The translations under genes were made by a program, and so were the position numbers. DNA of 37,283 nucleotides from a bacterium. Lineage in GTDB: Bacteria; Chloroflexota; Chloroflexia; Chloroflexales; Kallotenuaceae. Under the pieces are notes generated by a model. The model ran no database searches, had not been told where the DNA came from, and saw nothing but the letters and a program-made list of their open reading frames with translations. This document shows, piece by piece, positions 1-37,283 of this stretch (positions within the stretch are counted from its first letter, which is position 1; every line of letters begins with the position of its first letter). The stretch covers positions 8,479 through 45,761 of the forward strand of contig JADDQF010000050.1 in assembly GCA_016781505.1 (NCBI GenBank), in the 5' to 3' direction.

Positions 1-2
1 GT

Positions 3-734
3 GAGCTGCTGATTGCGCTCCGCTACGAGCCGGTGTCGACGGTTCGTGTTGCCCGGCGCGGTAGCCAGGTGGTTGGCGCGCTGGTGCGGGGGATCGGCCC
101 ATTGAGCCCTCGTCCAGAATGGGTGCGGCTGGATGCCGACGATGACGCGGCTGTGCAGCAGCTGCTGCAGCCGGAAGATTTGGCGGACGACGTTGTGTTG
201 TCGATCCATCGACCCTGGATCGGCGCGCTCGTTGCCGAGCACTACGGCATTCCGGCCAGCGATAGCGGCATTTATGGCTACCTCGCGGAGCGCAGCACCC
301 TCAGCCCTCAGGCAGCTCATGCCGTACGCGCCCTCACCCTTAACGACGCCGGCCTGGTCGAGCGGAGCGGGTGTGGCTGGAGCCGCAGCTACTTCGAGCG
401 CTTATTCCACGACCGCCGCCGGCCCTGGGCGATCATCAAAGATGGCCTGATTGTGTGCCGAGCGTCGAGCGGCTATCCTCATGCAAACAGCGAGGAGGTC
501 GTTGGGGTTTGGACCCATGAGCGGTGGCGTACGCGGGGCTTAGCGCAGGCGCTGGTGAGCGTGGTAGCCGCGGATATTTTGGAGCGTGTCCACTACGCGG
601 CCTACACCACAACCTACGACAACATTGCCTCCCAATGTGTGGCGCAGGCGGTTGGATTTGAGCTGTGCTTTGCCGCCCGCTCCCATCAGCGACAGACTCA
701 GGCACTCAACGCAGGCACGCCTACAGCAAGCTAG
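3..734 (+). CDS. GNAT-family N-acetyltransferase, 5' end outside window
   Basis: The reading frame is open from the window edge (base 3) to TAG at 732-734, so the true start probably lies upstream; an in-frame GTG at 33 exists but has no convincing ribosome site. The last third carries the GNAT acetyl-CoA-binding signature: a strand ending GVWTHERWRTRGLAQALV followed by a helix, then a Y/N-rich segment (TTYDNIASQCVAQAVGF) typical of the second half of the fold, where side chains contact the pantetheine arm. The N-terminal two thirds are not recognisable at motif level, as usual for the substrate-binding part. The family moves an acetyl group from acetyl-CoA to an amine; the substrate cannot be told. 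The next gene starts about 90 bp downstream on the same strand, behind its own possible -10. Confidence 0.75.
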   Translation, partial: ELLIALRYEPVSTVRVARRGSQVVGALVRGIGPLSPRPEWVRLDADDDAAVQQLLQPEDLADDVVLSIHRPWIGALVAEHYGIPASDSGIYGYLAERSTLSPQAAHAVRALTLNDAGLVERSGCGWSRSYFERLFHDRRRPWAIIKDGLIVCRASSGYPHANSEEVVGVWTHERWRTRGLAQALVSVVAADILERVHYAAYTTTYDNIASQCVAQAVGFELCFAARSHQRQTQALNAGTPTAS

Positions 735-821
735 GTCCATCTGCCCCCAGCAAAAAGGACTGTACCGTGGATCAGTGTTGGCCGCAGCGCGTATAATGCT
801 GGAAGCAAATGGTACCGGGCA

Positions 822-3098
822 GTGCTGCCCTGTTCCGCACGTTTCCAGAAGCACACCGCTATGCCTTTACGCTCGCGTATGCGACAGCCCACCCGCCGCC
901 GATGGTCTCGGCAAGGTTTTGCGCTCCTAGCCCAGCTAGGAGCAGTCGCGGATCGCGAAACTGTTTGCGATGTCGCGTTAGCCGGCATATGTGATCTGTT
1001 GCGCACGTCGCACAGCTGGTTGCGTTGGCTGGATGTGCATGAACAGCCCGCGCTCAAGATCCATTCTGCACCGCACGCTGCCACTCCTTTTCCCCATGCG
1101 CTAAGCGCGCAGAGCGCAGCGCTTGTCCAGCAAACCAGGCGCTCGTTGCGTGTACCTGACTTAAGCAACCCACCACATTCGTTGGTGGAGGCACTCCCCC
1201 CTGCAACCATGGCCGGCGCACTCCTGGCCGTACCGATCATGCTTGGCGACGAGCTCTGCGGCATCCTTGCCGCCGTCGCCGATCAGCCACGCGTATGGCG
1301 GACCGCGGAGGTTGCGCTGCTGGAAGCGATCGGGGCACAGCTTGCCAATGCGGTGCAACGCCACCAGCTTCGCTCGCAGCTCAAGCAGCAGGCCGACGAG
1401 CTGGCGACCGTGTATGGAACGGCCATCACGATCACGTCCAACCTTGACCTATCGACCACACTTCATACCATCGTGGAGCAAGCCGCGCGGCTGACACACG
1501 CAGATGGGGGTGGGCTCTACCTCCATCATGAGCGCCAGGGGGAGCTCGAAGTGGTCGTAAGCTATCAGCTGGACCGCGATTATCGGGGACAGCGCATCAA
1601 GGTCGGGGAGGGACTGGCCGGTCGCGTCGCGCTTTCCAAGCAGATTGAACGGGTGGCCGACTACTCGTCGTGGGCGGGGCGGTCGCAGCGCTATGCTGCC
1701 GCACCATTTTACGCCGTGCTCGCCGTACCGCTGCTGCACGACGAGCGCGTCCTCGGGGTGCTTGATCTGCTGCATACCGAGCGCGGCGCGTACTTCACCG
1801 ACAACGACGTCAGGGTTGTGCAGCTCTTTGCGGCGCAGGTCGCCGTCGCGATCACCAATGCGAGCTTATACAATGCTGTGTCACGGCAAGCACAGCGCAT
1901 GACCGAGCTAGCACAAGCCTCCCAGCTGCTCGATGCGCATGGCGATATCGCTGCTACAGTGAAGCCGCTGGCAACCAAAGGTATGCAAATCCTACGCGCG
2001 CAGGCATGCATCGTGGCGTTGTGCGGTGTAGCAGCGGCCGAGGCGATCCATGTCGTTGGTGCCAGCGAGACCCAACGCGCAGCACTTGAGCAAAGCGACG
2101 CATTTCGCTGCAACCACGCCTCCCACTCCAGTCCGTATGAGGCCCTCACGGCGGAAACTGTCATGGTCACGGCTATGCCAGGGCAGGATTTGGTGCATGA
2201 TGCCGGTTTTGCCAGCTATTGGCAGCTGCCGCTGCTGCGTGACGATCAGCTGATTGGCCGCGTCACCTTTCTGTACGATGAGCCGCACACCTGGGATCGG
2301 GCCGAAGGTGAAATTGCGCGGGTCATCGCCAACCAGCTGGCGGCGTTGCTAACGAACGCACAGCTCTACTATGAGGCGCACGAAGCGAATCGGCTCAAGT
2401 CCGAGTTCGTCGCCACCGTCAGCCACGAGCTGCGCACCCCGATGGGCGCAATCATGGGCTATGCCGAATTGCTCACGAGCGGCTCATACGGCATGCTGCC
2501 GAGCGCAATGCACGACCCTTTAAGACGTCTCAGAACCAATGCCGACAGCTTGTTGCTGTTGATTAACCAAATGCTCGATCTGTCGCGCATTGAGGCGGGC
2601 CGGCTTGAGCTGCGCGTGGAACCCTTTCATCCGCAGGATCTGCTGCATGCCGTTGCCGCCGCGGCGCAGCCGCAGACCTTTGGCAAGGCCGTCAGATTCG
2701 ATTACGCCGTGAGCGAACACGTCCCCGCCATTATCATGGGTGACGTGGGCCGGCTGCGGCAAATTTTGATCAACCTTGTTGAAAACAGCCTCAAGTTCAC
2801 ATCGCGGGGTACGGTCACGCTGCGCTGCGCCTGCCTTCGTGACGGCGCACGACCCGAGCTGATCTTTGAAGTCACCGATACAGGCCCGGGGATTGCGCCC
2901 GAAACGGTGGCGGTTATTTGGCAGCCGTTTCGCCAAGGCAACAGCTCAGCGACGCGGCAGCATAGCGGGGTAGGGCTGGGCCTGACGATCGTCCATAAAC
3001 TTGTCGGGCTGATGGGCGGCTCGGCAACCGTTATGAGCGAGCTGGGAGTTGGCAGCACCTTTACTATCCGCCTGCCTCTGCTGCTGCCTACCATGTAA
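822..3098 (+). CDS. Multi-GAF sensor histidine kinase (cytosolic)
   Basis: About 758 residues from GTG 822; ATG 861 (MPLRSRMRQ) is an equally possible start and neither has a strong ribosome site. No membrane segment is visible. The order is three GAF-like regions (about residues 30-185, 195-345 and 355-520), then a HisKA dimerisation helix with the phosphoacceptor in SHELRTP (His about 535), then a HATPase_c domain with N box LINLVENSLKFT, G1 box DTGPGIAP and G2 box GVGLGLTIVHKL. The protein should autophosphorylate on His in response to a cytoplasmic ligand, redox or light cue read by the GAF domains; none of these could be assigned a cofactor. There is no receiver domain and no adjacent response regulator, so it is an orphan kinase. 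A TATAAT lies at 792-797 without a clear -35. ruvB follows after 119 bp with its own promoter-like site. Confidence 0.9.
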   Translation: MLPCSARFQKHTAMPLRSRMRQPTRRRWSRQGFALLAQLGAVADRETVCDVALAGICDLLRTSHSWLRWLDVHEQPALKIHSAPHAATPFPHALSAQSAALVQQTRRSLRVPDLSNPPHSLVEALPPATMAGALLAVPIMLGDELCGILAAVADQPRVWRTAEVALLEAIGAQLANAVQRHQLRSQLKQQADELATVYGTAITITSNLDLSTTLHTIVEQAARLTHADGGGLYLHHERQGELEVVVSYQLDRDYRGQRIKVGEGLAGRVALSKQIERVADYSSWAGRSQRYAAAPFYAVLAVPLLHDERVLGVLDLLHTERGAYFTDNDVRVVQLFAAQVAVAITNASLYNAVSRQAQRMTELAQASQLLDAHGDIAATVKPLATKGMQILRAQACIVALCGVAAAEAIHVVGASETQRAALEQSDAFRCNHASHSSPYEALTAETVMVTAMPGQDLVHDAGFASYWQLPLLRDDQLIGRVTFLYDEPHTWDRAEGEIARVIANQLAALLTNAQLYYEAHEANRLKSEFVATVSHELRTPMGAIMGYAELLTSGSYGMLPSAMHDPLRRLRTNADSLLLLINQMLDLSRIEAGRLELRVEPFHPQDLLHAVAAAAQPQTFGKAVRFDYAVSEHVPAIIMGDVGRLRQILINLVENSLKFTSRGTVTLRCACLRDGARPELIFEVTDTGPGIAPETVAVIWQPFRQGNSSATRQHSGVGLGLTIVHKLVGLMGGSATVMSELGVGSTFTIRLPLLLPTM

Positions 3099-3139
3099 GC
3101 TAACCACCTGAGCACGATCATCCGCTGTCAACCATGGCT

Positions 3140-3159
3140 TGACGCACAACGATGCGTCA
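3140..3159. promoter_or_regulatory. Perfect inverted repeat upstream of ruvB
   Basis: TGACGCA, six bases, TGCGTCA: a perfect 7-bp dyad that ends 27 bp before the ruvB -10 hexamer. This is a size and position that suit a dimeric regulator; there is no following T run to suggest a terminator for the kinase gene. The binding protein is unknown. Confidence 0.4.
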
Positions 3160-3183
3160 CGTTCAGGCGCTCAGATGTTCGCA

Positions 3184-3192
3184 TGGTATAAT
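3184..3192 (+). promoter_or_regulatory. Extended -10 promoter for ruvB
   Basis: TGGTATAAT matches the extended -10 form TGnTATAAT exactly. No good -35 lies 16-18 bp upstream, which extended -10 promoters tolerate. Transcription would start near 3199, just ahead of the two possible ruvB start codons (3200 and 3218). Confidence 0.55.
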
Positions 3193-3217
3193 GGTGTGAA
3201 TGTTGGAGCATGGCCGC

Positions 3218-4255
3218 ATGGACGATGAGCGCCTAGTTAGCCCAAAAAGCCACGAAGAAGATACCGCTGCCGAAAAAAGCTTGCGGCCGAAGCGCCTGAG
3301 CGAGTATATCGGACAGGAAAAGGTTGTTGACAACCTCCGCATTGGCATCGCTGCGGCGCAAGCGCGTGGCGAGCCGCTTGATCATATCCTGTTTTATGGA
3401 CCGCCCGGCTTAGGCAAGACCACACTCTGCCAGATCGTGGCAAATGAAATGGGCGTCAACGTACGTATCACGTCGGGCCCGGCCATCGAACGAGCCGGCG
3501 ATCTGGCGGCGATCCTCACAAATCTTAAAAAAGACGATATCCTGTTTATCGACGAGGTGCACCGGCTGAATCGGGCAGTGGAAGAAGTGCTGTATCCCGC
3601 GATGGAAGACTTTGCCCTGGATATCGTCGTCGGCAAGGGGCCGAGCGCCCGCTCGCTGCGGCTGAAGCTGCCCAAGTTTACCGTAGTCGGCGCGACCACT
3701 CGCCTGGCGCTGCTGACGTCGCCGCTGCGTGACCGCTTTGGGGCGGTGCATCGCCTGGAATTTTACTCAGTCGAGGCGATGGATCAGATTATCCGGCGGA
3801 CGGCCAACATCCTCAACACCGCGTTGGACGAAGACGCTGCCCTGGAGCTGGCCCGCCGTGCCCGGGGTACGCCCCGCATCGCCAACCGCATCTTGAAGCG
3901 GGTTCGCGATTTTGCCCAGGTCACAGCGAACAATCATATCACCCTGGACGTCGCTCGCACCGCCTTGGAACGACTTGAAGTTGACGAGCTGGGGCTGGAT
4001 CCGAATGACCGCCGGGTACTGCAGGCGATTATTGAGCTGTTTGGCGGCGGTCCGGTTGGCCTATCCACGCTGGCGGCGGCAACCGCCGAAGAGGTCGATG
4101 CGGTCGAGGATGTGTACGAGCCCTATTTGCTTCAGCTCGGCTTTATTCAGCGAACGCCGCGTGGCCGGATCGCTACCCGCCGCGCCTATGAACACCTCGG
4201 CTTGCCCTTTCCTGAGCGCATCACGCCCAATGATCTGCAGGGCACGCTCTGGTAG
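3218..4255 (+). CDS. ruvB: Holliday junction branch-migration ATPase RuvB
   Basis: A 345-residue AAA+ protein of normal RuvB length. Walker A is GPPGLGKTT (residues 61-69), Walker B is LFIDEVH (Asp112/Glu113), sensor 1 is VVGATTR, and the arginine finger lies in SPLRDRFG (Arg171). The C-terminal winged helix holds the family sequence [17 protein letters not shown]. RuvB forms hexameric rings that pump DNA through RuvA-bound Holliday junctions during recombinational repair. ATG 3218 is preferred because GGAG lies at 3205-3208 and MDDERLVSP is a typical RuvB start; ATG 3200 would be nearly leaderless given the -10 at 3187-3192. ruvA and ruvC are not in the window, so ruvB stands alone. The palindrome upstream may be a control site. 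Confidence 0.97.
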
Positions 4256-4444
4256 TGCGTGCCGACACGCCGCTGAATCTGACAAATCCGGGCAGAGTAT
4301 GTGCGCGGCGGTACTAACACCGCGTTAGCCCGCACTTCGTCTTAACTTCTCTCCTATGCTGGTACACCGAATCTGTATTGTGCCACGGACTATAGCGCCG
4401 GTGTTGCCGCTACTTGATCAGTAACGAACGCCTTGGCTACGTAA

Positions 4445-4847
4445 TCATCCTGGTTGCTGGCCATATTCGTCGTCGGTGACGTGCTCGCCCCAGATTGCGG
4501 CGTTGCCCTGGTCGTCGACTTCGAGCATAGCCAAGTGGGTCATGAAGCGATTAGGGGCCGCGCCGTGCCAGTGCTCCTCGCCGGGCTCGAAGAACACGCG
4601 GTCACCGGGGCGGATCACCTCGATTGGTCCGCCGCGCCGTTGGCACAGGCCGATACCCTCGGTGACGTAGATCGTCTGACCGTTTGGATGAGTGTGCCAC
4701 GCCGTTCGCGCATGGCGCGAAGTGGACGCTGCTCGCACTCAGACGCGAGCCAGTCGACGGCGACGCGACCGTGTCGACCAAGACCGCGCCCGTAAACCAC
4801 GCGCTCGGTCCGGCATGGGTGTCGATCGAATTTCTGGTGATCTGCAT
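4445..4847 (-). pseudogene. Cupin-domain protein, disrupted by a frameshift
   Basis: Translation from ATG 4847 (AAGGAG six bases upstream) gives MQITRNSIDTHAGPSAWFTG and continues through SASSVHFAPCA, then runs into nonsense. The expected continuation, TAWHTHPNGQTIYVTEG with the two-His cupin motif 1 and later PGDRVFFEPGEEHWHGA (motif 2), is in another frame that ends at 4445. The break falls at about 4702-4716, inside an alternating GC run, and looks like the loss of two bases. Together the two parts would make an ordinary single-domain cupin of about 134 residues, of the kind often found beside aldo/keto reductases and AraC regulators. A base-calling error in the GC run is the alternative to a true pseudogene. 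It is the last gene of the minus-strand redox module. Confidence 0.75.
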
Positions 4848-5019
4848 AGCGTGCTCCTTGATGGTGGTGTGCGGCGCTCCAATCGTGAGCCGCGCCGTTT
4901 CGTAGTTCTAGATAGATTGTGTGCAAGCGTCAGGCACCACTCAGCCGATGGCCTCGCGACGCTCGCTGGTTCGCACCAGCGAGTGAGGCAACAACGAGCG
5001 GATACTCCTTCTCGCTCGC

Positions 5020-6030
<1,011 letters not shown>

Positions 6031-6098
6031 TCATCGACCCGGCGCGGCACTGGCCCATTGCTGACCTTTTCCATGCCGATCGGCATCTTCGGTACCAC

Positions 6099-6338
<240 letters not shown>

Positions 6339-6376
6339 TCAAGTTGGAATCAGCGGGCATTGAATCACTGTGGTGT

Positions 6377-6754
6377 TCAGCGCGGCACGAGTTTGATCGT
6401 CGCGGCGCGTGCCGCCGGGCTGTTGATACTGTCGATGATGCTTGCGGCATAGCGGCGGTATTTGGTCCGGTACACAGCGTCGATCTGATCGTTGATGCCC
6501 GGGTTGGGTTCCTCTACAAAAGCAACATCTTGCTCGACGCCGCCGGCCCAAATCCGACCTTCATAACGCGTTTGGACGCCACGGAACCAGGCGGCAGTGC
6601 GCCCGTTCACGGATCGGACGTAGAGATCATCGCCGTGGCGGACGACCCAGATAATCACTGGTTTTCGCGATGTGCCATCGGATCGTAGTGACGCGATCCG
6701 CAGTTCTTCCGCATTCCCAATGCTGCTCAGATCGTCGTTTGTCCACGTCGTCAT
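6377..6754 (-). CDS. DUF2255 family protein
   Basis: A 125-residue protein beginning MTTWTNDDLSSIGNAEELRI, with AAAGGAGG six bases before ATG 6754. The central sequence KPVIIWVVRHGDDLYVRSVNG, a WFRG segment, and the ending AARAATIKLVPR are characteristic of DUF2255, a small soluble family with a split-barrel look and no established reaction. It starts only 16 bp after the alcohol dehydrogenase stop, so the two are surely co-transcribed. Members are often found beside oxidoreductases and AraC regulators, as here. No catalytic residues can be named. Confidence 0.85.
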   Translation of the reverse strand: MTTWTNDDLSSIGNAEELRIASLRSDGTSRKPVIIWVVRHGDDLYVRSVNGRTAAWFRGVQTRYEGRIWAGGVEQDVAFVEEPNPGINDQIDAVYRTKYRRYAASIIDSINSPAARAATIKLVPR

Positions 6755-6770
6755 TGGCGTGCCTCCTTTT

Positions 6771-7787
6771 TTATGGGCACAGCAGCACCTTGATGGCCCG
6801 GCGCTCATCCATCGCGCGGTAGCCCTCCGCCACCCGATCGAGGGGCAGGGTCAGGTCAAAGACCTTGCCGGGGTTGATCGTTCGGTTCCATACCAGGTCA
6901 ATCAGTTCTGGCAGGTAGCGACGAACCGGGGCTGGACCACCGTGGAGGTGAACGTGAGCGAAAAACAATTCCTCGCCGTTCAGCTCGACTTCGTGTGGAA
7001 CGCCGACATAGGAAACGTACCCGCCCTTGCGCGTGGCGCGGATCGCCTGCATCATCGCTTCTTGCGTCCCAACGCACTCAAGCACCGAGTCCGCACCGAC
7101 CCCATCGGTCAGGTCCATGATCCGCACGATGCCCTCGTCGCCGCGCTCGGTCACGATATCGGTCGCGCCGAACTCGCGGGCGAGCTGCTGCCGCGGCTCG
7201 TGCCGGCTCATCGCGATGATCCGCTCTGTGCCCATCTGCTTGGCGGAGAGCACGCCGAGTAAGCCAACTGCTCCGTCACCGACGACCACGATGGTCGATC
7301 CAGGCTTTACGTTCGCCGCGTCGGCGGCGAACCAGCCCGTTCCCAAAACATCGGACGTCGTCAGCAGGCTTGGAATCAGATCGTCCGCGGGGATGCCTGG
7401 CGTAGTGACGAGCGTGCCGTCCGCGAGCGGCATACGTAACAGTGGTGCCTGCGCGCCGCCCATAAACTCCCGCTGCACGCAGGATGACTGGTAGCCGAAC
7501 TGGCAGGTAGGGCAGGTGTTATCGGAGGTGGCAAACGAGCCGACAACGAACTGACTAGGCGTGATGTGCTTGACCGCGCTACCGACCTCCTCAACGATGC
7601 CGCAATACTCGTGGCCCATTGCCTGTGGCTGGGTGATCGGTGCGATGCCCCGGTAGGGCCACAGGTCGGACCCACACACACACGTTGCCGCAATCCGGAT
7701 GATGGCATCTGTCGGTTCGATAATCGTCGGGTCGGGGCGCTCCTCGAAGCGCACATCCCGGGGGCCATAAAGCACTGTTCCTCGCAT
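6771..7787 (-). CDS. Zinc-dependent alcohol dehydrogenase (MDR family)
   Basis: A 338-residue medium-chain dehydrogenase. Catalytic zinc ligands are in ATCVCGSD (Cys38) and AMGHEYCG (His59/Glu60). The structural-zinc loop is NTCPTCQFGYQSSC, with three Cys (92, 95, 103) and Asp89 where the first Cys usually is. The Rossmann motif is VVVGDGAVGLLG. It would oxidise or reduce an alcohol/aldehyde with NAD(P). ATG 7787 (MRGTVLYGPRDVRF) is chosen over GTG 7799 because GGAG lies six bases before it. It is the first gene of the minus-strand module and is divergent from the AraC regulator, with about 240 bp between them, so AraC control is likely. Confidence 0.9.
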   Translation of the reverse strand: MRGTVLYGPRDVRFEERPDPTIIEPTDAIIRIAATCVCGSDLWPYRGIAPITQPQAMGHEYCGIVEEVGSAVKHITPSQFVVGSFATSDNTCPTCQFGYQSSCVQREFMGGAQAPLLRMPLADGTLVTTPGIPADDLIPSLLTTSDVLGTGWFAADAANVKPGSTIVVVGDGAVGLLGVLSAKQMGTERIIAMSRHEPRQQLAREFGATDIVTERGDEGIVRIMDLTDGVGADSVLECVGTQEAMMQAIRATRKGGYVSYVGVPHEVELNGEELFFAHVHLHGGPAPVRRYLPELIDLVWNRTINPGKVFDLTLPLDRVAEGYRAMDERRAIKVLLCP

Positions 7788-7946
7788 ACAGGTCTCCACT
7801 TCCTTTTCTCTTTGTCCTGGTGTCTAGGCAGGCCTCACATCCTCACAAAGCTAGATCTGCTCTTGTACAAAAGTCCAAGCAGCTTGTGCGATCAAAGATC
7901 ATCCGCTCCTGCACACGAGCTATTTTATAAGCTTTAGATCAGAGAG

Positions 7947-7955
7947 TGGTATAAT
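7947..7955 (+). promoter_or_regulatory. Extended -10 promoter for the AraC gene
   Basis: TGGTATAAT, identical to the element before ruvB, lies about 70 bp before the AraC start region. No good -35 hexamer is seen at the usual distance. The surrounding bases are AT-rich compared with the flanks. Confidence 0.5.
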
Positions 7956-8023
7956 GATTTTCCAGCATCGTTGTACTATCCTGCACAACTGAGCGATGGA
8001 TCGTGGAAGAATGAGGGAAGAAG

Positions 8024-8974
8024 TTGGTATGGATTCGACGTATCAGGAGCCGGCAGCGCGCGGTACACCGGTCACAAGCGAGCCGTGCGGAGCTTGTCGA
8101 TCGCGTAGCGCGGGTGTTGCCCGAGGATGGGAAGACTGAGCCGCTGCCGGGGCTGCGACTCCACCGTTCATCGCAACGTACGGAGCTAGGACATGGCTTG
8201 TCCTTTCCGGCCGTGTGCGTGATCGCGCAGGGCAGCAAGGAAGTGCTGTTGGGAAACACCTGCTACCGCTACGATCCCGCGCATTACCTGATCGCCACTG
8301 CCGCGCTGCCCATCGCGAGCCACATTGTTGAGGCGTCGCCGGAGCAACCGTATCTAAGCATCGTCCTCCAGCTCGACCCCAACCTCGTCGGCTCGGTGAT
8401 GGTTGAAGCTGGTCATCACGCCCCCCGGAGTCAGTCGGCCGTGACGGCCATCGACGTCAGCCCGCTGAACGCCGATCTGCTTGATGCCGTAGTGCGGCTC
8501 GTGCGGCTCCTTGAGGCTCCGGCCGAAGCGCGTTTCCTCGCGCCGTTGATCAAGCGGGAAATTGTGTACCGCCTCCTCGTGGGCGCACAGGGCGGCAGGC
8601 TCCGGCACATCGCGGCGTTGAGCGGCTACACCGACCGCATCACCGAGGCGATCGAACGGCTGCGAAAAGATTTCGACCAGCCGCTGAGCATCGAGACCAT
8701 CGCACGCGAACTCGGGATGAGCGTTTCAGGCTTTCACCACCATTTCAAGGCGGTCACTGCGATGAGCCCGTTACAGTTCCAAAAGCACCTCCGGCTGCAG
8801 GAGGCCCGGCGGCTCATGCTCGGCGAACACCTCGACGCCGGCAGCGCCGGATACCGTGTGGGGTACGGCGATGCCTCGCACTTTACCCGCGAGTACAAGC
8901 GGTTGTTCGGCGCACCGCCGATGCACGACGTGGAACGACTGCGGCAAGACACCAGGGGCAGTGCTGGGCTTTGA
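8024..8974 (+). CDS. AraC-family regulator, probable N-terminal frameshift
   Basis: The frame holds an AraC_N-type cupin sensor half (PLPGLRLHRSS through YLSIVLQLDPNLVG) and, in the last 100 residues, two helix-turn-helix units (LSIETIARELGMSVSGFHHHFK and a second ending in GYGDASHFTREYKRLFGAPP). It likely controls the divergent dehydrogenase module. The start is odd. This frame begins only with TTG 8024 and an Arg-rich, unnatural N-terminus. ATG 8029, with a purine-rich site before it, reads MDSTYQEPAARGTPVTSE and then leaves frame; deleting one C at 8083-8084 would join it to RAELVDRVARVLPEDGK. A one-base insertion or a sequence error is therefore suspected. As written, ATG 8029 gives only 36 codons. 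The family call is firm; whether the gene is functional is not. Confidence 0.85.
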   Translation: MVWIRRIRSRQRAVHRSQASRAELVDRVARVLPEDGKTEPLPGLRLHRSSQRTELGHGLSFPAVCVIAQGSKEVLLGNTCYRYDPAHYLIATAALPIASHIVEASPEQPYLSIVLQLDPNLVGSVMVEAGHHAPRSQSAVTAIDVSPLNADLLDAVVRLVRLLEAPAEARFLAPLIKREIVYRLLVGAQGGRLRHIAALSGYTDRITEAIERLRKDFDQPLSIETIARELGMSVSGFHHHFKAVTAMSPLQFQKHLRLQEARRLMLGEHLDAGSAGYRVGYGDASHFTREYKRLFGAPPMHDVERLRQDTRGSAGL

Positions 8975-9064
8975 GCTGATTGGAGACCGGTGATTGGTCT
9001 ACTTGGTTCGTCGTGTCCATGGCAGGCCCAGCCCTAATGGAAAGGCGTACCTGCAATCGTTGTC

Positions 9065-9096
9065 TGAGATACACATTCCCGTGCAACGTTATCTCA
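9065..9096. other. Imperfect stem-loop in the AraC-flp intergenic region
   Basis: TGAGATA at 9065-9071 pairs with TATCTCA at 9090-9096, with a short inner CAC/GTG pairing. It lies in the 277-bp gap between the AraC gene and the pilin gene, followed by sequence resembling a dispersed environmental repeat. No T run follows, so it is not an obvious terminator. Confidence 0.3.
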
Positions 9097-9251
9097 CATG
9101 TGTGGGCTAACCAGGCGTTGCACCTGACCGCTTGCAGCAGGCACGAACGACGCTGTTTTTCATGCTTTCGTGCAGCTTTCAGGGTCGGTGGTGTTCGTCG
9201 TGGGCGGCACGTGAGCTTGGCCGGTACAGCCAATACCGGAGCAGGATGGCA

Positions 9252-9599
9252 TCAGGGTGTTGAGCACCCATTCGTGGTGGAGCCGCCCTGATGCGGCTGC
9301 GCACCGCCACCATTGCCCGGGTTGGTGCCACCCTGCCCGGGAGGTGCATTGTTGGGAACCGTGGTCGGGCCATATTTACCTGCCAACGTACAATCGATAT
9401 TGGTGTACGTCGAGCTGATCCGACGGCCGGTCAGCGTCACTCCACCGACCACAACGATCGCCACCAACACCAGAATCACCGCATACTCAGCAAACCCCTG
9501 GGCAACTTGTCGTCTGCTCGCCACCAGGGATGACACAAAGGGCCACACGCGGCCCGCCAACACCGCTACCGCCAACAACCATTGCTTGAAGCATTTCAT
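9252..9599 (-). CDS. Flp-type (type IVb) pilin-like protein
   Basis: A 115-residue protein from ATG 9599 (GAGG six bases upstream). After a basic, hydrophobic leader it carries AQGFAEYAVILVLVAIVVVGG, the class IVb prepilin signature with Glu at +5 and a hydrophobic helix that would form the filament core. The usual Gly before the prepilin peptidase cut is Ala here if cleavage precedes QGFAEY. The C-terminus is a Gly/Asn/Pro/Gln-rich tail with two Cys (positions in DCTLAG and NGCSTP) that could form a disulfide. No prepilin peptidase, tad ATPase or other pilus gene is nearby, so it is an orphan. Related solitary Flp proteins occur in several Chloroflexota. Confidence 0.75.
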   Translation of the reverse strand: MKCFKQWLLAVAVLAGRVWPFVSSLVASRRQVAQGFAEYAVILVLVAIVVVGGVTLTGRRISSTYTNIDCTLAGKYGPTTVPNNAPPGQGGTNPGNGGGAQPHQGGSTTNGCSTP

Positions 9600-9786
9600 A
9601 CAACACCTCACTCCAACAAAACGAACGTAGATCAAACTTAGCGAACGACGTAGGACGAAGCAATAGATATTTGGTCCCAAAAAAAGTAGCGGTGGTCCTG
9701 AATCAAGCCACTATTTTGCGCCCCCATATAGCCCCTGTGAGCACGCCGCACTTGTCGTGCAGAGTCCTGCGAAGCGGCAGCGGCTG

Positions 9787-9795
9787 TGCTACAAT
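9787..9795 (+). promoter_or_regulatory. Extended -10 promoter for thrC
   Basis: TGCTACAAT fits TGnTAnAAT, about 65 bp before the thrC start codon. There is no recognisable -35. Confidence 0.45.
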
Positions 9796-9858
9796 GCCGC
9801 CACCCCTAACATGCGCGACGCTGCGCCAAGCCGCCCCGCGTGGGCAAAGGAGCACTGT

Positions 9859-10902
9859 ATGTCGCTGCTAGCACGCTACCGCGACCTGTTACCGATTACC
9901 GACGCAACTCCGCTGATATCCTTAGCGGAAGGCAATACGCCCCTGATAGCGGCACCACGCCTTGCCCGCGAGCTGGGTGTCCGGGAGCTGCTCTTGAAGT
10001 TTGAAGGCATGAATCCAACCGGCTCCTTCAAGGACCGAGGCATGGTGATGGCGATCGCCAAAGCGGTCGAGGAAGGCGCCCGCAGTGTGGTCTGCGCTTC
10101 CACCGGCAACACCTCCGCAGCTGCCGCAGCCTATGCTGCTCGGGCCGGCCTGGAAGCGGTGGTGATCGTCCCGGCCGGCAAGATTGCGCTTGGCAAGCTG
10201 GCGCAAGCCTTGATGTATGGCGCAAAGCTGGTTGCAATTGAGGGGAATTTCGACGCCGCGCTCGACATCGTGCGGAAGATGGGCGACAGCTATCCGATCA
10301 CCGTTGTGAACTCGGTCAACCAATACCGCATCGAGGGACAGACCACCGCCGCGTATGAGATCGTCGACGTGCTTGGCGATGCGCCGGATGCGCTGTGCTT
10401 ACCCGTCGGCAACGCCGGCAATATCACGGCATACTGGTTGGGCTTTCAGCGCTACCACCAGCGCGGCAAGACGACGCATTTGCCCAAGATGCTCGGCTTC
10501 CAGGCCGAAGGCGCCAGTCCGATTGTTCGCGGCAGCGCCTTTGACAAGCCACACACGCTTGCCACGGCCATCAACATCGGCAATCCTGCCAGCTGGCAGT
10601 ACGCGGTAAGCGCGCGCGATGAGTCAACTGGCTGCATTGACTGCGTCAGCGATGACGAAATTGTTGCCGCCTGGCGCGATCTCGCGCGCTGTGAAGGCGT
10701 CTTTTGCGAGCCGGCGTCGGCGGCGGGCGTGGCCGGCTTACGCAAGCTTGTGCAGCAGGGTGCTGCGCCGCCTGACGCACGCTATGTAGCGGTATTGACC
10801 GGCCACGGGCTGAAAGATCCGGGCTTGGCCGTGGAGCAGTTTTCACCACCGCAGCCGGTACCCCCAAGCATGACCGCAATCGAGCGCGTGTTGGGCTGGT
10901 AA
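9859..10902 (+). CDS. thrC: Threonine synthase
   Basis: A 347-residue fold-type II PLP enzyme. The PLP lysine is Lys58 in [11 protein letters not shown]; the phosphate-binding loop is [15 protein letters not shown], and the glycine-rich [12 protein letters not shown] follows. It converts O-phosphohomoserine to threonine. The length and the sequence [23 protein letters not shown] match the short, class-2-like threonine synthases of Gram-positive bacteria and Chloroflexota. ATG 9859 has AAAGGAG about seven bases upstream; the longer frame to 9757 has no support. hom and thrB, which supply its substrate, are not in the window, but lysC and asd are 5-8 kb downstream on the same strand. No attenuator or riboswitch was seen ahead of it. 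Confidence 0.95.
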
Positions 10903-11157
10903 GCCGCTGATGGCATGAGCCGGGTCGCCAGGGGCAATCCCAGGTTTATGTGCTGGACGGCGATGGCTCGGGTAGGCCCTCGCGGCGGCAACATCAACAA
11001 GCCTACGTTTTGGACTTAACCGTCCCAGTCAAAGCATCGGCTGGGGCGGCGTTGTGTGAACGGGGTAAATGTCGACGACACGGTCAGCCGAAGGTAGCCG
11101 GCAAGCCGCAATCACGGAGCAGAGCCAGGTTGCATGATCGGGAAACATGGTGCAGGT

Positions 11158-11706
11158 ATGAGCATCCTTTATCTGGTCCGCCATGCCCACGCCGATTGGG
11201 TTCCGAATGAACAGCGCCCGCTTTCGGAGCAGGGCATGAGCGATGCCCTGCGCGTTGCCGATCTGCTTGCCGCCAAGCCAATCACCTTCTTATATGCCAG
11301 CTCGGCCCGTCGCGCGGCTCAGACCATCGAACCACTGGCTGCGCGCCTGAACATGCCGATTGTCACAATGCATGATTTGCGCGAACGCGAACTGAGCCGA
11401 AGCCCTGTTCCCGATTTTCTTGAAGCCATCCGGCACGCGTGGACGCACCCATACGCTGCGCTGCCTGGCGGCGAGTCGAACAGGGCGGCGCAACGGCGTG
11501 GTATCGCCGTGATCGAAGCACTCGTACACCGGCATCCCCATGAACAGATCGTGGTTGCAACGCATGGCAACTTGCTGGCGCTGATCCTCCAGCACTATGA
11601 TCAGTCCATTGGCTTTGCCTTTTGGGAGGCATTGACCATGCCGGACGTGTATCAGCTAAAGATCGACCAAGCCCAGCCGACCGTCATTCAGCGACTATGG
11701 TCATAG
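11158..11706 (+). CDS. Histidine phosphatase superfamily protein (phosphoglycerate mutase-like)
   Basis: A 182-residue protein starting MSILYLVRHAHADWVPNEQR, with the nucleophilic His in RHAHAD near the N-terminus, a second Arg-rich loop (LYASSARRAAQT), the acid loop LRERELS, and the second catalytic His in VVATHGNLLALIL. These are the four parts of the branch-1 phosphatase active site. It would remove phosphate from a small metabolite; candidates such as alpha-ribazole phosphate or phosphoserine cannot be separated by sequence alone. ATG 11158 places the RHG-type motif at the usual distance from the start; ATG 11134 is possible. It stands alone between thrC and the methionine block, with 255 bp of featureless sequence before it. 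Confidence 0.85.
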   Translation: MSILYLVRHAHADWVPNEQRPLSEQGMSDALRVADLLAAKPITFLYASSARRAAQTIEPLAARLNMPIVTMHDLRERELSRSPVPDFLEAIRHAWTHPYAALPGGESNRAAQRRGIAVIEALVHRHPHEQIVVATHGNLLALILQHYDQSIGFAFWEALTMPDVYQLKIDQAQPTVIQRLWS

Positions 11707-11981
11707 GCTTGAACAAGCTGCAGCAGAGGGCTGCCTGACGCTGTTCCTGACCACGCTTGGAGAGCAGGTGCGGGGCATCCTGTATCGGTATGTGCTGATC
11801 TACAGCCTGTTGTCCGCGAATACCTATGCACCAAACTGTACGGACGGCCATTATCACTGGTGCGTAGCAAACCTGAACAATCATGAGTATTGGCAGGCTA
11901 TCGCGTAAGCTGGCGGCGAGGATGAGTCGCACTCAAGCAGCATGGCAGCCTGCCGAGACCGCCGGACGATTGTCAAGTATC
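11707..11981. other. Non-coding stretch before the met promoter
   Basis: Between the phosphatase stop and the S-box promoter no plausible gene, RNA or repeat was recognised; open frames here are short and lack ribosome sites. Confidence 0.5.
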
Positions 11982-12010
11982 TTGACAAGAACCTTAAGAT
12001 CGGCTATAGT
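11982..12010 (+). promoter_or_regulatory. Consensus promoter for the SAM riboswitch-metZ transcript
   Basis: TTGACA (11982-11987), a 17-bp spacer and TATAGT (12005-12010): the best -35/-10 pair in the window. The transcript would start near 12017, about 20 bases before riboswitch helix P1. Confidence 0.85.
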
Positions 12011-12037
12011 CACCATCACAATCAAATACAGGCAACG

Positions 12038-12148
12038 CTCTTATCCAGAGGGGTGGAGGGACCGGCCCGACGAAACCCCGGCAACCGTCCTGGCAATGCT
12101 GCCAGCAATAGGTGCCAATTCCGGCAGAAGCATTCTGGAAGATGAGAG
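12038..12148 (+). ncRNA. SAM-I (S-box) riboswitch aptamer
   Basis: Helix P1 is CTCTTATC (12038-12045) paired with GATGAGAG (12141-12148), eight pairs with one G-U. Between them come the family-conserved blocks AGAGGGGTGGAGGGA, CGAAACCCCGGCAACC, a CCTGGCAATGCTGCCAG arm, GGTGCCAATTCC and a GCAGAA/ATTCTGGAA arm. This is the S-adenosylmethionine aptamer of the Bacillus S-box class. Binding of SAM stabilises P1, which leaves the downstream terminator free to form, so metZ should be off when methionine/SAM is plentiful. The aptamer sits 185 bases before the metZ start codon. Confidence 0.97.
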
Positions 12149-12201
12149 GACGCGCCAGCGCAGCCTTGCTCAAAACATGCGCGTGCTGCTCTGCAGATGC
12201 T

Positions 12202-13616
<1,415 letters not shown>

Positions 13617-13928
13617 CGAGGCAACAGGCAACAGGCATCAGGCAACAGGTTACAGGCAACAGGAGAGTTTTTCTGTATTCATGCTGAAACCTAAGACTAA
13701 CGAGGCTACAGGCAACAGGCTTCAGGTTACAGGAGAGCGTTCTTGTATCCATACTGTTGCCTGAAACCTAAGGTATAACGAGGCAGCAGACGATCAAGCC
13801 AACAGGTCACAGGAGAGTGTTCCTGCTGAAACCTGTCGCCTGAAGCCTGAAACCTAGAAAATAATGAGACAGCAGACGATCAAGGCAACAGGCAGCAGGC
13901 GACGGGTCACAGGGAAATAATAAGTTAC

Positions 13929-13967
13929 CCGTACCTGAAACCTGTTGCCTGTAGCCTAAAACCTAAA
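13929..13967 (+). repeat. 39-bp perfect direct repeat, copy 1
   Basis: The bases 13929-13967 recur without change at 14002-14040. Both are the inverse-word arm of adjacent units (starts CCGTACCTGAAACC, ends CCTAAA), which points to recent unit duplication. Confidence 0.9.
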
Positions 13968-14001
13968 CAAGGCTGCAGGATACTGGAGAGCATTGCTCCA
14001 A

Positions 14002-14040
14002 CCGTACCTGAAACCTGTTGCCTGTAGCCTAAAACCTAAA
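14002..14040 (+). repeat. 39-bp perfect direct repeat, copy 2
   Basis: Second copy of the segment at 13929-13967, 73 bp downstream of the first, within unit 5 of the heptad array. Confidence 0.9.
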
Positions 14041-14169
14041 ACGAACGAGGCAGGAGGCGGAGGAAGGCAGCAGGTATCAGGCATCAGGTTCTTGGAAAAT
14101 TTCACTTTTCGTACCTACAACTTATGGCCTAAAGCCTGTAACCTGAAGCCTATAACCTGAAACCTAAAC

Positions 14170-15336
14170 ATGTTGGCAGCACTTGAACGCGAACTTGCAG
14201 CATTGAATACCGACGTTGGCATCGTACAGACCCAGTACGCAACATGGGATGAGCCGCTGCGCCTCAAAAGCGGAGTGGAGCTTGCACCGGTCACGCTGGC
14301 GTATGAAACATACGGCACACTAAACTCCCAACGAGACAACGCCGTGCTGGTCATGCACGCGTTGTCCGGCGATGCCCACGCCGCGGGCCGACACCAACCC
14401 CATGATCGCAAGCCGGGCTGGTGGGATACCCTGATTGGACCTGGCCGTGCGTTGGATACCACACGCTACTTTGTGATCTGCGTCAATGTCATTGGCGGCT
14501 GCCGCGGCTCAACCGGTCCGAGCTCGATCAATCCCGCAACCGACCAGCCCTATGGCGCACGGTTTCCGGTCGTCACCATTCCCGACATGGTGGCGGCGCA
14601 GATGCGGCTGTTGGATCGGCTGGGCATCGAGACCCTCCAGGCGGCGATCGGCGGCTCGATGGGCGGCATGCAAGTGCTGGAGCTGGCAATCAATTATCCG
14701 GACCGCGTACGGCAAGCCGTTCTGCTGGCCACTGCGGCCAAGCACAGCGCGCAACAAATCGCGTTCAACCATATTGGCCGACAAGCGATCATGCATGATC
14801 CGTTGTGGCGTGACGGCGATTACTATGGCCATCAGCCACCAGCGGCCGGCCTGGCGACAGCCCGGATGGTCGGCCATATGACCTATCTGAGCGAAGAGCG
14901 GCTCCAGTGGCGCTTTGGACGTAAGCTCCAGTCGGCTGAGGAGCTGAGCTACGCGCACCAATCTGAGTTTGCGGTTGAAAGCTATCTGGACTACCAGGGC
15001 AACTCGTTCGTTGACCGTTTCGATCCGAACTCGTATCTGTACATCACCAAGGCGCTCGACTACTTCGATGCCAGCGATGGCTTTGCCTCCCTGGTTGCAG
15101 CCTTTGAACAAGCCCAGGCGCGGTTTCTGGTAGCATCCTTTTCTTCCGACTGGTTATATCCACCCCAGAATTCAGAAGATATCGTGGCTGCGCTGCGGGT
15201 GGCCGGCCGGGATGTTGACTACGTGGCCATGAATTCGCCGCTGGGCCACGACGCGTTTTTGTTGGACCATGAGCGCCTGACACCGCTCATCAGTGAGTTT
15301 TTGGACACTACGGAGGAATCTGGGACGCCGAGCTAA
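14170..15336 (+). CDS. metX: Homoserine O-acetyltransferase
   Basis: A 388-residue alpha/beta hydrolase-fold acyltransferase. The catalytic triad is Ser163 in AAIGGSMGGMQ, Asp327 in FSSDWLYPP and His360 in PLGHDAFLL; GGCRGSTGPSSINP and the His-rich loop near residues 62-78 (HALSGDAHAAGRH) are typical of MetX. It acetylates homoserine with acetyl-CoA to feed the MetZ sulfhydrylase encoded upstream. The start at ATG 14170 follows the heptad repeat without any spacer, and no Shine-Dalgarno sequence is present; the family-typical VGIVQTQYATWDEPL begins at about residue 16, so the start cannot be much later. Whether acetyl or succinyl is used cannot be proved by eye. lysC follows after 68 bp. Confidence 0.94.
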   Translation: MLAALERELAALNTDVGIVQTQYATWDEPLRLKSGVELAPVTLAYETYGTLNSQRDNAVLVMHALSGDAHAAGRHQPHDRKPGWWDTLIGPGRALDTTRYFVICVNVIGGCRGSTGPSSINPATDQPYGARFPVVTIPDMVAAQMRLLDRLGIETLQAAIGGSMGGMQVLELAINYPDRVRQAVLLATAAKHSAQQIAFNHIGRQAIMHDPLWRDGDYYGHQPPAAGLATARMVGHMTYLSEERLQWRFGRKLQSAEELSYAHQSEFAVESYLDYQGNSFVDRFDPNSYLYITKALDYFDASDGFASLVAAFEQAQARFLVASFSSDWLYPPQNSEDIVAALRVAGRDVDYVAMNSPLGHDAFLLDHERLTPLISEFLDTTEESGTPS

Positions 15337-15404
15337 CGCGGCGAGTCGGGATGGCCAGCGCCCGCTGACCCCGCCGCAGCACAGGCAACAGTCCCTGGTA
15401 AACT

Positions 15405-16832
15405 ATGTCGTTACACGTGTATAAATTCGGAGGAACATCGGTGGGCAGCCCGGCTGCGGTGGAGGCTGTCGCCAGGATTGTCGGCCATGCCCGCACGGAG
15501 CATCAGGTTGCCATCATCGTATCGGCCATGAGCGGCGTCACCGACGCACTGCTGCGCGGCGCGCATACTGCGGCGGCGGGCGATGGATCTACCTTTGGCA
15601 TCATCGCCGGAGAGTTGATCGCGCGCCATGGAGCCGCGGCTGCCGAGCTCGTCGGCGATGCAGACGAGTGCCGCGCGCTGCACGCCGCAACGGAACGGCT
15701 GCTCACCGAGTTTCAAACGCTGTGTCATGGCATTCATGTTTTGGGCGAGCTCACACCTCGCGCTCTGGATACGATCGGCGCGCTGGGCGAGCGCCTGAAC
15801 GCGCCCCTGGTGGCCGCGGCCTTGCGGACCAAGGGGATCAAAGCTCAGGCAATCGATGCGGCAACCTTGATCAGGACGGATGACCGCTTTGGCGATGCCA
15901 CTCCGCTGATGGCCGAGACCGAAGCGCAGGTCAACGCCGAGCTCCGGCCGCTGCTGGAGCAGGGATACGTACCGGTGATCACCGGATTTCTGGGAGCGAC
16001 AGCGAACGGCATCACCACCACGCTGGGCCGTGGCGGCAGCGATTACAGCGCGGCCGTGATTGGCGCCAGCCTCAATGCTGATACCGTCATTTTTTATAAA
16101 GAAGTGGACGGCGTGCTGACGACCGATCCGCGGGTCGTACCCGAAGCGCGCGTGCTGCGGCGGCTGGCCTACGATGAGATCAGCGAGCTGGCCTACTTCG
16201 GCGCGAAAGTGCTTCATCCCAAGACGATCCAGCCGCTGGTCGAGAAAAACATTCCCGTGCACTTCAAAAACACCTTCAATCCCGAGCATCCCGGCACGGT
16301 GGTGATGCCGCGCGGCGAGGCGGGGGCGGGCGCGATCAAAGCCGTAACCGCTATTCGCAACCTGACCATGCTTACGGTTGCCGGACGTGGTATGCTGGGC
16401 GTACCCGGCATTGCGGCTCGTACCTTTACGGCCGTAGCGCGGATACATGCCAGTGTACTGATGATTTCACAGGCATCGTCGGAACAAAGCATCTGCTTTG
16501 TGATTCCGTCCAAGCTGGCGAACGATGTCAAGCAGTCGTTGGAGCGTGAGCTGGCGAATGAGCTCGCCCGGCGCGATATTGATGGTGTGTTCTTGCAGGA
16601 TCAAGCCGTGATCATCAGTGTGGTTGGCGCGGGCATTCGCACCACGCCCGGAATAGCGGGCCGCATCTTCGCCGCCTTGGGCGATGTCGGCATCAATATT
16701 CATGCGATTGCGCTCGGCTCGTCCGAGTGCTCGATCAGCCTGGTCGTGGACGCGAACGACGCCGATACGGCCGTGCGCGCCATTCATCCGCTGACAGCGC
16801 GGGTGGAGACTACCACACCACAGCTTGTGTAA
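15405..16832 (+). CDS. lysC: Aspartate kinase
   Basis: A 475-residue monofunctional aspartokinase. KFGGTSVG (residues 7-14) is the N-terminal signature; GRGGSDYSAAVIGASLNAD and YKEVDGVLTTDPR form the nucleotide/aspartate site. Two ACT domains follow (MLTVAGRGMLGVPGIAARTF and IISVVGAGIRTTPGIAGRIF), which normally bind the feedback inhibitors lysine or threonine. It phosphorylates aspartate, the first step to lysine, threonine and methionine. ATG 15405 has no Shine-Dalgarno sequence but the family motif starts seven residues in, so the start is safe. It lies between metX and asd on the same strand, consistent with a shared transcript under SAM control, though a stem-loop separates it from asd. 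Confidence 0.95.
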   Translation: MSLHVYKFGGTSVGSPAAVEAVARIVGHARTEHQVAIIVSAMSGVTDALLRGAHTAAAGDGSTFGIIAGELIARHGAAAAELVGDADECRALHAATERLLTEFQTLCHGIHVLGELTPRALDTIGALGERLNAPLVAAALRTKGIKAQAIDAATLIRTDDRFGDATPLMAETEAQVNAELRPLLEQGYVPVITGFLGATANGITTTLGRGGSDYSAAVIGASLNADTVIFYKEVDGVLTTDPRVVPEARVLRRLAYDEISELAYFGAKVLHPKTIQPLVEKNIPVHFKNTFNPEHPGTVVMPRGEAGAGAIKAVTAIRNLTMLTVAGRGMLGVPGIAARTFTAVARIHASVLMISQASSEQSICFVIPSKLANDVKQSLERELANELARRDIDGVFLQDQAVIISVVGAGIRTTPGIAGRIFAALGDVGINIHAIALGSSECSISLVVDANDADTAVRAIHPLTARVETTTPQLV

Positions 16833-16857
16833 TGCCGGCGGTTACAGGACTCGATTA

Positions 16858-16885
16858 CACCCTGCTGGCAGCAGCGGGGTTTTTT
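16858..16885 (+). terminator. Terminator-like stem-loop between lysC and asd
   Basis: CTGCT/AGCAG (16862-16866 with 16870-16874) with a 3-base loop, extended by CC/GG across a bulged C, is followed by six T. It ends just before the asd ribosome site and could cut transcription partly between lysC and asd. The stem is short. Confidence 0.5.
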
Positions 16886-16908
16886 GTATGCAGCAGAAAG
16901 GACGATCT

Positions 16909-17973
16909 ATGCCTCCCTCATCGAAATTACCTGTCGCCATCCTGGGCGCGACAGGCGCTGTCGGCCAACGGTTTGTGCAGTTGCTGGCAAATCATCCGTG
17001 GTTCGAGATCGCAGTGCTGACGGGCTCGGAGCGCTCAATCGGTAAGCCATACGCCGAGGTGACGCGCTGGATACTGAACGAGCCGATTCCCCCAGCGATC
17101 GGCACCATGATCGTGCAGCCGACCAGCGACGTTGCCGACGTGCCACTGGCGTTTGGGGCGCTGCCAACCGAGAACGCGCTCGAAGCCGAGCCGCAGTGGG
17201 CCAAGGGTGGCGTTTTTGTATGCTCGAACGCGTCGGCGTTTCGGATGGACCCGCTGGTGCCGCTGCTGATTCCCGAAGTCAACCCCCAGCACCTGGCCAT
17301 CCTCGAGCGGCAGCAGCGTGAGCGTGGCTGGCCCGGCGCGATCGTTACCAATCCGAACTGTGCCACGATCACCGTTGTGATGGCGCTGAAGCCGCTGCAT
17401 GATGCGTTTGGCGTGGAGCGAATGTTTGTGACCACACTGCAGGCGGTGTCGGGCGCGGGCTATCCCGGTGTAGCCTCCCTGGATATCATGGACAACATCA
17501 TTCCCAACATCGGCAACGGCGGCGAGGAAGACAAGATCGAGACCGAGCCGTTGAAGCTGCTGGGGCAGATAGGAGACGAAGCTTTCCAAAATGCCAAGAT
17601 TGCGATCAGCGCGCAGGTCACGCGCGTACCGGTCTTGGACGGACATACCGCGGCAGTATCGCTGGGCCTGGCGAACAAAGCGTCGCCGGAGGAGGCCGCC
17701 GCGTGCATGAGCGAGTTTCGAGCGCCGCAAATCGTCCGCAATCTGCCCTCAGCCCCCACGCAACCGATCGTTGTGCGAGCGGAAGCGGACCGGCCACAGC
17801 CGCGCCGGGATCGCGATCTCTTTGGCGGCATGGGCACGACGGTAGGGCGGGTCCGGCCGTGCAACCTGCACGACCTTAAGTTTGTGGTGCTGTCCCACAA
17901 CACCATTCGGGGCGCGGCAGGCGGCGCGATCCTGAACGCGGAGCTGCTGGTCGCCGAGGGCCGCGTCGGATAA
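16909..17973 (+). CDS. asd: Aspartate-semialdehyde dehydrogenase
   Basis: A 354-residue enzyme that reduces aspartyl phosphate to the semialdehyde, the step after aspartate kinase. It has the NADP loop ILGATGAVGQRF (residues 11-22), catalytic Cys151 in NPNCATIT and catalytic His246 in VLDGHTAAVS. SVARI-like spacing and the ending HNTIRGAAGGAILNAELL place it in the archaeal/fungal-type branch rather than the E. coli type. ATG 16909 is chosen because AAAGGA lies six bases before it; ATG 16888 and the frame back to 16825 would overlap the lysC stop and the stem-loop. It closes the aspartate-family block and is followed by a strong hairpin. Confidence 0.95.
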   Translation: MPPSSKLPVAILGATGAVGQRFVQLLANHPWFEIAVLTGSERSIGKPYAEVTRWILNEPIPPAIGTMIVQPTSDVADVPLAFGALPTENALEAEPQWAKGGVFVCSNASAFRMDPLVPLLIPEVNPQHLAILERQQRERGWPGAIVTNPNCATITVVMALKPLHDAFGVERMFVTTLQAVSGAGYPGVASLDIMDNIIPNIGNGGEEDKIETEPLKLLGQIGDEAFQNAKIAISAQVTRVPVLDGHTAAVSLGLANKASPEEAAACMSEFRAPQIVRNLPSAPTQPIVVRAEADRPQPRRDRDLFGGMGTTVGRVRPCNLHDLKFVVLSHNTIRGAAGGAILNAELLVAEGRVG

Positions 17974-18057
17974 CACGGCCAGCTGCGGGAGGAACGTAAG
18001 CAGTGGTTGCCCAGCGAAGGCCGGTGTAAGCACAACCACAGCTCTGTGAGCAACGCA

Positions 18058-18089
18058 TGGAGGCAGGGCTTAAGCCAACCCTGCCTCCA
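18058..18089. terminator. Bidirectional hairpin between convergent asd and zinc-ribbon genes
   Basis: TGGAGGCAGGG (18058-18068) pairs perfectly with CCCTGCCTCCA (18079-18089), 11 base pairs and a 10-base loop. No T run follows on either strand. Its place between converging genes suggests a terminator or transcript-end stabiliser. Confidence 0.6.
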
Positions 18090-18134
18090 ACACCACGCCA
18101 AGCACTCCAAAGCGCAGGTCGATCAAGGCTACTT

Positions 18135-18743
18135 TTAGCGGGGCACCGCAGCGCCTAGCTGCGTACCACACCGGTTGCAGAAATGCGCGCCAATCGGATT
18201 CGTATGGCCGCAATTCTCACAGGTAGGCGCGGCGACCAGGCTCGAGCCACAGGCCGAGCAGCGTTCGGCGCCTTGGGCATTGGCCACACCACAGGCTGGG
18301 CAGGGCACCGTGGATAGCCGCCGGGTCTTGCCGGTGGCGGCGCCCGCATTGCCGACATAGCGATCAATCGACGCCCAGATCCGGCCGGGCAAGCTTTGAT
18401 CGATCTCGCCTTGACTGCCAAAGAGCTCACCTAAGGGAAAGGCAAAGAAAAATGGAAACAGGCCGATCAGCCCGCCGCCAATAAACTGAACTCCGCCATC
18501 CTTGAACCACTGCTGCTGCCCCATCGTAACCTGAACACCGTCCTCAATCGGCTCGATGCCCAGTGTTAGGGCTTGGCGCGGCTCGTCGCTAAACCAGCCG
18601 GCTTCCCGCTGGCCGATCTGCACAATCACCCGATCCTCCTCGCCAAAGGCCTGCGCCATGGTGTCGCCCTGGTCCCACTCGTCCAGCAGCGCTTGTGCTA
18701 AGCCTTCGGCCGAGATTGACCCATGATATACATGCTGCTCCAT
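18135..18743 (-). CDS. Double zinc-ribbon protein of unknown role
   Basis: A 202-residue protein from ATG 18743 (GGGAGG five bases upstream). Residues 148-192 hold two treble-clef zinc ribbons: CPAC...CSAC (Cys148, 151, 162, 165) and CENC...CNRC (Cys175, 178, 189, 192). The N-terminal 130 residues are acidic with a short Gly/Phe-rich hydrophobic stretch (about residues 86-105, GGVQFIGGGLIGLFPFFFAF) that may be a membrane hairpin or a buried core. I do not recognise the N-terminal domain. Such C-terminal double ribbons usually mediate protein contacts. It lies downstream of two LLM oxidoreductase genes with a 165-bp gap, so operon membership is uncertain. Confidence 0.8.
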   Translation of the reverse strand: MEQHVYHGSISAEGLAQALLDEWDQGDTMAQAFGEEDRVIVQIGQREAGWFSDEPRQALTLGIEPIEDGVQVTMGQQQWFKDGGVQFIGGGLIGLFPFFFAFPLGELFGSQGEIDQSLPGRIWASIDRYVGNAGAATGKTRRLSTVPCPACGVANAQGAERCSACGSSLVAAPTCENCGHTNPIGAHFCNRCGTQLGAAVPR

Positions 18744-18908
18744 GTGATCCTCCCCATCTGTGGTGCGGCAAACGCTTTACCCATCTGCACGTCCTTGCTC
18801 AGCAAAGCGTATGCCCAAGCACGTCCGGCAAGCACGGAGCATAGCCGAATACAAGCAGTCGGCCTGTGAGGACTGCTTTGTTCCGTCGCGCCAAGCAGCA
18901 CGATCCGG

Positions 18909-19871
18909 CTACACAGTACCCATCCGTTCGGCCTGCGCCGCGCGTAACCGCGGCATGACCTCGTGCACAAACAGCTCAATTCCGTCCGTATGGGGGAAGT
19001 CCAGCAGCCGCACAATAAAATACTCAACGCCCAGATTCACAAAGGCTTGGAGCTGATCGGCTACCTGCTCGGGCGTCCCGATCAGGGTGTTGTTGTTGTA
19101 GGGAGACGCGGCCGCGATGCGCTGGGCTTCCGCCTCGGTTGGCGCCAGCGCGATCGCTTCGGCCGACCATGTCTTAAGGATCGAATGGTAATCACGACCG
19201 ACGTCGGCACAGTGTTGTCGTAGCACGTCCAGCTTGTGGGCGTAGTTGCTTACGGTTCCGCCTGGAATGTTCCACCAATCCGCGTATTGAGCGACGAGGC
19301 GTAGCGTGCGCTGTTCGCCGCCGCCACCGATCAACAGGGGTGGCTGGGGCTCGGGCCGTGGGGCACAATACGCGTTGTCGATGCGATAGTGCTTGCCCGC
19401 ATAGCTCGCGGGAGCATCCGTCCATAGCTGCCTCACCAGCTGAATAGTCTCCTCCAACTGGTCCAGTCGTACGCCTGCCGGCGGAAACGGGTAGTTGTAC
19501 GCCCGATATTCTTGTTCCATCCAGCCCGCGCCGATGCCAAAAATGAAACGGCCACCGGTGAGGAGGTCGAGATTGGCGACCATCTTGCCCAGCAGCCCCG
19601 GATTCCGATACGATTGGCAGAGCACACTTGCGCCAAAGACAAGCGACGGATAGGCCGCGGCAAAATATGCGATGGTGGTCAAGCATTCCAGATAGGGCGT
19701 GTCCTTTGACTGCCAATCGGCCCAGGGCATCAAATGATCGTCCACCCAGACGGAGTCGATATGCGGGTGGATGCGCTGCAACGTGTGGTGTATCTGCTCC
19801 ACAAAGGTCGGCGCGCTGCTGCCATCCACAGGAAATGAGTGCATATGCCAGCCAAATCTCAGCTCTGCCAT
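18909..19871 (-). CDS. LLM-class (luciferase-like, F420- or FMN-dependent) oxidoreductase 1
   Basis: A 320-residue TIM-barrel protein of the bacterial luciferase-like superfamily. ATG 19871 (MAELRFGWHMHSFPVDG) has GGAGGA upstream and is preferred to the frame start at 19922. Family marks are DSVWVDDHLMPW, the LLTGGRFIFGIGAGWMEQEYRAYNYPF segment split over cofactor contacts, PPLLIGGGGEQRTLRLVAQYADWWN, and LIGTPEQVADQLQAFVNLGVEYF. In Chloroflexota and actinobacteria such proteins commonly use coenzyme F420. The substrate is unknown. It follows, after 78 bp, a paralogue on the same strand that shares the same motif order (for example GEQRTLR.VA..ADWWN), so the pair arose by tandem duplication. 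Confidence 0.88.
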   Translation of the reverse strand: MAELRFGWHMHSFPVDGSSAPTFVEQIHHTLQRIHPHIDSVWVDDHLMPWADWQSKDTPYLECLTTIAYFAAAYPSLVFGASVLCQSYRNPGLLGKMVANLDLLTGGRFIFGIGAGWMEQEYRAYNYPFPPAGVRLDQLEETIQLVRQLWTDAPASYAGKHYRIDNAYCAPRPEPQPPLLIGGGGEQRTLRLVAQYADWWNIPGGTVSNYAHKLDVLRQHCADVGRDYHSILKTWSAEAIALAPTEAEAQRIAAASPYNNNTLIGTPEQVADQLQAFVNLGVEYFIVRLLDFPHTDGIELFVHEVMPRLRAAQAERMGTV

Positions 19872-19949
19872 AGCGTGTCTTCCTCCGTACTCTGTGATCA
19901 AGGTGGCGATCATCTCGGCCAACGGACTCCACTGGGCAATGGAAGCGCA

Positions 19950-20867
19950 CTACGCTTGGCAGCGCGGCATCACTTCCCCGGCGAACAGCTCCATGTCAGC
20001 CGTGTCCGGAAACTGGTCGAAGGAGACCTGGAAGAGATCAAAGCCCAGCTCAGCCAGCTCCTGAAAACGCTCGACTACCGCCGACGGATCGCCGGCGATC
20101 GGCGGCTGCTCCCCTTGTAAGCGATCACCCGCGCGCCGCAGTGCAGCCTGATGATCGCGGTCGATAATCACGGGCCCGGACCAGGTCTTGCGGATGCTCC
20201 CGAAATCGCGACCCTCCGCCGCACAGTGCTGCTGAAGCACCTCCAGCTTGCGCCGGGCCACCTCCGCAGTACGGGAATAACAGTTCCACCAATCCGCGTG
20301 CCGCGCCACTGCCCGCAGCGTTCGTTGCTCGCCATCACCGCCGATCATCAATGGCGGCGCGGGGTTCGGGCGGGGCTCGCACCACGGCTGGTCGATATGA
20401 TAAAACTGGCCCTGAAAGGTCGGCTGCGCATCCCGCCACATCGCCTTGATCACCGCGATGCCCTCCTCCATCATGGCGATGCGCACGGCGGCGCTGGGGA
20501 AGTCATACCCGTACGCCAGATATTCGTCCTGCTTCCATCCGGCGCCGTAGCCAAGCACGAACCGCCCTCCGGTGAGTGATTGGAGGGAAGCCGCCATTTT
20601 GGCGACCAACGCAGGCGGACGATACGAGTTACACAGCACCAGATGGCCAAGCTGCAGGTCGGGCACGAGCGCGGCGGTATAGCTGAGGATGACCCACGCC
20701 TCATGGATTGGGGCGTCCTCGAACATAAAGTGATCGGAGAACCAGACCGAGGAAAAAGACTGGCGGGCGATGTCGAGCGCACGGCGTAAAGCCGGCTCAA
20801 ACTCTCGTCCACCAGCCCGCGCTGAACCTGTTGGCGCGAAGTAGCCAAACTCGATGGGCCTGCCCAT
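19950..20867 (-). CDS. LLM-class (luciferase-like) oxidoreductase 2
   Basis: A 305-residue paralogue of the neighbouring LLM protein. ATG 20867 (MGRPIEFGYFAPTG) has AGGAG seven bases upstream; the longer frame to 20990 is unsupported. It shows SSVWFSDHFMFED, SLTGGRFVLGYGAGWKQDEY, PPLMIGGDGEQRTLRAVARHADWWN and GDPSAVVERFQELAELGFDLF in the order expected for the family. It should catalyse a flavin- or F420-dependent hydride transfer; the substrate cannot be named. It is the first gene of the minus-strand pair and divergent from the phosphotransferase gene, only about 100 bp away. Confidence 0.88.
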   Translation of the reverse strand: MGRPIEFGYFAPTGSARAGGREFEPALRRALDIARQSFSSVWFSDHFMFEDAPIHEAWVILSYTAALVPDLQLGHLVLCNSYRPPALVAKMAASLQSLTGGRFVLGYGAGWKQDEYLAYGYDFPSAAVRIAMMEEGIAVIKAMWRDAQPTFQGQFYHIDQPWCEPRPNPAPPLMIGGDGEQRTLRAVARHADWWNCYSRTAEVARRKLEVLQQHCAAEGRDFGSIRKTWSGPVIIDRDHQAALRRAGDRLQGEQPPIAGDPSAVVERFQELAELGFDLFQVSFDQFPDTADMELFAGEVMPRCQA

Positions 20868-20970
20868 GGACAATCTCCTTCCGCTGGTAGCACACACTTC
20901 CGCAAGAGCATTCGGACTCCACCAATCAGGCTGAGCGGAGCCTGCACCACAACTATACCGTAGCCGGCGA

Positions 20971-21969
20971 TTGGGACGGTCGGCGTTCATACCACGTGCG
21001 GCTAGCCTGCTGGGAGCACGGCGAGCAAGGCCTGGGCCACCCGCGGCAGGCGGAGCACCGTTCCTTCACGCAGCTACCCTGAGCACTCGAGCAAAATACG
21101 GCACAATCCTGCTCCGTCGAAGGCTGATCTGCAAGCGTAAGCACCCCGACGCGCATCTGCTGGTGCATCAGCCGGAGCGGCGGGCGGTGGTGCGGCTCGT
21201 TGATCAGAATGAGCTGCGCTTCGCCAAAATCGTGCAGCCGAAACGACTGCCTACGATTCTTGCGGCAGCGCGTGCTGCATCGGAAGTTGGGGGCCGCCCG
21301 TTTGCAACACCCGAGCCCGTCAACATTGATCAAACAGCGGGTGTGGTGGTCTGGTCTGCATTATCGGGGCGCTCATTGTATGCTCTGCTCGGCAGCGAAG
21401 ACATGATCGAAGCGGCACGCGCGGCGGGACGGGCGCTCAAGGCGCTGCACCAAGCTCCACATACTGAGGCTAATTCGTACTCGGCACAGAACGAAGTCGC
21501 GATGCTGCAAAGATGGATCGAACGTGCTACGACATTTGCGCCCGAACGGCGCGATCAGCTGGTAGCTGCTGCGCTGCCTGTGTTTCGGGCGCTGCTGGCT
21601 GGTTCGTCGCCACCCACGCTGCTGCATCGCGATTTCTACGACAAGCAGGTGTTCGTCGCTGATGATGGTTCGATCGGGCTGTTGGATTTCGATACACTGG
21701 CGTGTGGCGAGGCGGCGCTTGATCTTGCCAATGCGCTCGTTCACTTCGATCTGCGGGCGCAGCAAGGCCGGTGCACAGCGGAGCAAGCCGAGGCGGCGAA
21801 AGCGGCGTTGATCGACGGCTATCAGCCAGAAGTTGCTACACGCCAGCGGATTGCCGTGTACGATGCTGCGGTGCGATTACGGCTGCTGTGTGTGTACACG
21901 TTCCGTCCCCAGTGGCGGACAACGGTCGCTCCGCTCCTGGATCGTGGCGGTGTGCTGATAGGGACGTAG
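20971..21969 (+). CDS. Aminoglycoside phosphotransferase-like kinase
   Basis: Up to 332 residues of an APH/choline-kinase-like fold. The catalytic loop is LLHRDFYDKQVFV, with the base Asp but Gln where Asn usually binds magnesium; the metal-binding Asp follows in GLLDFDTLACGEAALDLANAL. The N-lobe is visible as RAVVRLVDQNELRFAKIVQPKR with a candidate ATP-binding Lys. It phosphorylates a small hydroxylated molecule; drug resistance should not be assumed. The start is uncertain: TTG 20971 is the frame's first start and the first 35 residues are Ala/Arg/Gly-rich and unlike the family, so translation may begin further in, without an ATG. It is convergent with the lipase gene, separated by a strong terminator. 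Confidence 0.75.
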   Translation: MGRSAFIPRAASLLGARRARPGPPAAGGAPFLHAATLSTRAKYGTILLRRRLICKRKHPDAHLLVHQPERRAVVRLVDQNELRFAKIVQPKRLPTILAAARAASEVGGRPFATPEPVNIDQTAGVVVWSALSGRSLYALLGSEDMIEAARAAGRALKALHQAPHTEANSYSAQNEVAMLQRWIERATTFAPERRDQLVAAALPVFRALLAGSSPPTLLHRDFYDKQVFVADDGSIGLLDFDTLACGEAALDLANALVHFDLRAQQGRCTAEQAEAAKAALIDGYQPEVATRQRIAVYDAAVRLRLLCVYTFRPQWRTTVAPLLDRGGVLIGT

Positions 21970-22066
21970 CACATTGTAGTTGTGGTGGGAGTAAGTCTAG
22001 CGCGATGTTATAAACAAACCTTACTTGTCGGCACATAAAGCCGCACACACCGGACACGACCTACAA

Positions 22067-22117
22067 CACGAGCGTCCAAAATGGTATCCACCATTCTGGA
22101 CGCTCGTGGGTGTTTTT
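22067..22117 (+). terminator. Strong intrinsic terminator
   Basis: CACGAGCGTCC (22067-22077) pairs with GGACGCTCGTG (22098-22108), with an inner AATGGT/ACCATT stem and an ATCC loop, followed by GGTGTTTTT. It ends the kinase transcript; the stem would also act on the converging lipase transcript. Confidence 0.85.
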
Positions 22118-22128
22118 GCTTTAAATGA

Positions 22129-24258
22129 CTAGCGAACGGTAAACACAACTTCGCGGCTGCTAGCATTACCCGCGCGATCGATCGCAACGATGACCAGCCG
22201 ATGCGCTCCGGGTGCGAGCTGGACTGTTTCGCCGTTCTGTACGATTCGTGCCGCCGTGTCGGGATCGATCACGGCTTGTTCACGTAGCACGCCCGCTCCG
22301 CTGTCCGTCGCTTGCCACTGCACGCTCGTTTGGCCTTGCACATCGGCGGCAGGAGCGGTAATTGTTACGTCGGGCGCGGTTTGATCGACGCTTTCCGCTT
22401 CGTTGAGGACGGCTGCGGCTGGAACGCGCGCCTCAAATATGCCATCGCCGTCCGCATCCACCTGTAATTCGGGCCACGCCTGCGGTGCATCCGCGCGACC
22501 TGTGCTCGGCTTGAGCGCTAACTCAGCCCGCCCGTTCGCACCTAACGCCACGCCGAGATACACCGCCGTCCGCTCGACCTTGCCGTTACCGAGCACGCGC
22601 ACTTTGAGATCGGTGCTGCCTTCGGTTTCGGCGACCAAGCTCAACGTGTATGGCGCCTCACGCTTGACGAAGCTGAATTCGCTGCCGGGCAGACGCTCGT
22701 AGCGTGACTCGGCGATGTCGGCGGTTGCCGTTTCCGCACCGCGCTTGCGTCCGGTCGCTTTACCTTCGTTATCACGCACTTCAAGTGCTACCGGCCCCAG
22801 CGCTGCAATCCACATCCCGCCTAATTGTGCATTCGGCACACGCTGTACCTTGGACGTATCGGGTGCGGTCTTGGAGGTCGTTGCCGCCATGGTGAGCGTA
22901 TTGGTTGAGAGTGCCGAGGTTTCCGCCGACAGCGCAATCGTGCCGCGCAACAGATCGCCGATCCACGTGAGGGCTGGGCCGTCGCCAGTGCGGACACCAA
23001 GGGTGTAGTTGGCTTTGACCAGATCGCCATGCCCACGCTCGATGTACCACAACTGCGCACCGCTGCTGATCAGAGTGTTGCGCCAGGGATCGCCCATCGC
23101 TGCCGACATCAGCGCTACCGTGCCGTCGCCGTCCACGGGTGTTTCATCGCGCTTCGGGCACGACACGTAGCGATACCACGACCAGCACGATCCCGTGTAC
23201 TCGCGCAATTGACCGAGGGTGCCCTGCCCGTACCCGATCAGAGCGGCCCACCGCACGCCATTCACACCTCCGTTGCGGGTGCCGTCGAGCGCCGTATGAT
23301 ACGATTCGGCCATGTTGATGACCGTGCCGTTTTTGCCCGTGTTCAACAGCAGTTGCTTGACGCCGTTATAGGATAAGACGCCTTTGGTTGCACTACTGCC
23401 GTCGATTTCGCGGTCTTCCACATAGGGCCGGAGCCGTCCGCTGTCGCTGTTGTCATAATAGGTGTAGTACGGGCTGGACGGCAGGAGTTGCATCGCGCCC
23501 GGCATGTTCTGCACAACGTCCTTGATTTCCTGCGAGTTGAGGCCGATCCCCAGGAAGTGCGGCCCGAAATCATCGCCGTACATCAACGTTTTGAGGAACT
23601 TGGCCGCGCCAAGCTGCGGCGATCCAAGCGTAATCAATTGATCGATGCGCTGCGCTCGCGTGGCGTTTGCAACGTAGCTGCGCCCGATCATGCCACCCAT
23701 TGAGTGTCCAACCAGATCAACGCGCTTGATCGTCCAGGTTGCGGGGTCGGTTCGTCCGCCGTTTGCAGCCGTCAATGCTCTTTTTACAAGCGTATCAAGC
23801 TGGGCATTGGTAACGCGAATATCTTTGCGCCAATCGTACGGGAAAAGCCACAGATCGACGCCCTGCACGTAGCCCTGCCCTTGCAAATACCCAATCAGAT
23901 CGTCGTAGGCCGAGCCATAAACACCGCTCACCCGCAACGCTGGCGCAACGGGAGTCACGCCATCCGCCTTCAGCTTGAGCACATCGAAATAGTCATCCGC
24001 GCCTAGCTTGATCGCTTCCCAGGTGTTGACCCATACCTTATCACCTGCGTTATAGGTGCGGGTGTACGTGCCGCCGTGTCCGTTATCCACGTTGAGCGTA
24101 AACGTACTAGACGCGGTGAACTCCGATCCCGCCACGCCGGGGATGACAATCACTGGCTCGCGGCCAGTTGCGGCAACTGCCGGACGTCCGCCAAACACAC
24201 TCACCAACACGGCGATGAGCACACCAAGGCTCATCAGCGACGACGATGTCCGCTGCAT
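22129..24258 (-). CDS. Secreted LCAT-like lipase/acyltransferase with C-terminal Ig-like domain
   Basis: A 709-residue exported protein. ATG 24258 begins a signal peptide (MQRTSSSLMSLGVLIAVLVS, cut near PAVAA, residue 29-30). The catalytic half resembles lecithin:cholesterol acyltransferases and related lipases: PVIVIPGVAGSEF, LWLFPYDWRKD, and nucleophile Ser186 in VDLVGHSMGGMIGRSY. Candidate Asp and His lie in ETPVDGDGTVALMS and IERGHGDLV. After about residue 460 come a linker, a strand-rich region, a DADGDGIFEARVP segment that looks like a calcium-binding loop, and a final Ig-like domain (VTITAPAADVQGQTSVQWQA and AIDRAGNASSREVVFTV). It should hydrolyse or transfer acyl groups on lipids or polymers outside the cell. 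The longer frame to 24378 has no ribosome site. Confidence 0.85.
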   Translation of the reverse strand: MQRTSSSLMSLGVLIAVLVSVFGGRPAVAATGREPVIVIPGVAGSEFTASSTFTLNVDNGHGGTYTRTYNAGDKVWVNTWEAIKLGADDYFDVLKLKADGVTPVAPALRVSGVYGSAYDDLIGYLQGQGYVQGVDLWLFPYDWRKDIRVTNAQLDTLVKRALTAANGGRTDPATWTIKRVDLVGHSMGGMIGRSYVANATRAQRIDQLITLGSPQLGAAKFLKTLMYGDDFGPHFLGIGLNSQEIKDVVQNMPGAMQLLPSSPYYTYYDNSDSGRLRPYVEDREIDGSSATKGVLSYNGVKQLLLNTGKNGTVINMAESYHTALDGTRNGGVNGVRWAALIGYGQGTLGQLREYTGSCWSWYRYVSCPKRDETPVDGDGTVALMSAAMGDPWRNTLISSGAQLWYIERGHGDLVKANYTLGVRTGDGPALTWIGDLLRGTIALSAETSALSTNTLTMAATTSKTAPDTSKVQRVPNAQLGGMWIAALGPVALEVRDNEGKATGRKRGAETATADIAESRYERLPGSEFSFVKREAPYTLSLVAETEGSTDLKVRVLGNGKVERTAVYLGVALGANGRAELALKPSTGRADAPQAWPELQVDADGDGIFEARVPAAAVLNEAESVDQTAPDVTITAPAADVQGQTSVQWQATDSGAGVLREQAVIDPDTAARIVQNGETVQLAPGAHRLVIVAIDRAGNASSREVVFTVR

Positions 24259-24663
24259 TAGAGGAGACTCCTGTTGTACCGATTGTGAACGACGATTATG
24301 GTGTACGCTACGCGAAGAGATGCAGGATGATCGACGGCGACAGGAATTGTACCCAACAGTGATGAACGACGAGGTCAAACTTGATTACAGCACGGTGACG
24401 ACCGACTGATATAAGCGGACCTGCGCTGGACAGCGCAGTTTGCAGCCGAGGTGGTGCGCCGTGCAGTTCAGGCCGGATGGGTTCGGCAGCACAACGAGCA
24501 CCTCGAGCTGACCGGCGCTGGGCGCTTCCTGGCTGAGCGCGTCACGGCCCGCTAAGCAGGGGGGCCGCGAGTGTACCTGGCAGGGACCGGCAATGTTAGC
24601 CAGTCCCTGCCGCTTGTTAACGGCGGCCGACGAGGGCCAGCACAAGGCAACGACCGACCATGC
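24259..24663. other. Intergenic region, lipase leader and aminotransferase 3' end
   Basis: No gene is supported in these 405 bp. A TACAAT on the minus strand (24351-24346) may be the lipase -10, about 90 bp before its start, without a good -35. A GAGGAGACTCCTG palindrome overlaps the lipase ribosome site. The hairpin at 24579-24611 lies behind the aminotransferase gene. Confidence 0.5.
24579..24611 (-). terminator. Hairpin behind the aminotransferase gene
   Basis: GGCAGGGAC (24579-24587) pairs with GTCCCTGCC (24603-24611), with an inner GGC/GCC. It follows the aminotransferase stop by about 50 bases on the minus strand and lacks a T run. Confidence 0.5.
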
Positions 24664-25803
24664 TTACACATCCAGCGCGGCAATCAGTCGATCCAGTCCT
24701 GGCGTCAGCTGCTCCGGCGCCGTCAAACACGACAGCATCAGGTGCGCGCCGCGCTCGTAGCCATAAAAATAGCCGGGATGCACCAACACGCCGTGCTGCA
24801 AGCAATGCAGCACCAAGGCTTCTTCATCGTCCCAGCCCGCTACCTGGGGAAACAAATAATAGCCGCCGTCGGGAGGCTGCGCACGCAACACCGAATGATT
24901 GGCTAAACGCTCAAGCGAATAATCCAGATTGCGCTGCACATACACCCGCATCTCCTCCACAAATTCCATTCCCTGTTTGAACAGATCGGGGAGCATATGC
25001 TGGGACAAGCTGTTGCTGCCCAAAAACGTATCGTTGAGCAACTCAAGCCGCTCGGCATACGGCCGGGCCATCTGGCTGAGTGCAATCCAGCCGAGCTTAA
25101 GATCGGGCAGCGCAAAGAGCTTGGATATGCCATTAAGGTGAAACACCGGCAGCTCGGGGTGGAGCGTGCCTAACGGCGGGGTGGCCGGCACACGATAGGT
25201 AAATTCGGCAAACACTTCATCGCAAATAACGGGCAGGCCCAGCGATGTCAGCGCCGGGAGCGGCTCGGTCACGATCGCTCCCGTTGGGTTATGCGGCGAC
25301 ACAATCAGCACCGCTCGCGTCCGGCGATCAACCTGCGCATGCAAGCTCGCCGGATCGATGCGCCAGCTCCGCGCTTCATCCAACGCATACGGCCGCAGCT
25401 CGATATGATGCAGCTCGGCCAAGAATTCAAACAGCGGATACGTGACCACGGGCGCGAGGACGTTGTCACCCGGTTCGGTCAACAGGGCAAACAGCAACGA
25501 GTAGGCTTCACTGGTACTAGCCGTGATGAAAACATCGTCGGGGTGCAGCCCGAGCTGGGGGGTCCGCTGTTGATAATAGCTGCGAATGGCAGCACGAGCA
25601 GCCAGCTGGCCGCGGGGCTGCGGATCGTAGCGGCGCTGGCTCCAGTAGCGTCCCGCTGCCGTTTCAAGCACAGCACGCGGAAAAAGCAAACCCTGATGCG
25701 TCGGATTACTGCTTGTCAGATCAATATAGTGGCCGGCAGCTGCAATCCGTGCCTGCTCGATCCGATTGGGCGTAAGGTCGCCTTCTGCGAAGAAGCCAGT
25801 CAT
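24664..25803 (-). CDS. Class I/II PLP-dependent aminotransferase
   Basis: A 379-residue fold-type I aminotransferase. Asn172 (SPHNPTGAIV), Asp195 (VICDEVFAEF) and the Schiff-base Lys228 (LNGISKLFALPDLKLGW) are the cofactor residues; SSNPTHQGLLFP and RYDPQPRGQLAAR form the N-terminal arm. The C-terminal arginine that normally grips the substrate alpha-carboxylate, in a VRIS-like strand, appears as LMLS here (GAHLMLSCLTAPEQL), so the residue aligned to it is Met. That makes the substrate uncertain; a plain aspartate or alanine role should not be assumed. ATG 25803 has only a weak ribosome site (GGGTAG). It stands alone, with an extended -10 about 40 bp upstream. Confidence 0.88.
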   Translation of the reverse strand: MTGFFAEGDLTPNRIEQARIAAAGHYIDLTSSNPTHQGLLFPRAVLETAAGRYWSQRRYDPQPRGQLAARAAIRSYYQQRTPQLGLHPDDVFITASTSEAYSLLFALLTEPGDNVLAPVVTYPLFEFLAELHHIELRPYALDEARSWRIDPASLHAQVDRRTRAVLIVSPHNPTGAIVTEPLPALTSLGLPVICDEVFAEFTYRVPATPPLGTLHPELPVFHLNGISKLFALPDLKLGWIALSQMARPYAERLELLNDTFLGSNSLSQHMLPDLFKQGMEFVEEMRVYVQRNLDYSLERLANHSVLRAQPPDGGYYLFPQVAGWDDEEALVLHCLQHGVLVHPGYFYGYERGAHLMLSCLTAPEQLTPGLDRLIAALDV

Positions 25804-25841
25804 GCGCTACCCTATGCTTCAGAAACCTGGGGTAAGACATC

Positions 25842-25850
25842 AGTATAGCA
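25842..25850 (-). promoter_or_regulatory. Extended -10 promoter for the aminotransferase gene
   Basis: On the minus strand TGCTATACT fits TGnTATAnT, 39 bp before the start codon. No -35 of quality is seen. Confidence 0.45.
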
Positions 25851-26089
25851 GTTTATTGCCATCCGCTCACACTCCCTAACCCAACAGAATATACACAAAT
25901 CAGTCGAGGCTGTAAAACACGTGTGCTAGCCGCAGGAGCAAACACCGCCGAGCAATACCCGCAGCTGCCGCGACCGCCACGAGGAGCGAGGTCGCCTCCT
26001 GACCAGCCAATGTTACCGCTCATGGTCGGGACTGATCAGCCTTTTAGCGCTTGACGCTGCGATCGCCCTATGGTAGCCTGCGCCGCGTC

Positions 26090-27415
26090 ATGCAACGCCT
26101 TCGGAATGCAGTAGAAAGCGGTATTCGCCGCATCAGTCTCCTGCCTCGGCCACTCCTGGTCAGCGGGTACCTTTTGCTGTTTGTTTTGTGGGCCATGCTG
26201 GTCGGCGACACGGTTAACATGTGGCAAGCACGGCTGGTGCAGGTCGAGCGGCGCAGGCTGGAGGCAGCCTTTTATCCGACCGCCGCGCCAACACTGCAGC
26301 CGACCGCAACGCCGACATCTGTGCCAACCGCCGTCCCTCCATTGCCAACCGCGACACTGCCACCTCTGCCAACACCCCGGCCGGTCGCCGCGGTACACCC
26401 CAAAACAGGGCGGACCATCGCGGCCTGGCTGCCTACCTCGTTCGATGCAGAACATGCGCGTGCTTCGTTTGAGGCCAATAAAGATATTTTAGACGAGGTT
26501 AGTCCCTTCTGGTACACCACCCGGGTGAGCGACGGCAGCCTCATTCCTGAAGATGGGGCGCGGGATGCGGCACTGGTTGAAGCGGCTCACGCGGCGGAAG
26601 TGTTGGTTATTCCGACGATTCATAATGTCTTGGATCCCAACGAGATTTTACCGATGCTCGAGAATCCAGCCAGGCGGGCGCAGCATATTGCCCTGATCAT
26701 GGCTGAAATCCGCACGCACAACTATGATGGCATTGATATCGACTATGAGTCATTGCCCGCTAGCAGCCGTGCCGCGTACAGCGCGTTTATGCAGGAGCTG
26801 TCCGCTGCGCTGCACGCCGAAAACAAGCTGTTGACCGTGGCGCTTCATGCCAAGACCGAAGACTACGGCGGCTGGGGCGGCTTTCAAGATTGGCAGCTGC
26901 TGGGCGAGATTTGCGATCGCGTCCGCATCATGACCTACGATTATAGCTGGCGTGGCGGGGGTCCAGGTCCGATCGCTCCTCTTAGCTGGGTAGCCTCTGT
27001 GGCAGAATACGGGCGTTCAGTCATGCCCGCCGAAAAGCTGCAGCTTGGCATTCCGTTTTATGGCTATAACTGGGCCGAGGGCGAGGATGCGCTCGCGCAA
27101 ACCTGGGCCGATATCCAAGCCTTGATCGAGCTGCACCAGCCGGATGTTAACTTCCGGGCGCGCGACAGCAGCGGCCCGATCGAAGAATCCTACTTCACGT
27201 ATCAGAAAAATGGCCAAGGACGCACGGTCTGGTTTGCCGATTATCGTTCGCTGGCAGCCAAGATGGAGTTGGTGGAACAGCTGGATTTGTCGGGCATCGC
27301 CATCTGGCGCCTGGGCAATGAAGATCCAAAGAACTGGACCGTGGTGCGCAAGCAGCTTATCGAAAATCCATCGCTGATTCAACGTGTCGTCAACACCTAT
27401 CTTCCGGACCACTAG
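26090..27415 (+). CDS. Membrane-anchored GH18-family glycosidase-like protein
   Basis: A 441-residue protein. Residues 20-40 (RPLLVSGYLLLFVLWAMLVG) form one membrane anchor preceded by Arg residues, so the rest should lie outside. Residues 63-99 are a Pro/Thr-rich linker (PTAAPTLQPTATPTSVPT and on). The catalytic barrel follows, with the GH18 signature YDGIDIDYESLP: Asp213, Asp216, Asp218 and the acid Glu220 all present. VRIMTYDYSWRGGGPGPIAP and LQLGIPFYGYNW are further family strands, and IAIWRLGNED closes the barrel. The shape matches SleL/YaaH-like peptidoglycan or chitin hydrolases; no LysM domain is present. ATG 26090 is chosen; TTG 26051 would extend it by 13 residues. It is followed after 62 bp by another anchored protein with a similar linker. 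Confidence 0.88.
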   Translation: MQRLRNAVESGIRRISLLPRPLLVSGYLLLFVLWAMLVGDTVNMWQARLVQVERRRLEAAFYPTAAPTLQPTATPTSVPTAVPPLPTATLPPLPTPRPVAAVHPKTGRTIAAWLPTSFDAEHARASFEANKDILDEVSPFWYTTRVSDGSLIPEDGARDAALVEAAHAAEVLVIPTIHNVLDPNEILPMLENPARRAQHIALIMAEIRTHNYDGIDIDYESLPASSRAAYSAFMQELSAALHAENKLLTVALHAKTEDYGGWGGFQDWQLLGEICDRVRIMTYDYSWRGGGPGPIAPLSWVASVAEYGRSVMPAEKLQLGIPFYGYNWAEGEDALAQTWADIQALIELHQPDVNFRARDSSGPIEESYFTYQKNGQGRTVWFADYRSLAAKMELVEQLDLSGIAIWRLGNEDPKNWTVVRKQLIENPSLIQRVVNTYLPDH

Positions 27416-27477
27416 TGCCTAACCAGCAATGAACACGCAAGCTACGCGTCGCTCGTTGCTTATTGATTATTGAAGCT

Positions 27478-28458
27478 ATGCCAGAGCCCGGCGTCAAAAT
27501 TTTTGCCCAGCAGGCGGAGCAGCTGTATCAACGCGGCATGGCGGCGGCTCGTGGCGGCCAAAAGGCGGTCGCGGAACGATTGCTGCGGCAGGCCGTTCGG
27601 CTTAATCCGCAGCATGAGCAAGCCTGGCTGTGGCTGAGCGGCGTGCTCGACAAGCCCGAAGATAGTGCCTTTTGCCTCCGCGCGGTGATTGGCATCAACC
27701 CGGCGAACGAGCGCGCGCAGCAGGGCTTGGTTTTGCTGCAACAGCGGCTCCAGCAGCCGGTGAACGAAACGCCGACCGCGCTCACGCCACTTACCCAGGC
27801 AATCGCCGCGGACGGTTGGTGGTCCAGCTGGCGCGATGCCCAGGCTACCTGGCGTCGCACCGTCCGTGCCTTGTTGTTGATCCCGATCGTGTTGATCGGC
27901 TCAACCCTGGGCGTGCGCACAGCCATTAATGTCCAGCCCATGCCGACGTTTTTGACCGTTCATGATCTCCCGACGCCGCTGCCCACGCCGACAGCCGTTC
28001 CCCGTACGCCTACCGCTGCCCCGGCGATCACTCCGACGTCCACCAGCCACGCCGTGGTGGCAACCTACTTCGACAGCATCAACGCGGAGCGGCACATATT
28101 GCAAGCCGCGTCCGAGGCGTACCGCAAAACCACGGATGGCAGCCGCACATCGGTTGAGCGCGCGACTGCAACGCTGCAGCTGCGCGAACAGGTGCAGCGC
28201 AGCCATAGCCAAATCGAGGCGCTCCAACCGCCGACCGAAATTGCCGCCGCCCATCAGCTTTACCTTGACGGCTTAACGCTGGAACAACAAGCCTTGGACC
28301 TCATGCTTGAGTTTTATCGCAGCTACGACGTAGCGCTCACAAACCAAGCAGCCCTGCGCCTGCAAGAGGCCCGGTCACAGATTGCCACGGCAACGGTAAG
28401 CTGGGAAGCCTTTGCCATCCAGCAGAGCATCACCCTCCCGTCGATTGGCGCCCAGTAG
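27478..28458 (+). CDS. Single-pass membrane protein with TPR-like N-terminus
   Basis: A 326-residue protein of unknown function. Residues 12-90 hold about two tetratricopeptide-like helical pairs (AEQLYQRGMAAARGGQKAVA and ERLLRQAVRLNPQHEQAWLW), of the NPQHEQAWLWLS kind common in Chloroflexota. A membrane helix follows (about residues 130-147, RALLLIPIVLIGSTLGVR), then a Pro/Thr-rich linker (165-190) and an outer alpha-helical domain of about 130 residues. The TPR part would face the cytoplasm and the helical part the outside. Start ATG 27478 has little ribosome site. The shared anchor-plus-PT-linker plan and 62-bp spacing suggest that it works with the GH18 protein just upstream. Confidence 0.75.
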   Translation: MPEPGVKIFAQQAEQLYQRGMAAARGGQKAVAERLLRQAVRLNPQHEQAWLWLSGVLDKPEDSAFCLRAVIGINPANERAQQGLVLLQQRLQQPVNETPTALTPLTQAIAADGWWSSWRDAQATWRRTVRALLLIPIVLIGSTLGVRTAINVQPMPTFLTVHDLPTPLPTPTAVPRTPTAAPAITPTSTSHAVVATYFDSINAERHILQAASEAYRKTTDGSRTSVERATATLQLREQVQRSHSQIEALQPPTEIAAAHQLYLDGLTLEQQALDLMLEFYRSYDVALTNQAALRLQEARSQIATATVSWEAFAIQQSITLPSIGAQ

Positions 28459-28549
28459 CTGGACAGCTGCCCCATAATGCAGTTGGTACTTCTCAAACAA
28501 CAAGCCCCAAGCCTAATCACAGCCGAGCGACATGTGGTTAAGGTACAAT

Positions 28550-28729
28550 ATGGCTGTGCTTGGCAACAGCACGGATACATGGTCCTCGACCCGCAGCAGG
28601 TCTTCGTCAGCGCGCATTCGCGGCTACATCACGTCCCGTCCGTTTCCGGATTCCGCTGCCCGCTGCATGCCCGATCCGTATCGCGATGCGTTGGAGCTCG
28701 CTTCCAACAGCCGCCAACAGCATAGCTAG
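28550..28729 (+). CDS. Possible small protein, 59 residues
   Basis: An ATG 28550 frame gives MAVLGNSTDTWSSTRSRSSS and ends in LELASNSRQQHS at 28729, 12 bp before the CPBP gene. A TACAAT touches its start codon, too close to serve it as -10. It has no ribosome site, and its Ser/Arg-rich start is not typical of coding sequence. The end looks more natural. Retained only as a weak candidate. Confidence 0.2.
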   Translation: MAVLGNSTDTWSSTRSRSSSARIRGYITSRPFPDSAARCMPDPYRDALELASNSRQQHS

Positions 28730-28741
28730 AAAGAACCTGCA

Positions 28742-29455
28742 GTGCAGCTGCTGCAAACCTTGCTCCAACATATGCTGGCCGTGTACTTGGTCGCTGTAGC
28801 TCTGCGCAGCACTGCACCATTCCGCCGTGCAACACCCATCCGCGGTCCACACTGGCGGCTATCCAACTATTGGGCAACGATCAAATGGCAATGGGCTTTT
28901 GTTGCAGTTCTGCTCCTGGCAATGCCGCTGGGGAGCATCCTCGGTCTGGCTGAGCCAGAAACAGCTAACTGGCGCGCTTATCCGCAGCTCGTGTTCGTTG
29001 TGGTGGGCAATATCGTCGGCGGCATGTATGGGCCGATTGTGTTGGCCTGGAGCCACCTCGGTTTCCGGCGACGATTTTTAGCCCCGTTTGCGCCAGTCCA
29101 AGCACTGCTGCCCATCACCTTAACGGAGCGGCTGATGTGGGTTGGGGTCAGCCTCACGACAGGCATATGTGAAGAACTGATGTTCCGTGGCTTTGCGCTG
29201 GAGTACCTGATGCAGCAGCCTTTTAGTCTCAGCTTCGGCGGCAGCGCATTAATTACCTCCGTCTTGTTTGGCCTGGGCCACGCCTACCAGGGCCGCCGCG
29301 GCGTCCTACGCACGATGCTCTTTGGCGCCGCCTTGTGTGGCTTGCTGCTGCTGACCGGGAGTCTGCTCTTCCCGATCGTTGTTCATACGCTTGTTAATCT
29401 GCGCATCGCCCTGATGCCGGCTAGCAAGCGCCCCACTCCAGCCCTGGCCAGGTAA
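28742..29455 (+). CDS. CPBP-family intramembrane protease (CAAX protease/bacteriocin-processing type)
   Basis: A 237-residue multi-pass membrane protein with the three CPBP motifs: EELMFRG (Glu144, Glu145, Arg149), FGLGHAYQG (His180) and HTLVNLR (His215, Asn219). These form the glutamate/histidine active site of the Rce1-like ABI family. Hydrophobic stretches occur at about residues 8-22, 50-68, 83-104, 132-142, 160-180 and 192-215. It may cut a membrane or peptide substrate, but many members have unknown targets. The start is GTG 28742 with a poor AGAAAG site; ATG 28772 would remove the first 10 residues. Neighbours give no substrate clue. Confidence 0.85.
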   Translation: MQLLQTLLQHMLAVYLVAVALRSTAPFRRATPIRGPHWRLSNYWATIKWQWAFVAVLLLAMPLGSILGLAEPETANWRAYPQLVFVVVGNIVGGMYGPIVLAWSHLGFRRRFLAPFAPVQALLPITLTERLMWVGVSLTTGICEELMFRGFALEYLMQQPFSLSFGGSALITSVLFGLGHAYQGRRGVLRTMLFGAALCGLLLLTGSLLFPIVVHTLVNLRIALMPASKRPTPALAR

Positions 29456-29614
29456 TCCATTCTCGCTGCCCAACCTTTGCTCCACGGTTCCCATTCTCCC
29501 GCACTCGGCCAGGGTTATCGATCAGAACACGGAGTTGTCAAGCCCCGCAAACGATGGTAGCGTGTACAGCACCAATCCACGGTGTATTCATCTACACTGC
29601 AGCGGAGGCTACCC

Positions 29615-30439
29615 ATGTGTTTGCCGGAAACGCTCAAGTCGCTCCAGTCTGCCGTCAGCCGCCGCGATCTCTTCAAGGCTGGCACCGCGGCTACACTTGC
29701 CCTGGCCGCCCCAATCGCCACGCCGGCCGCCACCACCACAGCCGGGCAGCACGCGCGCCGCGTCGTCGATCTAACGCATGTACTGGGCACGAACATGCCC
29801 GTTTTTCCCGGCAATGATCCCATGCGCATCGACGTGCTGTTCACCTTCGAGCGCGACGGCTATTACGCCAATCGTCTCGATCTGGCGGAGCACACGGGCA
29901 CCCACATGGACGCACCCCTGCATTTCGCGCCGGGCGGACAGTCGGTACATGAGATTCCACCGGAGCGTCTGGTTGGTCCCCTGGCTGTGATCGACATCCG
30001 CGAGCGAGCGGCCCGCAATCCCGACACCATGATCATGCCCGACGACCTGCTGGCCTGGGAACGGCGCCATGGCCGGATTCCCAACGGGGCAATCGTGATG
30101 ATGCACAGTGGCTGGGCAACTCGGATTGGCGATGCAAAAGCATTTTTCAACGCCGACGCCGCGGGCACACCGCATTTTCCTGGTTGGAGCAAAGAGGCAA
30201 CCGATCTGCTGATGATGGAGCGGAATGTGGTTGGGATTGGGGTTGACACGATTAGCTTGGACTTTGGCGCCTCCAAAGACTTCGCCGTCCATTACTCGTG
30301 GCTGCCAAGTGGCCGCTGGGGACTGGAAAATGTCGCCAATCTTACGGATGTGCCACCCGCCGGCGCTACCGTATTCGTCGGCGCAATCAAAACCTATCGT
30401 GGCTCGGGTGGGCCTACGCGGCTGCTGGCCGTGCTGTAA
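29615..30439 (+). CDS. Tat-exported cyclase-family (kynurenine formamidase-like) hydrolase
   Basis: A 274-residue protein. ATG 29615 has CGGAGG seven bases upstream. The N-terminus SRRDLFKAGTAATLALAAPI is a twin-arginine signal (Arg16-Arg17) with a hydrophobic stretch, so it should be exported folded. The catalytic domain has the cyclase metal motif HTGTHMDAPLHF (His93, His97, Asp99, His103), the entry VVDLTHVLGTNMPVFPGNDP, and the late GIGVDTISLDFG and PSGRWGLENVANL. Members are metal-dependent amidases or cyclases; substrates range from formylkynurenine to polyketides and isatin, and here it cannot be told. It is convergent with the aldose-dehydrogenase gene across a hairpin. Confidence 0.9.
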   Translation: MCLPETLKSLQSAVSRRDLFKAGTAATLALAAPIATPAATTTAGQHARRVVDLTHVLGTNMPVFPGNDPMRIDVLFTFERDGYYANRLDLAEHTGTHMDAPLHFAPGGQSVHEIPPERLVGPLAVIDIRERAARNPDTMIMPDDLLAWERRHGRIPNGAIVMMHSGWATRIGDAKAFFNADAAGTPHFPGWSKEATDLLMMERNVVGIGVDTISLDFGASKDFAVHYSWLPSGRWGLENVANLTDVPPAGATVFVGAIKTYRGSGGPTRLLAVL

Positions 30440-30458
30440 GCCTCCTGCCCATCCAACG

Positions 30459-30506
30459 TGCGAAGCCAGGGATTGTCCAACCGGCAGCGTCCCTGGCCTT
30501 GTCGCA
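30459..30506. terminator. Hairpin between convergent genes
   Basis: GCCAGGGA (30465-30472) pairs with TCCCTGGC (30490-30497), and an outer TGCGA/TCGCA (30459-30463, 30502-30506) adds five pairs. It lies between the stop codons of the cyclase gene and the aldo/keto reductase gene. There is no T run on either strand. Confidence 0.55.
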
Positions 30507-30528
30507 TCCAGCTCTGCCAGACTGACCG

Positions 30529-31500
30529 CTATCCCTTTGCCTCCGGATCGGACTCCGGAATTGGGATCGCCGCAAGCTCAGGCCACAGCTCGGCCGGGAT
30601 CGGTTGCTGGGCCAGCTCCACGGTTTGGGTGATCCGTTCGGGGCGGCTCATGCCGACAATGGTGGACGTGATCCGCGGATCGCGGAGGGAAAATTGCAAT
30701 GCCGCAGCGGCCAAGGGTACACCAAAGCGTTCGCACACCGCGGCCAGCGCGCGCACCGCTTCGATCAGCTCCGGCGGCGCATCATGATACGCGTAGCGCG
30801 CATAGGCTTCCGGCCCTTTCGCCAACATACCGCTGCCGTATGGCGCAGCATTTAGGACAGCGAGGCCTTTGCGCGCGGCCAGCTCCAACAAGGGCTCGGC
30901 CGTTCGGTTGAGCAGAGTGTACCGGTTATGCGTAATCACGGCCTCGAACGCGTCCGTCTCGACGTAGCGCAGCATCAAGTCAATCGGACCACCGGCCACG
31001 CCGACATGCCCGATCACACCTTGGTCGCGGAAGCGCAGCAACACCTCGACCGGACCAGCGGGTGCCATGGCATTTTGAAAGCTGGTATGCTCGGGATCGT
31101 GCAAGTACACGATTGGCAGCCGGTCCAGACCCAACAGCTGCAGGCTCCGCTCGACGGAACGCTTGATCTGCTCGCCGCTGTAATCGCCTGTTTCCAAATC
31201 CCGATCCGCTTTGGTGGCCAGTACATAGCCGTCCGGTATGCCGCCCAGCTCCTGCAGCACCAGGCCAATCCGCCGCTCGCTCTCGCCATCCCCGTATGAC
31301 GCAGCCGTGTCCAGAAAGTTAATCGGACTCCGGAACGCGCTCCTGAGCGTCGCCAACGCCTGCTCCTCCGACACTGAGAACGTGAAGGTTTCCGGCATAT
31401 CGCCCAGCTGGGCACAACCGATACACAGCGGCGATACCAGGAGATCCGTCGGCCCAAACTCTCGGTGGCGCAGTACGTCGGCGTTGAATAATGGGGTCAT
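30529..31500 (-). CDS. Aldo/keto reductase, aldose (L-fucose/D-threo-aldose) 1-dehydrogenase-like
   Basis: A 323-residue aldo/keto reductase. Tetrad residues: Asp64 and Tyr69 (NFLDTAASYGDGESERRIG), Lys97 (VLATKADRD) and His134 (VYLHDPEH). The ATKADRD and YLHDPEH forms and the ERRIG stretch point to the D-threo-aldose/L-fucose dehydrogenase group, which oxidises free sugars at C1 to lactones. ATG 31500 has GGAGGA six bases upstream; TTG 31506 is the other option. It follows the FucU-like gene by 47 bp and is the last gene of the sugar-transport operon, so a role in oxidising the imported sugar is likely. Exact substrate is inference. Confidence 0.87.
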   Translation of the reverse strand: MTPLFNADVLRHREFGPTDLLVSPLCIGCAQLGDMPETFTFSVSEEQALATLRSAFRSPINFLDTAASYGDGESERRIGLVLQELGGIPDGYVLATKADRDLETGDYSGEQIKRSVERSLQLLGLDRLPIVYLHDPEHTSFQNAMAPAGPVEVLLRFRDQGVIGHVGVAGGPIDLMLRYVETDAFEAVITHNRYTLLNRTAEPLLELAARKGLAVLNAAPYGSGMLAKGPEAYARYAYHDAPPELIEAVRALAAVCERFGVPLAAAALQFSLRDPRITSTIVGMSRPERITQTVELAQQPIPAELWPELAAIPIPESDPEAKG

Positions 31501-31547
31501 CGACAATTCCTCCTCCTACGGTGGCGCGGGCGTCACCCTGCCTGCGG

Positions 31548-31967
31548 TTATTGCGGCTGAACCACGCCAATCGTTAACAGAATGTTCGCATAGGTTCGAC
31601 GCTCGCCGGTAGCGATGGCCAGCACCAGGTCCGGGCTCCGCGCCGCGTCATAAAAGGCGAAACGCTGCAATGGCTGCAGCTCGATACCCGGCATCAGTTG
31701 GCGAAAATCGGCAAAGATCGACGGCTCGTCGCCGGTGTCTGGCCGCATCACATGCGCCGCCTCGATCGGAATCGCCTCAACCAACACCTTGAGCACATCG
31801 GTCACGGTCAGCAGATCCGGCGCGAGGTTGAGGTAGACCCGATGCGCCTGGGGATGGGAACGTGTTGCAAGGGGATAGTTGCCGTCCGCAATCAATACCT
31901 GCGCGCCATGGCCGCCTTCGCCGAGTGCCCTTAAAATTTCCGGATGAAGCAGTTGGTAGGTCAGCAT
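31548..31967 (-). CDS. RbsD/FucU-family sugar mutarotase, probably L-fucose type
   Basis: A 139-residue RbsD/FucU protein. The active-site segment GGHGAQVLIADGNYP holds His20 and Asp28; the closing YANILLTIGVV (residues 126-136) holds the family Tyr and Asn. Members interconvert ring or anomer forms of ribose or fucose so that the next enzyme gets the right one. The HPEILRALGEGGHG opening and the YANILLT ending lean to FucU, which agrees with the fucose-dehydrogenase-like neighbour. It lies between the binding-protein gene (162 bp away, with a stem-loop between) and the aldo/keto reductase gene, same strand. Confidence 0.9.
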   Translation of the reverse strand: MLTYQLLHPEILRALGEGGHGAQVLIADGNYPLATRSHPQAHRVYLNLAPDLLTVTDVLKVLVEAIPIEAAHVMRPDTGDEPSIFADFRQLMPGIELQPLQRFAFYDAARSPDLVLAIATGERRTYANILLTIGVVQPQ

Positions 31968-32068
31968 CGTTCAACCTTTCCGTGTAAAGCACGATTCCGA
32001 GGAGGTAACGCCCGCGCTTGCAACTGTACCGCAAGCCCCATGCTACCGCGACCAACAGACCAACATAC

Positions 32069-32104
32069 GCAAGGGGCTGTCCAGAATGGAGGACAACCCC
32101 TTGC
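32069..32104 (-). terminator. Stem-loop behind the sugar-binding protein gene
   Basis: GCAAGGGG and TGTCC (32069-32082) pair with GGACA and CCCCTTGC (32091-32104) across one mismatch. No T run follows on the minus strand. In ABC operons a stem-loop here often leaves extra stable binding-protein mRNA; that role is inference. Confidence 0.5.
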
Positions 32105-32129
32105 GCGCCGGTGGATCGAACCACACGTT

Positions 32130-33158
32130 CTATTCGTACAGCAGCGGCTTGATATCGGCCGAGTCGATGTTGGTCTTGTCGTAGTAGTGGTAGCCGGTGT
32201 CGATGGTCTTGGGCAGCTGCTCCCCCTTGATCGCTTTCACCGCCGACTCCACGCACTTGTAGCCGATGCCGATCGGATCCTGAGTGATGGCGCCAGCCTC
32301 AACCCCGCTCTTCACCGCATCGATCTGCTGCTTGCCGGAGTCGTAGCCAATCACGGTGATCTGGTTTTCTTTGCCCATCTCCTTGACAGCGTTCAACACG
32401 CCGATGGCCGATCCTTCGTTCGCGCCGAAGAAGCCCTTGAGGTTGGGACGGGACTGCATGATCGCTTTAGCCAGGTCCGTGGACTTGAGCTGGTCACCTC
32501 CGCCATACTGAATGTCGACAATCTGGATGTTGGGATGCTTTTCCTTGATCCGGTTGACAAAACCATCGCGGCGGTCGATACCGGTGCGACTGGTCTGGTC
32601 ATGCACGACAAGGGCAATCTCACCCGAGCCGCCGATCAACTCGGCCATTTTGTCGGCAGCAGCACCAGCCGCGGCAATATTGTCCGTCGCGGCCGTGGTC
32701 ACCGGAATGTCGCTTTCCACGCCGGAGTCAAAGCCGATCACCGGAATGTTGGCTGCCTTAGCTTGCTCCAACAGCGGCGTTGCCGCCTGGCTGTCCAGCG
32801 CAGCGAAACAGATCGCGTTGGGCTTGTTGCCAAGGGCAGTCTGCAGCATCTCGATCTGCTTGTCGACCTGCGCCTCGCTCTCAGGACCCTCATACGTAAT
32901 TCGCACGTTCATCTCTTGGGCGGCCTTTTCGGCGCCTTGCCGCACCGCCTGCCAGAACTGATGCTGAAAGCCTTTGGAGATGATCGCGACGTAGGGCTGA
33001 CCACCAGCCTGCTGCGACCCTGTCGTACCGGCGCCAGCCGCACTACCTTGGCTAGCGCCACCGCCTGAATCGGACGTTGCGGACGTTGCGCCACAGCTCG
33101 CCAACAACATAGCGACCAAAAGGCCCGACAGCATAGCGAACAACCGTTTGAGCTTCAT
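32130..33158 (-). CDS. Sugar ABC transporter substrate-binding lipoprotein (RbsB type)
   Basis: A 342-residue lipoprotein. ATG 33158 has GGAGA about seven bases upstream; the signal is MKLKRLFAMLSGLLVAMLLA with lipobox LLASC (Cys22), then a Ser/Gly/Ala-rich linker to residue 53. The mature part is a type-I periplasmic binding fold: PYVAIISKGFQHQFWQAVRQ, ICFAALDSQAATPLL, IPVIGFDSGV, GFFGANEGSAIG and ITVIGYDSGKQ. The Phe-His-Trp face and Asp residues fit a monosaccharide ligand. It would deliver sugar to the permease encoded 80 bp upstream. Which sugar cannot be read; the operon context suggests fucose-like aldoses rather than plain ribose. Confidence 0.92.
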   Translation of the reverse strand: MKLKRLFAMLSGLLVAMLLASCGATSATSDSGGGASQGSAAGAGTTGSQQAGGQPYVAIISKGFQHQFWQAVRQGAEKAAQEMNVRITYEGPESEAQVDKQIEMLQTALGNKPNAICFAALDSQAATPLLEQAKAANIPVIGFDSGVESDIPVTTAATDNIAAAGAAADKMAELIGGSGEIALVVHDQTSRTGIDRRDGFVNRIKEKHPNIQIVDIQYGGGDQLKSTDLAKAIMQSRPNLKGFFGANEGSAIGVLNAVKEMGKENQITVIGYDSGKQQIDAVKSGVEAGAITQDPIGIGYKCVESAVKAIKGEQLPKTIDTGYHYYDKTNIDSADIKPLLYE

Positions 33159-33238
33159 CCCAGTCTCCCTTTCACTACAGCGAATCTTTTTATTGTTGAG
33201 CTCGGTGCGAGCTAACAATCAACGTACGCTCCGCTGCA

Positions 33239-34228
33239 TTAACCGCGGCGGCGACGAACAATGTCCAGGTACACGGCCACAACCACAATCGCGCCAGTCA
33301 CCACCGTTTGCCACTCTTGCGGCACGGACAGGATGCGTAGGCCGTTGGTCAGCGTGCTGATAATAAATGCGCCGATCACCGTCCCCAGGATCGAACCCTC
33401 GCCGCCACTGAGCGACGTACCGCCGATCACCGCCGCCGCAATGGCATCCAGCTCGTAGCCCTGGCCAAGCGCAGGCTGGGCGGAATTAAGCCGTGAGGCG
33501 ATGATCACGCCGGCTAAACCACTGAACAGGCCAGTCAGAGTGTACACGGCGATCTTCCACGCGTTGACGTTGACGCCCGACAAGCGCGCAGCTTCCTCGT
33601 TGCTGCCGAGCGCAAACGTGTAGCGGCCTAAGACCGTCTTGGTCAAAATCAAGCTGGCAATAATGGCCGCCAGGAAAAACAGCAGCACCGCATTGGGAAT
33701 GTTGAAGCCGGGAATGATCGCGCCAGTTACCGAGCCCATGGCGATCGTATTAAAGGCTGGGGCATTGTTGAAGTAGATGGGCGTTAGGCCAGAAATGACG
33801 AGCGCCAGTCCCTTAGCCACGTTCAACATGCCCAACGTGGCAATAAAGGGCGGGATTTTCAGCTTGGCGATGATCAGGCCATTCACCAGACCAGCGGCTG
33901 CTCCCGCCAGCAGCCCGACGAGCACGCCGAGCGGAACGGGTAAATTCCAGCGTGTGATCACCACACCTGTCACAACTGCCGCCAGCGTCATCACCGTGCC
34001 AATCGACAGATCAATGCCGCCAGTGATGATGACAAAGGTGACGCCCAGGGCTAGCACACCGTTTACCGCTGTCGCCAGCAAGATGCCGACGATGTTATTG
34101 AATTGCAGGAAGTTCGGCGAGGCAAGCGAAAACACAACAAACAGCACGATGAGTGCACCGAACGCCAACACCCGCTGCAGTGCATCATTGCGCACGAGCG
34201 TCCCTCTTGGAGCTACCGAAACAGCCAT
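33239..34228 (-). CDS. Sugar ABC transporter permease (RbsC type)
   Basis: A 329-residue membrane protein with eight to ten hydrophobic helices. Family marks: ALGVTFVIITGGIDLSIG (the ribose-permease signature), FIATLGMLNVAKGLALV, GSNEEAARLSGVNV (coupling loop that contacts the ATPase) and AAVIGGTSLSGGEGSILG. ATG 34228 has GAGGAAG about five bases upstream. It forms the membrane channel of the importer, as a homodimer in known relatives. It lies 42 bp behind the ATPase gene and 80 bp ahead of the binding-protein gene, the usual order for this family except that the mutarotase comes last. Confidence 0.95.
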   Translation of the reverse strand: MAVSVAPRGTLVRNDALQRVLAFGALIVLFVVFSLASPNFLQFNNIVGILLATAVNGVLALGVTFVIITGGIDLSIGTVMTLAAVVTGVVITRWNLPVPLGVLVGLLAGAAAGLVNGLIIAKLKIPPFIATLGMLNVAKGLALVISGLTPIYFNNAPAFNTIAMGSVTGAIIPGFNIPNAVLLFFLAAIIASLILTKTVLGRYTFALGSNEEAARLSGVNVNAWKIAVYTLTGLFSGLAGVIIASRLNSAQPALGQGYELDAIAAAVIGGTSLSGGEGSILGTVIGAFIISTLTNGLRILSVPQEWQTVVTGAIVVVAVYLDIVRRRRG

Positions 34229-34270
34229 ACGCTTCCTCTTTTAGGCTAAAGCTGGAACCGCTGATATCGA

Positions 34271-35779
34271 CTATAAATATGACTCGCGTTGCGTTGCCAA
34301 GTGCATGATTCGTTCTTGCGTCGCTTCGGCGATGGGCAGCTCGCCGGTGACCCGGCCCTCGCACATCACAAGGACGCGGTGGCTCATGCGCAGAATCTCG
34401 GGCAATTCGGAGGAGATCATGATGATCGATTTGCCCTGGCTGGACAGCTCGTTGAGCAATTTATAGATTTCGCTTTTCGCGCCGACATCAATACCACGGG
34501 TGGGCTCATCAAAGATCAGGATGTCGGTGTTGGCGGTGAGCCACTTGCCAATGATCACCTTTTGCTGGTTGCCGCCCGACAGGTTCCGCACTTTTTGCCG
34601 TACGCTCGGGGTTTTAATCGCCAGCGCCTTGACGAAATGGTCGGCTGTTGTCCGCGTTTTGCCGCTGTCAACCCAGCCCAGGAAGCGCAGGAATTTTTGG
34701 AACGCGCTCAAGGCAATGTTCGTCTCAACATCCAAGCCCAGCGCCGCCCCAAAACGTTTACGATCCTCGGAAAGATAGCCAATGCCATGCTTGACGGCAT
34801 CCTGGGGACTCTTGATCGGCGCCTTTTTGCCTGCCACAATGATCTCGCCGCTGTCAATCGGATCTGCGCCAAAGATCGCGCGGGCTACCTCGGTGCGTCC
34901 GGCGCCCATGAGCCCTGCCACACCCAGGATTTCGCCACGCTTAAGCTCGAAGCTCACGTCCTTGATCGACCGGCCGCGGTTAAGGTGCTTGACTTCAAGC
35001 ACGGTTTCATGGTCGGCGGTTTCAGGAACTTCCGGCGCAGTCTCGTAGATCGTGCGGCCAACCATCATGCTGATGATCTGCTGGATCGTTACGTCCCTGG
35101 TTCCAACCGTATTAATATAACGGCCATCCCGCATCACGGTGACCCGGTCGGCAATCTGCTTGATCTCTTCGAGACGGTGGGAGATGTAAACGATCGCGAC
35201 GCCTTTTTCGCGAAGCTGGCGAATAATGCGGAACAGGTCCTCGATCTCGGTCTCGGTCAGCGGCGCCGTAGGCTCGTCCATAATCAAGACTTCGGAGTTG
35301 AACGATAACGCCTTGGCAATTTCCACCATCTGCTGCTTCGCCACGGTTAGGTCGCCGACCTTGTCGCGGGGGTCGAGCTGAAGATGCATCATATCGAACA
35401 ACTGCCGCGTTTGTTCATTGATCTGTTGTTCGTCCAGCACAAACCGGAGGCCAGAGCGCGGCTCGCGCCCGATAAAAATATTTTGCGCCACCGTGAGATG
35501 AGGCATCAAATTCAGTTCTTGGTGAATAATGCTGATACCCAGGTCTTGGGCTGCTTTGGGCGTGGGGATCTCAACTGCTTGCCCTTTGTATAAAATGCGG
35601 CCGGAATCTTTGGGGTAGATGCCGGTAAGCACTTTCATCAGCGTCGACTTGCCGGCGCCATTTTCGCCCAGCAACGCGTGTACCTCGCCGGAACGTAGCT
35701 CAAAGTAGCCTTCGCTGAGCGCCTGCACACCTGGAAACGACTTCGTAATGCCTTCCATCAAGACTACGACATTGTCCAT
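34271..35779 (-). CDS. Sugar ABC transporter ATPase with two ABC domains (RbsA/XylG/MglA type)
   Basis: A 502-residue duplicated ATPase. The first half has Walker [11 protein letters not shown]-loop [10 protein letters not shown] and Walker [17 protein letters not shown]. The second half has the degenerate P-loop GLMGAGRTE normal for this family, signature [10 protein letters not shown], and Walker [15 protein letters not shown]. It powers import of a monosaccharide. ATG 35779 has GGAGG seven bases upstream; the SD lies in the loop of a small inverted repeat (GTACG/CGTAC). It is the first gene of the operon, with a 5' leader of about 125 bases after the TATAAT at 35916-35911. Confidence 0.95.
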
Positions 35780-35910
35780 GTACGATCCTCCGTACAATCA
35801 CACGCTCGTGGTGAAGACTTAGTTGTCGATTTGCTCGGGCTAGCAGCACAGGTAATGAAGCTTCCGAGATTGGGTGATGCGGTGGTCAAGCGGCGGCTTC
35901 CTCAGCACCC

Positions 35911-35916
35911 ATTATA
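35911..35916 (-). promoter_or_regulatory. Probable -10 of the sugar transporter operon
   Basis: The minus strand reads GAGTATAATGGG, a perfect TATAAT hexamer. No strong -35 lies 16-18 bp upstream (best CCCTGT), which suits a promoter needing an activator or relief of repression. Confidence 0.5.
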
Positions 35917-36092
35917 CTCGAACTAGGGCTGACACAGGGCACATCCGGTACACAGCTGACGGATCTACAACCGCGCCTTGGGCCCGCGGCATCGATACGA
36001 TTGCGGAGCCAGCAACGATGTTGCAATCAAACCTGATAGCTGAAATGCAGGCACAGTGACTGCTAGTCTTTTCAGGACAATCGTGATTGTTA

Positions 36093-36106
36093 TGTTACGG
36101 GTAACA
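36093..36106. promoter_or_regulatory. Candidate LacI-family operator 1
   Basis: TGTTACGGGTAACA is two perfect 6-bp half sites (TGTTAC/GTAACA) around GG. An isolated GTAACA half-site follows at 36112-36117. The form is like the operators of LacI-family gluconate regulators as remembered, and it lies between the transporter and the regulator genes. Confidence 0.65.
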
Positions 36107-36173
36107 CGATGGTAACAGGCAAGCAGTAGGTTGTCAAGGCCCACGAACAATCCAACATTGTCGGGATCTAGCG

Positions 36174-36200
36174 TTGACAAAACCGGGCACCACATACTAT
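36174..36200 (+). promoter_or_regulatory. Possible promoter of the LacI-type regulator gene
   Basis: TTGACA (36174-36179) and TACTAT (36195-36200) with a 15-bp spacer, shorter than ideal. It would give a leader of about 110 bases. Confidence 0.45.
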
Positions 36201-36302
36201 CCTGTGTGTGTGACGAAGCAAAACGCTGCGTATGACACAGCGAAGGAGCCCAGCTCGCACTTGCATTGACTGCCATGTATTGGCATATTCAGTACCTGAT
36301 AG

Positions 36303-36316
36303 TGATACAGGTAACA
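36303..36316. promoter_or_regulatory. Candidate LacI-family operator 2
   Basis: TGATACAGGTAACA matches operator 1 at 12 of 14 positions and ends one base before the regulator's ATG. Binding here would block translation-start-proximal transcription, suggesting self-repression. Confidence 0.6.
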
Positions 36317-36317
36317 C

Positions 36318-37283
36318 ATGGATGCGACACGCAGAACAACAAGTATTCAAGATGTGGCGGAGCGAGCACAAGTTTCGGCGATGACTGTTTCCCGCGTGCT
36401 CAATAACTCAGGCCGGGTTGCACCTGCGACGCGCCAGCGCGTCGAGCAAGTGATTCGCGAAATGGGGTATGTGCCCAACGCGCTTGTGACGAGTTTATTC
36501 AACGGCCGTACCCGCACTATCGCGCTGATCATCGGCGATATCAGCAATCCGTTTTTCACCGCTGTGGTCCGGGGCGTCGAGGATATGGCCCAGCGCAACG
36601 GCTACACGGTTATTTTAGGCAACAGCGATGAGTCGGTGGAAAAGGAGCGGCACTATATCACTGCCCTGATCAGCAAACGCATCGACGGTTTGTTGATCAC
36701 GCCGAGCGGCTCCGAATCACGACAAATCCTGGACGTGCTGACCGCGCGAGGCATTCCGTTCGTGTTGATCGACCGTGATTTGCCGGGAATCCATGCCGAT
36801 ACCGTGACGGGTGATAACATCGCGGGCGCAAAGCTGCTGATCCGGCATCTGCACTCGCTCGGCCATCGCCGCATCGCACTGGTTAACGCCGCCGGTGACA
36901 TTTCAACCAATCGTGATCGGCAGCGCGGCTACCAAGCGGCACTGCGCGAGCATGGCATCGAGTCCATGCCCGTGCTGGTAAGTGCCAACAGTTACCGACG
37001 TGACAGCGCCCACCCCGTTGTCCATCAGCTTCTGGAGCTTCCATCTGCGCAGCGTCCGACGGCAATAATTGCCGGCAATAATCTGCTGGCGATCGGCGTG
37101 ATCGAGGCGCTGCGCGCGGCACAGGTGAAAGTTCCCGAAGACATGGCAGTGGTGTGCTTCGACGACATCGAGCTGGCGTCCGCGCTCGACCCGTTCTTGA
37201 CCGTGGTGGCCCAACCCGTCCGCTCGTTCGGCACGATTGCGATGCAGTTCTTGCTGGAGCGGCTTCAGGGTGAGGCCGAGCCT
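36318..37283 (+). CDS. LacI-family transcriptional regulator, 3' end outside window
   Basis: The frame is open from ATG 36318 to the window end (322 residues; the usual length is about 340). The N-terminal helix-turn-helix and hinge helix are clear: TSIQDVAERAQVSAMTVSRVLNN, VAPATRQRVEQVIREMGYVPN. The ligand domain is RbsB-like: IALIIGDISNPFFTAVVRGV, IDGLLITPSGS, IPFVLIDRDLPG, HRRIALVNAAG and VVCFDDIELAS. The recognition helix MTVSR resembles that of gluconate repressor GntR of this family, in line with the operator-like sites upstream. It is divergent from the ribose-type transporter and probably represses it until sugar binds. AGG lies weakly before the ATG. Confidence 0.93.
   Translation, partial: MDATRRTTSIQDVAERAQVSAMTVSRVLNNSGRVAPATRQRVEQVIREMGYVPNALVTSLFNGRTRTIALIIGDISNPFFTAVVRGVEDMAQRNGYTVILGNSDESVEKERHYITALISKRIDGLLITPSGSESRQILDVLTARGIPFVLIDRDLPGIHADTVTGDNIAGAKLLIRHLHSLGHRRIALVNAAGDISTNRDRQRGYQAALREHGIESMPVLVSANSYRRDSAHPVVHQLLELPSAQRPTAIIAGNNLLAIGVIEALRAAQVKVPEDMAVVCFDDIELASALDPFLTVVAQPVRSFGTIAMQFLLERLQGEAEP

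Follow-up and report, generated by a model that had tools for sequence, protein, structure and literature searches.

The window (i.e. the whole 37,283 nt stretch of DNA analysed here) lies on contig C145 of the draft bacterial genome G000 (4.18 Mb in 159 contigs, 96% complete). It contains a gene for an AraC-type regulator on the forward strand, and on the opposite strand a module of dehydrogenase, reductase and associated genes that is divergent from it. The features discussed are as follows.

4445–4847, minus strand: cupin gene, frameshifted (net loss of 2 nt near 4707–4711)
5020–6009, minus strand: aldo-keto reductase AKR1, open frame of 329 aa, Pfam profile covered almost entirely
6096–6296, minus strand: remnant of a second aldo-keto reductase (AKR), with an in-frame TGA at 6198–6200 and the C-terminal ~220 residues gone
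6377–6808, minus strand: DUF2255 protein, open frame, complete Pfam profile covered
6771–7799, minus strand: zinc-type alcohol dehydrogenase (ADH), open frame with Pfam match, divergent from the regulator
7947–7985, plus strand: conserved block, promoter/operator-like, ahead of the regulator gene, comprising TGGTATAAT (7947–7955), 16 nt, and TGTACTATCCTGCA (7972–7985)
8013–8023, plus strand: purine-rich leader GAGGGAAGAAG, a possible ribosome-binding site for both TTG 8024 and ATG 8029
8024–8026, plus strand: candidate for the start now in use, a TTG that shares the frame of the regulator body and stands 22 codons ahead of E23
8029–8031, plus strand: probable ancestral start, an ATG that no longer shares the frame of the body and stands 61 nt ahead of the E23 codon
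8054–8071, plus strand: zone of frame change, net 2 nt shorter than in homologues, covering an alternating GC run at 8056–8062
8090–8974, plus strand: YqhC-like AraC_N/HTH_18 regulator body, intact, from E23 to the stop (the whole TTG frame is 8024–8974)

Both domains expected of the regulator are present, AraC_N (PF06719, E = 1.1e-53) and a C-terminal HTH_18 (E = 4.1e-20). The protein resembles the AraC-type regulator YqhC of E. coli (33% identity over 307 aa), for which gSELEX gives a single binding site in the yqhC/yqhD-dkgA spacer (PMC8249747). As YqhC is divergent from yqhD-dkgA, so the regulator here is divergent from oxidoreductase genes, including ADH and AKR1. The neighbours differ from those in E. 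coli (zinc ADH, DUF2255, two AKRs and a cupin), as does the start of the gene, the ATG of the window regulator being out of frame. By analogy, the divergent dehydrogenase/reductase genes would be under the control of this regulator, with reactive aldehydes as the signal. The gene types of the module recur beside a homologous regulator in many of the loci that were fetched, in varying subsets. Four proteins were tried against NCBIfam, and none matched a model above its cut-off. Further along the window a short ORF on the minus strand (9252–9680) has a hydrophobic N-terminus (QGFAEYAVILVLVAIVVVGGVTLTG) that we take to resemble that of a pilin.

The frame beginning at ATG 8029 reads MDSTYQEPAARGTPVTSE... 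and closes at 8139; the next frame, open from TTG 8024 to 8974, encodes the AraC body, and the two overlap over 8029–8139. In 23 of 46 homologues (selected by omission of duplicates, of sequences below 50% identity and of those whose match begins beyond residue 20) the ELV anchor is preceded, at a distance of exactly 21 codons, by an ATG. The distance from ATG 8029 to the anchor codon (8090) is 61 nt, compared with 63 nt as the commonest in the family, and the ATG is thus out of frame. The window regulator therefore lacks the in-frame ATG at −21 codons, an arrangement that is typical of the homologues, although not obligatory. The ATG frame begins as the homologues do, e.g. MDSTDHRQ in L005 (same genus), MDSTNPQQ in L034, MDSTIRQQ in L008 and MDAAHQEQAERG in L004.

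A profile was constructed from the N-termini of those 23 homologues that have ATG at −21, only these being retained for it and for the DNA alignments described below. Over positions −20 to −11 the ATG frame scores 12.3 bits (p = 8e-5 relative to 50,000 random stop-free stretches of G000), and the TTG frame −7.4 (p = 0.37). Over positions −10 to −1 the order is reversed; the TTG frame scores 17.0, which was matched by none of the 50,000 random stretches, and the ATG frame −9.6 (p = 0.32). Since selection for ATG at −21 had shaped the profile, the first ten residues were also compared with all 46. The ATG-frame peptide scores higher than the TTG-frame peptide in 39 of these, with one tie and six lower, giving p = 0.01 for the former and p = 0.52 for the latter against 2,000 random M-initial peptides from G000. 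On these comparisons the regulator frame is broken relative to the family. The earlier note had proposed that ATG 8029, behind its purine-rich leader, encodes a natural-looking start, and that the rest of the protein is in the next frame; both proposals are borne out.

Could TTG 8024, or an internal GTG or TTG, simply be the normal start, with a family-like ATG peptide arising by chance? The TTG frame is open into the body, and the N-termini of the family vary. Moreover the gapped tblastn match of L011 (MAWKRSEYEAQ...) extends to residue 1 of the TTG frame, and the matches of L040 and L042 to residue 2. This explanation is nevertheless very unlikely given the scores above for the two frames, to which may be added that L045 has the same leader and start DNA as the window (GAAGAAGT-n4-ATGGATTCGA). 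By the earlier note, homologues beginning exactly as the TTG 8024 frame does would speak against its reading; judged by eye there are none among the 46, L011 being the nearest. It is also conceivable that programmed +1 ribosomal frameshifting links the ATG start to the body, given that both halves are family-like and that the frames overlap over 8029–8139. This is extremely improbable: the shift is not conserved, since the 23 homologues that have ATG at −21 read start and body in a single frame. No stop and no known slippery site was seen in the sequence 8054–8071.

The lesion had been placed by the earlier note at 8083–8084, as one extra C. We reject this, because the TTG frame is homologous to the family from about residue 12–15 (8057–8066), well upstream of 8083. 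A scan of possible switch points gives a plateau of 29–31 at 8059–8071 and only 12.9 at 8083; as a yardstick, the 23 homologues score 0.8–39 on profiles from which they were left out. DNA alignments to the same 23 homologues give a net change of −2 in 18, a count that is partly built in by their selection for ATG at −21, and −1, −6, −5, +13 and 0 in the other five. Eight of the 23 contain a single clean 2-nt gap, always within 8054–8068, around GCGCGCG at 8056–8062. In earlier alignments with five homologues having MDS/MDA starts, a compensating 2-nt gap was found by the trimmed 3′ end in three, and longer alignments with L045, L008 and L009 contain paired, mutually cancelling 2-nt gaps near 8101 and 8110. 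As the distance from ATG to anchor is 2 nt short, a 2-nt loss is a better fit than the gain of one. The lesion is therefore likely to be best described as a two-base loss, as would occur by slippage in the alternating GC run. Gain of one base would lead to the same frame, the N-terminus then being shorter by one residue; this is a less likely explanation.

The body of the protein has no stop in 294 residues. Its conservation was examined in 28 sequences (that of the window and 27 that were fetched, chosen by hand), with a tilt toward the window in that the homologues were retrieved using it as query. From residue 23 onward none of 37 columns with a single deviant sequence has the window as the deviant. 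The window deviates in three of 137 columns with an identity of 80% or more, a count among the lowest for the 28. In an AlphaFold2 model the mean pLDDT is 88. Averaged over blocks of ten residues it is 57 for residues 1–10, then 84 for the second block and 97 for the third; the first ten residues are predicted, poorly, to lie in a helical extension. Seven sequences of solved structures match the regulator, all of them only over residues 191–307, the DNA-binding part.

TTG is a weaker start codon than ATG. The calculated duplex with the anti-Shine-Dalgarno sequence is nearly the same for the two starts (−6.3 kcal/mol for TTG and −6.1 kcal/mol for ATG), with homologues ranging from −2.2 to −11.5 kcal/mol; the predicted leader pairing of the regulator start is only moderate. 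In the top-scoring homologue, L032, position −21 is occupied by ATC and position −22 by an in-frame TTG, an indication that the regulator subfamily may make use of TTG starts.

These observations bear on whether the regulator is a true pseudogene in a decaying cluster, giving no useful translation. An AKR remnant and a broken cupin gene lie nearby, and the TTG start stands behind a leader of moderate strength. We think it unlikely that the gene is dead, as 294 body residues are free of stops, the window supplies no single-deviant column, and the likely targets AKR1, ADH and DUF2255 keep open frames and Pfam matches. With an intact body and an alternative in-frame start at TTG 8024, the regulator is probably not inactivated, although the conserved appearance of the body could merely reflect a very recent lesion.

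The remnant of the second AKR is 84% identical to L062 (288 aa) over 67 residues, interrupted by a stop at the position of an Arg in L062, and the alignment goes no further than 6096. Some 67 residues are kept, compared with 284–297 in homologues. On this evidence it is a real pseudogene. Complete open copies of the second AKR are present in L062, L008 and L006; that of L005 is cut off at the end of its locus. In the cupin gene, residues 1–53 and 47–133 of L054 match in two different frames, and DNA alignments to both L054 and L046 place a net loss of 2 nt near 4707–4711, in a GC context like that of the AraC lesion. All three of the lesions reported by the earlier note (in the cupin, the AKR and the N-terminus of the regulator) are thus present. 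In L005 (from G003, same genus) ADH residues 4–117 continue into the C-terminal part of DUF2255 at 2629–3108, so that a piece seems to have been lost there as well. In L062, a Chloroflexia MAG, the regulator match (5001–5597) begins only at residue ~118, and the AKR1 match (1630–1779) is only 51 residues long.

An assembly or sequencing error, with an in-frame ATG and a normal regulator in the cell, is a real possibility for the regulator lesion. The regulator body and the upstream element are both conserved, and the nearby cupin gene is likewise 2 nt short in a GCGC context, so the two net −2 lesions may possibly share a technical cause. In general, assembly errors explain many apparent bacterial pseudogenes, assembler, platform and coverage being named as factors (PMC11017572). 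Against error, the background of frameshifts in G000 is low. A strict search, which covers 5.4 kb of the contig of the window and is blind to lesions as near a gene end as that of the regulator, found two sites in 153 kb of homology-covered DNA, i.e. this cupin and L136. On inspection we judge the latter to be, apparently, an antisense ORF crossing two genes. A looser search, with fewer reference proteins, found three sites in 122 kb (L136, L137 and L145), none of them on the contig of the window, and missed the cupin. The strict search applied as a control to stretches of G003 found none in 50 kb. Furthermore, alternating GC runs of at least 6 nt are abundant (881 in 638 kb), and a systematic fault should recur more often. 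Finally the AKR remnant is hard to put down to error; a large deletion together with TGA in place of Arg is not typical of read errors.

Since frameshifts appear to be rare elsewhere in G000, decay is likelier than generally poor sequence, and poor sequence genome-wide is unlikely. The reading that we favour is real decay of the module with a tolerated lesion in the regulator. The earlier note had suggested either decay of a transferred cluster or locally poor sequence. Decay is supported by the three lesions, and poor sequence as a general property does not agree with the few frameshifts in G000, a purely local fault being possible. The element of transfer gains no support from the tree or from G+C content. 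In the tree of the same 28 sequences the AraC body forks with L032 (apparently the copy of G001, same genus) and L005, with SH-aLRT 94, just below 95, and no starred set of the tree contains this fork. By path length L033 (apparently the copy of G098, related only at the level of class) is equally near, at 0.44 vs 0.45. The G+C content of the module is 0.57–0.63, inside the range of the window, and the regulator family occurs across several phyla. Recent transfer of the regulator or module is thus not supported, though it is still conceivable.

The block upstream of the regulator follows the pattern TRRTAKRAT-n16-TGnAnnATYCTSYA with fixed spacing. This pattern, composed after inspection of the upstream regions, precedes the regulator gene in 21 of 48 such regions (the window and 20 of the other 47, near-duplicates included), compared with an expectation of 0.0 per 48 regions in first-order Markov resamples. 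The 20 other carriers, which include L003, L034 and L045, are from Chloroflexota or class-level relatives of the window, together with one KSB1 locus (L047). The two-block element is likely to combine the promoter and the operator of the regulator. No convincing match to it occurs in the E. coli spacer region, with at least four mismatches in each block, and a scan of 7750–8150 for consensus promoters and terminators gave no result.

We suggest the following course of events. The regulator would be a YqhC-like activator of the divergent reductase and dehydrogenase genes, a function assigned from YqhC, and its ancestral start would be ATG 8029. Two bases net would have been lost at ~8054–8068, most simply by slippage in the GC run 8056–8062; this would have displaced the ATG frame and at the same time put the body in frame with TTG 8024, which lies five bases upstream and shares the leader. 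Production of the protein would continue, with the first dozen residues altered; these should belong to the N-terminal helical extension rather than to the sensing or DNA-binding domain. We infer that the loss is present in the DNA of the cell rather than in the assembly alone, that it arose by slippage, and that translation begins at TTG. That a loss at this position put ATG 8029 out of frame while the regulator is still made from TTG 8024 has, in our view, about an even chance. The full reading, in which the loss is real and tolerated, the change of start codon keeps the regulator alive with a new N-terminal tail, and the target cluster is losing genes, we put tentatively at a probability of roughly 0.45.

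A lesion of this kind has parallels. A survey of frameshifted prokaryotic genes (fs-genes) in 1,106 genomes detected frame transitions in 206,991 genes (PMC3711429). Like those genes, the regulator has one frame transition and is otherwise conserved; it differs in that the lesion is no more than ~45 nt from the start, with an alternative in-frame start just upstream. In the hisD3052 allele of the Salmonella Ames strains a mutagen-induced frameshift removes 2 nt, CG, from a CGCGCGCG run (PMC8284014). The likeness is the loss of one CG unit from an alternating CG tract, and the difference is that the loss in the window, unlike the mutagen-induced one of a tester strain, is presumed to be natural and frame-disturbing. 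The exact string TGTACAATTCTGCA, the one string tried, was absent from the literature searched, and we make no claim of novelty from this.

In essence the observation of the earlier note is partly confirmed, its place and kind aside: the site and size of the suspected frameshift are corrected, and the true pseudogene (the AKR remnant) is set apart from the lesions that only reads can decide. As a by-product a conserved promoter/operator-like element has emerged before YqhC-like regulators, chiefly in Chloroflexota. The lesion itself is probably a real but ordinary small frameshift near one end of a conserved regulator whose cluster has partly decayed, and to judge from the gene as it stands the regulator may well remain functional.
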